Origin: Flavobacterium sp. SUN052
GTDB taxonomy: Bacteria; Bacteroidota; Bacteroidia; Flavobacteriales; Flavobacteriaceae
Length of the DNA: 57,509 nt
NCBI RefSeq assembly: GCF_028867935.1
Contig: NZ_JAPQNS010000025.1
Span: 1-57,509 of the forward strand
Direction: 5' to 3'
The notes beneath the pieces are model-generated. The model saw only the letters and a list, made by a program, of their open reading frames with translations, was not told the origin of the DNA and ran no database searches. A program made the translations under genes and the position numbers. Positions 1 to 57,509 of the stretch are shown here, piece after piece (the stretch's first letter is position 1; every line of letters begins with the position of its first letter).

Positions 1-123
1 TTTCAAAGCCCTGTTAGTACGGTTTGAATTTTCGGTCAAAAATTGGATGAGTTTACATTTTATCGCGTTCTCGGTCATTTTCCTGCGGAAAATCAAACGA
101 AAAGAGAAAGTTTAAACAGCTTC

Positions 124-146
124 GTCATCTTATTTAGAAAGATGAC
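124..146 (-). terminator. Weak hairpin downstream of psd
   Basis: An 8-bp inverted repeat (GTCATCTT / AAGATGAC, 7-base loop) lies about 46 bases past the psd stop. There is no clear T-tract on the minus strand, so it may be a weak terminator or only an mRNA 3' end structure. I see no gene in bases 1-191. Confidence 0.3.
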
Positions 147-191
147 ATCTCTTCTTAAACGAAATTTCAGACATTTTTCGTGCCAGCGGAG

Positions 192-857
192 TTATTCAGA
201 AAACTCAGCCAAAACCGTTACGCCCCCTTTCATTTTGTCGCCTATTTTCACTTTGACCTCGGCGTCAAGCGGCACAAAAACGTCTACCCGCGACCCGAAC
301 TTGATGAAACCCATTTCGCTACCCTGTTCCACCGGCTGCTCCTCTTTTACGTACCACACGATACGACGGGCCACAGCGCCTGCAATCTGACGGAACAGCA
401 CTTGAACGCCCGATTTCATTTCCAAAACTACCGTAGTGCGTTCATTTTCAGTGCTCGATTTTGGGTGCCAGGCCACCAAGTACTTACCGGGGTAATAACG
501 GAAGTATTTTACGATACCCGTGACTGGATTACGGTTGACGTGAACGTTCAGGGGCGACATAAAAATGGAGATCTGTCGCCGACGGTCTTTGAAGTATTCT
601 GTTTCTTCGATCTCTTCAATGACCACTACTGTACCATCAGCCGGGGCCACCACCTGCCGGTCATGAAGTGTGAGCGGACGATTGGGAACGCGGAAAAACT
701 GCACAACCAGGCCAAAAAGGATTAGACTTGTGACACCCATCAGAACAAGGGCGGTTGTGTTTTCGGAAAACAAAAAGTAATAAGCAAGGCCATTAATTAC
801 CAGCAACGCCAAAGCGGTGGTGAGCATAATTGTATTGCCTTCGCGGTGTAGACGCAT
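192..857 (-). CDS. psd: Phosphatidylserine decarboxylase, short pyruvoyl type
   Basis: Converts phosphatidylserine to phosphatidylethanolamine at the inner membrane, the last step of PE synthesis. The 221-residue protein has two hydrophobic N-terminal segments (about residues 11-32 and 35-55). A conserved core follows, with SPLNVHVNR at 101-109 and the C-terminal GFIKFGSRVDV. The Gly188-Ser189 pair in that motif fits the self-cleavage site where Ser becomes the pyruvoyl group. The length fits the compact family common in Bacteroidota rather than the longer E. coli enzyme. The start at 857 is preceded by a -7 box at 891-898; Met11 (827) is an alternative. It stands alone, separated from gdh by a terminator. 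Confidence 0.93.
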   Translation of the reverse strand: MRLHREGNTIMLTTALALLVINGLAYYFLFSENTTALVLMGVTSLILFGLVVQFFRVPNRPLTLHDRQVVAPADGTVVVIEEIEETEYFKDRRRQISIFMSPLNVHVNRNPVTGIVKYFRYYPGKYLVAWHPKSSTENERTTVVLEMKSGVQVLFRQIAGAVARRIVWYVKEEQPVEQGSEMGFIKFGSRVDVFVPLDAEVKVKIGDKMKGGVTVLAEFSE

Positions 858-890
858 ATCGCAGATAGAAACGGGTTTCAGATGTTGCTA

Positions 891-898
891 CAAAATTA
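891..898 (-). promoter_or_regulatory. -7 promoter box for psd
   Basis: TAATTTTG on the minus strand matches the Bacteroidota -7 consensus TAnnTTTG and lies 33 bases before the psd start. I see no well-spaced -33 TTG, so confidence is moderate. Confidence 0.45.
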
Positions 899-921
899 GA
901 CGCTTTTGCCCAAAAACAGTA

Positions 922-947
922 GTGCCACGCTTTTCGTAGCGTGGCAC
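922..947 (-). terminator. Terminator of the Glu/Leu dehydrogenase gene
   Basis: A perfect 10-bp stem (GTGCCACGCT / AGCGTGGCAC) with a 6-base loop lies 23 bases past the gdh stop. On the minus strand it is followed by ACTACTGTTTTTGG, a short T-run. It would separate gdh from psd. Confidence 0.65.
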
Positions 948-970
948 CATTAACAATACTGATCTTATGC

Positions 971-2251
971 TTAATAGCCACCCCGGAATTTATACGTGCT
1001 GGCTACTTTCTCAATAGCGACCACGTAAGCAGCTAATCGAAGAGGTATTTTGTGTTTTTGCGACATTTCAAATACCCGATCAAAGGCGTCTTTCATGGCC
1101 CGGTCGGCCCGGCGGTTAATCCGGTCGAGGGTCCATTTATAGCCGATCCGGTTCTGCACCCATTCAAAATAAGAAACCGTCACTCCCCCGGCATTAGCCA
1201 GAATATCGGGGACAACCATGATGCCTTTGCTGTTGATGATGTCGTCGGCACTGGCCGATGTTGGACCGTTGGCACCTTCTACAATCATCTTTGCCTGAAT
1301 CTGACCAGCGTTTTCGTCCGTGATCACGTCTTCTTTAGCCGCTGGAACAAGTAAATCAACGGGTAGCGTCAGGAGTTCTTCATTCGTGATTTTCTCAGCC
1401 CCGTTGAATCCTTCCAGCGTACCTTTATTCGCGTTGCGGTAATTGAGTGCAGCGGTAATGTCGATCCCTTTCTCGTTGTAATAACCGCCCGAAATATCAC
1501 TAACAGCCACCACCGTTACGCCCCGCTCGTGCAGGAGCTCGGCAGCAAACGAACCAACGTTACCAAAACCCTGAATAGCAGCTGTAGCGCGATATGGATT
1601 CATTCGGAGTTTATCCATAGCAGCTAAAGCAGCTACGGTTACACCCCGACCCGTAGCTTCGGTACGGCCCAGCGAACCACCCAGAACTAGGGGTTTACCG
1701 GTTACCACGCCATTCACAGTCATCCCCCGCGATTTGGAGTATTCATCAACGATCCAAGCCATCTCACGCGGGCCCGTGCCCATATCAGGGGCCGGAATAT
1801 CGCGGTCGGGCCCGAAAACATCGAGCATTTGAACCGTATAGGCGCGAATTAGTCGTTCGATCTCACCGGCCGACATCTCACGGGGGTTACAGGCAATTCC
1901 GCCTTTGGCACCTCCGTAGGGAATATCAACAACGGCACATTTCCAGGTCATCCAGGCAGCCAATGCCCGAACTTCGTCGAGGTGAACGCCGGGGTCGAGC
2001 CGGATACCTCCTTTTGAGGGGCCGAGAATATTGGAATGGATAACCCGGTATCCTTCAAATACGCGAATGCTACCGTTATCCATAGTAACTGGCAGACCGA
2101 CAATTACTTGCCGGGCCGGTACTTTAAGGATGTCGTACATCTCGTCGGTGATACCCACAATTTGGGCAGCCGCATCAAAACGCGACATCATCGAGGCAAG
2201 CGGATTCTCTTTATCTTTTATCGGTGCTGGTTCAATATATCCCATGACCAT
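971..2251 (-). CDS. Glu/Leu/Phe/Val dehydrogenase family protein
   Basis: NAD(P)-dependent oxidative deamination of glutamate (or a branched-chain/aromatic amino acid) to the 2-oxo acid plus ammonia. Family marks are the Lys-bearing substrate segment GGAKGGI, the DIPAPDMGTG block, and the Rossmann nucleotide loop GFGNVGS. I place the start at MVMGYIEP (2251), giving 426 residues, the usual length. The open frame continues to 2308, but that extra 19-residue stretch (SVPSLKFSIQ...) is low-complexity and coincides with a repeat-like intergenic segment. A promoter at 2349-2378 drives it. Substrate preference cannot be told from the sequence alone. Confidence 0.92.
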   Translation of the reverse strand: MVMGYIEPAPIKDKENPLASMMSRFDAAAQIVGITDEMYDILKVPARQVIVGLPVTMDNGSIRVFEGYRVIHSNILGPSKGGIRLDPGVHLDEVRALAAWMTWKCAVVDIPYGGAKGGIACNPREMSAGEIERLIRAYTVQMLDVFGPDRDIPAPDMGTGPREMAWIVDEYSKSRGMTVNGVVTGKPLVLGGSLGRTEATGRGVTVAALAAMDKLRMNPYRATAAIQGFGNVGSFAAELLHERGVTVVAVSDISGGYYNEKGIDITAALNYRNANKGTLEGFNGAEKITNEELLTLPVDLLVPAAKEDVITDENAGQIQAKMIVEGANGPTSASADDIINSKGIMVVPDILANAGGVTVSYFEWVQNRIGYKWTLDRINRRADRAMKDAFDRVFEMSQKHKIPLRLAAYVVAIEKVASTYKFRGGY

Positions 2252-2264
2252 TGTGTTAGAACTA

Positions 2265-2337
2265 GATTTTGGATGTTGAATACTGAATTTTAGACTTGGC
2301 ACTGACAATTCAATTGTCCGACATCCAGTATTTAACG
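2265..2337. repeat. Word-type imperfect inverted repeat upstream of gdh
   Basis: The segment repeats scrambled versions of TGGATGT and GAATACTG on the left and their complements on the right (GACATCCA, CAGTATT). A perfect GACAATT-C-AATTGTC palindrome lies inside. It falls in the 5' leader of gdh and explains the spurious upstream extension of that reading frame. It resembles other word-built hairpins in the window but is the least regular. Confidence 0.4.
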
Positions 2338-2348
2338 TCTCTGTTTAA

Positions 2349-2378
2349 CAAAGTTATTGATGAAGTGTCTGTTGCAAA
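2349..2378 (-). promoter_or_regulatory. Promoter of the Glu/Leu dehydrogenase gene
   Basis: On the minus strand TTTG (2378-2375), an 18-base spacer, then TAACTTTG (2356-2349) fits the Bacteroidota sigma-ABfr pattern. Transcription would start near 2343, leaving a leader of about 90 bases before the start at 2251. The rest of the divergent gap 2252-2653 is AT-rich; besides the two promoters and the word-type repeat I see nothing in it. Confidence 0.55.
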
Positions 2379-2584
2379 TTTATCAAAACAAAAACGATAA
2401 AGCATAAAGGATATTTTTTCTAAAACAAGTCCTATAAACAGGTCGTAAAATATTTATTGCTTGCTCAGTAAGGAATCAAAATCGGATTAGGATATACGTC
2501 ATAAAGTCAAAATATTAATTGGGAAACAGACATAAGGACAATTAACTAAATTTTTCAAAAAATTAAGTGAACACAGTTGACTTA

Positions 2585-2615
2585 TTGAAAAGCCCACTGA
2601 TCGTGTGTAGCTTTG
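2585..2615 (+). promoter_or_regulatory. Promoter of the DksA-like gene
   Basis: TTG (2585-2587), a 20-base spacer and TAGCTTTG (2608-2615) match the Bacteroidota promoter consensus. The start codon at 2654 is 38 bases downstream. Confidence 0.6.
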
Positions 2616-2653
2616 TAGTGGCAAACTAACGTACACAGTTTATCGAGTCCAAT

Positions 2654-3040
2654 ATGGTTCAGGAAGAAAAGAAGCGCTACTCGGAGGAGGATTTGAAGGA
2701 ATTTGCAGTCCTGATTAGCCAAAAACTCGAAGCCACCCGTAACGAGCTTAACTACATCAAAGAAACGCTTAGTAAGCGAAACGATAGTGGCACCGACAAT
2801 ACGTCGGGCAATTCAAAAGCTCTCGAAGACGGAGCCGATACAAGCGAGCGAGAAAATCTAAGTCAATTAGCGGTTCGTCTGCAAAAGTTCATTCAGCAGT
2901 TAGAAGCCGCTATGGTCCGCATCAAAAACGGCACCTACGGCATTTGCAAAGACACGGGCAAGCTAATTCCCAAAGAACGCCTTCGTGCTGTTCCCCACAC
3001 ACAACAAACGATCGAGGCCAAGTTGCGCCAATCGAATTAA
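2654..3040 (+). CDS. TraR/DksA family transcription regulator
   Basis: A 128-residue coiled-coil protein expected to enter the RNA polymerase secondary channel, as DksA does, and tune transcription in the stringent response. The N-terminal half is helical and charged. The C-terminus NGTYGICKDTGKLIPKERL matches the TraR/DksA C4 zinc-finger region, but only one cysteine (in GICKDTG) remains of the four metal ligands. Cysteine-poor versions are common in Bacteroidota and resemble zinc-independent DksA paralogues. It has its own promoter and ends at a strong terminator one base downstream. Confidence 0.88.
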   Translation: MVQEEKKRYSEEDLKEFAVLISQKLEATRNELNYIKETLSKRNDSGTDNTSGNSKALEDGADTSERENLSQLAVRLQKFIQQLEAAMVRIKNGTYGICKDTGKLIPKERLRAVPHTQQTIEAKLRQSN

Positions 3041-3080
3041 AACAAGAAAGCCCCGGCGAATTCGCCGGGGCTTTCTTGTT
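3041..3080. terminator. Bidirectional terminator, perfect 40-base palindrome
   Basis: AACAAGAAAGCCCCGGCGAA and its exact complement abut at 3060/3061 with no unpaired spacer. The core is GC-rich and both outer edges give CTTTCTTGTT, so it can stop transcription from the DksA-like gene and from the convergent TonB receptor. It overlaps the receptor's stop codon by two bases. Confidence 0.85.
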
Positions 3081-5463
3081 AAAACTTCACCCGCAACCCC
3101 AGTAGAACATTCCGGCCTGCCTGCGGGTAGTAAGCATTATCGGCGGCCACTTTCCCCTCCGACACGTAGGCGTACGAATAGCCGTTTGATTCGTACAGCT
3201 CGTTAAAAGCGTTGTTCAACAATAGCGTCAAGCCAATTTCCTCCGCAAACTTAGGTTTCCAGACGTACGCCAGCCGTATATCATTCACGAAGTACGGATT
3301 CAGTTTTCGGATCTCGTTCGACGTATTGTCCAGATACTGCTTGCCCACATATTTCGAAAGCAGCGATACGTCAAATCCTTTCGCCAGCGTGTATGTTAGT
3401 TGCGACCCGGCAATCATGCTAGGAGAGAAAGAAATATCGGTGCGTGTGTAATTGCGCACATCCTGCTTACCCGTATCGAAATTGTCCAGGTATTCGGTGA
3501 AGTTCCGAATCTCGTTTCGGCTAAACGTTGCGTTGAGGTTCCAGCGCAGGGCTTTAGCCAATTGCAAACCCGCTTCAAGCTCAATACCAGCCCGGTAGCT
3601 CTGGCCCACGTTCACGCGGTTATAGGCGCCCACATCGTTGATGCGCCCCGATAAAACCAGTTGATCCCGGTAGTCCATGTAATAGGCATTGGCCGTGACC
3701 GACAGTCGCTGTTGACGAAGTTTATAACCCGCTTCCCAATCGTACAAACGCTCGGGCCGGGGACGGCTCTCGGGCGTAGATTGCGTGTAGTCATCGCGAT
3801 TAGGCTCCTTGTTACCTACGCCAAAGGAGGCATAAAGTGTACTTCGGTCGTTCAGTACGTAAGTTAACCCTGCCTTAGGATTGAAAAACGACAAACTCGC
3901 CGACTGTTCTACATTCTGGAGATTACTGTTAAACCCTAAGAATGAGTAATTAACAGTGCGAAGCTGCAAATCGCCGAAGGCAGTTAAGCGCGGGGTAAAC
4001 TGATAATACGCTTTTGCGTAGACGTTTACGTCTGTCTTGGTTGCGTCGTCATCGTAGTACCGTTGGCGGATATTGCTGTTACTGGCAAACCGCGCCCAGA
4101 TTACTTCGCCGTAATGCTTGCCTTTATACTGATTCCAACCCCCGCCGATATTACCCGTTAGCTTACCAAAGCCCGTATAATCCAGCGAGAAAATACCGCC
4201 GTAGAAATCATTGTCGAGCCACCGTCGACGGATCAGATCAGAGCGGCTGATGGTCGAATCGCGGATCGTGATGCTTGGAATTCCATACCGGCTCAAGGCG
4301 TCGTTTTCCCGGTATTGCTCGTAATACCCCCGGCCTTTGGTGTAGAACGCCGAAGCATTCAGACGCCAGTTCCGGCTCAACTCGTGCGACGACACCAACT
4401 GATACTGATCCTGCTGATAGTTGTCGGTTTCGTTATCGTAGGTTAGCGAGTTATAGGTCCGGTTAGTTGGCAGGATACTCTCAGGGACACCATTCCAGGC
4501 CTGATAGGTTTGCTCCTGCCCTGAAAACACGTTGAGCCGGACGTAGCTTTTCTTACCGTAATAGCCGCCCGACACGTAAAATGATTTCAGATTCGAGAAG
4601 GCACGGTCGATAAAACCGTCGGATTTGATTGTCGACAGCCGCGCATCAACAACCCAATGGTCTTTCATGAGTCCAGTTCCCGCCAAAACCGTGGCTTTGC
4701 GCGTGTTGAACGAGCCACCCGACAAATTCACCTCAGCGTAGGGGTCACGTTGCAGGGCGTTGGTTTGCACGTTGAGCGTAGCTCCAAAAGCCCCGGCACC
4801 GTTGGTACTTGTGCCAACCCCGCGCTGGATTTGTACGCTGCTGACCGACGACGCAAAATCGGGCATGTTCACCCAAAATGTCCCCTGCGATTCAGCATCA
4901 TTGTACGGAATACCGTTGAGCGTCACATTCACACGTGTGGCATCGGACCCGCGAATACGAATACCCGTGTAACCTACACCTGCGCCCGCATCCGAGGTAG
5001 TGACGACCGACGGTGTGAAATTGAGCAATAGGGGTAAATCCTGGCCTAGATTCAGCTTACGGAGTTCGGGGGCCGTAACCGTCGAGAACGCCATTGCCGA
5101 CTTATCGTTGGCCCGCGTTGCACTCACCACTACCTCATCGACAACCACAGCGGTTTTCTGAAGCGTAACATCGAGTACAGCATTTGCCGAAATAGTAACT
5201 GACTGCGTTTGCGGTTCGTAACCCAAAAGCGAGAACCTGAGCGTGTAGGTACCCGGACTTAGATTGGTGAGCCGATAGCGGCCTTCGGCATCGGCTGATG
5301 TTCCCCGGAATGTACCGTCAATAGTGATAGCGGTGCCGGGTAATACGCTTTCTCTGTCGCGAATTTGGCCAGTCAACATGGCCGTTTGGGCCATTGCGGC
5401 CATACTGAGCAGCCACAGCGTGAAGCAGGTGGCAAGGCGATAGGTTGTTGTTTTTTTCATCAA
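3079..5463 (-). CDS. TonB-dependent outer-membrane receptor, thiamin-regulated
   Basis: A 794-residue outer-membrane importer energised by TonB. In order: signal peptide (1 to about 25, ending AMAQ), a carboxypeptidase-like regulatory beta-sandwich (about 28-110), the VVVDEVVVSATR TonB-box/plug entry, the plug domain with GIRIRGSDATRVNVTLNGIPYND, and a long beta-barrel ending in an aromatic-F C-terminus (LGLRVKF). The leader carries a TPP riboswitch, so the likely cargo is thiamin or a thiamin precursor. That matches the thiamin-regulated receptors predicted, and in Bacteroides tested, as outer-membrane thiamin transporters. No inner-membrane thiamin transporter or thi gene is adjacent. Family assignment is firm; the substrate is inferred from the riboswitch. 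Confidence 0.93.
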   Translation of the reverse strand: MMKKTTTYRLATCFTLWLLSMAAMAQTAMLTGQIRDRESVLPGTAITIDGTFRGTSADAEGRYRLTNLSPGTYTLRFSLLGYEPQTQSVTISANAVLDVTLQKTAVVVDEVVVSATRANDKSAMAFSTVTAPELRKLNLGQDLPLLLNFTPSVVTTSDAGAGVGYTGIRIRGSDATRVNVTLNGIPYNDAESQGTFWVNMPDFASSVSSVQIQRGVGTSTNGAGAFGATLNVQTNALQRDPYAEVNLSGGSFNTRKATVLAGTGLMKDHWVVDARLSTIKSDGFIDRAFSNLKSFYVSGGYYGKKSYVRLNVFSGQEQTYQAWNGVPESILPTNRTYNSLTYDNETDNYQQDQYQLVSSHELSRNWRLNASAFYTKGRGYYEQYRENDALSRYGIPSITIRDSTISRSDLIRRRWLDNDFYGGIFSLDYTGFGKLTGNIGGGWNQYKGKHYGEVIWARFASNSNIRQRYYDDDATKTDVNVYAKAYYQFTPRLTAFGDLQLRTVNYSFLGFNSNLQNVEQSASLSFFNPKAGLTYVLNDRSTLYASFGVGNKEPNRDDYTQSTPESRPRPERLYDWEAGYKLRQQRLSVTANAYYMDYRDQLVLSGRINDVGAYNRVNVGQSYRAGIELEAGLQLAKALRWNLNATFSRNEIRNFTEYLDNFDTGKQDVRNYTRTDISFSPSMIAGSQLTYTLAKGFDVSLLSKYVGKQYLDNTSNEIRKLNPYFVNDIRLAYVWKPKFAEEIGLTLLLNNAFNELYESNGYSYAYVSEGKVAADNAYYPQAGRNVLLGLRVKF

Positions 5464-5555
5464 AGACGAAAAATCAACGAACAGGTAAAGGGGCTGTTAC
5501 CTACCGTTTTGGTTGTGTAATAAGATAGATTTGCGGCAAACACACACTCGTGCGT

Positions 5556-5648
5556 TGCTCCTGTTCCCTGCTGCGGCATTATCCGTGTACAGGTTCAATG
5601 GGTATAATCTCAGCCCGTTGTTATAGGGCACCCCTGGTAAGATTAGCG
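5556..5648 (-). promoter_or_regulatory. TPP (thiamin pyrophosphate) riboswitch
   Basis: The minus strand shows the THI-box landmarks in order: GGGGTGCCC, GGCTGAGA, TACCC, TTGAACCTG, GGATAATGCC and AGGGA. The aptamer lies about 100 bases before the receptor start codon. A -7 box TACATTTG at 5653-5660 would start the RNA right at the aptamer. GAACAGG at its 3' edge (5560-5566) complements CCTGTTC at 5479-5485, 16 bases before the start codon and just ahead of a T-run. That offers a switching helix for termination or translation control. Confidence 0.93.
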
Positions 5649-5668
5649 GGAGCAAATGTACACAGAAA

Positions 5669-5723
5669 TAAATTTGAACTATTTAAGAATTTTAAATGTA
5701 TCTACATTAAATGTAATAACATT
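5669..5723 (+). promoter_or_regulatory. -7 box plus tandem AATGT-N4-ACATT operators
   Basis: TAAATTTG at 5669-5676 fits a -7 box facing the mhqO-like gene. Just downstream are two inverted repeats with the same half-sites and spacing: AATGTATCTACATT (5695-5708) and AATGTAATAACATT (5710-5723), starting 15 bases apart. This is a plausible repressor site in the 5' leader. No regulator gene is adjacent. Confidence 0.5.
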
Positions 5724-5759
5724 AAAAACAAATTCTTCACCTTTAGCAGTTTACAGATC

Positions 5760-6695
5760 ATGCAAACGCTCATAAACGGACTCCACCACATTACAGCTAT
5801 CGCGGGCGAAGCTCAGCGTAACGTTGATTTTTACACGGATATTCTCGGTTTACGGATGGTCAAGAAAACCATCAACTTCGATGCGCCAAACGTGTACCAC
5901 CTGTATTATGGTGATGAAACCGGCTCACCAGGCACCATAATGACCTCGTTTCCACACGGAAAAATTGCGCGTGGTCGTAAAGGGACCGGACAATTGACCT
6001 TCACCGCCTTCTCAATTCCAACGTCTTCGCTTAGCTTCTGGATCGATCGGCTTAACGAGAACCATATCGCCTTTGCTGGCCCTTACAAACGGTTTAACGA
6101 AACCTACATTCGATTCGATGATTTCGATGGAATGGGTATCGAATTGATTGCCAATGACGATGATTCGCGTACTGGCTGGACAAAAGGTCCGGTATCGCCA
6201 GAGTTCGCCATTCGTGGTTTTCATACGGTAACACTGAATGAAGCAAACCCTGACGCAACGATCAAACTACTCACCGAGAGTATGGAACATACGTTGATTG
6301 CTGAAGAAGCGGGTCGTTTCCGGTTTGGAGCTGTTAACGCGCTACCTGGCAATTTTGTAGATGTGCAACACTCGCCGGGTGAGCTGCGTGGCCATCAGGG
6401 AGCCGGATCGGTGCATCACATCGCCTTTTCGACAGACAATCATGAGACGCAGGTAACAATCCGGGAAAAACTTATCGATGATGGCTATATGCCAACTGAA
6501 ATTCTGGATCGGCAGTATTTCAAAAGTATTTACTACCGTGAACCGGGCGGCATTCTGTTTGAAATAGCCACAAATCCACCGGGCTTCTCGGTCGATGAGC
6601 CAGTTGAAACGTTGGGACAAGCCTTGAAATTACCGGAATGGTACGAACCCCGCCGGGCACAAATTGAAGCAGGTTTAACAGAAATCAAGTACTAA
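5760..6695 (+). CDS. Ring-cleaving dioxygenase, glyoxalase/VOC fold (MhqO-like)
   Basis: Predicted metal-dependent dioxygenase for quinones or hydroquinones, with two vicinal-oxygen-chelate domains (about 5-140 and 155-285 of 311 residues). Candidate metal ligands are His in LHHITAI and SVHHIAF, and the Glu in GGILFEIA. I start it at MQTLINGLHH (5760). The frame stays open back to 5550, but that part covers the opposite-strand riboswitch and reads as noise. It is followed by a REP-like repeat, an MhqD-like esterase and a muconolactone-isomerase-like protein. The same mhqO-mhqD pairing is known in Bacillus, where it is induced by quinone stress. Confidence 0.88.
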   Translation: MQTLINGLHHITAIAGEAQRNVDFYTDILGLRMVKKTINFDAPNVYHLYYGDETGSPGTIMTSFPHGKIARGRKGTGQLTFTAFSIPTSSLSFWIDRLNENHIAFAGPYKRFNETYIRFDDFDGMGIELIANDDDSRTGWTKGPVSPEFAIRGFHTVTLNEANPDATIKLLTESMEHTLIAEEAGRFRFGAVNALPGNFVDVQHSPGELRGHQGAGSVHHIAFSTDNHETQVTIREKLIDDGYMPTEILDRQYFKSIYYREPGGILFEIATNPPGFSVDEPVETLGQALKLPEWYEPRRAQIEAGLTEIKY

Positions 6696-6699
6696 AAAA

Positions 6700-6839
6700 C
6701 CTCACCCCCGGCCCCTCTCCTTCGTAAGGAGAGGGGTGTCTTATCAGTTTTAGTACATCTGTTTAGGCAAGTATAACTAAGACAAAGTGAATGTTAACTC
6801 CTCCCCTCTCCTTCACAAGGAGAGGGGCCGGGGGTGAGG
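6700..6839. repeat. REP-like inverted repeat pair
   Basis: CCTCACCCCCGGCCCCTCTC starts at 6700 and its complement ends at 6839, with about 95 bases between. Each copy also contains its own small hairpin (CCCTCTCCTT / AAGGAGAGGG). The layout is that of a BIME-like unit between the mhqO-like and mhqD-like genes. A related single copy lies at 32165-32203. Confidence 0.75.
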
Positions 6840-6849
6840 TAGCATAACG

Positions 6850-7482
6850 ATGATTCACAACCCAAATAACATACTCACGGCGGGTGTACCGCTGGAGGAA
6901 GCCCAAAAAGTGATGGTCATGGTTCATGGCCGGGGTGGTTCAGCGCGGGATATCCTGTCGCTGAACCAATACATTGAACAACGGGACGAGTTTGCGTTTG
7001 TAGCTCCCGAAGCCACCAACAGCACTTGGTATCCGTACTCGTTTCTAGAACCGATGGAACGTAACGAGCCCTATTTGTCGTCAGCTCTGACAACTCTGAC
7101 CATGCTACGGGCGCGCTTGCAGTCGGATTTCAACTTTAAAGCTTCTCAAATATACTGGCTTGGTTTCTCGCAGGGAGCCTGTCTGACGCTCGAATTTATA
7201 GCACGCAACCCGTTGGCGTATGGGGGCGTATTCGGTCTTAGCGGTGGGTTGATTGGCCCACCCGGCACTCCGCGCAATTATGAGGGAACGCTCGACGGAA
7301 CACCGGTGTTTTTAGGGTGTAGTGATGTAGACCCGCACATCCCGGAGGCTCGTGTTTTTGAGACCGAAGCTGTACTGAGCGGAATGGGGGCTACCGTAAC
7401 GGCTACTTTATACCCAAATTTTCCGCATTCGATTAACGACGATGAGCTAAAAATGATTAACTCGCTGATCGGTATGCGCTAA
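6850..7482 (+). CDS. Alpha/beta hydrolase, phospholipase/carboxylesterase type (MhqD-like)
   Basis: A 210-residue serine hydrolase of the carboxylesterase/MhqD group. It shows the oxyanion stretch VMVHGRGG (about 23-30), nucleophile elbow GFSQG with Ser107, a candidate acid in GCSDVDPHIP and the catalytic His in FPHSIND. No signal peptide, so cytoplasmic. It lies 13 bases ahead of the isomerase-like gene and downstream of the ring-cleaving dioxygenase, so it probably handles a product of quinone or aromatic breakdown. The true substrate is unknown. Confidence 0.85.
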   Translation: MIHNPNNILTAGVPLEEAQKVMVMVHGRGGSARDILSLNQYIEQRDEFAFVAPEATNSTWYPYSFLEPMERNEPYLSSALTTLTMLRARLQSDFNFKASQIYWLGFSQGACLTLEFIARNPLAYGGVFGLSGGLIGPPGTPRNYEGTLDGTPVFLGCSDVDPHIPEARVFETEAVLSGMGATVTATLYPNFPHSINDDELKMINSLIGMR

Positions 7483-7494
7483 GACTGATTTGTT

Positions 7495-7791
7495 ATGAGC
7501 CAATTTATGGTTGAGTTCGATCTTCCTGCTGAGATGAATCAGGAGTTCATGCAAAAGATACCTGCCCAGCGGCTGAAGGTAAATGAGATGATGGAGAGTG
7601 GCAAAATTTTGTCGTATTCACTCTCGGCTGATCGCCAGAAGCTGTGGTGCATTCTGAAAGTAGAGTCTGAGTTAGAAGTTATGGAAGTGATTGCCGATTT
7701 TCCGTTGATCAAGTATATGGACCCGACCATCAACGAGCTTATGTTCCACAACATGGTAGCGGCTCGTATTCCATTGTTTTCGCTGAATTGA
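7495..7791 (+). CDS. Muconolactone isomerase-like protein
   Basis: A 98-residue ferredoxin-like protein. MSQFMVEFDLP at the start and ADFPLIKYMDPTINEL near the end fit the muconolactone delta-isomerase domain, whose family has a similar LPLFPYM-type segment. Third gene of the quinone/aromatic operon. No other beta-ketoadipate genes are nearby, so it may work on a different lactone or serve as a small stress protein. Confidence 0.7.
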   Translation: MSQFMVEFDLPAEMNQEFMQKIPAQRLKVNEMMESGKILSYSLSADRQKLWCILKVESELEVMEVIADFPLIKYMDPTINELMFHNMVAARIPLFSLN

Positions 7792-7793
7792 TT

Positions 7794-7886
7794 GTCATTA
7801 GCTTCGCGTCATTTTTTGTCATTGATGGTCACTTATTGCTTTACCTGCACAATGACCACTAATGACGAAAAATGACCATTAGTGAC
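7794..7886. repeat. GTCATT-word hairpin between convergent genes
   Basis: The left arm carries GTCATT three times plus GTCACT; the right arm carries AATGAC three times plus AGTGAC. The arms fold on each other (for example GTCATTTTTTGTCATT against AATGACGAAAAATGAC). The right arm runs over the amine-oxidase stop codon. It probably ends transcription from both sides. The same word builds the hairpin at 38550-38653. Confidence 0.7.
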
Positions 7887-9243
7887 GAAAGTCCATAACT
7901 TCCCTCGCTGCTCGTTCCCCCGATCGGACGGCTCCGTCGATGTAGCCATTCCAGACGTCGGACGTTTCGGTGCCGGCCCAGTGAATGCGGCCGACGGGCT
8001 CATGCAAAGCCGCGCCGAACTTGGTCCAGATTTCAGGTCCAAAAAGTCCCGCGTAGCATCCCCGGCTCCATTCTTCATTCAGGAAACTGTGGTCCAGATA
8101 ACGCTGTGGTTGGGCAGCTTCTGCTCCAAAAAACGTTGCGAACGACTCTAAGGCTGATTGTTGCCGTTCGGCGTCGGTGAGTTTGGAAAAAGCAAGCGCT
8201 TGATTACCCAACACAAATCCCATCAGAATACCTCGACTTCCATCTTTGGGCGAGTTGTCAAATGTAACGGTTACGTGCCCGTCGGGGGTGGCGGCTAACC
8301 CATTGAGCCCCTGATCGCGCCAGAAGGGACGATCGTAAAAAGCGTAACACTTCCAGACGGCTCCCATTGGCAGGTTTTGCTGCAATGCAACCCGTTGGTT
8401 AGGTAAGGCAGGTGAAAACTCAATCTCTGAAGCCAGTATAGGCGGAATGGCTACTATAATGCGGTCGGCTGTATACCTAAAGCCCTCACCAGAAATCACT
8501 ATCTCTTTTCCGGTTTGCTCAATTCGCCGAACGGGTGCGCTCAACTGAATGCGTTCTTGAAGCCCATCCGCCATTTTATTGGCTACAGTTTGAGCCCCAC
8601 CAACGAACCGTTCTTCCTGAGCACCATTCTTCACGTTCATGAGTGTATCTAGATCACGACCCGATTTAATGTAGAACAACGCGTGAAGCAGCGAAATCTG
8701 AGTTGGGTCAGCGGCCCAGATAGCTTCAGCCGCAATTTTGAAAAACTGACGGGCAGTCTCGAATCCCATTTGCTGCTCCATCCAGGTCGCTAGCGTGATG
8801 GAGTCGTATTGCTGGGCGTTCGGCGACTGCCACGGCTGGACGAGATCAATATTTTGGGCCAGTTTATTTAGCTTTTTGATCGCCCGATCAAGGCTCAACA
8901 GCGACAGAATTGGCAGGGGTGGAATCAGTCCTTTGTAGCGCTTAACCTTTCCCCGAAAAAACTGAGTACTCTTTCCCGTATCGTATGTTTTGAAGGTTTC
9001 AACGCTGTATTCCCGTGCTAGCTCATAGATGCGATCCTGCGTTGGACCAACCCATGCGCCCCCCATGTCGGCATACGAACCGTCTTCAAAGTGTTGCGTC
9101 CAGACGCGGCCCCCTACTCTGTCGCGCGCTTCGAGTATTCGAACGGATTTACCCGCCAGGTGAAGTTCGCGTGCAGCGGTGAGGCCTGCGTAGCCTGCGC
9201 CAACAATGATAACGTCGTAATGAAGAGGAGTTTCGGTATTCAT
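7879..9243 (-). CDS. Flavin monoamine oxidase family protein
   Basis: FAD-dependent amine oxidase expected to turn amines into imines/aldehydes with release of H2O2. The N-terminal dinucleotide fold reads DVIIVGAGYAGL, followed by LEARDRVGGRVWT. The C-terminal FAD/active-site block is GRIHWAGTETSDVWNGYIDGAVRSGERAA. I choose MNTETPLHYDV (9243, 454 residues) over the longer frame to 9288, because the FAD motif should lie close to the N-terminus and the extra 15 residues look untranslated. No signal peptide at this start. Substrate unknown. Confidence 0.9.
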   Translation of the reverse strand: MNTETPLHYDVIIVGAGYAGLTAARELHLAGKSVRILEARDRVGGRVWTQHFEDGSYADMGGAWVGPTQDRIYELAREYSVETFKTYDTGKSTQFFRGKVKRYKGLIPPLPILSLLSLDRAIKKLNKLAQNIDLVQPWQSPNAQQYDSITLATWMEQQMGFETARQFFKIAAEAIWAADPTQISLLHALFYIKSGRDLDTLMNVKNGAQEERFVGGAQTVANKMADGLQERIQLSAPVRRIEQTGKEIVISGEGFRYTADRIIVAIPPILASEIEFSPALPNQRVALQQNLPMGAVWKCYAFYDRPFWRDQGLNGLAATPDGHVTVTFDNSPKDGSRGILMGFVLGNQALAFSKLTDAERQQSALESFATFFGAEAAQPQRYLDHSFLNEEWSRGCYAGLFGPEIWTKFGAALHEPVGRIHWAGTETSDVWNGYIDGAVRSGERAAREVMDFRH

Positions 9244-9324
9244 GAGGTTTAGGGAACAGCCAGCCAAGTACGGGTATTTTAGGCGCAATGGAAAGGCCGT
9301 TCTGTACGGCTATTGCCCAAAAGA

Positions 9325-9384
9325 AAACGAGATTCATTGAGAAGGATATAGTCCGCAGGAGCGGCCCCTCAATGAATCTCGTTT
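9325..9384 (-). terminator. 17-bp inverted repeat downstream of the holin-like gene
   Basis: AAACGAGATTCATTGAG (9325-9341) and its exact complement (9368-9384) flank a 26-base loop. It sits between the end of the small membrane gene and the start of the amine-oxidase gene on the same strand, and probably separates them. Confidence 0.6.
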
Positions 9385-9416
9385 ACTGATTACGAAGAAC
9401 TGCGTAATTTTCTCTA

Positions 9417-9752
9417 TTAGCTGATAATAGAGTCAATAATCCAGGTTACCAGCGAAACAACAAAGCTGAAAAGCAGCGCTGCAATAAAGCCACTTACGGC
9501 GAATCCGCTCACTAAATAGGCAGCCAGATAAACCATGATTACATTAATAACTAGCAAGAATAAGCCCAGCGTTATGATGGTAATCGGGATGGTCAAGATA
9601 ACCAAAATAGGCTTTATAAAAGCGTTGAGTAAACCCAGCACAATGGCTACAATAAGGGCAGACTCGAAGCCAGCCACTCTAATGCCGGGGATAAATTGGC
9701 TGGCAATATAGACCGCCACGGCACTAATCAGAATGCGAATGATGATTCCCAT
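9417..9752 (-). CDS. Phage holin family 4 / YvlD-like membrane protein
   Basis: A 111-residue, almost wholly hydrophobic protein with four predicted membrane segments. Typical features are FIPGIRVAGFESALIVAIVLGLLNAFIKPIL and the glycine-rich fourth helix. It matches the small YvlD/phage-holin-4 superfamily, which despite the name is mostly chromosomal and of unknown role in the inner membrane. It lies behind hisIE but is separated from it by an imperfect hairpin. Confidence 0.85.
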   Translation of the reverse strand: MGIIIRILISAVAVYIASQFIPGIRVAGFESALIVAIVLGLLNAFIKPILVILTIPITIITLGLFLLVINVIMVYLAAYLVSGFAVSGFIAALLFSFVVSLVTWIIDSIIS

Positions 9753-9852
9753 GTTTCAGTTTGGAGTTTGGTTTTCAGTAAACGTGTCCCGCCCGTACTG
9801 GCTTGACCACGGGAAAGTAACAACTGAAAAAGCAGACTTGAAACTCGAAACC
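9753..9852. repeat. Word-type inverted repeat after hisIE
   Basis: GTTTCAGTTTGGAGTTTGG and GGTTTTCAGT on the left face ACTGAAAAAGC and TTGAAACTCGAAACC on the right. The arms are imperfect and built from AGTTTGG/CAGTTT-like words. An inner CCCG/CGGG stem lies in the loop. It fills the gap between the hisIE stop and the holin-like start and may terminate the his operon. Confidence 0.5.
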
Positions 9853-10457
9853 TATTTTCCGGCATGCCGCGTCTGTAAAACGCCAATTATATCATCTAAA
9901 TCCATATTTTTCTGCTCTAGCAACACCAGAAAATGGAACAGCAAGTCGGCGGCTTCGCCCCGAAATAGGTCGTCGTTATTGTCTTTGGCTTCTATTACCA
10001 GTTCGACAGCCTCTTCGCCTACTTTCTGAGCGATTTTATTAACGCCCTTATTGAACAATGAGGTCGTGTACGATTTTTCGGTAGGGTTTATCTTCCGGTC
10101 GTGGATAATAGCTTGCAGATAGTTCAGAAACTGGCCCCGTCCCTGATTCACTTCCTCGAAACAGGTGTCGGCCCCGGTATGGCAGGTTGGCCCGGCGGGG
10201 CTGGCTTTGATAAGCAGCGTGTCGCCATCACAATCAACCAACATCTGGCGGACGTGGAGGAAGTTGTTAGACGTTTCGCCTTTGGTCCAGAGCCGTTGTT
10301 TGCTCCGGCTAAAAAACGTCACAACGCCCTCAGCCTGAGTTTTCTGGTAGGCTTCCTGATTTATGTAGCCCAGCATCAAAACCTTGCCGGTTTGGTCGTC
10401 CTGAATAACGGCGGGGATTAGTCCGTCGGGGGATTTATCGAAATTAATGGTAGTCAT
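9852..10457 (-). CDS. hisIE: Bifunctional phosphoribosyl-AMP cyclohydrolase / phosphoribosyl-ATP pyrophosphatase
   Basis: Steps two and three of histidine synthesis. The N-terminal HisI half (about 1-110) has the metal-binding VDCDGDTLLIKA and GPTCHTGADTCF. The C-terminal HisE half (about 112-201) has KINPTEKSYTTSLF, the acidic GEEAVELVIEAKD and GEAADLLFHFLVLL. The 201-residue fusion is normal for Bacteroidota. Last gene of the cluster, 21 bases after hisF. Cytoplasmic. Confidence 0.96.
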   Translation of the reverse strand: MTTINFDKSPDGLIPAVIQDDQTGKVLMLGYINQEAYQKTQAEGVVTFFSRSKQRLWTKGETSNNFLHVRQMLVDCDGDTLLIKASPAGPTCHTGADTCFEEVNQGRGQFLNYLQAIIHDRKINPTEKSYTTSLFNKGVNKIAQKVGEEAVELVIEAKDNNDDLFRGEAADLLFHFLVLLEQKNMDLDDIIGVLQTRHAGK

Positions 10458-10478
10458 AGTGTCTTGTTAGAAAAACCC

Positions 10479-11297
10479 TCAGTCCGTTAGTCGCATTGAA
10501 ATTCCTTTACCGGACAAATACTGTTTCAACTCTGGAATATCAATTTCTTTGAAGTGGAAAATACTGGCGGCAAGCCCAGCATCAGCCTTACCCGTTGTGA
10601 ATACGTCTACAAAATGGTCCATTGTTCCGGCCCCACCCGAGGCAATAACCGGAATATTGGCTGCGCCAGAAACGGCTGCCGTCAGCTCAAGCGCGAAGCC
10701 CGCTTTGGTGCCATCGGTATCCATCGACGTTAGCAAAATCTCACCAGCGCCCCGATTCTCTACTTCTTTAGCCCATTCGAGAGTACGGAGTTCGGTTGGT
10801 TTACGGCCTCCATGCGTATGAACAACATGGCGCAACGCCTGGGGATTAGGATTAAGGGCCGTCATTACGCCACCATCTATGCCAGAACCCAAGCCCATTT
10901 GCCGCGTATCAATAGCGACGACTATACACTGAGAGCCAAACTCTAATGCAAGCTGGTCGATTAGGGCGGGGTTACGGACAGCAGATGAATTGATCGACAC
11001 TTTATCAGCACCCGCATTGAGAAGAGCTGAGACATCGGCAATGGACGAAATACCGCCCCCCACCGTAAAGGGAATATTAACCGCATGAGCCACCTTGCGA
11101 ACCAGCTCAATTAGGGTTTTGCGTTCGTCGACGGTAGCCGTTATGTCCAGAAAAACGAGCTCGTCGGCTCCTTGCCGGGCGTAGATAGCCCCCAATTCGA
11201 CGGGGTCGCCTGCATCGCGAAGATTCACGAATTTAGTGCCTTTTACGGTGCGCCCGTCTTTAATGTCGAGGCAGGGAATGATGCGTTTGGTGAGCAT
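10479..11297 (-). CDS. hisF: Imidazole glycerol phosphate synthase, cyclase subunit
   Basis: A TIM barrel that uses ammonia from HisH to make imidazole glycerol phosphate and AICAR. The two catalytic Asp are in [15 protein letters not shown] and [11 protein letters not shown]; phosphate-binding loops include VGGGISS and ASGGAGT. At 272 residues it is somewhat longer than the usual 250-258, with extra residues around [24 protein letters not shown]. Its ATG shares a base with the stop of the GNAT gene (TAATG), so translation is probably coupled. It depends on HisH, encoded about 2 kb upstream in the same cluster. Confidence 0.96.
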
Positions 11298-11719
11298 TAA
11301 TAGCTACTGATTAACTTCCGTTGCATGTATAATTTAGGATCGTCGGGGTTGGTGAAGCCAAACTGCTCGTAAAGCGTATGGGCATCCTGCGTCACCAGAA
11401 TCCACCGGCGAAGCCCCTGTAGTTCGGGATGGTCGATGATGAACTGAACCAGCTGTTTCGACAAGCCACGGCCCCGATGTTCTTTCACAATAAATACGTC
11501 GGAGAGGTAAGCCATAGTGGTGTAGTCAGTGACGATTCGGGCGTAACCAACTTGCTGGCCATTGTCGTAAACTCCGAAGCAAAGTGACGTTTCAATGCTT
11601 TTCTGCACCAATTCCAGCGGGATGTTTTTAGCCCAGTACGATTCCTGACTCAGAAACTGATGAATGACACCTAGATCGAGCAGGGACTTGTCGGTGCTAA
11701 TGGTATAGTTATCGGTCAT
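11297..11719 (-). CDS. GNAT family N-acetyltransferase
   Basis: A 140-residue acetyltransferase. Typical GNAT parts are a beta-strand with [20 protein letters not shown], the acetyl-CoA loop [12 protein letters not shown], and the C-terminal [12 protein letters not shown]. It sits inside the his cluster, overlapping the gene before it by four bases (ATGA) and the next by one. It must be translated with the his genes, although nothing ties its substrate to histidine. Confidence 0.88.
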
Positions 11720-12429
11720 GACAAGATAAAGTTGCGGTATTTACGTCGCCCTGAAAACACATCTGGTTGCTCTCCAAAGAGTGCGTAAACCTGCTTTAAT
11801 AGTGAAGTGGCTTTTTGCAGTTCAACGATCTCTGGCCTTGCTCTGGCATAAGTTTCAGGCGAATGATAACTGTATGCTCGCCTTGAATTTGTGGTAAATA
11901 TTTCAAATCGGTACGTGGTGCCATCCGATATCATAACACCCCTCGATTCAGTACGATGTGCCTTTACAACAAACTCACCATCAGTAGTTAGATTTCCTGC
12001 GGTAAGGGGAACAGGCGGACGGGGCTTGGGGGAAATCTGATCGCGTAAAGTTGCTTGACTGGGGAGCGTCAGTAGATCATCTGCAAGCAGCTTTTGCCAT
12101 AATGCCGTGTCTATTTCCGCTCTGTTCTTAATTCGTTTTGCTTTTCGATAAGCATGTTCGTTCCAACCAATTAGGTATTCGGAAACCAGAAACCTGTTTG
12201 GCTTTTTATCCAGCACAAACAATTTCTGGGCGGTGCCGTAAGCAATTGAAATACTCACCCATAACCGAACCTGGTATTCATCCGATTTCAAATCTGGTTT
12301 ACGAATCCTCATTTTGGTGGCCAAGGAATCAAAACGAGCCGTAACCATCGCGGAGTCATCCCGAACAGGAGAAGCCCAAGCGAGTTGCGTCATCAAAAAG
12401 AGTATGGTTGCCAAAACAAAGCGATTCAT
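11716..12429 (-). CDS. Secreted protein of unknown function inside the his cluster
   Basis: I do not recognise a family. The 237-residue product starts with a signal peptide (MNRFVLATILFLMTQLAWAS). The mature part is basic, with YQVRLWVSISIAYGTAQKLFVLDK near the middle and a proline-rich stretch PKPRPPVP. It starts 11 bases after hisA and overlaps the GNAT gene by four bases, so it belongs to the his transcription unit. A secreted product within a cytoplasmic pathway suggests an inserted passenger gene. Confidence 0.72.
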   Translation of the reverse strand: MNRFVLATILFLMTQLAWASPVRDDSAMVTARFDSLATKMRIRKPDLKSDEYQVRLWVSISIAYGTAQKLFVLDKKPNRFLVSEYLIGWNEHAYRKAKRIKNRAEIDTALWQKLLADDLLTLPSQATLRDQISPKPRPPVPLTAGNLTTDGEFVVKAHRTESRGVMISDGTTYRFEIFTTNSRRAYSYHSPETYARARPEIVELQKATSLLKQVYALFGEQPDVFSGRRKYRNFILS

Positions 12430-12440
12430 ATCCAGTCAAC

Positions 12441-13163
12441 TTACATTTGATTAAACGCCATCAACTCCTTCAGCGTTACCCGTCCCTCATAAATCGCTTT
12501 GCCGACGATCACACCAAACAAGTTTAAATCAGCTAACATTTCAATGTCGCTCATGTTTGATACGCCCCCGCTGGCAATTATGTTGAGTTTGGGCGAAAGG
12601 TCCTGAAGGTTGCGGTACAAATCAAATGAGGGCCCTTGCAGCAGGCCATCTTTTGCTACATCGGTGCTGATTACATGCGTTATTCCTTTCTCCAGATACT
12701 TCTGAACAAAATCGTACACCCAAACGTCGGTGCCTTCTTCCCAACCGCTTACGGCAATTTTTTCGTTCTTGGCATCAGCACCCAAAATAATAGCGTCAGG
12801 GCCATATTGGGTTAGCCAGTTTTCAAAAACGTCGGGCTTTTTTATGGCAATGCTGCCTCCCGTTACCTGCTTCGCCCCGCACTCAAACACCATCCGCAAA
12901 TCATCGTCGGATTGAACTCCTCCACCAAAATCGACGTGAAGGCTGGTTTTGGTCGCGATCAGTTCGAGTACTTTCCAGTTGATCACGCGCTTTTCTCTGG
13001 CTCCGTCGAGGTCAACGAGGTGCAACCGCGTTAGGCCAGCATCTTCAAACTGCTGAGCTACTTCAAACGGGCGAGCGTTGTATTCTTTCTTCTGGTTGTA
13101 GTCGCCCTGGGTAAGCCGAACGGCCTTGCCGTCGATCAGGTCGATTGCGGGGATTATGTACAT
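12441..13163 (-). CDS. hisA: ProFAR isomerase (HisA)
   Basis: TIM-barrel isomerase of histidine synthesis, 240 residues, normal length. Catalytic Asp residues are in MYIIPAIDLIDGKAVRL and in ISTDVAKDGLLQGP. Phosphate loops are DFGGGVQS and ASGGVSN. It follows hisH after 100 bases that contain a word-type hairpin, and leads into the unknown gene, GNAT, hisF and hisIE. Confidence 0.96.
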   Translation of the reverse strand: MYIIPAIDLIDGKAVRLTQGDYNQKKEYNARPFEVAQQFEDAGLTRLHLVDLDGAREKRVINWKVLELIATKTSLHVDFGGGVQSDDDLRMVFECGAKQVTGGSIAIKKPDVFENWLTQYGPDAIILGADAKNEKIAVSGWEEGTDVWVYDFVQKYLEKGITHVISTDVAKDGLLQGPSFDLYRNLQDLSPKLNIIASGGVSNMSDIEMLADLNLFGVIVGKAIYEGRVTLKELMAFNQM

Positions 13164-13172
13164 GTTTTTTTG

Positions 13173-13265
13173 AACCGCAGAGACGCAAAAGATGACGCAA
13201 AGAACGCAATAGTTTCCTGTTGCTATAATTCTTGAACTTCTTGCGCCCTTTGCGTCTTTGCGGTT
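13173..13265. repeat. GACGCAAA-word hairpin between hisH and hisA
   Basis: AACCGCAGAGACGCAAAAG on the left and CTTTGCGTCTTTGCGGTT on the right fold together. Both arms are built from GACGCAAA-like words, and the right arm covers the hisH stop codon. It could act as a partial terminator or mRNA stabiliser between hisH and hisA. Confidence 0.65.
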
Positions 13266-13854
13266 AAGAAAGTTTTAAAAAGTTCTCAAGTACTCGCTGC
13301 CCAACATTACCACTGATTTCTGCGTGGAACTGGGCTGCATAAAAATTGACTTTCTGGAGCATTGCGCTGAACGGCCGGACGTAGTCGCACACCGCAGTAG
13401 TGTCAGGGCAAACATCAGCGGCATAGCTGTGAACGAAATAAACATACGCATTGTCGGGTAAGCCCTCCGTAAGCGACCCACGCAACTGGCTGATGCTATT
13501 CCAACCCGTATGCGGCACTTTTAGGCCATCAGTTCGGGGAAAACGTCTCACGTCGATGTCGAAAATGCCCATGCAGGTCGTGTCGTTCTCTTCGGAATAG
13601 CGGCACATGAGCTGCATACCCACACAAGTCCCTAAAACGGGTTGTTTCAAGGTTGGAATGAGCTTGTCGAGACCGCGTTCGCGGAGATAGGCCATAGCAG
13701 TGCTGGCCTCACCAACACCAGGAAAGATCACCTTATCGGCCGCCCGAATCTCGGCCTCATTGTCGGTCAGTAGGTAGCTGGCACCAATCCGATCAAGGGC
13801 ATACATAACCGACTGAACGTTACCCGCGTTGTATTTGATAATGACGGTTTGCAT
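13264..13854 (-). CDS. hisH: Imidazole glycerol phosphate synthase, glutaminase subunit
   Basis: Class I glutamine amidotransferase that feeds ammonia to HisF. The nucleophile is the Cys of GTCVGMQLM; the His/Glu of the triad are in AAQFHAEIS (usually QFHPE). I start it at MQTVIIKYNAGN (13854), 196 residues, the normal length. The frame runs back to 14037, but that stretch contains the his leader peptide and terminator in another frame. First structural gene of the attenuator-controlled his cluster; hisG, D, C and B are not in the window. Confidence 0.95.
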   Translation of the reverse strand: MQTVIIKYNAGNVQSVMYALDRIGASYLLTDNEAEIRAADKVIFPGVGEASTAMAYLRERGLDKLIPTLKQPVLGTCVGMQLMCRYSEENDTTCMGIFDIDVRRFPRTDGLKVPHTGWNSISQLRGSLTEGLPDNAYVYFVHSYAADVCPDTTAVCDYVRPFSAMLQKVNFYAAQFHAEISGNVGQRVLENFLKLS

Positions 13855-13861
13855 AAGAATC

Positions 13862-13958
13862 AAAAAGCCCGGCTCTGGGGTCAGAACCGGGCTTTCGTGT
13901 ATTGTGTGTCTTGCTGATTTTGAGGCAAAAGCACAAAAACAAATCACCGCGTTCTGCC
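13862..13958 (-). promoter_or_regulatory. his transcription attenuator (terminator and antiterminator)
   Basis: Terminator: stem AAAGCCCGGTTCTG with CCAGAGCCGGGCTTT-type partner (13864-13895, 14 pairs including one wobble, loop ACCC), then a T-tract, ending 8 bases before the hisH ATG. Antiterminator: GGCAGAAC (13951-13958), immediately after the leader stop codon, pairs with GTTCTG-A-CC (13879-13887), which is the terminator's 5' arm and loop. A ribosome stalled at the His codons would leave GGCAGAAC free; one that reaches the stop would cover it. Confidence 0.85.
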
Positions 13959-14009
13959 TTAGGGGCAAACCGAATGATGACGATGATGAACTGTTTTTGA
14001 GCGTAACAT
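13959..14009 (-). CDS. hisL: his operon leader peptide
   Basis: A 16-codon frame reading MLRSKTVHHRHHSVCP, too short for ordinary gene calling. Four of five consecutive codons are CAT (His), interrupted by one CGT (Arg). It begins 21 bases past the aminotransferase stop and is followed directly by the antiterminator segment, then a terminator, then hisH. The product is probably without function; its translation senses charged tRNA-His. I checked codon by codon on the minus strand. Histidine-rich leaders are established in enterobacteria; here the placement and pairing support the same role. Confidence 0.85.
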   Translation of the reverse strand: MLRSKTVHHRHHSVCP

Positions 14010-14013
14010 GGCG

Positions 14014-14044
14014 CAAAGATACGGAAGGCGTTACCAATTGGCAA
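14014..14044 (-). promoter_or_regulatory. Promoter of the his leader
   Basis: On the minus strand TTG (14044-14042), a 20-base spacer and TATCTTTG (14021-14014) match the Bacteroidota consensus. It overlaps the 3' end of the aminotransferase gene. Only four bases (CGCC) separate the -7 box from the leader ATG, so the mRNA would begin at or next to the start codon. Confidence 0.6.
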
Positions 14045-14852
14045 CCAAATCATTGAATCGTTCAAGCAAAAACCGCGACTTGGAGCCAACTCGCCCATCC
14101 CCCACCGTCAACTCGCCAATTTGCGTAATTGGCAGTACTTGCTTGGTGGAACTGGTGGTAAAAGCTTCGTCGGCATCGTAGAGTTCGGAAAGCAGAACGG
14201 GCCGCTCCTCCACCTGAAAATCGGCTTGAGCCAGCTCGATAATGGTCCGGCGGGTGATTCCGCGCAGAATATGGCGGTTGGGGGTAATGAGTTTGTCACC
14301 CTTGACAATAAAGAAATTGCTCCGACTCAGTTCGCTGATTTCCCCCCCTTTCTGGTACAGCACATCCAGAGCATTGGCCGCCCGAATCTGTTCCGCCAGT
14401 ATGATGACGTGCTTATAGTCGGTGGTTTTGAGTTCAGCCATCTCGCGGACATACTCATCCAGAATCACCTTGATTCCCTGTTCATACTGGACCGGCGGCA
14501 CCGGATGAATAGCCTCAGTCAGAATGAGCAAGTTAGGCTTGCTGATGCTCATCCCATCAGGCGAATAGCCTCCCGTCATCACAAAGCGAATAGCCACGTT
14601 GGGCTGCTCCGTCCGGGCAATCAGGTCCATTACTACGGCGTAGGCTTCGTCTTTGCTCAATGGCAACGGTAAGCGTAAACCCGCAGCAGAGTTGCGGAAT
14701 CGCTCCCAGTACCAATCCCACTGAAACGGACGACCGTTGTAGGTCAGAAAGTAATCGAACAGGCCGTAACCACGTAACAAACTAAGGTCTGTAACGCCCA
14801 CGCCAATCTGATCAGTGGGGAGAATAGTGCCGTTGAAGTAGCCGTAGTGCAT
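14031..14852 (-). CDS. Class IV PLP aminotransferase (branched-chain or D-amino-acid type)
   Basis: A 273-residue fold-type IV aminotransferase. The PLP lysine is the Lys of TTDYKHVIIL (about 145), and ISELSRSNFFIVKGDKLITP is the conserved cofactor-binding Glu region. The N-terminal YFNGTILPTDQIGVGVTD fits this family. The sequence does not decide between branched-chain amino acids, D-amino acids and aminodeoxychorismate. It lies 8 bases after the upstream membrane gene and just ahead of the his promoter, so read-through into the attenuator is possible. Confidence 0.88.
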   Translation of the reverse strand: MHYGYFNGTILPTDQIGVGVTDLSLLRGYGLFDYFLTYNGRPFQWDWYWERFRNSAAGLRLPLPLSKDEAYAVVMDLIARTEQPNVAIRFVMTGGYSPDGMSISKPNLLILTEAIHPVPPVQYEQGIKVILDEYVREMAELKTTDYKHVIILAEQIRAANALDVLYQKGGEISELSRSNFFIVKGDKLITPNRHILRGITRRTIIELAQADFQVEERPVLLSELYDADEAFTTSSTKQVLPITQIGELTVGDGRVGSKSRFLLERFNDLVANW

Positions 14853-14860
14853 AAAATAGT

Positions 14861-15496
14861 TTATGTTTTCTGCTTCCTGTATAGTTGCCGGTTAATCAAC
14901 ACAATCCACAACAGAAACAGAGCAAATGTAAATTTCTGAATAATGGGAAGGTAAATAATGTATTGATTCGAATAGTAAACATAGTTGTTTAACCCTATAA
15001 GTAATAGGCAAAACAACCCGAATCTGATCAGTAAAAGCAATTTATTCTGATAAAGAGCGATAAACGTAGCGAGCAGGGCAATTGAGCCAAACCCGCCAGC
15101 AACGTTCATGACAAGATCGTGATAAGGGGTGCCAATAAATAGTATGATGATCATTGATAGGCCACCCGCCCACTGACTCAGGTGGCTAAATTTGTTTTTG
15201 CTATAGTATAGCGAGGGTATGAGAAGCCAGAAAATGGCCAGACTACTGCATAGCACGAGCATGGCCGTTATGGCAATGGGGCGGGCGTAATTGATGGCTC
15301 CATTCTTACCCGTAGAGCCGAGTAAGTCACACCAATAGTTGTGTTGCCAGCTAAATCCAGCGGCCGTCTGGTCAAAATTTGACCCGCCAGGGTACTGACA
15401 GGCTGCCATTACATACAAAATCCCGAAAAGACAGATGCCCAGCGTGGGAGTTAATACCCACAACCGTCTGGGCTGCTTGTCATTTCGGGACTTCAT
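14861..15496 (-). CDS. Multi-pass membrane protein, DUF998-like
   Basis: A 211-residue inner-membrane protein with about six hydrophobic helices. The first loop reads YPGGSNFDQTAAGFSWQHNYWCDLLGSTGKNG, which resembles the aromatic HNYWCDL signature of DUF998-like proteins. Role unknown. It precedes the class IV aminotransferase by 8 bases and they are likely co-transcribed. Confidence 0.6.
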   Translation of the reverse strand: MKSRNDKQPRRLWVLTPTLGICLFGILYVMAACQYPGGSNFDQTAAGFSWQHNYWCDLLGSTGKNGAINYARPIAITAMLVLCSSLAIFWLLIPSLYYSKNKFSHLSQWAGGLSMIIILFIGTPYHDLVMNVAGGFGSIALLATFIALYQNKLLLLIRFGLFCLLLIGLNNYVYYSNQYIIYLPIIQKFTFALFLLWIVLINRQLYRKQKT

Positions 15497-15549
15497 ACAG
15501 GTTAATTAAAAAGTGACCTTTTGCAAAAAAAAGGCATTCTTTTTAGCGC

Positions 15550-18500
15550 TTACTTCTTCTTCAGGCTTGCCAGATAATCAACCAGATCGACCAGTTCCTG
15601 CGTACTCATGTTGTCTTGCAGTCCCGATGGCATCATCGACGAATCCATTTTCTTCATCGACACCACGTCGGCCATTTTGTAGTTCTGCACCACACCACCG
15701 GGGAATTTCATCTGAAGGTCCGTTTCGGTTTTGCTCGACACTACACCCGACATGGTGCTACCGTCTTTAAACTTGACCTCAAAGCCCTCGTACCCAAAAC
15801 TAATACCCGCATCAGGATGCAGAATGGCTAGGTATTGGCCCTCTTTGGGGAGCTTGCTCCCAATTTCCGACAATTTCGGGCCGAAGTCCATTCCCTCGCC
15901 ATTGATCTGATGGCATATTGAGCAATTAGTTTTAAATACAGTTACTCCGTTAGCGGCATTACCATTCATCGCCAGCAGCTCGGGCAGGGGTGGTACTTTT
16001 TTAGTCGCCGTTGTTGAGCCACCATCAAGGTAACTGGCGGCCTCCTGCCGAACACTCTTGCGCCAGGCATTAGAAACCCCCTGCACGGCAGCGGCCTTCA
16101 GATCACCTTTAATTTCGCCAGCCTTAAGCATGGCAAGTACCACGTCTTCACCATCGTAGCTACCACCAATGGCACGAGTAGCATCCCGACGAAGGCCCAA
16201 CGGGCGTTTCTCGTCCAGGGCTACTGTTTTCAGGATGTTTATGGATGGCTTGCTTCCTACCCACCGCAGGGCCGTGATGATATGCGAGGCCGCTTCGGGA
16301 TCGGAGCCGTTGATGGTTTCCCAAACCAGTGCTTCACCATCCTGCTTCAGCAATTGACGGCCTGCGTCGCGAGATATGCCGTTCAGATACTTGTCGACGA
16401 CCAGATTCCGAAGGCGTACATTTTCTGTTTTAGGCTCATACCGCTGCACCATCTCCACGTATTCCGGCGTACCGTAGGTTTCGTCCAGCAATTTCTGGAG
16501 CGCTGCGAGCGCGGGCTGGCTCGTTTTCACGAAACCCGGATCGAGGTGCCGAAGCGCTAATTTGGTGATCTCGGGAGAACTCTGATTAGCCTGTAAAATG
16601 CTCAACAGGGCGGTTGATTTTTCGGTAGCGCCAGGGTTAAAGTCAAACGCCCGGAAATAACGAAGCCGTTGATCGAGTGCGACAGTGTTATCTGCCGCCA
16701 GTTTGGCCAGCATGGGCACTGACTCTTTCGAACGAGACCGCCAGACAATGTCTTTACCACCTACATTAGCGAGGGGATCATTGTTTACCCGTTGCATGTA
16801 GGAAGAATAGAAACTGTCCCACTGCCCATCGGCCCCGATACCCAAAGCCTCTACGTACCAGCGATCGGTACCATCGTGCATTGCAGCCAATTGAGCCCAC
16901 AAAGCCGGTGCTTCAGGCGATTTATTTCGGTGTAGAGCAATGGCACACTCCCGTCGAACCTGACTGCTTGCATCGCTGGCCAGTTGTTTTACGGCCGCAA
17001 TAGTCAGCTCGTTATTCAGCTGGCGGGCTGCCCGTAATGCCGTAATCCGCAAATTCGGATCGGTATCTTTGAGAGCCGCTTTGATGTACCGCTCTCCTTT
17101 GTTGTCGGGCAATTTGCTCAATAGCCATAGTGCCCTGGCCTTCATGCGCGAGTCTGGATTTGACTTGTAGAACTTGGCCAACGCCTTTTCTGCTTTCGTA
17201 CTTTCGTCATGCAGTTTGTTCCAGGCCTTGTAGCGAATATTCATGTTGGGGCTTTGCAATGCCTCCAATGCACCGGCCGTGCTGCTCAAATCTAGTTTGG
17301 GCATGGCATAAGGCGTATTGGGGGGAGCCACGCGATACACACGACCGCGCCGTTGGTCGCCCGCCTGGTGGCCACCTACACCGGGGTCGTACCAATCGGC
17401 AATGATGAGCGAACCATCGGGAGCCACGCATATGTCGGCGGGGCGAAACCACTGATCACGAGCCCCTTCCAGTAGGTTCGTGATGGTTGCCTTATAACCT
17501 GCTCCGTCGTTCTGAACAGGGTAAGCCCGGACAACATTCGGGCCAGCATCGCAGTGAATTATTTGGTTCCGGAACGCTTCGGGCAGGAGCTTGCCCTCGT
17601 ACACAATTATACCCGTAGGCGATCCGGCTCCCGTTTGTAACAGATTTGGAATGGAGCCAGGGTCGTTTTGGTGCCAGTGTTTCTTCGGGATTTCTTTCTC
17701 TACGTTGGTGCGGTTGGCCTGCCATCCCGCGCCCGTTATTTCGTCAGTATAGCCGTAGTTACCGTACTCCATCACGAAGTTGATCCGAACGCCTTTGTTG
17801 CCATCGTCGTCATTGTCCGACTGCCAGAGGGTTCCGTAGGAGTCAGGAGCGATCTCGTAGTTATTCCGAAAGTTGTGGCCCAGCACTTCCACGTTTTTCC
17901 CGTCAGGATCGCAACGGAACGCCATGCCCTGCCGGAAATTGGTATGGTGTACAGGCAGGCCCGTCACTTTATCAATTACCGGCTGACCGTCTTTATCCAG
18001 CAGTTTACTACCCGAGTTGCCAAAGTTGAAGTACCATTTTCCATCAGGTCCAGCGACGAACGTGTGCATACCATGGTCGTGCTGTTCGCCTTCGATACCC
18101 TGAAACAGAATTTCTTTTTTGTCGGCTTTGTCGTCGCCATTTTCGTCGGTAAGCACCCAGACATAGGGGCTTTGCGACACGATCACTTTGTTACCCTGCG
18201 CCCAGATACCCAGCGGAGCATTGAGTGAGGGGTCCTGATAAAACACTTTGCTGACATCGGCTTTACCGTCGCCATTCTGGTCTTCCAAAATCACAATTCG
18301 GTCGCCTTCCTTGTGCGTTGGATTACCGTTGATTGCCGGACGGTAGTTGTATGCTTCACACACCCAAACGCGCCCTTTTTCGTCCACGTCGATATTGGTC
18401 GGATTAGTGAGCATCGGCTCAGCCGCAAACAGGGTGGCTTCGAGTCCGGGAGCTATGTTCAGACTACCGACCGCATATTTAGGGTCATGCTTATCGTCGT

Positions 18501-18651
18501 CGGACAGAGTGGCAAACAGCTTGGCAAGATAAGGCTGTGAAGCCTGACCCAGATTAGTATTCTGGTATGCACCAACCAGCATGCCGGCACTGAGCAAACC
18601 AGCCGTCGAGTAGGCCAGTGCCCGGCGACTAAAGATTGTTAAACGGTTCAT
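15550..18651 (-). CDS. Membrane-bound dehydrogenase-like protein with HEAT repeats and cytochrome c domain
   Basis: A 1033-residue exported protein. N-terminal signal (MNRLTIFSRRALAYSTAG...), then a beta-propeller/sugar-dehydrogenase-like domain (about 50-450: INVDVDEKGRVWVCEAYNYRP, PDGSLIIADWYDPGVGGHQ), alpha-helical HEAT-like repeats (about 470-890) and a C-terminal heme-c domain with NCSICHQINGEG. The set matches the PVC-type/haem-binding dehydrogenase family abundant in Planctomycetes and Cytophagales and linked to sugar oxidation. I use Met8 (18651) as start. It is encoded alone, divergent from the GIN-domain lipoprotein gene. Substrate unknown. Confidence 0.88.
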   Translation of the reverse strand: MNRLTIFSRRALAYSTAGLLSAGMLVGAYQNTNLGQASQPYLAKLFATLSDDDKHDPKYAVGSLNIAPGLEATLFAAEPMLTNPTNIDVDEKGRVWVCEAYNYRPAINGNPTHKEGDRIVILEDQNGDGKADVSKVFYQDPSLNAPLGIWAQGNKVIVSQSPYVWVLTDENGDDKADKKEILFQGIEGEQHDHGMHTFVAGPDGKWYFNFGNSGSKLLDKDGQPVIDKVTGLPVHHTNFRQGMAFRCDPDGKNVEVLGHNFRNNYEIAPDSYGTLWQSDNDDDGNKGVRINFVMEYGNYGYTDEITGAGWQANRTNVEKEIPKKHWHQNDPGSIPNLLQTGAGSPTGIIVYEGKLLPEAFRNQIIHCDAGPNVVRAYPVQNDGAGYKATITNLLEGARDQWFRPADICVAPDGSLIIADWYDPGVGGHQAGDQRRGRVYRVAPPNTPYAMPKLDLSSTAGALEALQSPNMNIRYKAWNKLHDESTKAEKALAKFYKSNPDSRMKARALWLLSKLPDNKGERYIKAALKDTDPNLRITALRAARQLNNELTIAAVKQLASDASSQVRRECAIALHRNKSPEAPALWAQLAAMHDGTDRWYVEALGIGADGQWDSFYSSYMQRVNNDPLANVGGKDIVWRSRSKESVPMLAKLAADNTVALDQRLRYFRAFDFNPGATEKSTALLSILQANQSSPEITKLALRHLDPGFVKTSQPALAALQKLLDETYGTPEYVEMVQRYEPKTENVRLRNLVVDKYLNGISRDAGRQLLKQDGEALVWETINGSDPEAASHIITALRWVGSKPSINILKTVALDEKRPLGLRRDATRAIGGSYDGEDVVLAMLKAGEIKGDLKAAAVQGVSNAWRKSVRQEAASYLDGGSTTATKKVPPLPELLAMNGNAANGVTVFKTNCSICHQINGEGMDFGPKLSEIGSKLPKEGQYLAILHPDAGISFGYEGFEVKFKDGSTMSGVVSSKTETDLQMKFPGGVVQNYKMADVVSMKKMDSSMMPSGLQDNMSTQELVDLVDYLASLKKK

Positions 18652-18889
18652 AGAAGCAGGTGATTCGGGCAAACAGTTGTGTTACAGAAAGTAAAAATAC
18701 GATGAAAGCAGGAATAGAATCCTAATAACTTGTATAAGGCTATTTGGTAGGGTGTCTTACCCAATTCTAAGAGCAACTGTTTCAGCCCACTTTTATAACG
18801 GTTCACCTATGATTCAAATTTTCTTCGGCAGGCATGGGGGTAAGTTTGTCTTGAATTGTCCAGTCAACATAAAACATATTTCAAATACT

Positions 18890-19624
18890 ATGAAACGAGT
18901 CTTCCTTCTTTTTGTAAACGTCAGCTTGCTGATATTTTCCCTGTCGGGTTGTATTATTAATCTCGACCCGGCTTTTCCATTGGGCACTTCTAAGGCCGAA
19001 ATTGAGCGCACCTACTCCGCCAACGATCTCGGAACCTTTAACCGGCTTGATATGGGTAGTGCTTATCTAATTACGGTCGTTCAGGGCAACACCCCGTCTA
19101 TGACCGTGAAAGGCGACCGGGACGATGTAAATGATCTGGAGTTTACTACTAACTCTGGAACGCTGAATGTCCGTTACAACAGAAGCCGGATACGCCGTTA
19201 CACCATGAAAATAACAATCACGATGCCGACACTACGAGGTGTGGTCTTTTCGGGAGCGACTAAATCAGATGTATCGGGGTTCCGCAATCTCAACGACCTC
19301 AGTATCGAGTTGTCGGGAGCTTCCAAAGGCTACTTCAACCTACAGGCAAACAACATAAACCTCGATCTGTCGGGAGCCTCTAAAATCGACTTCACGGGTA
19401 GCGGCAACACACTTCGGGCCGATGTATCGGGCGCATCAGAACTCGAAGGCTTCGATTTTCCTTTTGCTGATGCCACGCTCGATGTGTCAGGAGCAAGTCA
19501 CGCGTATGTAACAACCAGCAATACGTTAAACGTTACGGTTACCGGAGCAAGCAAGGTGCGTTACCGGGGTAGCCCCTCTATAAAACAGAGTGTCTCTGGA
19601 GCTAGCAAGGTTGAAAAAGATTAA
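18890..19624 (+). CDS. Head GIN domain lipoprotein (DUF2807)
   Basis: A 244-residue lipoprotein starting at MKRVFLLFVNVSLLIFSLSGC, with the lipobox cysteine in LSGC. The mature part is a DUF2807 beta-helix: (V/L)SGAS(K/E/H) recurs about every 20 residues (for example DLSGASKIDF, DVSGASELEG, DVSGASHAYV, VTGASKVRY, SVSGASKVEKD), one repeat per coil. Probably anchored in the outer or inner membrane facing the periplasm. Function unknown. The frame is open back to 18752, but the signal peptide fixes the start. Confidence 0.9.
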   Translation: MKRVFLLFVNVSLLIFSLSGCIINLDPAFPLGTSKAEIERTYSANDLGTFNRLDMGSAYLITVVQGNTPSMTVKGDRDDVNDLEFTTNSGTLNVRYNRSRIRRYTMKITITMPTLRGVVFSGATKSDVSGFRNLNDLSIELSGASKGYFNLQANNINLDLSGASKIDFTGSGNTLRADVSGASELEGFDFPFADATLDVSGASHAYVTTSNTLNVTVTGASKVRYRGSPSIKQSVSGASKVEKD

Positions 19625-19638
19625 CAACCAGTAATTAA

Positions 19639-19705
19639 AATAAGGTAAATGGGTAATAAGGTAACTACCAGTTGGATAGCTGCTTTATTACCCATTTACC
19701 TTATT
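19639..19705. repeat. GGTAATAA-word hairpin between convergent genes
   Basis: A perfect 21-bp stem: AATAAGGTAAATGGGTAAT... at 19639-19659 and its complement at 19685-19705, with a 25-base loop. The arms repeat GGTAA/GGGTAATAA words, and further partial copies flank them. It lies between the convergent GIN and PA14 genes and probably terminates both. Confidence 0.7.
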
Positions 19706-19723
19706 ACCCCCTCCCCAAATTCA

Positions 19724-21421
19724 TTAAAACACAATTTCGTATTGCACTGTAGCAGCGCCGTTTTTCAGGGCTACGGGTAGTCTAAGCTCCTGACGACCGT
19801 TTGCGTTTCGAAGTTCTGGTTTAAGGGCAGGGTCGACACGGACGTAATACGAGCGGTCATTCACGGCGTAGAGTCCTTTGGCTATTTCTTCGATTTGAGT
19901 GCCCGCTGCTACCCGGCAAACCACTGGGCCATTGGCTGAACCCGTCAGGTTCATCGTTCGCGTGAGTCCATCAGCAGTTGGGCGAATGGCGTCCGTTACG
20001 GTAGCTCCACCAACTGTGTACTCAGTAGTAGGCATTCCCTGTTTATCCAGCGATAGACCTTTGTATTGTAATATTGTCTCGCTCACGCTATCCGGCCATG
20101 CCGCATTGGCATCATTCAGAATCGTCAGGGCTGTTTGTGGAGCCAGAAGAACATTGGCACCCATTGGCTTAAGTAGTTGAGGTTCTCCACGCTCGTACCA
20201 CATCTCGGTAACATCGGCAAAATCGCCTTTCCAAACTTGCAAAAGGGCCATCTGGTTTAGATCGAGCGTGAAATGCCGACCAGCGGGCGTACCAACTGAA
20301 AGACTATGGGTACGCTTGAGCTTTTCGCCGGGCAGCAGCACAAACGAACGAATCAGCACAGGCTTTGCATCAGCCATAACACCAATAACACTGACAGGAT
20401 CCGGCTCTGGTAACGATATAAGCGTATGCAAGGCTTGCGGACGGGTGTCGGGTAGAGACACGAATAAGCCAAGACCCGGCCGCTGCCACGCACGCCCGAA
20501 GAGCACTTCTACATCGTGATTACCAGCCGGTAAGGGTAACTCAACCGATATTTGTGCACCCAGATCTTTGTAGTCCCCGGTTATTACTTCTTTACCATCC
20601 ACAAAAAGCCGGGCCCTGCCGCCGTAGTCTAAATCAAACTGGTACGTTCCGGCGTCGGTTACGTTCAGTTTGCCCGAAAACAACATGGTGAAGTTACGTG
20701 GCTTAATACCATACGCCGACTCAAAACTGATAGCCGAAGTAGTATCTTTTTTGATCAGCTTTTTACCCGCCAAGTCGCTTTTAACCAGCGTTTCACCTTC
20801 GTAGATGGAATAGTTCAGGGGACCAGCCCATTTGGCTACGCTACGGTTGTTCAATCCACGGTATCCGACATTGCGCATGATAACGGAGCCATTTTGGACT
20901 GCCAGTGAAACTGGGCCGTTGTTCGCAGAACGAGGCAGCGTTTGCCCTTCGCGGAGTGTTACCCCATTGATCACAAAACGATCGATAATAGCTGGCCGTG
21001 AAGCAGTAGCCGCCCGGTAACGAAGATCCACTGTTTGCCAAAGTCCGGGCGCTTTGTTTAACCGCACATCGGTTAGCGGCACCGTTTGGCCAGTTGGCAG
21101 GGTCAGTTGTGCCGATGCTCCGGGGGTCATTAATACTTCGGCTTGAAGCGCAAAGTCGGTGGAGTTGGGAACAAGCGTTAGAGCCTGCCCTGCATTACCC
21201 ACCAGCAGCGTATTGCCCGGCCCAGTTTTAAACGTCGATTGGGTTGGCGATGCCATAACACTCCCGGCTCGTTGCCAGTTAGCAGGAAGTTTTAACTGAT
21301 CGGTTGCCAGGCGGGGTAATGTGACAGAGGAAGTTTGGGCATAAACAGGGGCCGACAGGAACAAGCCTACCAGCAAAGGAGCTACTCCGTAACGGAGAGC
21401 TGAAGAAAACGGATCAAACAT
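19724..21421 (-). CDS. Secreted PA14-domain protein
   Basis: A 565-residue exported protein starting at MFDPFSSALRYGVAPLLVGLFLSAPVYAQ (21421). A jellyroll-like N-terminal part (about 40-190) is followed by a PA14 domain (about 205-325: YSIYEGETLVKSDL, AGTYQFDLDYGGRARLFVDGKEVI, PAGNHDVEVLFGR). The C-terminal half shares the style of sugar-dehydrogenase accessory proteins. PA14 domains bind glycans, so it may capture carbohydrate for nearby secreted oxidoreductases. That link is inference. Confidence 0.8.
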   Translation of the reverse strand: MFDPFSSALRYGVAPLLVGLFLSAPVYAQTSSVTLPRLATDQLKLPANWQRAGSVMASPTQSTFKTGPGNTLLVGNAGQALTLVPNSTDFALQAEVLMTPGASAQLTLPTGQTVPLTDVRLNKAPGLWQTVDLRYRAATASRPAIIDRFVINGVTLREGQTLPRSANNGPVSLAVQNGSVIMRNVGYRGLNNRSVAKWAGPLNYSIYEGETLVKSDLAGKKLIKKDTTSAISFESAYGIKPRNFTMLFSGKLNVTDAGTYQFDLDYGGRARLFVDGKEVITGDYKDLGAQISVELPLPAGNHDVEVLFGRAWQRPGLGLFVSLPDTRPQALHTLISLPEPDPVSVIGVMADAKPVLIRSFVLLPGEKLKRTHSLSVGTPAGRHFTLDLNQMALLQVWKGDFADVTEMWYERGEPQLLKPMGANVLLAPQTALTILNDANAAWPDSVSETILQYKGLSLDKQGMPTTEYTVGGATVTDAIRPTADGLTRTMNLTGSANGPVVCRVAAGTQIEEIAKGLYAVNDRSYYVRVDPALKPELRNANGRQELRLPVALKNGAATVQYEIVF

Positions 21422-21502
21422 ATCAAGGCGAACAAGAAGCCGTAAAGTTGTTAGAATAAAAGGAAAGTTACCCAATTTTCTCATCAGGGAGATTTGGCGA
21501 TA

Positions 21503-21533
21503 GAAAAAAGTCAGTCAATTTTACCAGACTGAC
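21503..21533 (-). terminator. Orphan intrinsic terminator on the minus strand
   Basis: Minus strand: GTCAGTC, 10-base loop, GACTGAC, then TTTTTTC. It stands 80 bases before the PA14 start and has no minus-strand gene upstream, so it could end a small RNA or work as a leader attenuator. Confidence 0.5.
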
Positions 21534-21599
21534 ACCTAAACCTACGAGTTGACGATGAGATTTGGATCGAAGTAAGCCTTTCAGGAGGGGGAGGAGGAT

Positions 21600-21663
21600 G
21601 GAGGGTTGCGGGCAAGGATGTTGCCCTCTTGCTTTGACCCTAACCCTTGCCCCTAGGCCCTCC
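21600..21663. repeat. GC-rich imperfect inverted repeat
   Basis: GGAGGGTTGCGGGCAAGG (21600-21617) pairs imperfectly with CCTTGCCCCTAGGCCCTCC (21645-21663). It could be a diverged relative of the REP-like family. The surrounding gap 21422-21973 also holds the orphan terminator, a plus-strand -7 box and an AT-rich stretch before mcrC; I see no gene in it. Confidence 0.5.
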
Positions 21664-21677
21664 ACCCCTTCCTGTTA

Positions 21678-21685
21678 TATCTTTG
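21678..21685 (+). promoter_or_regulatory. -7 box upstream of the McrC-like gene
   Basis: TATCTTTG matches TAnnTTTG. If used, it gives a leader of about 280 bases before 21974, including a CTTCG-CTG-CGAAG hairpin. A near-match TATATTTA closer to the gene is an alternative. Confidence 0.35.
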
Positions 21686-21973
21686 TCCCGACTTTCTGAT
21701 TATGTCAGCAAAGCGGAAGATGTGTAGTCTTCGCTGCGAAGCGCTTTTCGTTGCGACAGTTCCTTTCTATCTAGGAATGGTCTTTTATTATTAATTGCGT
21801 GCAAAGGCCTTTATGTTTCACACAAGCCCTTATCAATCACTAACAATTCAATATAAAACCCGTATCAGTTACTATATTTACAGGCAGGCAAAAATATGTA
21901 TAAACTCTATAGAATAGCAATACTTATTAGAATTACCACACAGATTCTGTTTATATTTCTTTTTTGAATAAAA

Positions 21974-23284
21974 ATGCCCTCAATCCACCTCACCGTTACT
22001 GAAAGTGGCCTGATTCGCCTATCAGCATCTGGCAGTAATGAGCTCACAGCCGATCATACTCTTCTGATCACTGAGCGATTTTGGGGTTATCTGCGAGATT
22101 TAGCTAGCCTTCCAGAGGCTGAGAATATTTTTAGTTATAGCTATCAGCGTGGTCAGGAAACCATACGAGTAGGTACCTACGCGGGTCTTATCGAACTTCC
22201 GGGCGGTGCCGTTCTGGAAATTTTACCCAAGATATGGCAACAGAATCCTGCCGATTCCGAAGGGCACCATCCCGCCCGCATAGCCCTGCTCCGTATGCTT
22301 AGGCACCTGCGCGATACTCCTTTTCGCACGCTCACCGACGCTCATTTAGGTGTCGCCCGTTTGCCGCTATGGAATGTATTTGTGCTGGCTTTTTTAGATG
22401 CGCTCACAACAGTAGCCCGGCAAGGATTGCAAACCGCTTACCAAACGGTTGAGGCTAATCAGCCATTTATTCGGGGGCGTTTGCAACCGGCCCGGCACCT
22501 GCGCGAGAACCTCGTTCATGCCGAACGCCTTGCTGTGGCCTTCGATGCACTTTCTGTAAATGTGCCTCCTAACCGAATTCTGAAATCAGCTCTGTTGCAT
22601 ATTCTCCCCCGCGTAGGAAGTGTTCAGATCGAGACACGGCTTTATCAACTGCTCACTACGCTGCACGATGTTCCTCTTTCTGAAAACCTCTTAGCAGATC
22701 TCAGCGCTATTCAGACGCTTAATCGCCTATTCGACCGCTATACACCCGCCCTCCGCTGGGCCGAACTATTGCTCACTGGTCGGGCATTTGGCCCACGCAC
22801 GGGTAAAACATCGGCTGTGTCGTTGCTATTTCCAATGCAACGCATATTTGAGGAATACGTAGCCCACGGTTTTCGGGCATTCTGGCCAGCAGGAGATGTA
22901 ACCACGCAGGAGTCGTCGGCGCATCTGGTTGAAGAACATGGCGGTTCCCCCAAATTTCGGTTGCGCCCCGATATATTGGTCCGGCACCCAGACCGAACCT
23001 TAGTATTTGATACAAAGTGGAAAACCATCGACGGCACCAACACACAACGGCAATACGGTATAGAATCGGCCGATTTGTACCAATTATTTGCCTATGGTAA
23101 AAAATACGGAGCCAGCGATGTATACCTAATTTACCCGACAAGTCAAACCTTTCACAAACCATTAGATGTATTCGGTTACGACCCAAGCATGCGACTACAT
23201 GTCCTTCCTTTCGACGTGACACAACCATTGAGGAATGAAGTAGAAAAGGTCTGGAAGTATGTTTCAGTGAACAGTGAGCAATGA
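21974..23284 (+). CDS. McrC family nuclease subunit, without a nearby McrB
   Basis: The 436-residue protein matches McrC, the nuclease partner of the GTPase McrB in modification-dependent restriction. The N-terminal ~150 residues include YAGLIELPGGAVLEILPKI. The C-terminal PD-(D/E)xK nuclease has FRLRPDILV (about 325-334), LVFDTKWK (about 343-350) and DLYQLFAYGKKY. McrC normally needs McrB for DNA cleavage, but neither the 550 bases upstream nor the next gene encodes an AAA+ GTPase. The last codons (SVNSEQ) overlap a word-type hairpin. Solo function or a distant McrB are both possible. Confidence 0.88.
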   Translation: MPSIHLTVTESGLIRLSASGSNELTADHTLLITERFWGYLRDLASLPEAENIFSYSYQRGQETIRVGTYAGLIELPGGAVLEILPKIWQQNPADSEGHHPARIALLRMLRHLRDTPFRTLTDAHLGVARLPLWNVFVLAFLDALTTVARQGLQTAYQTVEANQPFIRGRLQPARHLRENLVHAERLAVAFDALSVNVPPNRILKSALLHILPRVGSVQIETRLYQLLTTLHDVPLSENLLADLSAIQTLNRLFDRYTPALRWAELLLTGRAFGPRTGKTSAVSLLFPMQRIFEEYVAHGFRAFWPAGDVTTQESSAHLVEEHGGSPKFRLRPDILVRHPDRTLVFDTKWKTIDGTNTQRQYGIESADLYQLFAYGKKYGASDVYLIYPTSQTFHKPLDVFGYDPSMRLHVLPFDVTQPLRNEVEKVWKYVSVNSEQ

Positions 23285-23345
23285 ACAGCCAACAGTGAGT
23301 TATTGGCGCTAAAACTGCTCGCTGCTCACTGATAACTATTCACTA
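23264..23345. repeat. AACAGTGA-word hairpin
   Basis: TTCAGTGAACAGTGAGCA on the left and TGCTCACTGATAACTATTCACT-like words on the right pair imperfectly. AACAGTGA words recur in the left arm, and the McrC stop codon lies within it. It separates mcrC from the gluconate permease. Confidence 0.55.
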
Positions 23346-23348
23346 AAT

Positions 23349-24713
23349 ATGCCCCTTATCCTTACCCTACTTGGTATTCTAGCTCTTATATTTCTTATTG
23401 CCTTTGTCAAACTAGACACCTTTATCTCGTTCGTTATTGTCTCACTCGGCATCGGTTTGGCTTCGGGTATGGACGTAGTCGCAGTTGGGAAATCTATTCA
23501 GACGGGTATTGGCGGAACGCTGGGCGATTTAGTGCTCATTATTGGCTTCGGGGCCATGCTAGGCCGGTTGGTGGCCGAAAGCGGGGCCGCCCGCCGTATC
23601 ACGGATGTGTTGATTGGGTGGTTCGGCCTTAAGAACATTCGCTGGGGGTTGGCGCTGGCCGGGTTCATTATTGGCATTCCGCTGTTCTACAATGCCGGGT
23701 TCATTATTGTGGCTCCACTCATTTTCACTATTGCCTATTCGGCCCGACTGCCGCTGTTGACGGTAGCTGTTCCGATGTTGTCGGCACTGTCGGTGGCTCA
23801 CGGCTACCTGCCACCTCACCCCTCTCCGTCGGCCATTGCCGGGCAGCTGAACGCAAAAATTGGCCTCACCTTGTTTTATGGCATTATGGTGTCTATTCCA
23901 GCCATTGTGATTGCTGGGCCAATTTTTGGCAAAACACTGGGCCGCTTCCAGCCTAAAATAGACAAGGAGCTATTCAATATTAAAGAAGTACCAACCACCG
24001 ATTTGCCGGGTGTAGGCATTAGTTTTCTGGTAGCGTTGTTACCGGTAGTTCTGCTGACGGTATTTGGCCCACTTAAAACCTATTTACTTACTGCACCTGA
24101 AGGTCAAACGCCCCTGATCGATAAGGCGTCTCTGGCTGGAAAGCTATTCACACTCGTGGCAGAGCCTTATATCGGCATGTTATTATCGGTGTTGGTGGCC
24201 ATCTGGGTGTTGGGCCTTCGGCGCAGAGCCGATGGCAAACGGCCAACTATGAAATCGGTAATGAAGGAGCTGGAAGAAGCGATCAAAGCAGCCTCTCCTA
24301 TTTTGCTCGTCATTGCGGGGGCCGGGGCGCTCAAGCAGATTTTCGCCGACAGCGGAACGAGTACCTACATTGGTACGCTGCTTACGGGGGTTGCTATTCC
24401 TCCCCTGTTATTGGGTTGGGGTATGGCCGGTTTTATCCGTATATGCGTAGGCTCGGCAACCGTGGCTGGCTTAACAACAGTAGGAATCATCCTGCCCCTG
24501 ATTCAGTCGCAACATGTTAATCCCGAACTGATGGTGCTGGCTATTGGATCAGGAAGCCTGATGTGTTCACACATTAACGACTCCGGTTTCTGGCTCTACA
24601 AAGAATATTTTAACCTCACTATCAGCGAAACCCTTAAAACCTGGACGGTTATGGAATCCATAGTATCAGTTATTGGACTAGCGGGGGTTCTGGTACTGGA
24701 TGCCATTCTTTAA
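23349..24713 (+). CDS. Gluconate:H+ symporter, GntP family
   Basis: A 454-residue inner-membrane transporter with about 12 hydrophobic segments. It has GntP landmarks: GFGAMLGRLVAESGAARRITD, IIGIPLFYNAGFIIVAPLIF, LPPHPSPSAIAGQL and CSHINDSGFWLYKEYF. The family imports gluconate or related sugar acids with protons. The SGNH hydrolase follows after 11 bases, suggesting an operon that releases and imports a sugar acid. Confidence 0.9.
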   Translation: MPLILTLLGILALIFLIAFVKLDTFISFVIVSLGIGLASGMDVVAVGKSIQTGIGGTLGDLVLIIGFGAMLGRLVAESGAARRITDVLIGWFGLKNIRWGLALAGFIIGIPLFYNAGFIIVAPLIFTIAYSARLPLLTVAVPMLSALSVAHGYLPPHPSPSAIAGQLNAKIGLTLFYGIMVSIPAIVIAGPIFGKTLGRFQPKIDKELFNIKEVPTTDLPGVGISFLVALLPVVLLTVFGPLKTYLLTAPEGQTPLIDKASLAGKLFTLVAEPYIGMLLSVLVAIWVLGLRRRADGKRPTMKSVMKELEEAIKAASPILLVIAGAGALKQIFADSGTSTYIGTLLTGVAIPPLLLGWGMAGFIRICVGSATVAGLTTVGIILPLIQSQHVNPELMVLAIGSGSLMCSHINDSGFWLYKEYFNLTISETLKTWTVMESIVSVIGLAGVLVLDAIL

Positions 24714-24724
24714 ACTAAACAACT

Positions 24725-25384
24725 ATGCTTATTCGTCTTTCATTAGCGCTGTTTCTGCTCGTTGGTATGGCCCTGGTTCCGGCCAAACCCAAACGCGTTA
24801 TTTTCTTCGGTGATTCTATTACGCAGGCCGGAGCCAGGCCAGGCGGTTATATTATGCGGATTGGTGATATACTGGCCAAGCAAAACAAAGCGGCCGATTA
24901 TGAGCTCATTGGCGCGGGCATCGGTGGCAACAAAGTCTATGATCTATTCTTACGGATGGAAGACGACGTGCTGGCCAAACAGCCTGATCTGGTTTTCATT
25001 TACATCGGTGTTAATGATGTATGGCATAAGCGTACGTCTGGTACCGGCACTGATCCCGACAAGTTTCTGAAATTCTACGAAGCTATAATACGCAAACTAC
25101 AGGCTGCCAATGCCAAAGTTGTGTTGTGTACACCAGCCGTAATTGGCGAAAAAACAGACCACTCCAACGAGCAGGACGGCGACCTGAATCAGTACAGCAC
25201 CATGATTCGCGAACTGGCAAAAAAACAAAACCTCCCGCTATGCGATTTGCGAAAGGCTTTCTTGGACTACGATCTCAAAAATAACCCAGAAAACAAAGCA
25301 CAGGGTGTTTTGACTACCGACCGTGTTCACCTCAACGATACCGGTAATCAGTTTGTGGCCGAACAGATGGTGCCGTTTTTATGA
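24725..25384 (+). CDS. SGNH/GDSL family hydrolase
   Basis: A 219-residue secreted esterase. After a signal peptide (about 1-20) come Block I FFGDSIT with the catalytic Ser, Block II GAGIGGNKVYDLF with Gly, Block III IGVNDVWHK with Asn, and Block V DRVHLND with the Asp/His pair. Such enzymes remove acetyl or other ester groups from glycans. Co-transcribed with the gluconate permease. Confidence 0.9.
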   Translation: MLIRLSLALFLLVGMALVPAKPKRVIFFGDSITQAGARPGGYIMRIGDILAKQNKAADYELIGAGIGGNKVYDLFLRMEDDVLAKQPDLVFIYIGVNDVWHKRTSGTGTDPDKFLKFYEAIIRKLQAANAKVVLCTPAVIGEKTDHSNEQDGDLNQYSTMIRELAKKQNLPLCDLRKAFLDYDLKNNPENKAQGVLTTDRVHLNDTGNQFVAEQMVPFL

Positions 25385-25386
25385 TT

Positions 25387-25446
25387 GTACAAAATCAGAG
25401 GGGCCGCAAGCAATTTATTTTGCTTGCGGCCCCTCTGATTTTGTAC
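25387..25446. terminator. Bidirectional terminator with perfect 27-bp stem
   Basis: GTACAAAATCAGAGGGGCCG... and its exact complement surround a TTTATT loop. It lies between the convergent SGNH and DUF4136 genes, 2 bases after the SGNH stop codon. Confidence 0.85.
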
Positions 25447-25459
25447 CTATACTTTTACT

Positions 25460-26056
25460 TTACGAACCCTGACGCTCAGGAAATTTCTCCACAATCCGGC
25501 GTACCTCACGGGCTAACTGCTCATTGATTCTTGCGGGATTATTAACGGCGTCCTGCACTGACCCACGCCATACCAGTCGTTTCGTGCGGAAGTCAACCAT
25601 ATCGACAACGACCGTGCCCGCCTGATACTGCTCTTGACGGTACTGTGGCCCGAACGAATTCCAGTTCCACCAGCCAGGGCCCCAACCAGCATATCCCCAA
25701 CGTCCCCAACCATAATAAGGACCATACAGATTACCGTAGGGGCCATTGTTGGTCGAAACGGTCCGGGTTTTTTCTTCCACAAAGAAGTGATAACCAATCA
25801 GCAAATCTGGCCGACGGCCACGAGCAACTTTTTGCAAACCTTTATCAGCCAGCTCTTTTTCAATAGTGCCTTCTACATTTTTACTGGCGATGTCGTTATA
25901 ATACAGCGGGTTTTTACCTGCTTTCACATCCGAATCCATCCAGGCATAAGTGCGATACTTATTAAAATTCGTATTCTGGGCCTTATCAACAGCCACCCTG
26001 GGACTACACCCCACAAAGGCTAGTAACAAACCAGCCACTATCATTAAGTTTTTCAT
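25460..26056 (-). CDS. DUF4136 lipoprotein
   Basis: A 198-residue lipoprotein with lipobox LAFVGC at the end of MKNLMIVAGLLLAFVGC. The DUF4136 body follows: NFNKYRTYAWMDSDVK, ADKGLQKVARGRRPDLLIGYHFFVEEK, a Gly/Trp/Tyr-rich loop (YGPYYGWGRWGYAGWGPGW), and GTVVVDMVDFRTKRLVWRGSVQDAV. Function unknown; the fold resembles other small envelope lipoproteins. Divergent from the next gene. Confidence 0.88.
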   Translation of the reverse strand: MKNLMIVAGLLLAFVGCSPRVAVDKAQNTNFNKYRTYAWMDSDVKAGKNPLYYNDIASKNVEGTIEKELADKGLQKVARGRRPDLLIGYHFFVEEKTRTVSTNNGPYGNLYGPYYGWGRWGYAGWGPGWWNWNSFGPQYRQEQYQAGTVVVDMVDFRTKRLVWRGSVQDAVNNPARINEQLAREVRRIVEKFPERQGS

Positions 26057-26275
26057 GTCTATTGAGTAAGTAGATTCATAAATATAACGCTATCAATGTG
26101 TAAAAAGTTTGAACTTACTGCCTTGCAACGAGCATATCTATCTATCCGGTAAGTAATGGAAAATGTATTGGGCTATTAACTAATTTATTGCCCGTTCTTT
26201 TTCAGAATAAAGGCTCTACAATGGGCTGTTCAAGGGATTCATTTATCTTGCCCCTAATTTCTAAACCTGTTCAAC

Positions 26276-27115
26276 ATGAAATCAACTGCTCTGTTCGTCC
26301 TGTGCCTCCTGATGTTGCACCCGACGTTTGCCCAGAAAAACACCCCTATCCGCGTGGCTTCGTATAATATCCGGTACAACACAGCTCAAGATGGTGTGAA
26401 CGCCTGGCCTAACCGAAAAGAAATGGTGAAAGCCCTGGTTCGTTACCACGGATTCGACCTGTTTGGTGTTCAGGAAGCCTTGCGTGGCCAATTGAATGAT
26501 CTGGCTGAAATGAATGAATTTGCTTTCTTGGGCAAGGGGCGCGACGATGGGAAAGAAGCTGGTGAACACTCCGCTATTTTCTACAAAAAAGACCACTTCA
26601 AAGTGCTCGATTCGGGTGATTTCTGGCTCAGCGAAACGCCCGACAAACCCGGTAAAGGCTGGGACGCCACCTGCTGCAATCGAATCTGTTCGTGGGCGAA
26701 ATTCAAAGATCTCATGACAAAGAAAGACTTTTACTTTTTTAGCGTTCACTTTGATCATCAGGGCGTACAGGCGCGCAAGGAATCAGGCAAGTTGATGGTG
26801 CAGAAGATGAAGGAGATCGCCAAAACTGCCACGATCATTTGTGTTGGCGACCTCAATTCTACACCCGATACCGAACAGGTGGCGACTATTCAGACACTGC
26901 TCAACGACTCATACCGCGTTACATCCATGCCGCCTTATGGTCCGGTAGGCACGTTCAACGGCTTTAAATTTGATGCCCCTATGAAAACTCGGATCGACTA
27001 CGTATTTGTCAGCAAAGACATCAACGTACTCAACTACGCCGTGCTTACCGATGCCCTGGAGCAACGCTACCCCTCCGACCATCAGCCCGTTGTCACAACG
27101 TTAGTGATCAAATAA
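26276..27115 (+). CDS. Secreted endonuclease/exonuclease/phosphatase family protein
   Basis: A 279-residue protein with signal peptide (MKSTALFVLCLLMLHPTFAQ) and the EEP fold: VASYNIRYN (metal-binding Asn), FGVQEAL (catalytic Glu), VHFDHQGVQAR, CVGDLNSTPDT and the terminal SDHQPVV with catalytic His. In Bacteroidota such secreted EEP proteins may be phosphodiesterases or extracellular nucleases; the substrate is unclear. Confidence 0.9.
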   Translation: MKSTALFVLCLLMLHPTFAQKNTPIRVASYNIRYNTAQDGVNAWPNRKEMVKALVRYHGFDLFGVQEALRGQLNDLAEMNEFAFLGKGRDDGKEAGEHSAIFYKKDHFKVLDSGDFWLSETPDKPGKGWDATCCNRICSWAKFKDLMTKKDFYFFSVHFDHQGVQARKESGKLMVQKMKEIAKTATIICVGDLNSTPDTEQVATIQTLLNDSYRVTSMPPYGPVGTFNGFKFDAPMKTRIDYVFVSKDINVLNYAVLTDALEQRYPSDHQPVVTTLVIK

Positions 27116-27253
27116 CAAGCATTGGTTTGTAGAAAAGTGCTAAGAAAGCCAACCAACAGCACCAAAGGCATTAAAATGCGTCGGGGAAGCAAAATGTGGT
27201 CAACTTGTATAACCCTAATTTTATTCCATTCCCATATTCGTGCGTTCTTTGTA

Positions 27254-27271
27254 TTCGTTAATAGTAACGAA
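27254..27271. promoter_or_regulatory. Palindrome before the M28 peptidase gene
   Basis: TTCGTTA-ATAG-TAACGAA is a perfect 7-bp inverted repeat 20 bases before the peptidase start. Candidate operator or leader hairpin. Confidence 0.35.
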
Positions 27272-27291
27272 CTAATTATCAAACTCCATCA

Positions 27292-28929
27292 ATGCCTTCA
27301 TTGACGCATTTTTCGGGCGTAGCTGCCGTGGTCGGTAGCCTGATTTCGCCCATTTTGCTTGCTCAGGCCCCCAAGCCTAATACGGCCCGCCCGGAAACCT
27401 ACGCTCAAACAATCACTGCTGACGACCTGCGTAAGAACCTGACAATTCTGGCCGCCGACGATATGGAAGGTCGTGAAACCGGAACGCGTGGTCAGAAAAA
27501 GGCGGCTGAGTTTATAGCCAAACAGTTTTCGACCGATGGCCTCAAGCCCATTGTTCCCGGTGCCGATGGCAAAACCGGCTATTTGCAGCCTTTTACGTTG
27601 TACAAAAAAACGTGGGGCGATTTTTACATAAAGTCGGGCGGAAAGCAGTTTGCTTACCTGAAAGATTTTCTGGCCAACGGGTTGCTTAGCCTGCCTCAGG
27701 AAACAAGCTACGAAACCGTTTTCGTCAACTATGGTATTGTCGATGACAAATTCAACGATTATGTAAACCTTGATGTAAAAGGCAAGGCAGTAGTCATGCT
27801 CGACGGAGAGCCAAAAAATGCGGATGGCTCGTCGGCGGTGAGTAACACCAAAGAGCCATCAAAATGGGGAAAGCCCGATAGCTGGCGTTCCCGTGCCCAG
27901 GTTGCGAAAGACAAAGGAGCTGCGCAGATCTTCATTGTATCGGCATCTAACGGTGACGAATTCAAGCGGATGCTAACCGAGCGGGGTGCTTTGCAACAGC
28001 GGTTCAACCGTTTGAGTTTGAAAGCTGGTCAGGAAAACGTCGGAACGGTTGGCACGTTCATGGTCTCAACCGATATGGCCGCTGCTCTATTGGGCAAGTC
28101 CACCGAGCAGATGCAGAAAGCCATCGAGCAAATCCGCTCGAAAGGAACCAGTTCGGTTGGCAAACTGGCCGGAAACGTATCGGTAAAGGCTGAGCGGAAA
28201 GACGAAAACGTTCAGACAGAGAACGTAATGGGCTACATTGAAGGCTCTGACAAAAAGGACGAAGTAGTTATCGTGTCAGGTCATTACGATCACATTGGCG
28301 TTAGCCCAGATGGTCAGATTAACAACGGCGCGAATGACGATGGTTCGGGAACGGTTTCGGTGCTTGAACTGGCTCAGGCATTTGCCAAAGCTAAGGCAGA
28401 AGGCAACGGCCCACGCCGGTCAATGCTGTTTCTGACCGTTGTGGGTGAAGAGAAAGGCTTGTTGGGTTCGGAATATTACGCTGATATTAGCCCGGTTATC
28501 CCGCTGGCCAATACAGTATGTGACCTCAACATCGATATGGTTGGCCGGGTCGACGATTTGCATCAGAATAAGTCGCCCAAAGACAATTATATCTATGCCA
28601 TTGGCTCCGACAAACTGTCGTCGGACTTGCACCGGATCAGCGAAAATGCTAATAGCCAGTACACCCAGATGGAACTGGACTACAAATACAATGAGCCCAG
28701 CGACCCAGAGCGTATTTATTACCGTTCAGATCACTACAACTTCGCGAAGCACAAAATCCCTATTATCTTTTACTTCAACGGTCTTCACGCCGATTACCAT
28801 CGCCCAACCGACGATGTAGAGAAAATCGACTTTAAGCTGGCTGAAAAAACGGCTCGTCTGGTGTTCTACACGGCCTGGGAAGTAGCCAACCGTGAAGAGC
28901 GTTTGAAAGTAGATAGTAGTAAACCGTAA
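27292..28929 (+). CDS. Secreted M28 family metallopeptidase
   Basis: A 545-residue exported zinc aminopeptidase. Signal region 1-25, a helical lead (ITADDLRKNLTILAADDMEGRETGT, typical of Bacteroidota M28 enzymes) and a PA-like insert (RAQVAKDKGAAQIFIV) precede the catalytic domain: SGHYDHIGV, NDDGSGT, EEKGLLGSEYY, DIDMVGR-type Asp and the closing YRSDHYNFAKHKIP with the last His. It should trim peptides outside the cytoplasm. Followed by a terminator. Confidence 0.92.
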   Translation: MPSLTHFSGVAAVVGSLISPILLAQAPKPNTARPETYAQTITADDLRKNLTILAADDMEGRETGTRGQKKAAEFIAKQFSTDGLKPIVPGADGKTGYLQPFTLYKKTWGDFYIKSGGKQFAYLKDFLANGLLSLPQETSYETVFVNYGIVDDKFNDYVNLDVKGKAVVMLDGEPKNADGSSAVSNTKEPSKWGKPDSWRSRAQVAKDKGAAQIFIVSASNGDEFKRMLTERGALQQRFNRLSLKAGQENVGTVGTFMVSTDMAAALLGKSTEQMQKAIEQIRSKGTSSVGKLAGNVSVKAERKDENVQTENVMGYIEGSDKKDEVVIVSGHYDHIGVSPDGQINNGANDDGSGTVSVLELAQAFAKAKAEGNGPRRSMLFLTVVGEEKGLLGSEYYADISPVIPLANTVCDLNIDMVGRVDDLHQNKSPKDNYIYAIGSDKLSSDLHRISENANSQYTQMELDYKYNEPSDPERIYYRSDHYNFAKHKIPIIFYFNGLHADYHRPTDDVEKIDFKLAEKTARLVFYTAWEVANREERLKVDSSKP

Positions 28930-28962
28930 TAGACAAGGGAGCATTTCTCCCCTGTCTATTAC
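28926..28962 (+). terminator. Terminator after the M28 peptidase gene
   Basis: GTAATAGACAAGGGAG pairs with CTCCCCTGTCTATTAC (one mismatch) around a short loop. It overlaps the M28 stop codon, and its right arm covers the stop of the minus-strand relic at 28959-29108. Confidence 0.65.
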
Positions 28963-29108
28963 AATCCTAGTCTCAAAATAGCGCTTGTTCCTACTGATAC
29001 TCGCCCGTTTGCTTCGTAACGAATCTGACGGGCGTTTGCTATTTGAGGGGTACTAATTATAACAAGGTGCTTTACCGTTGCCTGATCGATGGTGGTCGAC
29101 ACGCGCCC
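28959..29108 (-). pseudogene. C-terminal relic of a PQQ-dehydrogenase-like secreted protein
   Basis: About 48 codons remain open, reading RVSTTIDQATVKHLVIISTP...ILRLGL and a stop. They match the last residues of the protein at 30749-32077 (HVPTTTDQATVKHLVTISSP...VLRLGL) at all but about six positions, with about 85% DNA identity over 145 bases. Differences are mostly silent, so the copy diverged while still coding and then lost the rest of the gene. Homology stops 7 bases before the sigma-factor stop codon. Confidence 0.75.
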
Positions 29109-29114
29109 AAACTA

Positions 29115-29651
29115 TTAAGCGTACTTTCTTAACTTCTGCAATCCTATTCTAATTCTAGTTTTGACGGTTCCAATAGGCATATCCAACATTTTTGCTACTT
29201 CCACGTGGGTATAACCTTCAAAGTAAATAAGCTCAAAAATATTTTCTGTTTCGCGGGGTAGATTATGGATTAGTTCACTGAGCCCAATTCCGTCTACTTT
29301 ACTATAAATAAAGCAGTAGTTTTCGTTAAATGCATTTAGATTAACTTCGTCAATAGGGAGATGTATTTTCTTATTACGAATCTCGTCAAAAGCTGCATTT
29401 CGGGTAATATTAATTAACCATGTGAACAGTCTACCCTTTGTATTATCATAATAGTTTATTTTCTGATGTATTTTTATAAACACATCTTGCAAAATATCCC
29501 GAGAGACCTCTTCATCGAGTAAAATTTTTCTAATAATGCCAAATAAAGTAGGTGCATATTGGTCGTACAGCAATGAATATGCTTTAGTGCTTCCCTGCCT
29601 AAGCTCGGTTACTAATTGATCTTCTGTATAATCGAATGGCAAACATTTCAT
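29115..29651 (-). CDS. ECF-type sigma-70 family RNA polymerase sigma factor
   Basis: Region 2 is LLYDQYAPTLFGIIRKIL...DILQDVFIKIHQKI...FTWLINITRNAAFDEIR; region 4 is LPRETENIFELIYFEGYTHVEVAKMLDMPIGTVKTRIRIGLQKLR, a complete helix-turn-helix. I start it at MKCLPFDYTEDQLV (29651, 178 residues), since the 42 upstream residues do not look like an ECF N-terminus. The gene and its divergent neighbour are clearly AT-richer than the surroundings. No anti-sigma factor is adjacent, so the signal is not visible. It may have arrived by transfer. Confidence 0.88.
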   Translation of the reverse strand: MKCLPFDYTEDQLVTELRQGSTKAYSLLYDQYAPTLFGIIRKILLDEEVSRDILQDVFIKIHQKINYYDNTKGRLFTWLINITRNAAFDEIRNKKIHLPIDEVNLNAFNENYCFIYSKVDGIGLSELIHNLPRETENIFELIYFEGYTHVEVAKMLDMPIGTVKTRIRIGLQKLRKYA

Positions 29652-29777
29652 ACCATAGCCAGTTAAGTATTTTTTCGCAAATAATCGCAGTAATATTAAA
29701 CCTTTTTTGTTCTGATTATCAGCAACTTCTTTGCAATTATCAACCTTAATCTGGACTATATAAATAGGTATATTCAC

Positions 29778-29785
29778 TATATTTG
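29778..29785 (+). promoter_or_regulatory. -7 box of the LuxR-type regulator gene
   Basis: TATATTTG matches TAnnTTTG and lies 74 bases before MALFND (29860). It ends on the GTG of the longest frame (29785), so that upstream start would not be transcribed. Confidence 0.5.
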
Positions 29786-29859
29786 TGAGTCTATACCGCC
29801 AAATTATATTTTATCAAATAGTTATTCTCATCACTTTTGCTCTTTCTGCTTCTTATGTT

Positions 29860-30678
29860 ATGGCACTTTTTAACGATTCTATAGAATTAAATCGTTTACA
29901 TGGAGCGGATGTTTTGTACAACCGGATAGCGAAACTCTCTGAGCACTATTTTAGAGAAGATACTTTGGACGATACAAGTGAGTTTATTAAACAAGCTCAA
30001 CGTCTTATAGAAGGAGCAAGAAGTACTGATACTATAATTGGCATTTTCGATCATAGAACTTGGTCACCAATGATTGAAATAGGAGCAGACGAATTTTGGG
30101 GCCCAATTTCGGGAACAAAGGAAGATCGTATAAAAACTATTTTAAGCTTTCTCGACAATGGCTATCAAAGCTTCCCTATAGATTCTGTTCGTTGGCAGAT
30201 TAGTGTGCTTAATGAAATTCCATTTGCTGAGCGTATCAATTTTAGGTTTTACCACTGCGGTATTCGTTATAAGCTACCTACACAAAAACAAATTAGCTTA
30301 TTTTCGCAAGGTGTTCCTTTTCAATACGACGCATTACGAAACTTTAGTTATACATTTAATTATGTTCAAAATGTTTCACATTTAATTAAGAAAGAGTTTA
30401 ATAGTTATTGGATACGGATGAGTTTCGGAAAAAACAGTGAGTTTGTGCGAACATTTTACGGAGCAACTAAGGAATACTCAAAACGGGATTTATTGTCAAA
30501 TCGGGAAAAAGAAATTTTACGATTAATTGCCCAAGATATTCCTACCAAAGAAATTGCAGATCAATTATCAATCAGCACAAATACTGTAAGCAATCATAGA
30601 AGCAACATGATTGAGCGGCTTGGAGCGAGGGATACGACAGCTTTAGTCCAGATCGCTAAAATGGTTTGTATGATCTAG
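29860..30678 (+). CDS. LuxR-type HTH transcription regulator
   Basis: A 272-residue regulator if it starts at MALFNDSIEL (29860). The C-terminal HTH (about 210-270) reads LSNREKEILRLIAQDIPTKEIADQLSISTNTVSNHRSNMIERLG, a textbook LuxR/GerE domain. The N-terminal ~200 residues are mixed alpha/beta and could be a PAS-like sensor, but I see no receiver Asp and no clear ligand motif. Divergently paired with the ECF sigma gene and equally AT-rich. Its targets are unknown. Confidence 0.85.
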   Translation: MALFNDSIELNRLHGADVLYNRIAKLSEHYFREDTLDDTSEFIKQAQRLIEGARSTDTIIGIFDHRTWSPMIEIGADEFWGPISGTKEDRIKTILSFLDNGYQSFPIDSVRWQISVLNEIPFAERINFRFYHCGIRYKLPTQKQISLFSQGVPFQYDALRNFSYTFNYVQNVSHLIKKEFNSYWIRMSFGKNSEFVRTFYGATKEYSKRDLLSNREKEILRLIAQDIPTKEIADQLSISTNTVSNHRSNMIERLGARDTTALVQIAKMVCMI

Positions 30679-30748
30679 GGAGAGTCGCGAAGAACGTTTG
30701 ACAATACAACTAAAACGCCAACGGCATTGAAACTATAAACAACCCAGT

Positions 30749-32077
30749 TTATAACCCCAGTCTCAAAACAGCGCTTGTTCCTACTGATATTCGCCCGTTG
30801 GCTTCGTAACGAATCTGACGGGCGTTTGCTATCTGAGGAGAACTGATCGTGACAAGGTGCTTAACCGTTGCCTGATCAGTAGTAGTCGGCACGTGTCCAC
30901 ACGACCAGGTGGCTGCATTGTGCCAACTACCCGCCTGCACCGTCTGGCAGTCGCTGAAGTAGGTAATCTTGTATAATGACCCCGACCCCCGGCTGGTGTA
31001 GTACAAATAACCGTCTGGTGCCAGTGTAATACTTAAATCCTGGCCGGACGTTCCCGTAGCAAACGGCGACCGAACCGCCGTTGTCCCCGACAGGTCGAGC
31101 ACATTAATCCAGGCGTTACAGAAATCCTGAAAGAAATATTTCCCTACGAATGAAGCCGGATAAACCGAGGTCGTTGGGTTGTAGAACACACCGCCCGTAA
31201 TGGCGCAGCCCTTACCGTCGCCAGCACCGTGTTGGTATGCATACACTGGGTTGGTTAGGGCCGTATTACTACTAACGCCCTCCGCAAGGGGCCAGCCAAA
31301 GTTGTGACCACCCGTACTGGCATCGTTAATTTCCTCCCAGGTTGACTCTCCAACGTCGTTCACAAATAAGCGCCCAGTGCCGGGCTGCACAGCCAGTGTA
31401 TATGGATTCCGCAACCCATAGGCCCATATCCGTCGCTGCGAAGCCGAACCCGTAGGAAACGGATTATCAGTTGGCGTTGTGCCATCGGGATTTATACGAA
31501 GCACTTTGCCCAAATGGTTATCAAGGGTTTGCGCATTAGCCCTATTCGCATTTTCACCAACAGCAATATACAGTTTGCCATCTGGCCGAAAAACCATCGA
31601 TCCACCGTTGTGGTTGGTGGCTCCGCTCAGCGGGTCTAAGTCGAGCAGGACAACTTCGCTGCCCGGCACTACGACATCGCCATTGGCGGTAAACCGACTG
31701 ACCCGATTATGGACAGTGACGCTGCCGCTGGTCGGGACCGTATAATATAGATACAGGTGTTGATTCGATGCGAAAGCGGGATCAAAAGCAAGTCCAATCA
31801 ACCCTCTTTCCCCACTGGCATCAACCGTTAGTGATACGAAGGGTGCAGGGAGCAGGCTCCCATTTTTCACAATGAGTAGCGCACCGTTCTGCTGGCATAT
31901 AAAAAAGCGACCATCAGGTGCTGGCACCACCACGGTTGGCCCACTTATACCCGAAGCAATAGCTGTCTGACTAAAACCAGTCGGAAACGATTGAGCCTGG
32001 ACTGGCTTTGTCCACAGGCACTGCGCAGAAACCAGAAACGCAAATAGCCAAACGCTGAGTGTAGAGTACGAACGCAT
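30749..32077 (-). CDS. PQQ-dependent sugar dehydrogenase family protein, secreted
   Basis: A 442-residue exported six-bladed propeller of the soluble glucose/aldose dehydrogenase family. After the signal peptide (about 1-28) come GLIGLAFDPAFASNQHLYLYY, TNHNGGSMVFRPDGKLYIAVGENAN, LRINPDGT, YGLRNPYTLAVQPGTGRLFVNDVGESTWEEIN and a GPDGYLYYTSRGSG-like last blade. A C-terminal ~65-residue beta module (WSCGHVPTTTDQATVKHLVTI...LRLGL) is of a type common on secreted Cytophagales proteins. That module is duplicated as a relic at 28959-29108. Confidence 0.88.
   Translation of the reverse strand: MRSYSTLSVWLFAFLVSAQCLWTKPVQAQSFPTGFSQTAIASGISGPTVVVPAPDGRFFICQQNGALLIVKNGSLLPAPFVSLTVDASGERGLIGLAFDPAFASNQHLYLYYTVPTSGSVTVHNRVSRFTANGDVVVPGSEVVLLDLDPLSGATNHNGGSMVFRPDGKLYIAVGENANRANAQTLDNHLGKVLRINPDGTTPTDNPFPTGSASQRRIWAYGLRNPYTLAVQPGTGRLFVNDVGESTWEEINDASTGGHNFGWPLAEGVSSNTALTNPVYAYQHGAGDGKGCAITGGVFYNPTTSVYPASFVGKYFFQDFCNAWINVLDLSGTTAVRSPFATGTSGQDLSITLAPDGYLYYTSRGSGSLYKITYFSDCQTVQAGSWHNAATWSCGHVPTTTDQATVKHLVTISSPQIANARQIRYEANGRISVGTSAVLRLGL
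30752..30897. repeat. Second copy of the diverged ~145-bp direct repeat
   Basis: The 3' end of the PQQ-dehydrogenase gene matches 28962-29107 in the same orientation at about 85% identity. The two copies bracket the AT-rich sigma/LuxR module. Confidence 0.75.
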
Positions 32078-32164
32078 ACGAGCAAGTTTATGGTTGTGAC
32101 TTGCTTAAAGTTAGTGACTAAGTAGACTAATTACACTTTTTCTGAGCGTATGGGATGTTTACTT

Positions 32165-32203
32165 CACCCCTCTCCTTCATAAGGAGAGGGGTCGGGGGTG
32201 AGG
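32165..32203. repeat. REP-like repeat, single copy
   Basis: CACCCCTCTCCTT-CAT-AAGGAGAGGGG followed by TCGGGGGTGAGG is the same unit as the pair at 6700-6839. It lies between two minus-strand genes, 9 bases after the amidohydrolase stop side. Confidence 0.7.
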
Positions 32204-32211
32204 TGGATACA

Positions 32212-33852
32212 TTACTCTTTACCCGACCCAATCTTAGCGGGTTTCATGGGCATACCGGGCTGGCTAATTTCGAAGTTCTCTTTCTTTTTGGCCTCGGATA
32301 CCATGGCCCGCACATCGGCCAGAAGTTTTTTGGCGTCGTACACCACACCATCTTTCACGGTGTACGTGACGCCCCCAACGCGTTCAACTTCGTTTTTGTC
32401 GTTGAGGTGAATGGCTCCGGTACCGTATAGCGTTTTAAGGTTAGCCAGCGGGTTTTCCTTCACAATAACGAAATCGGCCAGTTTCCCAATTTCAACTGAT
32501 CCAATCTGGTCGGCCATACCCAAAGCTTCGGCCCCTTTGATGGTGGCGGCCCGCACCACTTCGAGGGGATGAAAGCCTGCTTCCCGCAGTAGCTCCAATT
32601 CACGGATATAGGCAAACCCGTAAAGCTGATAGATGAATCCCGAATCAGAACCCGTTGTGACGCGGCCTCCCCGGTTTTTGTATTCGTTGATAAACTCCAT
32701 CCAGAGTTGGTAATTCTTTTTCCAGGCTACTTCCTGCTCGGTGCCCCAATTATGCCAGTACGACCCGTGCGAAATACGGCTGGGGCCATAGAATCGCCAT
32801 AGCGAAGGCATGGTGTATTCATCGTGCCACTCGGCCCGGCGGGCCAGCATTAGTTCGCGGTTGGCTTCATAAATGTTGAATGTTGGATCAAGCGTGAAAT
32901 CCATGCGGATCAGCGAGTCCATCACGGCGTTCCATTTGGGCGTGCCCGGTTTAGCAGCTTGTTGCCATAGGTTACCGGCCTCTGTAAAGCGATCCTGCTC
33001 GTTGCTGTAATTGTAGGTAGCGGGGTAATTCTGCACGGTGCGGTCGGCAAAGAGGGCTTCGGGCAGGCCATACCAGTGTTCCATTGACGTTAGGCCAGCC
33101 TTCGCAGTTGCCAGCACGTTCATGCGGGCAACCTCTAGCTGGGCGTGGTGACAAGCCGAACGGAGGCCCAGTTTCTTATTCTCTTCCAGAGCGGCCTTAA
33201 AAACCGTCGGCTCTGCCCCAAAAAACTTGATTCCGTCGGCACCCCGTTTAGCATTTTGCTGCACCCAGGCGCGCGCCTGTTCGGCGGTAGTAATGGGGTC
33301 TTTAGCACCCTGTCCAAACACCGTATAGGCCAGAATACGTGGAGCGACAATCTCGTTGCGCGTACTTTTGGCGCGATGCTCCAACACCCAGTCGAGGCCG
33401 TTTCCTGCCGACGGATCGCGGATAGTGGTGATGCCATGACCAAGCCAGAGTTTAAACACATATTCGGCATTGGCCCCTTGCGCCTGTCCACCAATATGGC
33501 CGTGCATATCGATAAAACCCGGCATTAGATACATACCCTCACAGTTCAGTTCTTTATCGCCGGCTTTAGCTTGCGGACGACTTTTGGCGTCAATCGGAAC
33601 ACCGGGATTTCCTACCTGCCGAATCTGGGCAATGCGATTCTTCTCGACTACAATATCAACGGGTCCAATCGGGGGCGCACCTGTGCTATTGATCAGCGTC
33701 ACTCCCCGAATAATAAGTCGGTCGTAAGGGCCATCGCCTTCACCAGATTTACGAGCGGGGGCTTTCTCAACGGTAGAAGCCTGAGCAAACAGGTGCTGAG
33801 CGTTAGCAATGAGGACGAAACAGAACGAGAAGACGAAGTAGAGATGTCGCAT
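32212..33852 (-). CDS. Secreted amidohydrolase family protein
   Basis: A 546-residue exported metal hydrolase (signal peptide about 1-23). Metal and active-site candidates are MPGFIDMHGHIGG (HxH), DGIKFFGAEP, RSACHHAQLE and TGSDSGFIYQ, with the C-terminal SVEIGKLADFVIVKENPL beta-sandwich typical of imidazolonepropionase-like amidohydrolases. Substrates in this family range from dipeptides to hydantoins; the exact one is not visible. Divergent from the following unknown pair. Confidence 0.88.
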   Translation of the reverse strand: MRHLYFVFSFCFVLIANAQHLFAQASTVEKAPARKSGEGDGPYDRLIIRGVTLINSTGAPPIGPVDIVVEKNRIAQIRQVGNPGVPIDAKSRPQAKAGDKELNCEGMYLMPGFIDMHGHIGGQAQGANAEYVFKLWLGHGITTIRDPSAGNGLDWVLEHRAKSTRNEIVAPRILAYTVFGQGAKDPITTAEQARAWVQQNAKRGADGIKFFGAEPTVFKAALEENKKLGLRSACHHAQLEVARMNVLATAKAGLTSMEHWYGLPEALFADRTVQNYPATYNYSNEQDRFTEAGNLWQQAAKPGTPKWNAVMDSLIRMDFTLDPTFNIYEANRELMLARRAEWHDEYTMPSLWRFYGPSRISHGSYWHNWGTEQEVAWKKNYQLWMEFINEYKNRGGRVTTGSDSGFIYQLYGFAYIRELELLREAGFHPLEVVRAATIKGAEALGMADQIGSVEIGKLADFVIVKENPLANLKTLYGTGAIHLNDKNEVERVGGVTYTVKDGVVYDAKKLLADVRAMVSEAKKKENFEISQPGMPMKPAKIGSGKE

Positions 33853-33906
33853 AGTGTACAGGTCGTAAGATGATGGTTTTCTAGCACAAGATAAGGCGAA
33901 TGCCTG

Positions 33907-33914
33907 TAACTTTG
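33907..33914 (+). promoter_or_regulatory. -7 box setting the start of the next gene
   Basis: TAACTTTG matches the Bacteroidota -7 consensus. The open frame begins upstream of it at 33900, which supports the downstream start at 33975. Confidence 0.5.
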
Positions 33915-33974
33915 ACGTCAGATACGAAGTTGTCTGCTGAAAGATTTCCCTATTCCGACCCTAAGCAAAAAACA

Positions 33975-34922
33975 ATGAAACAACGCATCACCAACAATTT
34001 TCTTCTGATCACGGTGCTGCTGGCGGTCGTGTTTGCAGTAGCCATGAAGGCGACTATTTTTCACAAGCCCGCTTCTCAATCAATTCAGAGTTCGGCGGCT
34101 CCCAAACAGTTTTCTGACTACTGGTTTGCGGGTAAAGCCGAGTTGAACAGCTACACCCTCGAACAAGCTCAGTATGGCGCTTTGAATCCAGGGACGGCCG
34201 TGTTGATTTTTGTAACGGAAGATTTCCGAACTGACACCCAGGTGAAATCAGAGTCAGAGGCCAGTCGCGACAAATCGGTGCCCGTGCTCAAAACAAATCT
34301 GGTTCGTAAGTTCACAACGGGCATTTACGACTACTCAATATTCACATCGGTTTTTACGCCGGTTTTCAACGATAAATTCCCGAGCACCCTGAAAGTCAGC
34401 ACGTCCGTTCAGGAATGGTGTGGACATAGCTACGTTCAGCTAAACCTTAAAAACAGCGGATACACGGTAAGTGGCCGCTCCTATTTTGAGCAGGAAGCGA
34501 GCGAAGACTACCATGTAGACAAGGTCATGCTCGAAGATGAGCTCTGGAACCGCATCCGGCTGGCTCCCGACAAACTCCCTACGGGCGACGTAACGTTTAT
34601 CCCCAGCTCTGTTTCTGGGAGAATCCGCCACAAGAAATTAGGTCCGATCAAGGCAAGCGTTCAGCAAGGGCCATACACGGGAAATGCGTTCAAAGGCGAC
34701 AGTTTGCAGGCGTACACTGTTGATTACACAGCCGACAAGCGCAAACTGGTAATCGTTTACGAAGCCAAATTTCCGTATCGGATCATGGGTTGGGAAGACA
34801 CGTTTCCATCCAAAGACAAATTGATGACGTCAAGGGCTGTGCTACAGAAAACCATCCAGTCTGACTATTGGAAGCACAACGCACCAGCAGACAGCACCTT
34901 GAGAAAAGAGTTAGCGTTATGA
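33975..34922 (+). CDS. Exported protein of unknown function, first of a coupled pair
   Basis: A 315-residue protein from MKQRITNNFLLITVLLAVVFAVAMK (signal peptide or anchor). The conserved-looking core starts with SDYWFAGKAELNSYTLEQAQYG and ends around YRIMGWEDTFPSKDKLM. I recognise it as a conserved Bacteroidota family that is sometimes labelled septum formation inhibitor Maf in databases; it has none of the Maf nucleotide pyrophosphatase motifs, so I would not use that name. Its stop overlaps the next start (ATGA), so translation is coupled. Confidence 0.7.
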   Translation: MKQRITNNFLLITVLLAVVFAVAMKATIFHKPASQSIQSSAAPKQFSDYWFAGKAELNSYTLEQAQYGALNPGTAVLIFVTEDFRTDTQVKSESEASRDKSVPVLKTNLVRKFTTGIYDYSIFTSVFTPVFNDKFPSTLKVSTSVQEWCGHSYVQLNLKNSGYTVSGRSYFEQEASEDYHVDKVMLEDELWNRIRLAPDKLPTGDVTFIPSSVSGRIRHKKLGPIKASVQQGPYTGNAFKGDSLQAYTVDYTADKRKLVIVYEAKFPYRIMGWEDTFPSKDKLMTSRAVLQKTIQSDYWKHNAPADSTLRKELAL

Positions 34923-35746
34923 AGAATTTTGCGTCTCAGAGTGGGGTATGGAAGCGTTTTTGGAAGGCTACCGGTGTAGTTGTTATAACCCTCTGCATCA
35001 GCCTGTTTGTCGGTTGCTCAACTGAAAAAGACAAAACAGCTCGGCCTGATGAACCAATCCATACGCTGATTTTTATGGACAAGAGCCTGAGTTTGCATCC
35101 CAATCAGGCCTATGTATCCGAAAAATACGATCAGGTACTGGATGACATTGTCGCAAACAACATTCGTACAACAGGAGACCGGATTACTGTTTATTATATC
35201 CACGAAAACACCGCTAAAGCGCGTGCTTTGTCACTAACGGTCCGCTCCGAAATGGACGACGTAAGTAACGCCAGCCCTACCGATGTTGAAGCGGCCGAAG
35301 TAGCGTTCGACTTATCGTTGCAGCGGGAGAAAACCCGGTTTCGGCAGCAACTTCAGAGCAAATTAGCCCAGATAAATAAAGGATTGTCGAACCAGCGTAC
35401 CGATATTTTGGCGAGCATTCCACTCATCGCCGATGCTGGTGCCGATGGTCAGGCGGTAAAGGTTTATTATCTCAGCGACATGGTGGAGAGTATGCCCGCC
35501 CGAACCGGTAATGCTGATCAACAACGGGACTTTCACAAAACCCCGCCTGCCACAGAAGATCAGGCCGATGAATGGGCCAAGGCCGACGCCAAGCAGTTTG
35601 GCGACGTATCGTTTGGCTCTCCCGAAATCCATATTGCACTGCCTTTCGAACCGACGGCTTCGCGAAAGGTTAATAACCCAACCATCGCCCGCTACTGGCA
35701 AACGCTGTTTGATACGTTAGGTGCTGGCAATGTAGAAGAGTTATAA
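34919..35746 (+). CDS. Lipoprotein of unknown function, von Willebrand A-like start
   Basis: A 275-residue lipoprotein with lipobox LFVGC after a basic N-terminus (MKNFASQSGVWKRFWK). The mature part begins HTLIFMDKSLSLHPNQAYVSEKYDQVLDDIV, which resembles the first strand and Asp-x-Ser-x-Ser metal site of a vWA domain, followed by a long helical segment. YYLSDMVESMP later fits a fourth strand. No peptidase or enzyme motif is evident. Coupled by a 4-base overlap to the exported protein before it; the two probably act together in the envelope. Confidence 0.7.
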   Translation: MKNFASQSGVWKRFWKATGVVVITLCISLFVGCSTEKDKTARPDEPIHTLIFMDKSLSLHPNQAYVSEKYDQVLDDIVANNIRTTGDRITVYYIHENTAKARALSLTVRSEMDDVSNASPTDVEAAEVAFDLSLQREKTRFRQQLQSKLAQINKGLSNQRTDILASIPLIADAGADGQAVKVYYLSDMVESMPARTGNADQQRDFHKTPPATEDQADEWAKADAKQFGDVSFGSPEIHIALPFEPTASRKVNNPTIARYWQTLFDTLGAGNVEEL

Positions 35747-35753
35747 GAACCCC

Positions 35754-36938
35754 TCAAACAGGCTGCTGATGAAGGTCGGGCTGATTTCCATAATCGCGAA
35801 TAATAGCTTTTACGGACATAATTATATTGGAAGATCGTGTCCGGTTTCGCTTCGGCTGTCCCGCCTGCTCCAGGGCTTCCAGAAATACGCGGCTACATTG
35901 CTGTTGCCATCTACAGAATTCTTCATTCCGTCGGAAGTCGTGATGGGGTAAGTGGTTTAATAACGCGTCAAAGTCAAGCGAATCAGAAGCAACACCCACC
36001 CCCGCCCGCTGTCCATCAAGCGCATTGCACATCTGCTCATAATGATTGGGCTGGGGCATCATCAATACGGGTTTGCCCATATAAAACGCTTCGCAAACGG
36101 ACTCGAAGCCGGCTGTCGTAACAACGGCTCTGCAATGCTGCATAGCATCCATAAAGCGTTGACCATCAATTTGGTAACACGTAAGTGTTTCATCAATAAC
36201 CTCATCGGGAACAGTTGTCGCCGGGTTAAAAAAGCGCAGAGAAATTTCGCGGTGTTGATGATGGGCTTGCATCAGTCGCGTTGCCAAACCTGGCTGGGTT
36301 AGATAGGCTAACCAGTAATTGCCCACAACTGGCTCCCGCTGCGTAACCTCACGCCGAAGCAAAGGCGGCACTACCCGTATGCGTTTTTCGGGAACGTTCG
36401 CTAATGCATCAAATGACAGCGCCAACCGCTCTGTTGCCCCGATTGAGGTTAGCCATGAATTACCTAAAAAAGCGTGCCGTGCCAGCCATTTTCCGGCCGG
36501 AAATTGAAACGATGGATGAAACGCCAGATATTGATGCGCCACGCAGATCATGGGAACGGCGGGCCGGTAGCGGGCATAGGTTAAGCCGCCCAGGAGCTCG
36601 TAAAAATTAACCACTAAATCAGGATGATGATGCTCAATAGCATCCCGTACCTGCCGAATACTTTTGGCAAATACCCGGCCTTGTTTCAGGGTTGCCAGCA
36701 TGGTTTTCACCATGAGTAGCTCGTTCGTTTTTGAACTATACACTAACCCTGGGCTGATAACCGGCTCAATGTCTTCGTTAAACGCTTCTTTAAAGAATGC
36801 TGGGACCGGACGCCCCGGCGTAACTCCTACCAAAGCGCCTACAACGCTATGGCCCGCTGCCCGAAGAATCTGGGCCAGCGAAATGGCTTGGGTAAGATGC
36901 CCACGACCTTCACCCTGAACAAGAAACAAAACGCGCAT
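35754..36938 (-). CDS. Glycosyltransferase, GT28-like
   Basis: A 394-residue GT-B protein. N-terminal MRVLFLVQGEGRGHLTQAISLAQIL fits the MurG/GT28 start; the C-terminal AVVTTAGFESVCEAFYMGKPVLMMPQPNHYEQMCNA has the nucleotide-sugar-binding layout. It lies 3 bases after the LpxH-like phosphatase gene on the same strand. The pair probably modifies a lipid or surface glycan; donor and acceptor are unknown. Confidence 0.85.
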   Translation of the reverse strand: MRVLFLVQGEGRGHLTQAISLAQILRAAGHSVVGALVGVTPGRPVPAFFKEAFNEDIEPVISPGLVYSSKTNELLMVKTMLATLKQGRVFAKSIRQVRDAIEHHHPDLVVNFYELLGGLTYARYRPAVPMICVAHQYLAFHPSFQFPAGKWLARHAFLGNSWLTSIGATERLALSFDALANVPEKRIRVVPPLLRREVTQREPVVGNYWLAYLTQPGLATRLMQAHHQHREISLRFFNPATTVPDEVIDETLTCYQIDGQRFMDAMQHCRAVVTTAGFESVCEAFYMGKPVLMMPQPNHYEQMCNALDGQRAGVGVASDSLDFDALLNHLPHHDFRRNEEFCRWQQQCSRVFLEALEQAGQPKRNRTRSSNIIMSVKAIIRDYGNQPDLHQQPV

Positions 36939-36941
36939 AGA

Positions 36942-37814
36942 TTAAGCAGGTTGTTTGATAAGCACCGATTCTGGAGTGACAGCCTGAGTAAATGGTGAAG
37001 AATCAGGATAGGTTGGCGTCAAGGGGGTACGCTTTTTAACCGGGGTCTTTTCTTCCGAATCATCAGCCAGGTCGGCGGTGTAATAGAGCAGGCTCCAGGT
37101 TCCGTCGTAATCCTCAACCAGAGCACTCATTGTTTCGACCCAGTCGCCTGAGTTCATGTAAATGAGTCCATCGTATTCATTGATAGCTGGATGGTGAATG
37201 TGCCCGCAAATAACCCCGTCGCACCCTCGCGCTTTAGCGAGCTCGGTCAGTTTAATCTCAAAATCAGATATGTAATTGACCGCTTGCTTGAACCGGTGTT
37301 TCACCTGCTGCGAAAGCGAATAGTAAGGCAATCCTCTGGAAGTACGATATTGATTATACAACTTGTTGACCCACAGCAGAAATGTATAACCCATGTCGCC
37401 CAGATAAGCCAGCCACTTCATCTGCGACGTAATTGAATCGAACACGTCGCCGTGGGTTACGTAAAATTTCTTTTCCCCCGACTGTAAGATATAATCCCGA
37501 CGAATTGAGAAGTTTCTGCCAACTTTCATAGGCATCACCTGGTCCAGAAAATCGTCGTGGTTACCTCGTAGATAAATTACTTTTGTATCGTGACGGATGA
37601 TTTGTTTCATCACCGTTCTGAAAAAAGCGGTGTGCTTTTTCTTCCACGAGCCATATTGTTTGAGCTGCCAGCCGTCGATGATATCGCCGTTTAGAATTAA
37701 TTTCTGGCAAGAGTAGTTCTTCAAAAACTCGGTTGCTTCTTTGGCCTTGGAGCCAGATGTGCCGAGGTGAATGTCAGAGAGGACAATGGTGCGGAAGTGC
37801 CGCTTCGTTTTCAT
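36942..37814 (-). CDS. UDP-2,3-diacylglucosamine diphosphatase-like metallophosphoesterase
   Basis: A 290-residue calcineurin-fold hydrolase with DIHLGTSG, NGDIIDGWQ, RGNHDD, THGDVFD and CGHIHHP, all five metal/phosphate motifs. Similar proteins in Bacteroidota are annotated as LpxH-like. The C-terminal ~45 residues are a proline/threonine-rich tail. Co-transcribed with the glycosyltransferase, so lipid A or another glycolipid is the likely setting. True LpxH activity is not proven by sequence. Confidence 0.85.
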   Translation of the reverse strand: MKTKRHFRTIVLSDIHLGTSGSKAKEATEFLKNYSCQKLILNGDIIDGWQLKQYGSWKKKHTAFFRTVMKQIIRHDTKVIYLRGNHDDFLDQVMPMKVGRNFSIRRDYILQSGEKKFYVTHGDVFDSITSQMKWLAYLGDMGYTFLLWVNKLYNQYRTSRGLPYYSLSQQVKHRFKQAVNYISDFEIKLTELAKARGCDGVICGHIHHPAINEYDGLIYMNSGDWVETMSALVEDYDGTWSLLYYTADLADDSEEKTPVKKRTPLTPTYPDSSPFTQAVTPESVLIKQPA

Positions 37815-37886
37815 GGACGAAACTACGTTTCACCTATGACGTGTTGTTTATGACATCATTACTAAATCACTAAGAATAAGGCGTTT

Positions 37887-37900
37887 CGCTATACATAGCG
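37887..37900. promoter_or_regulatory. Palindrome before the acetyltransferase gene
   Basis: CGCTAT-AC-ATAGCG is a perfect inverted repeat 15 bases before the start codon at 37916. Candidate operator or small hairpin affecting initiation. Confidence 0.35.
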
Positions 37901-37915
37901 TAATGTTTAGATAAC

Positions 37916-38548
37916 ATGGAAAACCCAGTAATGATCTTAGGGGCGGGGAGCCTCGGCCAAACGGCTCTAGATATTTTTCAGCGAAACAACGTGGTTGTTT
38001 ACGGTCTGTTAGACGACAACAAAGATTTACACGGCAACGAATTTGGTAGTGTATCGGTGCTGGGCGAAACCGACGACGATGGGTTTCTGAAACTGATTGG
38101 CCATAAATGCGAAGCCTGCGTTGCTATTTCCGATACCCGGGTTCGGAAACGGCTGGTGAAGCTGCTCAACGAACGACGGAAAGTGCAGCCCGTCAATGCC
38201 ATTCACGACACGGCATTAGTAGCTCAGTCGGCCAGCATCGGCCACGGCAACCTGATTGCAGCTCGCGTAGTCATCAATCCATCGGCCCAGATAGGCCAGC
38301 ACTGCATTCTTCAGGCGGGAACAATTATTGAAACAGGAGCCAAAATTGGTGATTACGTCCACGTGGGTACGGGTACGCTTATCAATACGGGCGCAGTAGT
38401 GGAAGAAGGTGCCTTTATCGGTATGGGTGTCACGATTGTGGCCGGGGTGACAGTCGGCAAAAACGCCCGGATTGGAGCCGGATCGGTGGTGGTAGAAAAC
38501 GTTGCCGCCGGAACAACGGTTTTCGGTAATCCAGCGCAGAAAGTTTAA
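37916..38548 (+). CDS. NeuD-like sugar O-acyltransferase (left-handed beta-helix)
   Basis: A 210-residue protein with an N-terminal Rossmann-like PglD/NeuD domain (VMILGAGSLGQTALDIF, YGLLDDN) and a hexapeptide-repeat C-terminus (VINPSAQIGQHCILQAGTIIETGAKIGDYVHVGTGT...). It should acylate a nucleotide sugar or surface sugar using acyl-CoA; His in IHDTALVA or IGHGNLI may be catalytic. Convergent with the GDP-fucose synthase gene, suggesting a surface-polysaccharide neighbourhood. Confidence 0.88.
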   Translation: MENPVMILGAGSLGQTALDIFQRNNVVVYGLLDDNKDLHGNEFGSVSVLGETDDDGFLKLIGHKCEACVAISDTRVRKRLVKLLNERRKVQPVNAIHDTALVAQSASIGHGNLIAARVVINPSAQIGQHCILQAGTIIETGAKIGDYVHVGTGTLINTGAVVEEGAFIGMGVTIVAGVTVGKNARIGAGSVVVENVAAGTTVFGNPAQKV

Positions 38549-38549
38549 T

Positions 38550-38653
38550 GTCATTCGCTACGCTGTCATTTACTTCGTGTCATTGTTGGTCAGTTGTCGT
38601 GAAAAGCAACAAATGACTAATGACACGAAGTAAATGACAGCATAGCGAATGAC
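38550..38653. repeat. GTCATT-word hairpin, long near-perfect arms
   Basis: The left arm starts GTCATTCGCTACGCTGTCAT and the right arm ends with its complement. About 35 bp pair with a single mismatch, then the arms drift apart around the loop. GTCATT recurs four times per arm. It fills the space between two convergent stop codons, starting 2 bases after the first and ending 2 bases before the second. Same word as the 7794-7886 hairpin. Confidence 0.8.
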
Positions 38654-38655
38654 GC

Positions 38656-39597
38656 TTATTCTACATAAAGCTCCTCATTCGCCAGGAAATCCTGATAAGT
38701 TAGTTCGAGACCTGCACGGAGGTGGGTTGTGTGTTTCCAGCCGAGGTTGTGAAGCCGCGATACATCCATTAGTTTGCGGGGAGTACCATCGGGTTTATCG
38801 GTGTTCCAGCGTAGTTCCCCTTCGTAGCCGACAACTTCCTGCACCATTTCGGCTAATTCGCGGATGGTTACATCTTCGCCCGTTCCAACGTTCACAAACA
38901 ATTCACCATCGTAGTTCGACATCAGGAACACGCAGGCATCGGCCAGATCGTCGGCATGTAAAAACTCACGCCGTGGCGAGCCCGTTCCCCATACCTCTAC
39001 GGTTGGCAGGCTGTTGACTTTAGCATCATGAAACTTACGAATCAGTGCGGGTAACACGTGCGAGCCTTGCAGGTCGTAGTTATCATTAGGGCCGTAGAGG
39101 TTGGTTGGCATCGCCGAAATAAAATTAGCGCCGTACTGGCTCCGATACGCTTCGCAAAGTTTTATACCTGCAATTTTAGCGATGGCATATGGCTCGTTGG
39201 TTTGCTCCAGAAGACCCGTCAGCAGCGATTCTTCCTGCAAAGGTTGAGGAGCCATTTTGGGGTAAATGCAAGACGAGCCTAAAAATAATAACTTCGTAAC
39301 CCCACTCTTGTATGCGTTGTGAATGATGTTCGACTCGATCATCAGGTTATCGTACAAAAACTCGGCACGATAGGTGTTGTTCGCTAGAATACCGCCCACC
39401 TTGGCAGCCGCCAGAAAAACGTATTCTGGTTTTTCGGTGGCAAAAAAGTCCGCTACAGCAGCCTGATCCCGTAAATCCAGCTCCGACGAGGTGCGGGTGA
39501 TAATGTTCTCGTACCCTTTGGCCTGTAAATTTCTGACAATGGCCGAGCCCACCATTCCACGGTGACCGGCTATGTAAATCGTCGCTTGCTGATTCAT
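38656..39597 (-). CDS. fcl: GDP-L-fucose synthase
   Basis: A 313-residue SDR-type epimerase/reductase that turns GDP-4-keto-6-deoxymannose into GDP-L-fucose using NADPH. Motifs are [38 protein letters not shown], and the catalytic YAIAKIAG (Tyr-x3-Lys). GMD (GDP-mannose dehydratase) is not in the window. Cytoplasmic; supplies fucose for surface glycans. Confidence 0.94.
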
Positions 39598-39712
39598 ATT
39601 TATGGGTTTTGAGATTGGCCCTTGACATTCAGAGTTCTTCGACGTAAAAACGAATTTGCGTCATCCTGCTCTAAACCTTCGGCCCAAACCCCTGATCGGT
39701 TGTATCTTTGAA

Positions 39713-39720
39713 AATAAAAC
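39713..39720 (+). promoter_or_regulatory. -7 box of the MORN-repeat gene
   Basis: TATCTTTG lies 67 bases before the ATG at 39787. No well-placed -33 TTG seen. Confidence 0.45.
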
Positions 39721-39786
39721 GTGGTTAAATCGCGTTGCAAAACTAACAAAGTTCCGGCCTTTACTTGTTCCGCCGACTAGTTTGCT

Positions 39787-40848
39787 ATGATGCCTACGAC
39801 TCAATTAGCTACTATTTTATTTATTGGTCTCTGCCTGGTTGGCTTCGGACCAGTTGATGGGTTGGCCCAAAGCCGATCGTCTGCCCCGTCGGCACTGACC
39901 ACAGCCGGTGGCCCACCCATACCCACCGCCAAGAAACAAAAAGGAGAACTTCTGAAAAAGGTTCTGCCTCCGGGTTTGCAATCGGGCATTTCGTCGGTAA
40001 GCGGGTTAGTAACCGATTCGACGGGCAAATTTGGCGCTCCCAGCATGAGTGATATGATGTCGGAGACAATGCCTGACTTAGGCTTGAAAGTTAAGCAGAT
40101 CAAGAAAAAGAAAGATGAATTTAAGCAGGCGCTTCGCGATGCGAAAAAGAAACGGGCGGCCAAAACTGAATACGAAGGGATTAATATTACCCGGATGATC
40201 AATAAAATTGGCAGTGGCGATCGGACCGTTGAAGAGGAGTTTTATGTGCTGAAGCAGTATCAGAAGCCCAACGCCCAACTACGCGATTTCTATTGGTACG
40301 ACGAGAAGGGAAACCGGGTCACCAATGCGGTTCCGAAAGATCGGGAGCAATCTGAAATCCTGATCTTGCATGGTCCCTACAAACGTTTCTCCAACGGCAA
40401 CCTCACCGACGAAGGGTTTTATTACCTAGGGGCCAAAGACGGTCGCTGGGAAAAATACGACAACAATTTTATGCTGGTTGACAAGGCCAAATGGTTCCGG
40501 GGTTTCCCAGCTGAATCCCGAATTGCCTATTACGATTCAGCTCATACGAAGGTAAAAGAGGTTATACCAATCGAATTTGGGAAAATCAAAGGGACTTATT
40601 TAGCATATCACGAAAACGGGCGTTTAGCCGAAGAAGGAAAATACGACAATGGCGTAAAAGTGGGGCGTTGGACGGAGTATTACCCCAATACAGCTCGGCA
40701 GTTTCGCAAAAAACTAACTCAGTACCCCCGCGACAGGTGGGAAGAGGGCGTCGAACCCTATGTAATCAGCGAATGGGATGAGAAAGGCAAAATGACCTAC
40801 GAACGCCCCAAAGAAAAGACGGTGACAGAGGAAGTGGAAGATAATTAA
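39787..40848 (+). CDS. Exported MORN/YwqK-like repeat protein
   Basis: A 353-residue protein with signal peptide (about 1-27, VDGLAQ), a lysine-rich segment (KVKQIKKKKDEFKQALRDAKKKRAAK, about 99-123) and a C-terminal MORN-like repeat array: HGPYKRFSNGNLTDEGFYYLGAKDGRWEKY and YLAYHENGRLAEEGKYDNGVKVGRWTEYYPN. Database names such as toxin-antitoxin YwqK refer only to this repeat and do not indicate a toxin here. Probably periplasmic; role unknown. Ends at a strong terminator. Confidence 0.8.
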   Translation: MMPTTQLATILFIGLCLVGFGPVDGLAQSRSSAPSALTTAGGPPIPTAKKQKGELLKKVLPPGLQSGISSVSGLVTDSTGKFGAPSMSDMMSETMPDLGLKVKQIKKKKDEFKQALRDAKKKRAAKTEYEGINITRMINKIGSGDRTVEEEFYVLKQYQKPNAQLRDFYWYDEKGNRVTNAVPKDREQSEILILHGPYKRFSNGNLTDEGFYYLGAKDGRWEKYDNNFMLVDKAKWFRGFPAESRIAYYDSAHTKVKEVIPIEFGKIKGTYLAYHENGRLAEEGKYDNGVKVGRWTEYYPNTARQFRKKLTQYPRDRWEEGVEPYVISEWDEKGKMTYERPKEKTVTEEVEDN

Positions 40849-40865
40849 CCTTAGGATAGCATCTC

Positions 40866-40909
40866 AAAAGTCTCCCGGTTGGCCCACTGCTGATCGGGAG
40901 ACTTTTTTT
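40866..40909 (+). terminator. Intrinsic terminator after the MORN-repeat gene
   Basis: AAAAGTCTCCCG pairs with CGGGAGACTTTT (12 bp, 17-base loop) and is followed by T residues, 18 bases past the stop codon. Confidence 0.85.
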
Positions 40910-41012
40910 ATTGATGTGTGGCCCCAACCACCCTACCCTTCTCAAACCTTTCTCCTAAAACTTCGTTGTTAATTAATACTTTATCGATTGGAGAACTAAC
41001 CCGATCAACGTT

Positions 41013-41549
41013 ATGGAAAAGGAAGAAGAAAAAGGTGTGAAGACTGACAGCACGCAGATAAACGGCCGTACTCAGGGAGCCCAAGGGACTGATGGCACGG
41101 ACGCCGATCGGGCTGTTCAGGATAATAAACATTCTGATCTGGTCGATGAGTCGGCTAACGGATTAGACAGTGTTCAGGTGCGGGGTGGTCAGGATGGACG
41201 CAACAGCCGGGGTATTGGCAGTATGGATATGGATGCCAAAAACGGCGTTCTCCGCATGGGCGATCAGGACAACAGCACGATGGAAGTTCCCGATAAAGCG
41301 CTTGACGAGGCAGCTGCCAGCAGTAGCAGCACAAACACATCAACTACTGATGTGACAACCGCTGGACCCGACGATTATGCATCAGCTAACACTGTTGGCG
41401 TTCCTAATGCGCAAAAAGAAGCTAAAGAAAGTGCTCAAGAAGATGATGCTGATGAGTCGACTGATGATGACTCGGGGGTATCGCAACAGGAAACAGAAGA
41501 CGATGTGGCGGAGACAGGCACGTCAATCGACCATCAACCAACGTATTAA
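41013..41549 (+). CDS. Acidic, probably disordered protein 1
   Basis: A 178-residue protein with no hydrophobic core and no known domain. It is rich in Asp, Glu, Gln, Ser, Thr and Gly, with stretches such as DEAAASSSSTNTSTTDVTT and EDDADESTDDDSGVSQQETEDD. No signal peptide or membrane segment, so cytoplasmic. Only 21 bases separate it from a second protein of similar make-up, and both ATGs are preceded by ATCAACGTT. The look is that of a stress- or desiccation-type intrinsically disordered protein, but I cannot assign a function. Confidence 0.75.
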   Translation: MEKEEEKGVKTDSTQINGRTQGAQGTDGTDADRAVQDNKHSDLVDESANGLDSVQVRGGQDGRNSRGIGSMDMDAKNGVLRMGDQDNSTMEVPDKALDEAAASSSSTNTSTTDVTTAGPDDYASANTVGVPNAQKEAKESAQEDDADESTDDDSGVSQQETEDDVAETGTSIDHQPTY

Positions 41550-41570
41550 CCGTTAAAACCAATCAACGTT

Positions 41571-41972
41571 ATGAGTGTTTCAAGCAATTCACGGAAAGAA
41601 AGTACAGATTCATACGCATCGCAGCAGATGCAAAATGGGGGTGATATGCCCGGTCTCGATCAACTTCATCGTTTCAACCAGCCCGAAGGGCGGTCAGTAG
41701 CGGTTGAAGGGGCTCAGACTAACGACACCGATTTCTCAGATGACATGGAAGAAATAACCGATTCGGTAGCGGAAGACGGTGAGCCAACGGTAACAGAGAC
41801 AGATAGCTCGATGACGGGTTATCGGACAGGCTCAGCATCAGTTGGCGGTGATTCATACGGCCAGCCATCGGGTGTTCATGTGGAAGATGCCGACTGGAAC
41901 ACAACCACAGAAGATGAGGGTTATGCCCCAACTCATACCAACGAGCCAGATCGGACGATTGGAAATAGCTAG
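41571..41972 (+). CDS. Acidic, probably disordered protein 2
   Basis: A 133-residue acidic, low-complexity protein: DDMEEITDSVAEDGEPTVTE, SSMTGYRTGSASVGGDSYGQ, and no Cys or hydrophobic segment. It shares composition and the upstream ATCAACGTT-ATG context with its neighbour, but no clear residue-by-residue alignment. The pair is probably one transcription unit ending at the bidirectional terminator at 41977-42034. Function unknown. Confidence 0.72.
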   Translation: MSVSSNSRKESTDSYASQQMQNGGDMPGLDQLHRFNQPEGRSVAVEGAQTNDTDFSDDMEEITDSVAEDGEPTVTETDSSMTGYRTGSASVGGDSYGQPSGVHVEDADWNTTTEDEGYAPTHTNEPDRTIGNS

Positions 41973-41976
41973 GCAA

Positions 41977-42034
41977 GTACGGTGGATTTGTAATGCGCCA
42001 AATTTTGATGGCGCATTACAAACCCACCGTGTAC
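41977..42034. terminator. Bidirectional terminator between disordered-protein pair and meaB
   Basis: GGTGGATTTGTAATGCGCCA and a complementary arm (one mismatch) flank AATTTTGA. GTAC marks both outer edges. It separates the acidic pair from the convergent meaB. Confidence 0.75.
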
Positions 42035-42057
42035 CTAACCGATTTTGATAACCAATA

Positions 42058-43032
42058 CTAGTGTTGAAGTAGCTTTTCTACCGCCTGAACGGGCAGCAAC
42101 CTCCCCTCTTTTACCTCTTCCTCCATCTGTTTTAGCCGCTCCGCTGTGCCAGATTGCGCGAAAAACTGACGTTCCAGCCGTTGTCGCAGATAAGTTCGGA
42201 ACCAGGTCAGTTGTTGCTCCTGCCGCCGTTTATCGCGGCAACCGTTTTGGGTAGTGAGTTGCTGGTGCTCCAGAATCATGTTCCAAAGATCGCTGATACC
42301 CATATTGCTGACGGCGGAGCAAGTCATCACGGGCGGAAACCATCCTGTTCCCGTTGGCGGAAATAAGTGAAGCGCATTCTGGTATTCGACACGGGCTCGC
42401 TGAGCAGCATCGCGGTTATCACCATCGGATTTGGTAATGGCGAGCGCATCGGCTAACTCCATAATGCCCCGCTTCATTCCCTGCAACTCATCGCCAGCAC
42501 CAGCCAGCATAAGCAATAGAAAAAAGTCGACCATGCCATGTACCAGCGTTTCCGACTGGCCCACTCCAACCGTTTCAATCAACACAACATCAAACCCTGC
42601 CGCTTCACACAGCAATAGCGTTTCGCGCGTGCGGTGGGCGACACCCCCCAACGAGTCGCCAGCAGGAGTTGGACGAATATAGGCACGAGGATTCATCGAC
42701 AGCGTCTCCATTCGTGTTTTGTCGCCTAATAAACTACCCCCTGACCGTTGGCTGGTTGGATCAACCGCCAACACCGCCAGTTTATGGCCTTGATATGTCA
42801 GATATGTTCCTAGGGCTTCAATAAACGTACTTTTCCCCACCCCTGGCACGCCCGTAATACCAACTCGGGTGGATTTCCCGGTCATAGGCACTATTGCCGA
42901 AAGAACCGCCTGAGCCAGGTCCAGATCAGCTGGCAACCGACTTTCTACCAGTGTGATGGCCCGGCTCAGAATCAGGCGATCACCCGAAAGAATACCGTCG
43001 ATATAGTACGATTGAGGAAAACGTTGGCGCAT
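42058..43032 (-). CDS. meaB: Methylmalonyl-CoA mutase-associated GTPase MeaB
   Basis: A G3E-family GTPase that protects and loads adenosylcobalamin-dependent methylmalonyl-CoA mutase. Motifs: Walker A GVPGVGKSTFIEAL, AVDPTSQRSGGSLLGDKTRM, the switch IETVGVGQSE, and base-recognition ITKSDGDN. Start at MRQRFPQSYYIDG (43032, 324 residues), since the -7 box (43053-43060) lies inside the longer frame. The mutase genes are not in the window. It links to the B12 uptake operon 11 kb away only by cofactor. Confidence 0.93.
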   Translation of the reverse strand: MRQRFPQSYYIDGILSGDRLILSRAITLVESRLPADLDLAQAVLSAIVPMTGKSTRVGITGVPGVGKSTFIEALGTYLTYQGHKLAVLAVDPTSQRSGGSLLGDKTRMETLSMNPRAYIRPTPAGDSLGGVAHRTRETLLLCEAAGFDVVLIETVGVGQSETLVHGMVDFFLLLMLAGAGDELQGMKRGIMELADALAITKSDGDNRDAAQRARVEYQNALHLFPPTGTGWFPPVMTCSAVSNMGISDLWNMILEHQQLTTQNGCRDKRRQEQQLTWFRTYLRQRLERQFFAQSGTAERLKQMEEEVKEGRLLPVQAVEKLLQH

Positions 43033-43052
43033 AAATACGATTGAACTTACCG

Positions 43053-43060
43053 CAAAAATA
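43053..43060 (-). promoter_or_regulatory. -7 box of meaB
   Basis: TATTTTTG on the minus strand fits TAnnTTTG, 20 bases before MRQRFP. It rules out the upstream Met at 43080. Confidence 0.5.
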
Positions 43061-43115
43061 GCGGTTGCCAATTGTGCCACGAATTTTGTCTATTTGTGGC
43101 ATATTTCCAGCTACT

Positions 43116-44561
43116 ATGACTGATTTGCTCACTGCCGCTTATTCACCAGAGGGTTTCCGCCAACAAGCCCACGCCCTCGTTGACCTACTGGCTGATTATC
43201 TAGCTCAATCCGAATCGGGTACTCAACCAACCTTGAATTACCTTGAACCTGATGAGCAACTGGCGTATTGGGAAGCCGATTTTGCGCAGCCTACGAATGC
43301 AGACCCTGTGCCGCTTTGGAATGATATTCTGAAACGGTCTATTCAGTTGCATAACCCCAAGTTTATGGGCCATCAGGTGTCTGCTCCATTACCTCTGGCT
43401 GCACTTACGGGAGTGCTTACGAGCCTGCTAAACAACGGTCAGGCAGTATATGAAATGGGTATGACCGGTAATGCGCTCGAACGAATTGTGACGAATTGGC
43501 TAGCTGGCAAACTTGGTTTTGACAGCGATGCTGGGGGTTTGCTTACATCGGGTGGCACATTGGCTAATCTTACAGCCCTGCTCACCGCCCGAGCCGTAGC
43601 AGGGGGATTGACCAATCAGCCCATTGATGTTTGGGAAGAGGGCACCACAAATCGACTGGCCATTATGGTTTCGGAAGAAGCACACTATTGTGTAGATCGG
43701 GCCGCCCGGATTATGGGACTGGGCTCAGATGGGATCATTAAAATCCCGACCAATGATCGTTTTCAACTGCGCACCGAACTACTCGAATCGTACCTGAAAG
43801 AAGCCATCAAACGCGGACTCACGGTTTTCGCGGTAGTTGGTTCGGCCTGCTCTACGTCTACCGGTTCTTACGATGACCTAACCGCCATTGCCGATTTTTG
43901 CGAAAAGCACCACTTGTGGTTCCACGCCGATGGGGCTCACGGGGGCGCTGCTGCCCTTTCCGAAACATACCGACCGTTGGTAAAAGGGATTGAGCGGGCC
44001 GACTCAGTGGTTGTCGATTTCCACAAGATGATGATGATCCCAGCCCTGGTAACGGCGGTTATTTATAGACGCGATGCTGATGCTTTCCGAACGTTCCAAC
44101 AGAAGGCACAATACCTCTGGGCCGATGCCAGTGCTAAAGGCTGGTTCAATTCGGGCAAGCGGGCTTTCGAATGTACTAAGCTGATGATGAGTGCGAAGGT
44201 ATACACGGTAATGCGTACCTACGGCGAACAGATCTTCGCCCAACATGTGGATTTGCTTTACGGCTTGGCGCGTCAATTTGCCGGCTATATTCAGCAACAA
44301 CCCGGCTTTGAACTAGCCGTAACTCCCGAAAGCAACATAGTCTGTTTCCGTTACATTGGTAGCGAAACGGATTTCACCCGAATTAATACGCTCAATAGCC
44401 TCATCCGACAACAAATGCTGACCGATGGGCAATTTTACATTGTACAAACGACCCTCCGCAGTCAGGTCTGGCTACGCGTTTCGATTATGAACTCATTGAC
44501 TACATTGGATCATTTAAAAGAAATGGCTTTGGTTGTTAAACGATTAGGAGAGACAATGTAG
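43116..44561 (+). CDS. PLP-dependent group II decarboxylase family protein
   Basis: A 481-residue protein of the aromatic-amino-acid/glutamate decarboxylase fold, starting at MTDLLTAAYSPEGFRQ. The PLP part has TSGGTLANLTALLTAR (phosphate binding), AVVGSACSTSTGSYDDL, FHADGAHGGAAALSE (Asp and His stack on PLP) and VDFHKMMMIP, where Lys forms the Schiff base. Could be a decarboxylase of aromatic or other amino acids, or a related PLP enzyme. Divergent from meaB; followed by the ThuA-like and glycosyltransferase genes in one run. Confidence 0.88.
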   Translation: MTDLLTAAYSPEGFRQQAHALVDLLADYLAQSESGTQPTLNYLEPDEQLAYWEADFAQPTNADPVPLWNDILKRSIQLHNPKFMGHQVSAPLPLAALTGVLTSLLNNGQAVYEMGMTGNALERIVTNWLAGKLGFDSDAGGLLTSGGTLANLTALLTARAVAGGLTNQPIDVWEEGTTNRLAIMVSEEAHYCVDRAARIMGLGSDGIIKIPTNDRFQLRTELLESYLKEAIKRGLTVFAVVGSACSTSTGSYDDLTAIADFCEKHHLWFHADGAHGGAAALSETYRPLVKGIERADSVVVDFHKMMMIPALVTAVIYRRDADAFRTFQQKAQYLWADASAKGWFNSGKRAFECTKLMMSAKVYTVMRTYGEQIFAQHVDLLYGLARQFAGYIQQQPGFELAVTPESNIVCFRYIGSETDFTRINTLNSLIRQQMLTDGQFYIVQTTLRSQVWLRVSIMNSLTTLDHLKEMALVVKRLGETM

Positions 44562-44597
44562 ATTTAGGCCTGAAACTAAACCTAGACTCCTGTAAAA

Positions 44598-45434
44598 ATG
44601 CTTCGCAAAATTCTTCGTTTTCTGCTATTTGGTATTTTGGCCATTGCGCTTCTCGTTGGTGGCTTTTTCCTGTATGGATTATCGTTGGTACGCAAACTAC
44701 CCTGGCAAAGCCCTGTTTTCGATACGGAGCGCCCCGCTGATCCCGGTGTCATTGGCCCAAAAGGTGTGTTGGTCTTTTCGAAAACCAATGGCTTCCGGCA
44801 TGAAAGCATAGAGCCGGGCATAGCGGCAATAAAAGCTTTGGGAAACCAGAGGGGCTGGCAGGTGGTGAGTACCGAGGACGGCGCCTTTTTTAATGACGAT
44901 TACCTGAAGCGTTTCAAAGTTGTGGTCTGGCTCTCGACCACTGGCGATGTACTGACTTCCGATCAGGAGAAGTCTTTTGAGCGTTTTATTGAAAGCGGAG
45001 GGGGTTACGTTGGACTTCATGCAGCTTGTGATACCGAGTATGACTGGGCTTGGTACGACCGGGCGGTAGGCACTCATTTCCGCGATCATAGTATCTTTCC
45101 GCACACGCCCGAAGCCATCTTACGCGTGGAAGACAAGCAAAATCCGGCTACTGCTGGTATGCCCGACAGCTGGAAACATGCCGACGAGTGGTACAATTTT
45201 AAAACTAATCCGCGTAAGTCTCCGGGCGTTCATGTGTTGATGAACGTGGACGAAAGCACGTACGACGTGGGCGAAACAAAGGGTATGGGAGGTGATCACC
45301 CCATTTCATGGACGCACGATGTAGGGCAGGGGCGCGTGTTTTACACCGCTATTGGCCACACCCCCGAAACATTCCAGCAGCCCTTGTCACTTCAGCATTT
45401 GGCAGGTGGCATTACGTGGGCTGGGCGGTTTTAA
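44598..45434 (+). CDS. ThuA domain-containing protein
   Basis: A 278-residue protein with an N-terminal hydrophobic segment (about 9-30) that anchors it or serves as a signal, then a ThuA-like (glutamine-amidotransferase fold) domain: VLVFSKTNGFRHESI, FERFIESGGGYVGLHAACDTEYDW, GTHFRDH, HPISWTHDVGQGRVFYTAIGHTPETF. ThuA proteins are linked to trehalose or other sugar use. 36 bases after the decarboxylase and 17 before the glycosyltransferase. Confidence 0.88.
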   Translation: MLRKILRFLLFGILAIALLVGGFFLYGLSLVRKLPWQSPVFDTERPADPGVIGPKGVLVFSKTNGFRHESIEPGIAAIKALGNQRGWQVVSTEDGAFFNDDYLKRFKVVVWLSTTGDVLTSDQEKSFERFIESGGGYVGLHAACDTEYDWAWYDRAVGTHFRDHSIFPHTPEAILRVEDKQNPATAGMPDSWKHADEWYNFKTNPRKSPGVHVLMNVDESTYDVGETKGMGGDHPISWTHDVGQGRVFYTAIGHTPETFQQPLSLQHLAGGITWAGRF

Positions 45435-45451
45435 TGGCGTAACTTTGCACT

Positions 45452-46528
45452 ATGCCCCGAATTTACATTGACACCGAGCGCCTTCGCGATCTGTATAGCG
45501 GCCTTGGTCAGTTTTGCCTGCACCTCGGCCACGAACTCGTTCGCCAAAACCCCGATCCCGATCAGTATAAACTAACGTTTGGAGTTCCCAAATCGGCCGT
45601 TGGAATTTTTGGTGATGCTGTGCAGTACCGCTCCGTTTCGTGGTCTGACCGAATCTGGCGCTCAGCCGAATACGATGTCTGGCACGGTACGCACCAGGAT
45701 GTGGCTGTTATACCAGCATCTTCGAGTCGGTTGGTTCTCACTATTCACGACCTGAATTTTCTGGAACGAGCCGATTATTCAGTAGTCAAAAAGTCTACTC
45801 GACTGGCTGAATTACAGCGTAAAATTGACCGGGCCGCAGCAATCACAACTATATCGGAGTATACAGCGTCGGTGGTGCGGCAACGCCTGACTGTTCCCGA
45901 CAGTAAGCCCATTCGAGTTATTCACAACGGCAGCACGCTTGCCCTTGATGCCGCTCAGCAACGCCCAGCGTTCGTACCAGAGTCTTCCCCACCGTTCTTT
46001 TTGTTTGTTGGGGTGATTCACCCGAAGAAAAACGTGCAGGTGCTCTTGCCTTTGCTACAGGCTTTCCCCGATTACAGGCTCATTCTAGCGGGCGACAATA
46101 CCCACGATTATGCGTTACACGTGCGTCAACAGGCTATCAATCTCGGCGTGTCGGAGCAGTTGTTGATGCCAGGTGCCGTAAGCGACGAAGAGAAAGCATG
46201 GCTCTATGCTCACTGTGAAGCCTTTCTGTTTCCGTCCCTGAGCGAGGGGTTCGGCTTGCCGGTGATTGATGCCATGCAACTAGGGAAACCGGTATTTCTT
46301 TCGAACCTGACAAGCTTACCTGAAGTGGGCGGTATGGATGCCTTTTACTTTGAGTCGTTTGAGCCCGACGATATGGTTAACACCTTTCGCGAAGGGATGA
46401 TGGATTTCCATGAGGATCCTCTCCGTGCCGACCGGCTCCGCTGGTATGCCCGCCGGTTTACCTGGCAAAAAGCCGCTAAGGCGTATTGGGAAGTGTATCA
46501 GGAGCAAACGGCTTCTGCCCGACAATAA
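45452..46528 (+). CDS. Glycosyltransferase family 4-like protein
   Basis: A 358-residue GT-B glycosyltransferase. The C-terminal domain has PFFLFVGVIHPKKNVQVLLPLLQAF and FPSLSEGFGLPVIDAMQLGKPV, the EX7E retaining motif; the N-terminal part has RDLYSGLGQFCLHLG. Expected to move a sugar from a nucleotide donor onto a surface glycan or lipid. Its last 53 bases overlap the convergent methyltransferase gene. Confidence 0.9.
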   Translation: MPRIYIDTERLRDLYSGLGQFCLHLGHELVRQNPDPDQYKLTFGVPKSAVGIFGDAVQYRSVSWSDRIWRSAEYDVWHGTHQDVAVIPASSSRLVLTIHDLNFLERADYSVVKKSTRLAELQRKIDRAAAITTISEYTASVVRQRLTVPDSKPIRVIHNGSTLALDAAQQRPAFVPESSPPFFLFVGVIHPKKNVQVLLPLLQAFPDYRLILAGDNTHDYALHVRQQAINLGVSEQLLMPGAVSDEEKAWLYAHCEAFLFPSLSEGFGLPVIDAMQLGKPVFLSNLTSLPEVGGMDAFYFESFEPDDMVNTFREGMMDFHEDPLRADRLRWYARRFTWQKAAKAYWEVYQEQTASARQ

Positions 46529-47354
46529 TATCCAGAAAAGAAAGACTTGGCTGCCGACCGCTCCAGTCACCGTAGTGAATTGGCTGGGGCAATGAAAAGT
46601 TATGCTTGCTAAAAAGCGCCTGAATTTCGGCGGTATCATGGGCTGTACCCCGGTTTGGGTCGGTAGGGTCGAAGGTATAACGACCGTCTAGTTTGTATTG
46701 AAAGTTAAACGCACTGGTAGGCTTCCCCATCAGCGACTTCGACGTAGCGTCGAGCAGGAAAAAAGATGTAAAAACGCGTCCGCCCGGTCGTAAAACCCGT
46801 TTGATTTCGCCCAGGTAGTGATCTACTTCTACCGTCGACATGTGGGTAAACACACCCACTAATACCACTAGATCAAACTGCTCGTCGGCATAGGGAAACT
46901 GTAGTTGGGCCGCCTGACCCTTACCGGCAGGGTGATAGAAACCGTTGCGAATATCAACCTGTTTAAACTGAAAGTTGGGAAAGCGGGGCGTAATGTACCG
47001 ACTGCACCAGGCAATTGCATCGGGCACCAGATCGAAACCTTCGTAGAACCCCGGCGGCTTTAAGTATTCTGTTAAAGGAACAGCAATACGCCCGACACCA
47101 CAGCCTACATCCAGAACTGATTGTGTCGGTTGAAGGTCGCACAAGTCGATAAAATACCGGCGGAACTCCTCTCCTATCGCTTTAAAATCACCACCCCCTA
47201 TATACAGTTTGGAACGTGGCGGCATCAGCGGGTCGCGCCGACCCAACCATACCTCGCTAGGCTCAATCAACTGATTTCTCAGGAACGATTGACCGCTCTG
47301 ATAAATTGGTTTAAGAAATCGGCGAACGGGCGCGGGAATCAGTTTACGAAGCAT
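46476..47354 (-). CDS. Class I SAM-dependent methyltransferase
   Basis: A 292-residue methyltransferase with motif I VLDVGCGVGRIAVPL, an acidic residue after strand 2 (YEGFDLVPDAI), and motif FDLVVLVGVFTHM. The substrate is unknown. Its final 17 codons overlap the 3' end of the glycosyltransferase gene on the other strand. The next gene upstream on this strand begins the membrane-protein trio 10 bases away, though its relation is unclear. Confidence 0.88.
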   Translation of the reverse strand: MLRKLIPAPVRRFLKPIYQSGQSFLRNQLIEPSEVWLGRRDPLMPPRSKLYIGGGDFKAIGEEFRRYFIDLCDLQPTQSVLDVGCGVGRIAVPLTEYLKPPGFYEGFDLVPDAIAWCSRYITPRFPNFQFKQVDIRNGFYHPAGKGQAAQLQFPYADEQFDLVVLVGVFTHMSTVEVDHYLGEIKRVLRPGGRVFTSFFLLDATSKSLMGKPTSAFNFQYKLDGRYTFDPTDPNRGTAHDTAEIQALFSKHNFSLPQPIHYGDWSGRQPSLSFLDIIVGQKPFAPDTLPNTP

Positions 47355-47364
47355 AAAAAGCCAT

Positions 47365-48051
47365 TTAGACCGCGCTTTGGCGCTGTTGCCGCCACGCTTT
47401 AATAACTACCTCAAAGCTAGCTGCTTCGTATATTATAACTAAAGAAACCAGCACAGAAAATAGAAACGGGTAATTGCTGGCAACCGATTCTACAGGAAAG
47501 AAAATGCGAAAGAAGAATGACAGGGAGGTCAACAGAATGGCCCCTTGACCAAGAAAGATGCCCGGTGCAAGGCCATGCTGATGTATAAGCGTAGATGGTT
47601 CTGCCTTAACCAACTTATAAAAAGCCGTAAAATAAATCACCCCACCAAGAGCCATCATGGCTACAAAACTCCAGCTGTCGCCTGCAAATAAGGTCGTGCC
47701 TGATTTGTTTATCCATAAAGTAAGTCCGTAAACCACGGCAAGCACCGCCACTGTCCATGGTAAACGGGGCAGCCAGAAATAACTTTTAAACTGTTGGTGT
47801 CCAAAACGAATACTGCTCTTGGCCTGCGTTTTGCCATATTCCTCCTCCATTTTGAGCAAGCCCTTACGGTATCCGAATTCCTTATGGACATCCAGTAACG
47901 CGGATTCAAACGTCATACCCTGCGCCAATCGGTCTGAAATGGCGTTTGAGTAATGATCGGTCAGTTCAGCAATGAGGGCTTCGTTCAAGAGCCAATTGTC
48001 TTTACGAAGATGGCGATCAATTGCCGCCAGTTGGTCAGGCGTTAGAGTCAT
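47365..48051 (-). CDS. Membrane protein of the PadR operon, paralogue 3
   Basis: A 228-residue protein starting at MTLTPDQLAAIDRHLRKDNWL. The ~80-residue N-terminal helical domain (HYSNAISDRLAQGMTFESALLDVHKEFGYRKGLLKMEEEYGK) recurs in the two genes upstream and resembles the permease-prefix/DUF1700-like modules encoded beside PadR regulators. Four to five membrane helices follow. Last of three tandem paralogues. Role unknown; PadR neighbours in other bacteria often respond to envelope stress or antimicrobial compounds. Confidence 0.75.
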   Translation of the reverse strand: MTLTPDQLAAIDRHLRKDNWLLNEALIAELTDHYSNAISDRLAQGMTFESALLDVHKEFGYRKGLLKMEEEYGKTQAKSSIRFGHQQFKSYFWLPRLPWTVAVLAVVYGLTLWINKSGTTLFAGDSWSFVAMMALGGVIYFTAFYKLVKAEPSTLIHQHGLAPGIFLGQGAILLTSLSFFFRIFFPVESVASNYPFLFSVLVSLVIIYEAASFEVVIKAWRQQRQSAV

Positions 48052-48052
48052 A

Positions 48053-48727
48053 TCAGAAAGTATTGTCAAAAGATGGTGGATTATCGATCACACTTATTTC
48101 AATTACTGATGCGATAAAAAGGATCGCTAAAAGAAATAGCATACTAAATACAAGCGGATAGTCTCCAATAGGCCATTGCGGCATAAAACTCCGGTTAAGT
48201 ATTGAGCAAAAAACAACTGTCAACAAAATACCTATATGAAAAGGGATAATGGGCCACCATCGAGTCGATAGCCATGAATAATATACCCCTCGGCGCATCT
48301 TATTTAGAAAAGAAAATGAATACAGATTAAAAATACCCAGAAACCATAGAACATTGTTATCTAAAAACTGATTTAAGAACAATGCTTTGTAAACACTCCA
48401 GTTAAAGCATAATGCTATCACCAACAAGAGAGTGCCAATGGTCCAGAACAACCGTTGACGGGCAAAATAACTAATCATCACCTTCCTTTGCCTGATGAAG
48501 CTTTCTTTGAGTTTTTGCCTTCCTACTTGTTGTACTCCCCACCAACCGCCGAACTCTTTATGGACTTCAGTCAGTGCTAAATCAAAAGCTACGCCCTGAT
48601 TCATGCGGTCAGCTACAGCGTCGGCATAATGATTTGTTAACTCATAGATCAGCTTCTCACTCAGGTACAAATTGCGTCTACGAAGCAATAGGTCAATAGC
48701 GGCCATTTGATTTGCAAAAAGGGCCAT
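48053..48727 (-). CDS. Membrane protein of the PadR operon, paralogue 2
   Basis: A 224-residue protein starting at MALFANQMAAIDLLLRRRNLYL. It shares the N-terminal helical module (YELTNHYADAVADRMNQGVAFDLALTEVHKEFGGWWGVQQVGRQK) with its neighbours and continues into about five membrane helices. The junction to the next gene reads TTTCTGATATG, as does the one before it. Probably arose by tandem duplication. Confidence 0.75.
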   Translation of the reverse strand: MALFANQMAAIDLLLRRRNLYLSEKLIYELTNHYADAVADRMNQGVAFDLALTEVHKEFGGWWGVQQVGRQKLKESFIRQRKVMISYFARQRLFWTIGTLLLVIALCFNWSVYKALFLNQFLDNNVLWFLGIFNLYSFSFLNKMRRGVYYSWLSTRWWPIIPFHIGILLTVVFCSILNRSFMPQWPIGDYPLVFSMLFLLAILFIASVIEISVIDNPPSFDNTF

Positions 48728-48728
48728 A

Positions 48729-49400
48729 TCAGAAAGCGGGTTTATGGATGTATTTCTGGCTGTAAAGCTCGGCGAAACTGATAGCGTAGAGAACACAGCA
48801 AAAGCTAATCATTGCTGCAATGCTTGTATACGTTTGTAAAAAGTTCCGTGACCAAAAAGGGTCTTCTGCAAAGCCCTTAGGAAGGTTTAGGCCCAATAAT
48901 AACAAGTTGGCGGGGAGAAACCCGACTTCCTTTACATACTGCCAAACTAATTTTCGCGAATCTTTCTGGTTATCATAGCCATGCCAGTACCCATTCAGTA
49001 AAAACAAAGTGGGGATTAAACCAATACAAAGAGTGCCGATAATAATTACTCGTACTGATAGCATCGGCACTACTAAGTACACTAAAATGCCAATCAAAGC
49101 CGTCGTCACGAATAGGGGCCAGCAGAAATAGTTTATCAAAATAAACCAATGTTGCTTCCGAATCTGCCGACGGATACTCCGTACAAAATCCCGCTCAATT
49201 ATCTTGATACCTTTTTCAGCACCCAAGTCTTGCCATGCATGAGCACGTGCCACCTCAAAAGGCTGCCCAGTTGCCATCCCGTTTTCAACCAGTGTAGCGT
49301 AATGGTCGTACAGTTCGTTATAGACCTCATTGTACTCGATATTGGCTGTGTACCGCAGATCGGTGGACAGTTGCTGTTTTTGGTGGGTTGACAGTTGCAT
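48729..49400 (-). CDS. Membrane protein of the PadR operon, paralogue 1
   Basis: A 223-residue protein with the shared module (LRYTANIEYNEVYNELYDHYATLVENGMATGQPFEVARAHAWQDLGAEKGIKIIERDF) and about five membrane helices. It starts one base after the PadR stop (TGACATG), so translation follows the regulator closely. The most diverged of the three. Confidence 0.75.
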   Translation of the reverse strand: MQLSTHQKQQLSTDLRYTANIEYNEVYNELYDHYATLVENGMATGQPFEVARAHAWQDLGAEKGIKIIERDFVRSIRRQIRKQHWFILINYFCWPLFVTTALIGILVYLVVPMLSVRVIIIGTLCIGLIPTLFLLNGYWHGYDNQKDSRKLVWQYVKEVGFLPANLLLLGLNLPKGFAEDPFWSRNFLQTYTSIAAMISFCCVLYAISFAELYSQKYIHKPAF

Positions 49401-49401
49401 G

Positions 49402-49752
49402 TCAGAAAACAGGTTTCAGGGGATCGGGGTTAAGCAATGTTTGCAGGTGCTGTACGAACGTCAGCAGCTCAGCGGCTCGACCGGAGGCTTCGGTTTTTCC
49501 TGATTTCGTTAGCGAATAGTATTTGCGAGCGCGGCCGTCTACAACTTCGGTTTCTGTAGTGAGCAATCCTTCGGCCTCCAGCTTGTGTAGGGCTGGGTAA
49601 AGAGCGCCTTCCGTAATGGCCATTTCGCCTGCTGTGAGCGCCTTCACTTTCTGCGTTATCTCGTAGCCATACATGCGTTCGCGCTGTTCGAGCAGCTTCA
49701 GGATGATGACGGACAGGCTACCTTTAAGAACTTGCTGGCTGTTTTGATTCAT
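49402..49752 (-). CDS. PadR family transcription regulator
   Basis: A 116-residue winged-helix repressor starting at MNQNSQQVLKGSLSVIILKLLEQRERMYGYEITQKVK. TEGALYPALHKLEAEGLLTTETEVVDGRARKYYSLTKSGK is the recognition helix and wing. I prefer 49752 over 49788 because the -7 box lies between them. Such regulators usually repress their own operon, here the three membrane proteins that follow without a gap. Ligand unknown. Confidence 0.92.
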   Translation of the reverse strand: MNQNSQQVLKGSLSVIILKLLEQRERMYGYEITQKVKALTAGEMAITEGALYPALHKLEAEGLLTTETEVVDGRARKYYSLTKSGKTEASGRAAELLTFVQHLQTLLNPDPLKPVF

Positions 49753-49756
49753 AAGG

Positions 49757-49789
49757 CAAATATATATTGAATTCGTATATACCCTCAAA
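49757..49789 (-). promoter_or_regulatory. PadR operon promoter with AT-rich near-palindrome
   Basis: Minus strand: TTTG (49789-49786), spacer, TATATTTG (49764-49757), then only CCTT before the ATG. The spacer holds TATATACGAATTCAATATATA, an AT-rich near-palindrome around GAATTC that could bind PadR. Confidence 0.55.
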
Positions 49790-49810
49790 TCTTAGGTATT
49801 GTTTTTTCTC

Positions 49811-52777
49811 TCAATAAATCACCATTACTGTTCCCCGCAGAGGCTCTTCTTTGGTATCATACCGAATGATATACGTGTACATTCCGGCCTGGATGCGCTC
49901 ACCTTTGTAGAATCCATCGAAGGGAGACTGATACCCTTCTGAATGGAAAATAACCGTTCCCCAACGGTTGAAAATCGTAACGTCTATCTGCGGAAATCCT
50001 TCAGCACCCCACAGTTGCCAGGTGTCATTGTTGCCGTCGTTATTGGGCGTGAAGGCGCTGGGGACGAATAACTTTGTAATTGGCTGAACTAAAGCAACGA
50101 GAATAGAGGCTTCGGCAACGCACCCAAACGCGTCTCTCACCTGTAACTGATAGGTTATTGTTTGCCCTGGGTTAGCAAGAGGATTACGAATCAGAGGATC
50201 GCTCAAACCCTGCGGTGGGCTCCAATTGTAGGTAAAGCCCGTGCCGGTAGGCCCCGGTAACAGTACCGGAACACCCGGCAATGTGGTCAACTGAGCAGGC
50301 ATGGTAATCACTGGTGCAGCCCTAACTTCTACCGATTGCGTGGCTCTACCGCTCAAACATGACGATGAACCTGCGATGGTGTAAACGATCTGATGCGTAC
50401 CAACGCCCGCCGTTGCCGGGTTGAATTGGCCACCCGTTACACCTGGCCCGCTGAAAACCCCTCCGGCTGGCGTTGCGCTCAGCGTAACCGGACCAGACGC
50501 GTTTATACAGACAGGCAATAAGGGAGTCATCTGTACGGTGATGACTTTGACTTCATTCACCATCCAGTCTGAGGATACCGCCGTACAACCGTTGGCATCC
50601 GTTATGCGAAGTCGATAGGTGCCTGCCGTTGTGGCGGAGTAAATTGGTAATGTCCCAACGGTGGTCCCATCGCGTTGCCAGCTATACTGCCAGCCTGCGG
50701 TATTAACATTGGTGTTAGCAAGTGTCAACGTGGTGCTGCTCCCCTGGCAAATCTGCGCTTCACCCTTAATACCAATGCTGGGCGGTGTAAATGTTGTTAC
50801 CCTGGCCGGTGCCGAAACCGCCGTGCAATTGGCTGGGGTTTGAATACGTACTGTGTATGATCCCGCTTGTGTTGCCGAAAGCGTATTGGTGGTTGCACCT
50901 CCAACTGGTTGCCCATCAAGAAACCATTGGTAGGCATAACCAGTCGTAGTGTTTACGGATAAATTGGCGGCTCCACCCGGGCAAATAGCCGAGACGCTGG
51001 CCAGAATGGTGGGCGCCCCCAAAATTCCGGCAACCGGAACAGACAATGGCGTCGACACCGCCGTACAACCGTCGGGCTGAGAAATCTGAACGGTATACAG
51101 GCCTGCCGTTGATGTTGAATACGTTTGAGTGTTGATTCCGGGCAGGGGGGCTCCATTCAACAGCCATTGAAACGTAGCCTCCGGATTATTGGCAGTGGCA
51201 ACGAGTTGAGATGTATTATTCTGGCAATTAGTTGTCGATGTAGAACCAAGCGTCAACGTCACGCTGGGAGCAACCACCGTAACCGTTAGCGGATCTGATA
51301 AGGCGAAGGGAGGGCATGACGTTGGCTTTTCGATGGATACGGTATATGTTCCCTGCTCATCGACGAGGAGGGTTGAGCTGGTGGCTCCTGCAATATTTAC
51401 ACCATCGCGCTGCCATTGGTAATTCCCGCCGGGAATACCCCCAATGGCATTGAGTTGTGCTTTTTTGCCGGGACAAAAGGTATTGCTGGTGGGTACAGTT
51501 GGGCTACCAACCACCGATAGGTTTAATTTGGGTTGAGGAGTAGCGGGGCATTCTTTCACGATCAACTGCAACTCCCGCCTGATTTCTGACAGCCGAGTTG
51601 AGCCGTTATATGTCTCGGCTTTTACCACGTAGGCGTAGGTGCCTGGTTGGCTGAGCGTACCCGTTATAGAACCCGTATTCGGGTCAATCTGAATATTATT
51701 TCCACCTCCTCCGAAATTGGTAGCCGAGAAGCCAGGAGTAAGCTGTACTGGACGAAAAAAAGGAGATGTAGCTGAGCTAGTCAGGGGTGCTTCTAACGAA
51801 TAACGCGTTTGGGTAATGTTTATCGGCTGGAGAGTAGCATTGGATACCCGAATTACCCCATTGGGATTCCGGGCATCGAAGTAATCAATTTGCAACGGTT
51901 GGCCTGTGCAGGTTTCAACTTTCGAAACCAGATTGAAGACCGTTCCAAACATACTCCCCTTGTTGTTGACATTATATTGCTGACGGCGATTCAACTCCAT
52001 ATACCCAACAACGGGCTCCCCAGCTCCCGAAATATTGTTGACTGGTTCGCGGCAACAGATACCCTCCGAAACTAAATAATACCCACCAGGGTCGTTGTAT
52101 ATAGCCGGATCGAAATTGAAGGGAGCCGGGTCGCCGTTTGGCGCTACCAAAAAATAAAGAACATCGTATAACTGCGTAGCTTCGATACCGCAGGCAGCAT
52201 CAAGCGACAGCAGGTTCCGCTCCAGTTTAGAAACCCGTTGCAGGGTGAGCGTTGTAATAAGCCGATTATTACTTTTCTGGTAAACGTAGACCTGAACCGT
52301 CGACGGAAACTTGGTCAGGTCTGATTTGTAAGTCAAATACCCCAGGCGCAAAAAGGGATTTTGAAAACCAGGCACCGAGGCATCACCGTTAAAATCTTCC
52401 AGATAAACTCCCCGAACTCTCGCCCGCCCCGTTGGCTGGCAATCATTTACCTCAATTGAAACGGGCAGAGACGTCAGGGTACAATTGTTGGCTCCCTGAA
52501 CGGTGATCGTGTAGTAACCCGATGCATTCGCAAGATATGTAGCCGATGTACCGTTGGGCAGGTTCTGTCCGTTTAGCTTCCACTGATAAGTAAGGCCCGG
52601 TTGGCTACCCACCACATTCAACTGTACCTGCTCGCCTTTGCAAAAGCTGTTGAAAGCCAACTGAGTAGGCTCGTTAACCTGCGAAATACGAATACTAATC
52701 GTAGCCGGACATTGAGCCAGAACCGATTGCACCGCTACACTCACCAACAAAACCAAGAGCATGTATAATTGCCTCAT
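49811..52777 (-). CDS. Large secreted protein with gliding-motility (type IX) C-terminal domain
   Basis: A 988-residue exported protein starting at MRQLYMLLVLLVSVAVQSVLAQ. After an Ig/PKD-like domain and a region common in this family (RGVYLEDFNGDASVPGF...), it has several repeated Ig-like segments of the type YQWFLDGQPVGGAT...AGSYTVRI (about 430-730). The end reads KLFVPSAFTPNNDGNNDTWQLWG...IFNRWGTVIFHSEGY...GMYTYIIRYD, a classic CHU_C/T9SS sorting domain. It begins 76 bases after the propeller lipoprotein with no terminator between, so it may be the third gene of the cobalamin operon. Adhesin or cargo-binding role is possible. Confidence 0.88.
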   Translation of the reverse strand: MRQLYMLLVLLVSVAVQSVLAQCPATISIRISQVNEPTQLAFNSFCKGEQVQLNVVGSQPGLTYQWKLNGQNLPNGTSATYLANASGYYTITVQGANNCTLTSLPVSIEVNDCQPTGRARVRGVYLEDFNGDASVPGFQNPFLRLGYLTYKSDLTKFPSTVQVYVYQKSNNRLITTLTLQRVSKLERNLLSLDAACGIEATQLYDVLYFLVAPNGDPAPFNFDPAIYNDPGGYYLVSEGICCREPVNNISGAGEPVVGYMELNRRQQYNVNNKGSMFGTVFNLVSKVETCTGQPLQIDYFDARNPNGVIRVSNATLQPINITQTRYSLEAPLTSSATSPFFRPVQLTPGFSATNFGGGGNNIQIDPNTGSITGTLSQPGTYAYVVKAETYNGSTRLSEIRRELQLIVKECPATPQPKLNLSVVGSPTVPTSNTFCPGKKAQLNAIGGIPGGNYQWQRDGVNIAGATSSTLLVDEQGTYTVSIEKPTSCPPFALSDPLTVTVVAPSVTLTLGSTSTTNCQNNTSQLVATANNPEATFQWLLNGAPLPGINTQTYSTSTAGLYTVQISQPDGCTAVSTPLSVPVAGILGAPTILASVSAICPGGAANLSVNTTTGYAYQWFLDGQPVGGATTNTLSATQAGSYTVRIQTPANCTAVSAPARVTTFTPPSIGIKGEAQICQGSSTTLTLANTNVNTAGWQYSWQRDGTTVGTLPIYSATTAGTYRLRITDANGCTAVSSDWMVNEVKVITVQMTPLLPVCINASGPVTLSATPAGGVFSGPGVTGGQFNPATAGVGTHQIVYTIAGSSSCLSGRATQSVEVRAAPVITMPAQLTTLPGVPVLLPGPTGTGFTYNWSPPQGLSDPLIRNPLANPGQTITYQLQVRDAFGCVAEASILVALVQPITKLFVPSAFTPNNDGNNDTWQLWGAEGFPQIDVTIFNRWGTVIFHSEGYQSPFDGFYKGERIQAGMYTYIIRYDTKEEPLRGTVMVIY

Positions 52778-52853
52778 ACAAAGATGCAAACGTTAATGTA
52801 AGCTCTACATGTATAGGCAAGATAGGCTATTTATTGATCGTGTGGACCGGTTT

Positions 52854-53948
52854 TTACTTGAAATAGAACCCGCTTGGTGCAATTTCAACCTTTACCGAGT
52901 CGACTACGCGCCGTGTATCAGGCTGGTAACGAAGCACATAACCTGCCTGTTTGTACGAAGGCGTTACGCCCGCGTAAATTGTCCCATTGGTTGGGTCGAT
53001 GCCAAGGCCAGAGAAGAACCGGTTGATGTAAGGAGTTGCCAGCGAGATGGCCGCGTCGCGGGTGGAGAAGCTATAAATTTCGCCTTTCTGCTTGTAGCCA
53101 TCAGCGGCATCATAGTAATAATGAGAGAATAAGATATTCTGCCGATCCTTTCCCATTGTAATTAAGCCAACGTAGCGGTCGGCAGGTGAGTTTATTTTCA
53201 GGCGACTACCGATTGCTTTCGTCTGCGCGTTCATCTGAATCATCTCTTTGGCCGTATACACCCATAACTGCCCGGCAGCATCCAGGCCAATGGGTTGGGG
53301 ATTGGTGCCAAGGTCGAATTTCGACTTCACTTCGTCGGTGCTCAAATCAACTACAGCCAGGGCTTTTTCGCCCCCCTCATTACCAACAATTACCTCCGAA
53401 CCATTTATAACCATGCGCTCGGCCCCTTTTGTAACGGTAATTTTTTTAACCAATTTTCTGCTGGCCAGATCAACAACAGCAATGTATCCGGGATTAGGAT
53501 AAAAATTAGAGAAATCGCCCGTTGCGCCCCAGCAGCTGATATAGGCCTTGTTGGGACCCACCTGAATCACCTGACGTGGGTTTTCGATGTCGGGGGCGGA
53601 CAACGTACCCAGCGATTTAAACGTACCGATTTCTACAATCTCAACCTTGTCTTGTCCGGCAGTACTGTTATCTACCAAAATCACGCCTTTACCGTCTATT
53701 TCAGTATATCCTTGCAACCCACCAATCAATGGGCGGGCATTAGCTGCTTGAAAGATATTGGTGTTTACTGTTGTCCCTCGGCCCTGTATGAAGGAAATGG
53801 TACCATTGTTATCTGTAAAATTACCGGAATTCAACACCACCACTCCCGATTCGTAGGGCGATGGCTCCGGGTCTGGAGTAGTACAGGAGAAGATAACAAG
53901 TGAAAGGGTGAGTGAACCAGCAAGCGATAAAATACTGGGGAAGCGCAT
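52854..53948 (-). CDS. Beta-propeller lipoprotein (DUF5074/YncE-like), cobalamin-regulated
   Basis: A 364-residue lipoprotein starting at MRFPSILSLAGSLTLSLVIFSC (lipobox FSC); a longer start at 53996 is possible. Repeated blade-like units: GVVVLNSGNFTDNNGTISFI, GYIAVVDLASRKLVKKITVTKG, ALAVVDLSTDEVKSKFDLG, GTIYAGVTPSYKQAGYVLRY. DUF5074/YncE propellers sit beside BtuB in Bacteroidota. BtuG of Bacteroides, a surface propeller lipoprotein that grips B12 for BtuB, is the closest known role. It follows the btuB-like gene after 88 bases under the same riboswitch. BtuG function is inference from context and fold. Confidence 0.8.
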   Translation of the reverse strand: MRFPSILSLAGSLTLSLVIFSCTTPDPEPSPYESGVVVLNSGNFTDNNGTISFIQGRGTTVNTNIFQAANARPLIGGLQGYTEIDGKGVILVDNSTAGQDKVEIVEIGTFKSLGTLSAPDIENPRQVIQVGPNKAYISCWGATGDFSNFYPNPGYIAVVDLASRKLVKKITVTKGAERMVINGSEVIVGNEGGEKALAVVDLSTDEVKSKFDLGTNPQPIGLDAAGQLWVYTAKEMIQMNAQTKAIGSRLKINSPADRYVGLITMGKDRQNILFSHYYYDAADGYKQKGEIYSFSTRDAAISLATPYINRFFSGLGIDPTNGTIYAGVTPSYKQAGYVLRYQPDTRRVVDSVKVEIAPSGFYFK

Positions 53949-54036
53949 CTGAGGCCGATTGGGTTGGTCAAACAATTGAGTCATAGTTGTATTCATTTTG
54001 AGTTTTTCATTACAAATTGTACACTGTTCATTCCTG

Positions 54037-55929
54037 CTATTTTTCCAGCACTACACTCAACGCATAATTCCGACCGGGCATAGCATTGTTCTTAACGTTG
54101 ATCACCAGCGCATCAAATAGGTTGTTTATTTGGCCCTGTAGCTGCATACGCACTGATCCTAACCGAAAAGGAGCTTGGACAATTAGGTCGGTCAACGTAA
54201 TTCCCGGCAGCGACTGGCTATTGTCGAACGTGTTGTATCGGCGCGATTGCAGCTGATTTCGTACGGTTAAACGAAGTTTTTGGCGTTCGACATAAGCTGT
54301 CAACGAGGTATTGTGTACGGGAACATACGGCAACTGTTTGCCAACAATATCGCGGGCATATACATCGTATGCCCGTTGTTGCGACGATTTAGTGAGTGCA
54401 TAGCCAAGCCTCCCTCCTACCCTCCAGCGCCCTTGTACGTACGCGGCCATCGTAGCCGCTTCAAGACCCTGCGCCACTACCAGTTGCAGGTTTTCGACCC
54501 GGTAGTTGCGGTCAGGATTCCAGTAGGTCCAGTCGTCGATTCGGTTGCGGTAAGCGGTCAGGTCGGCCGTTAGAAGCAATTTTGAGTTGGGCTGGGTGCG
54601 GCTTGTCAAGCCAATTTCAGCGTTTAAGCCACTTTCGGGACGCAGATTGGGGTTACCGAGCGTTTGCCAGTAGCGTTCGTTCAGGGTTGGCACGCGGTAG
54701 CTTCGGCCAACAGACGCGCGAGCAGTTAGGTTGCTCCGTTCGCTTTGTAAAACCTTGTAATCGATGCCCAATGAAGGGGTGAGTGGTGGATTAAATCCGG
54801 TAACAAACCCTTGCCGGACATTTGCCGATACAGTAAGACGGGTGATTTGGTAGCGCAATAAAGCGTAAATGTCAGCGCGGTTCTCCGTGATTAGTTGCCC
54901 GCCATAACCATCCACCCGTGCACGGTAATGCACAACCTCTCCCCCCATTCTCACTTGCCAAGGTCCACGGCCAAACTCGCGTTCGAGCCGGGTCAGAAAT
55001 CGGTCGGTGAGCGAATGGCTCGGCTTCGAAAAGTCGGACTTGGCATAATCCAGTACATCACGAATCCAGCCCAAGCGCGCAGTCCATTTATCCGCTTCGA
55101 ACGACGACAAAATGCGATAGGCCTGAGTGCGGGTGCGTTCGCGGCCTAACACATCGTCGGGGGCCACGGTCACGGCATTATCCGTGAACCAGGCATTGAG
55201 CGCCCATTGACTATTCCGACGGTTTCGCCAGAAAAAATCCTGCATCAGCCCGCGCTGGTATGCGTTCGACGGCTCTACGTAGTAGTAACCGCGCTGGCGA
55301 TACGGATAGTGGTTGTTGAACTGATTACCATAAACTACGGTCTTGCCAGCAAATTGCCCCTGCTCGGTTTGTTCGCCTGCGTAACGAAGGGCGGCCTGCG
55401 CCTGGTGGTTTTGGAAACTGCTGAACTGATACCCTACCGAAGCGTTCAGGCCGGGTTCATTATAATTGGGAAGCCCCCGGAGTAATAAACTCCCCCCAAC
55501 TGCATCGGACCCAACGACGCTAGCTGCTGAACCATATTGCACCGACACTTGATCGAAACCTACGGCGGGTAAAGTCGAGAAATCAGTTTGCCCGGCCATT
55601 GGCTGGTTCACATTGATTCCGTTCCAAAGCACTGCCGTATGGTTGGGCGATGTTCCTCGAAACGAGACCGTTGAGAGTTGACCGGGGCCGTAGTTTTTAA
55701 AAATCAAAGGGCTATTCACTGACAGCACATCGCTTAGATTCTGGAATCGAAATTGCTGGAGTGCTGCCGAATCAATACGCTGGAGTTTTTGACCCGCCAG
55801 AAATCGTTCGGGTGCAGTAGCTCGCACCGTCACCGTAGACAGCGAAATCGGTTCCTGTTGCCCAACAACTGGACCCGACACCAATACCAGAACAGCAAGC
55901 CACGGCCCGCGTACGATGCTTTTTTGCAC
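54037..55929 (-). CDS. TonB-dependent receptor, BtuB-like (cobalamin uptake)
   Basis: A 630-residue outer-membrane receptor with signal peptide (1 to about 23, GPVVGQ). The N-terminus lacks the carboxypeptidase-like domain and goes straight to the TonB box/plug (ISLSTVTVRATAPERF, VSFRGTSPNHTAVLWNGINVNQ, GSAASVVGSDAVGGSLLLRG), like BtuB. The barrel ends NYALSVVLEK. A cobalamin riboswitch lies directly upstream, making vitamin B12 or another corrinoid the likely cargo. No BtuFCD genes are in view. Size fits BtuB-type receptors. Confidence 0.92.
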   Translation of the reverse strand: MQKSIVRGPWLAVLVLVSGPVVGQQEPISLSTVTVRATAPERFLAGQKLQRIDSAALQQFRFQNLSDVLSVNSPLIFKNYGPGQLSTVSFRGTSPNHTAVLWNGINVNQPMAGQTDFSTLPAVGFDQVSVQYGSAASVVGSDAVGGSLLLRGLPNYNEPGLNASVGYQFSSFQNHQAQAALRYAGEQTEQGQFAGKTVVYGNQFNNHYPYRQRGYYYVEPSNAYQRGLMQDFFWRNRRNSQWALNAWFTDNAVTVAPDDVLGRERTRTQAYRILSSFEADKWTARLGWIRDVLDYAKSDFSKPSHSLTDRFLTRLEREFGRGPWQVRMGGEVVHYRARVDGYGGQLITENRADIYALLRYQITRLTVSANVRQGFVTGFNPPLTPSLGIDYKVLQSERSNLTARASVGRSYRVPTLNERYWQTLGNPNLRPESGLNAEIGLTSRTQPNSKLLLTADLTAYRNRIDDWTYWNPDRNYRVENLQLVVAQGLEAATMAAYVQGRWRVGGRLGYALTKSSQQRAYDVYARDIVGKQLPYVPVHNTSLTAYVERQKLRLTVRNQLQSRRYNTFDNSQSLPGITLTDLIVQAPFRLGSVRMQLQGQINNLFDALVINVKNNAMPGRNYALSVVLEK

Positions 55930-55989
55930 GAGATTGTTTTTCGACCCTATCGAACCGTCATCCTTCCTCCGAAAATGCGGTACTCTGTT

Positions 55990-56178
55990 TGTTCCTGGCA
56001 GGTCTCCTGGCTTGTTTCGCGGTGGTTTTGGGCCTTCCCATCAAGCCGTGGCGTGACAGTGGCGAAGCAGGTAAACCACCCTACTCATGAAACATACAGT
56101 TGCGGGGACAGCTCCGGCTTTTAACCGGTATTCCCTATTAAGCCTTGTAAGCCACCCTGAAATGGCATTAGGCACCCT
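55990..56178 (-). promoter_or_regulatory. Cobalamin (AdoCbl) riboswitch
   Basis: Minus strand from 5' to 3': GGTGCC, the core GGGAATACCGG, CCGGAGCTGTCCCCGCAACT, CCACTG, GGGAAGGC, and the B12 box AAGCCAGGAGACCTGCC (55997-56013). The layout is the standard cobalamin aptamer. Its 3' edge lies about 65 bases before the btuB-like start, and a -7 box at 56190-56197 begins the transcript just ahead of it. Confidence 0.95.
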
Positions 56179-56189
56179 GAACTCAGGCG

Positions 56190-56197
56190 CAAAGATA
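56190..56197 (-). promoter_or_regulatory. -7 box of the cobalamin operon
   Basis: TATCTTTG, followed by CGCC, the same 12 bases (TATCTTTGCGCC) that precede the his leader ATG. It starts transcription right before the cobalamin aptamer. No spaced -33 TTG seen. Confidence 0.5.
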
Positions 56198-56351
56198 GGA
56201 AAGTTTCAGGTTTTGGAAATAGGTTTCATCTTTTTAGCCGTGCGGGCAGAGCCTTGCTGCGTGTGGGCAGGTCACAATGGCGCACAGCCCCGGCCTGCCC
56301 ATAACGCGTCCCCTGATCCACACGTCAGCGAATAATCTGCGTTTCACAACT

Positions 56352-56359
56352 TACTTTTG
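56352..56359 (+). promoter_or_regulatory. -7 box of the SDR gene
   Basis: TACTTTTG fits TAnnTTTG, 20 bases before the ATG at 56380. Confidence 0.45.
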
Positions 56360-56379
56360 AGACTTGAAACAGCTGAACT

Positions 56380-57156
56380 ATGAAACCAGATACAGCCATG
56401 TGGAATCTTCAGAATCATAAAGCGCTCGTGACGGGTGGCACCAAAGGCATCGGCGAGGCCGTTGTCCGGCAATTGCTCGATTTGGGCGCGGCTGTTTTTA
56501 TTATTGCCCGCGACGCTGACTTGTTATCTAAACACCTAGCTGATTATCGTCAGCAGGGGCACACCGTAGAGGGTTTAGCCATCGACGTAGGCCAGCCAGG
56601 AGCCGCCCAAACCATTATGCAGGCTGTTCGCGAGCGCTGGGGTAAACTGGACATTCTGGTGAACAACGCGGGCACCAACATTCGGAAACCCACCGCCGAG
56701 TATAGTCCCGAGGAATATGACCACGTGATGAATACCAACCTGCGCTCGGCGTATACGATGTGTCAGGCCGCGTATCCGCTGCTGAAAGAGTCTGGAAAAT
56801 CGAGCATCATCAATATTTCGTCCGTTTCGGCCATGACGCACACCAGCAGTGGGTCGTTGTATGGCATGAGCAAGGGGGCCATGAACCAACTTACGCGCAA
56901 CCTCGCCGTAGAATGGGCTGCCGACGGAATCCGGGTCAATGCCGTAGCCCCCTGGTATATACGAACTCCACTGGCCGGCCCTGTTTTGAACGATCCCGAA
57001 AAACTCGCGCGTATTCTTGGGCGCACTCCAATGGGCCGGGTTGGCGAACCCAATGAAGTAGCTTCAGTGGTATCGTTTTTAGCCATGCCCGCATCGAGTT
57101 ACGTAACAGGTCAGACAATTGCCGTTGATGGCGGTCTAATGGCTTGGGGCTATTGA
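56380..57156 (+). CDS. SDR family oxidoreductase (tropinone-reductase-like)
   Basis: A 258-residue classical short-chain dehydrogenase. Cofactor loop [14 protein letters not shown], catalytic Ser in [11 protein letters not shown], and Tyr-x3-Lys in [29 protein letters not shown] and the C-terminal [12 protein letters not shown] complete the set. TGGTKGIGE is typical of tropinone reductase-like enzymes. Met1 is used; Met7 is an alternative. Substrate unknown. Confidence 0.92.
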
Positions 57157-57179
57157 TTAAACAGGCTTCACTTACCACT

Positions 57180-57362
57180 TCAGCCCGACATAATCCAACC
57201 TCCGTAAAAAGCCGCTTCCTGTTTAGTTTTCGTATACCGAATTACCCCGGCAGTATCTACGTAAACTTGATTTTTAGGGTTGGGTTTGGTCTGGGCAAAT
57301 GTCTCGAAGGCATTCACCACGAACAAGAAAAGCAGCCATGACCGATGAGTAAGCACTATCAT
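57180..57362 (-). pseudogene. Truncated N-terminus of a secreted glycoside-hydrolase-like protein
   Basis: A 60-codon frame with signal peptide (MIVLTHRSWLLFLFVVNAFETFAQ) and then NPKNQVYVDTAGVIRYTKTKQEAAFYG, which resembles the start of cellulase-family glycoside hydrolases of Bacteroidota, where VNYT or similar would follow. Here it runs into a stop after GGWIMSG, and a one-base shift would continue for about eight more residues. I take it as a broken remnant; a small genuine secreted peptide cannot be excluded. Confidence 0.5.
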
Positions 57363-57401
57363 TATTCAAGTGGGTTGTATTTAGTAATTGAGGGGTGGGC
57401 A

Positions 57402-57509
57402 TTATTGGAAATTGGTTCTGAATGTTTCCATGCTGCCCAACTCTCGCTGATTGGTGTAATTATCGTACATCATCAATTGAACCGTACAGGTAGCCGTCAG
57501 TAAGTAACT
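57402..57509 (-). CDS. Partial gene, C-terminus only
   Basis: An open frame enters from the window edge and ends SYLLTATCTVQLMMYDNYTN...SMETFRTNFQ followed by TAA at 57402. It looks like the end of a secreted beta-rich protein. Only 35 residues are visible and I do not recognise it. Between it and the truncated gene, 57363-57401 shows nothing. Confidence 0.45.
   Translation of the reverse strand, partial: SYLLTATCTVQLMMYDNYTNQRELGSMETFRTNFQ

Follow-up and report, generated by a model that had tools for sequence, protein, structure and literature searches.

The histidine cluster in the window, the whole 57,509-nucleotide stretch of DNA analysed here, is very probably controlled by a ribosome-mediated transcription attenuator. 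Judging from comparison of leaders and from folding models, this element would tie the genes hisH-hisA-orf-GNAT-hisF-hisIE, which follow one another in this order on the minus strand, to charged tRNA-His. A promoter box, a His-rich frame, alternative pairings, a terminator and conservation together with hisH are all demonstrable in the sequence, and the cluster genes presumably form one transcript. A previous reading of the letters alone (the sequence-only reading) had proposed His-responsive, ribosome-mediated attenuation of an operon that starts with hisH, and this is supported as the best reading. However, its statement that the logic is exactly that of enterobacteria is too strong. Attenuation by a His leader stands, but the leader is probably leaderless and it is located at hisH. 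The genes concerned are the following.

9852..10457, minus strand: hisIE (NF002747, 274.7 bits, over the cut-off)
10479..11297, minus strand: hisF (TIGR00735, 358.6 bits, over the cut-off)
11297..11719, minus strand: GNAT acetyltransferase (PF00583)
11716..12429, minus strand: open frame of 237 aa inside the his cluster
12441..13163, minus strand: hisA (TIGR00007, 245.3 bits, over the cut-off)
13264..13854, minus strand: hisH (TIGR01855, 186.9 bits, over the cut-off)
14031..14852, minus strand: class-IV aminotransferase (PF01063) upstream of the leader, called dat in the sequence-only reading

Searches of Pfam and NCBIfam gave no match for the 237-aa frame, and no NCBIfam model reached its cut-off for the upstream aminotransferase. 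Between hisH and hisA there is an inverted-repeat-like element, recognised by eye (ACCGCAGAGACGCAAA ... TTTGCGTCTTTGCGGTTAAG; window positions 13172-13268).

Ahead of hisH, the minus strand carries a 16-codon frame, an antiterminator arm, a spacer and an intrinsic terminator, in that order. Three helices compete within this region: 1:2, 2:3 (the antiterminator) and 3:4 (the terminator). Its parts are these.

14042..14044, minus strand: TTG of a -33-type element (it would occupy -35 to -33 with +1 at the leader A), from comparison of leaders
14014..14021, minus strand: TATCTTTG, a Bacteroidota sigma-A -7 box (TAnnTTTG) by its published position, with the leader ATG 4 nt downstream
13959..14009, minus strand: leader peptide frame with its stop, MLRSKTVHHRHHSVCP, from the sequence and the comparative leader search
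13981..14002, minus strand: region 1, the 5' arm of the 1:2 helix (codons 3-10), from folding and arm comparison
13974..13988, minus strand: cluster of His codons (codons 8, 9, 11 and 12)
13953..13969, minus strand: small hairpin TTTGCC/GGCAGA, predicted to hide the antiterminator arm in ribosome-free RNA (minimum free energy structure, window only)
13947..13958, minus strand: antiterminator 5' arm, GGCAGAACGCGG, directly 3' of the leader stop
13931..13949, minus strand: region 2, the 3' arm of the 1:2 helix, from folding and arm comparison
13879..13890, minus strand: antiterminator 3' arm, CCGGTTCTGACC, within the terminator
13863..13896, minus strand: intrinsic terminator, a 15-bp stem (one G-U) followed by a T-rich tract

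The leader reads ATG TTA CGC TCA AAA ACA GTT CAT CAT CGT CAT CAT TCG GTT TGC CCC TAA, so that four of its 16 codons specify histidine. The sequence-only reading had picked out this His-rich frame with four CAT codons in five, and it is indeed present at 14009-13959 (minus strand). The longer false frame that it saw over the leader was also found: a TTG frame of 257 aa (14037-13264) spans it. Immediately 3' of the TAA lies GGCAGAAC, which can pair with GTTCTG-A-CC of the terminator arm as had been claimed, and this pairing can be extended by CGG/CCG. The description of the terminator needs a correction. A stem with a T-tract does stand 8 bases before the hisH ATG (13854-13852, minus strand), but it has 15 bp rather than 14. 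The 1:2 helix pairs codons 3-10 with the stretch just 3' of the antiterminator arm. Altogether, the 159-nt leader stretch folds at -54.3 kcal/mol, compared with -33.5 +/- 3.7 for shuffles (n=200).

How might such a region respond to histidine? With ample His-tRNA, a ribosome would reach the stop codon and cover GGCAGAAC(GC); the terminator would then form and transcription would end just before hisH. When His-tRNA is scarce, it would instead stall on the CAT codons and block region 1. This would let GGCAGAACGCGG pair with CCGGTTCTGACC, the terminator would come too late and the operon would be transcribed. With no ribosome at all, the 1:2 helix and the small hairpin of the window would hide the antiterminator arm, and transcription would stop.

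A ribosome covers 10 nt beyond its A-site codon, and this value was used to model the ribosome states. In 17 of the 18 non-Dyadobacter leaders, 15-20 nt separate the last His codon from CAGA, and in 10 this spacing is precisely 17 nt. With 10 nt covered, a stall at His would therefore leave the antiterminator arm free, while a ribosome at the stop codon would cover it. Partition-function folding was run on RNA that ends with region 3, before the 3' arm of the terminator exists. For the window, the expected number of antiterminator pairs is 1.8 without a ribosome, 13.7 with a stall at the first His codon, 13.6 with a stall at the last one and 5.3 with the ribosome at the stop. In all 26 leaders the value at the stop is lower than with a stall at the last His, and in these models the stall-versus-stop logic is general, although the antiterminator arm is poorly masked at the stop in L030 and L033. 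When the full hairpin is included, the terminator of the window wins at equilibrium in every ribosome state, which means that the switch must be kinetic. The ribosome-free state is less uniform. It reaches at least 80 percent of the stalled value in five of the 18 non-Dyadobacter leaders (L025, L026, L028, L032 and L034), and in seven of eight Dyadobacter leaders it equals or exceeds the last-His stall, which counts against the model. Termination in the absence of translation is thus predicted for the window and most of its close relatives, but not for Dyadobacter.

Comparison of the helix arms gives evidence of uneven quality. For the 1:2 helix, arms of the same species pair at -19.5, against -16.8 (sd 0.6) when re-paired, and none of 20000 re-pairings was as good. 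Moreover, 27 cells are changed on both sides, a count reached in 0 of 500 shuffles. However, the reversed-arm control shows an excess too (236/20000), merely 58.9 percent of cells pair on the alignment and a control slid by +3 is nearly equal. Part of the 1:2 signal is therefore kinship or composition. For the 3:4 terminator the re-pairing result is 1/20000, with 90.4 percent of cells paired. In the 2:3 antiterminator, CAGAAC and GGTTCTG are near-invariant, the re-pairing result is 3877/20000 and column-wise covariation on a MAFFT alignment is weak, with counts close to those of shuffles. The covariation that the sequence-only reading had suggested looking for is therefore found to some extent in the 1:2 helix and the terminator, whereas the pairing of the near-invariant antiterminator cannot be judged in this way.

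Tested leader by leader against shuffled spacers, the antiterminator is better than expected (p<0.05) in seven of 18 non-Dyadobacter leaders, with a value of 0.006 for the window. Other observations lend it indirect support. GGTTCTG retains its TG in 18 of 18, even though the G, as aligned, has no terminator partner in 13 of them. Fibrisoma limi retains an antiterminator pair through a G-U. L035 has no CAGAAC, but its AACCGGG can pair with CCCGGTT of its own terminator. The retained TG, the G-U pair and this substitute pairing all seem to speak for the antiterminator, if indirectly. In Dyadobacter, neither of the two leaders tested (of eight) gave p<0.05 against shuffled spacers, and the antiterminator is not established there.

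The leader is not confined to the window. hisH was searched in GTDB species genomes, and the best 80 loci (L021-L100) were kept and searched for leaders in a manner blind to histidine, namely TAnnTTTG, then 2-7 nt, then an ATG that opens a frame of 8-30 codons. Such a leader precedes hisH in 25 of these best 80 loci and in the window, with one match each. The 25 loci belong to Spirosoma (10), Dyadobacter (8), Larkinella (3), Fibrisoma (2), Fibrella (1) and a Cytophagales MAG (1), so that the three relatives named in the sequence-only reading (Spirosoma, Fibrella and Larkinella) all have it. The His-codon enrichment anticipated there is seen as well: all 25 leaders contain His codons, from one to five, as does that of the window, and none was selected for them. 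The peptides include MFTTTTVHHRHHSICP, MNSTNNTHRHHHSVVS, MILATTNHRHHHSER, MITTKTARSHHHHVRP and MLTAETYHLHHSLSAFGRLG. Two His codons occur in MILTSTYHRHRSGR, MISAKTSCSHHYSVC, MLRRSASHRVHVTFVA and the Dyadobacter leader MLKTETCPQLHQSHQAFGRLG, and the weakest leader, MTTTKITLTYHQVRP (L035), has one. No such leader was found before hisH in the other 55 of the 80 loci, Runella and Aquirufa among them, with only 127 nt of upstream sequence for L042 and 363 nt for L086. In three of these 55 (L070, L073 and L076) there are short His-rich frames of other kinds, apparently by chance. A second match in the window itself (ATG at 28381, MPEPVQAPKPFPNHRHSRRC) was also judged to be chance because it contains just two His codons and the first terminator-like hairpin to follow it comes after 151 nt and is weaker (-11.0).

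A covariance model (R1) was built from 18 rows, the window and 17 non-Dyadobacter leaders, and run on 28 genomes, in each of which 111 candidates were scored. In all 18 source genomes there is one match of at least 64.5 bits, at the hisH leader, and the next best match scores 37.9 bits. R1 recovers the hisH leader in just one of eight Dyadobacter genomes (27.8 bits). Among the 16 weaker matches that were read, this Dyadobacter leader is one and the other 15 have no recognisable His leader with terminator. The Dyadobacter hisH leaders (L037-L041, L055, L059 and L069) have a peculiarity of their own: a 46-nt stretch (TGTTTTTGCAAG ... GTATCCC) is identical in eight of eight. It is conserved more than the peptide, which is remarkably strict for the spacer of an attenuator. 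The distance from attenuator to hisH also varies. It is 87-129 nt in L025, L030, L040 and L080, with inverted repeats in some (by eye), and about 775 bp in Larkinella rosea (L033:3226-4000). This last gap contains a frame that we take to resemble a REP-associated transposase.

Might the hairpin do no more than end transcription of the aminotransferase gene upstream, with the His-rich frame arising by chance? It is indeed downstream of that gene, with which it shares a strand, and it resembles the ordinary terminators at gene ends in these genomes. However, leader and terminator stay with hisH even though the upstream gene changes. The six upstream genes examined comprise an aminotransferase (L021), a DUF72 protein, an M20 peptidase, a protein without a family and two divergent genes, for an M14 peptidase in Dyadobacter and a GDP-mannose dehydratase in Fibrella. 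Since these families differ and two of the genes are divergent, the element appears to travel with hisH. Nor does any TAnnTTTG separate the terminator from hisH in those loci with a leader that were read (300 nt each; the L033 insert in part). Finally, the His content of the leaders is far above that of background frames. Only 16 of 7862 short ATG frames in loci L021-L100 have at least four His in five codons, true leaders included. The His-blind search of both strands of the 80 loci (1.27 Mb) gave 41 matches, 25 of them hisH leaders, and just one of the other 16 has at least two His in seven codons. An end-of-gene terminator beside a chance frame is therefore very improbable. A riboswitch that binds tRNA (T-box type) or a metabolite instead of a translated leader is harder still to credit. 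An intrinsic terminator with an alternative pairing ahead of an amino-acid operon would suit it, but the recurring His-codon frame argues for translation and no Rfam family matches the leader or 12 related loci. The Rfam scan of the leader returned a single row, a sub-threshold snoRNA elsewhere, and the His_leader family (presumably RF00514) gave no match at gathering score in the window or the 12 related loci.

A closer rival accepts the attenuator but has its message begin further upstream, for example by read-in from the aminotransferase gene, with the peptide translated from an untranslated region or after an upstream stop. That gene has the same orientation and stops 21 nt short of the leader ATG, and the -33 TTG of the leader promoter is just beside its 3' end. 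Moreover, published figures put 5' untranslated regions shorter than 10 nt at just ~3.7 percent in Bacteroides and leaderless messages at 5.5 percent of the mapped F. psychrophilum mRNAs; such messages are a minority in both. In spite of this, we consider the leadered version unlikely. The gap from box to ATG is 4 nt in 24 of 26 hisH leaders, whatever the upstream gene, and 3 and 5 nt in the other two. In F. psychrophilum the TAnnTTTG box lies at -12 to -5 (PMC9723704). A 4-nt gap would then put +1 on the A of the AUG, so the hisH leader message is probably leaderless, starting at or next to that A. A TTG falls within -39 to -29 in 20 of the 26 leaders, and all six exceptions are Dyadobacter. 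The same spacing recurs at hisG. Among nine Spirosomataceae hisG leaders the gap is 4 nt in five and 5 nt in two, the remaining two having a damaged box (L127) and a longer gap (Runella), and a tenth leader (L102) also has a gap of 4. In contrast, among 330 ORFs of at least 150 aa from 41 loci, a box stands within 100 nt of 53 but never with a gap of 4, although the first ATG was taken as the start and the distances are rough.

Leaderless genes may be fairly common in the host bacterium. Its genome contains TAnnTTTG-N4-ATG at 131 sites, and a reversed control has 93. Reading of 94 of the 131, four of them in the window, gave 55 open frames that exceed 45 codons or run off the stretch, many of them like real genes. 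The other 39 are short frames, and a His run and a strong terminator occur together in the hisH leader alone.

The assembly's taxonomic label seems to be wrong, since its HisH is 52-58 percent identical to that of genomes listed under the same genus and 83-89 percent identical to that of named Spirosoma and Fibrisoma. Across the phylum, a HisG was detected in 171 of 198 sampled genomes. Sixty hisG-upstream stretches (L128-L187) were compared, 44 from the class assigned to the window's assembly (its own excluded) and 16 from other classes. All 44 same-class stretches and 8 of the 16 others have a short frame with at least three His in seven codons ahead of hisG, counting a few whose length or start codon makes them doubtful (L154, L166, L167 and L177). 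As a rough false-positive rate, 3 of 55 hisH-upstream stretches without a leader also have such a frame. A terminator follows in 31 of the same class (28 at -9 kcal/mol or better) and five of other classes, or 36 of 52 overall. Judging from these sequences, a His leader at hisG seems to be the norm in the class. What is unusual in the window's genome is therefore that there is none at hisG and one at hisH. Its hisG lies elsewhere (C1:1584371), preceded by a -7 box and an untranslated region of ~27 nt, and no frame with at least three His in seven codons occurs in the 450 nt upstream.

The hisG loci of 26 relatives are divided. A leader is present in seven of nine Spirosoma, two of two Fibrisoma and the single Runella, and in this sample none was found in eight Dyadobacter, three Larkinella, one Fibrella, the nearest relative (L124) and one further MAG. 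The Spirosoma and Fibrisoma hisG leaders (L102-L104, L106, L109, L114-L116 and L127; e.g., MISQRATHSPFRHRRHHCGC) mostly have leaderless-type spacing. They resemble the hisH leader in this, in their His codons and in their pathway. They differ in that no intrinsic terminator was seen when looked for by eye, and in that most have a -7-type, TAnnTTTG-like box (TATTTTTGCCC) between leader and hisG. It is fairly likely that these facts belong together. The two halves of the split Spirosomataceae his pathway would then both be under leaderless leader peptides with differing read-outs. The -7 box would make the AUG the first transcribed codon, and the sensing ribosome would load on the bare nascent 5' end. 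The read-out would be the intrinsic terminator for the hisH copy and another one for the hisG copy of Spirosoma. Some lineages, this one included, would retain the hisH copy alone, and the unattenuated half would then contain the gene of the first pathway enzyme.

Precedents exist in the enteric his leader, leaderless Actinobacterial leaders and predicted Flavobacterium leaders. Like the enterobacterial his attenuator, the present one combines a peptide rich in His codons, competing helices and an intrinsic terminator at a his operon. Unlike it, the present one stands at hisH of a split operon, is probably leaderless and has a TAnnTTTG promoter. The leader of C. glutamicum ilvBNC is reportedly made without a ribosome binding site, to go by the title of a cited paper. 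In the enterobacterial peptide, as described in one account, seven His codons are consecutive, compared with four here (PMC3896937). Leaderless leaders have been described for Streptomyces, along with those of Corynebacterium (PMC8079986; PMC4046766; PMC3890552). The S. lividans leuL, trpL and ilvL attenuators are similar to the hisH leader as proposed here in that the peptide is encoded at the 5' end of the RNA or immediately beside it, and several Actinobacteria leader attenuators also have Rho-independent terminators (PMC8079986; PMC4046766). However, phylum and promoter class differ, and none of the eight S. lividans leaders in these accounts is for histidine. Histidine leader peptides of Actinobacteria are the subject of a conference report cited in PMC4833913.

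Closer to home, leader-peptide attenuation has been predicted in Flavobacterium psychrophilum, and a 5' element upstream of hisG has been named in the Flavobacteriaceae (PMC9723704). This element belongs to the same phylum but lies at hisG, and section 19 of that paper gives no peptide for it. In nine hisG stretches of the window's nominal genus the ATG is 17-35 nt after the box, so these hisG leaders are not leaderless. The B. thetaiotaomicron transcript map mentions short frames reminiscent of leader peptides (PMC7366714). A survey of 2010 records leader peptides as then known in Proteobacteria and Actinobacteria only and adds Firmicutes, and the stem 'Bacteroid' is absent from the text available of it (PMC2965389). 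In the accessible text of a superphylum study of his genes, attenuation is mentioned once, for enterobacteria (PMC8305728). No recognisable report of a hisH leader in Bacteroidota was found in the open-access papers that were searched, and subscription literature may hold predictions. The present data suggest that histidine synthesis in Bacteroidota is widely controlled by classical attenuation of the amino-acid type. Gene callers and Rfam seem to miss the leader family found here. They also raise the question of how ribosomes without Shine-Dalgarno initiation load on leaderless nascent RNA ahead of RNA polymerase. Elsewhere in the window, a Cobalamin riboswitch is found at 55980-56174 on the minus strand (96.7 bits).
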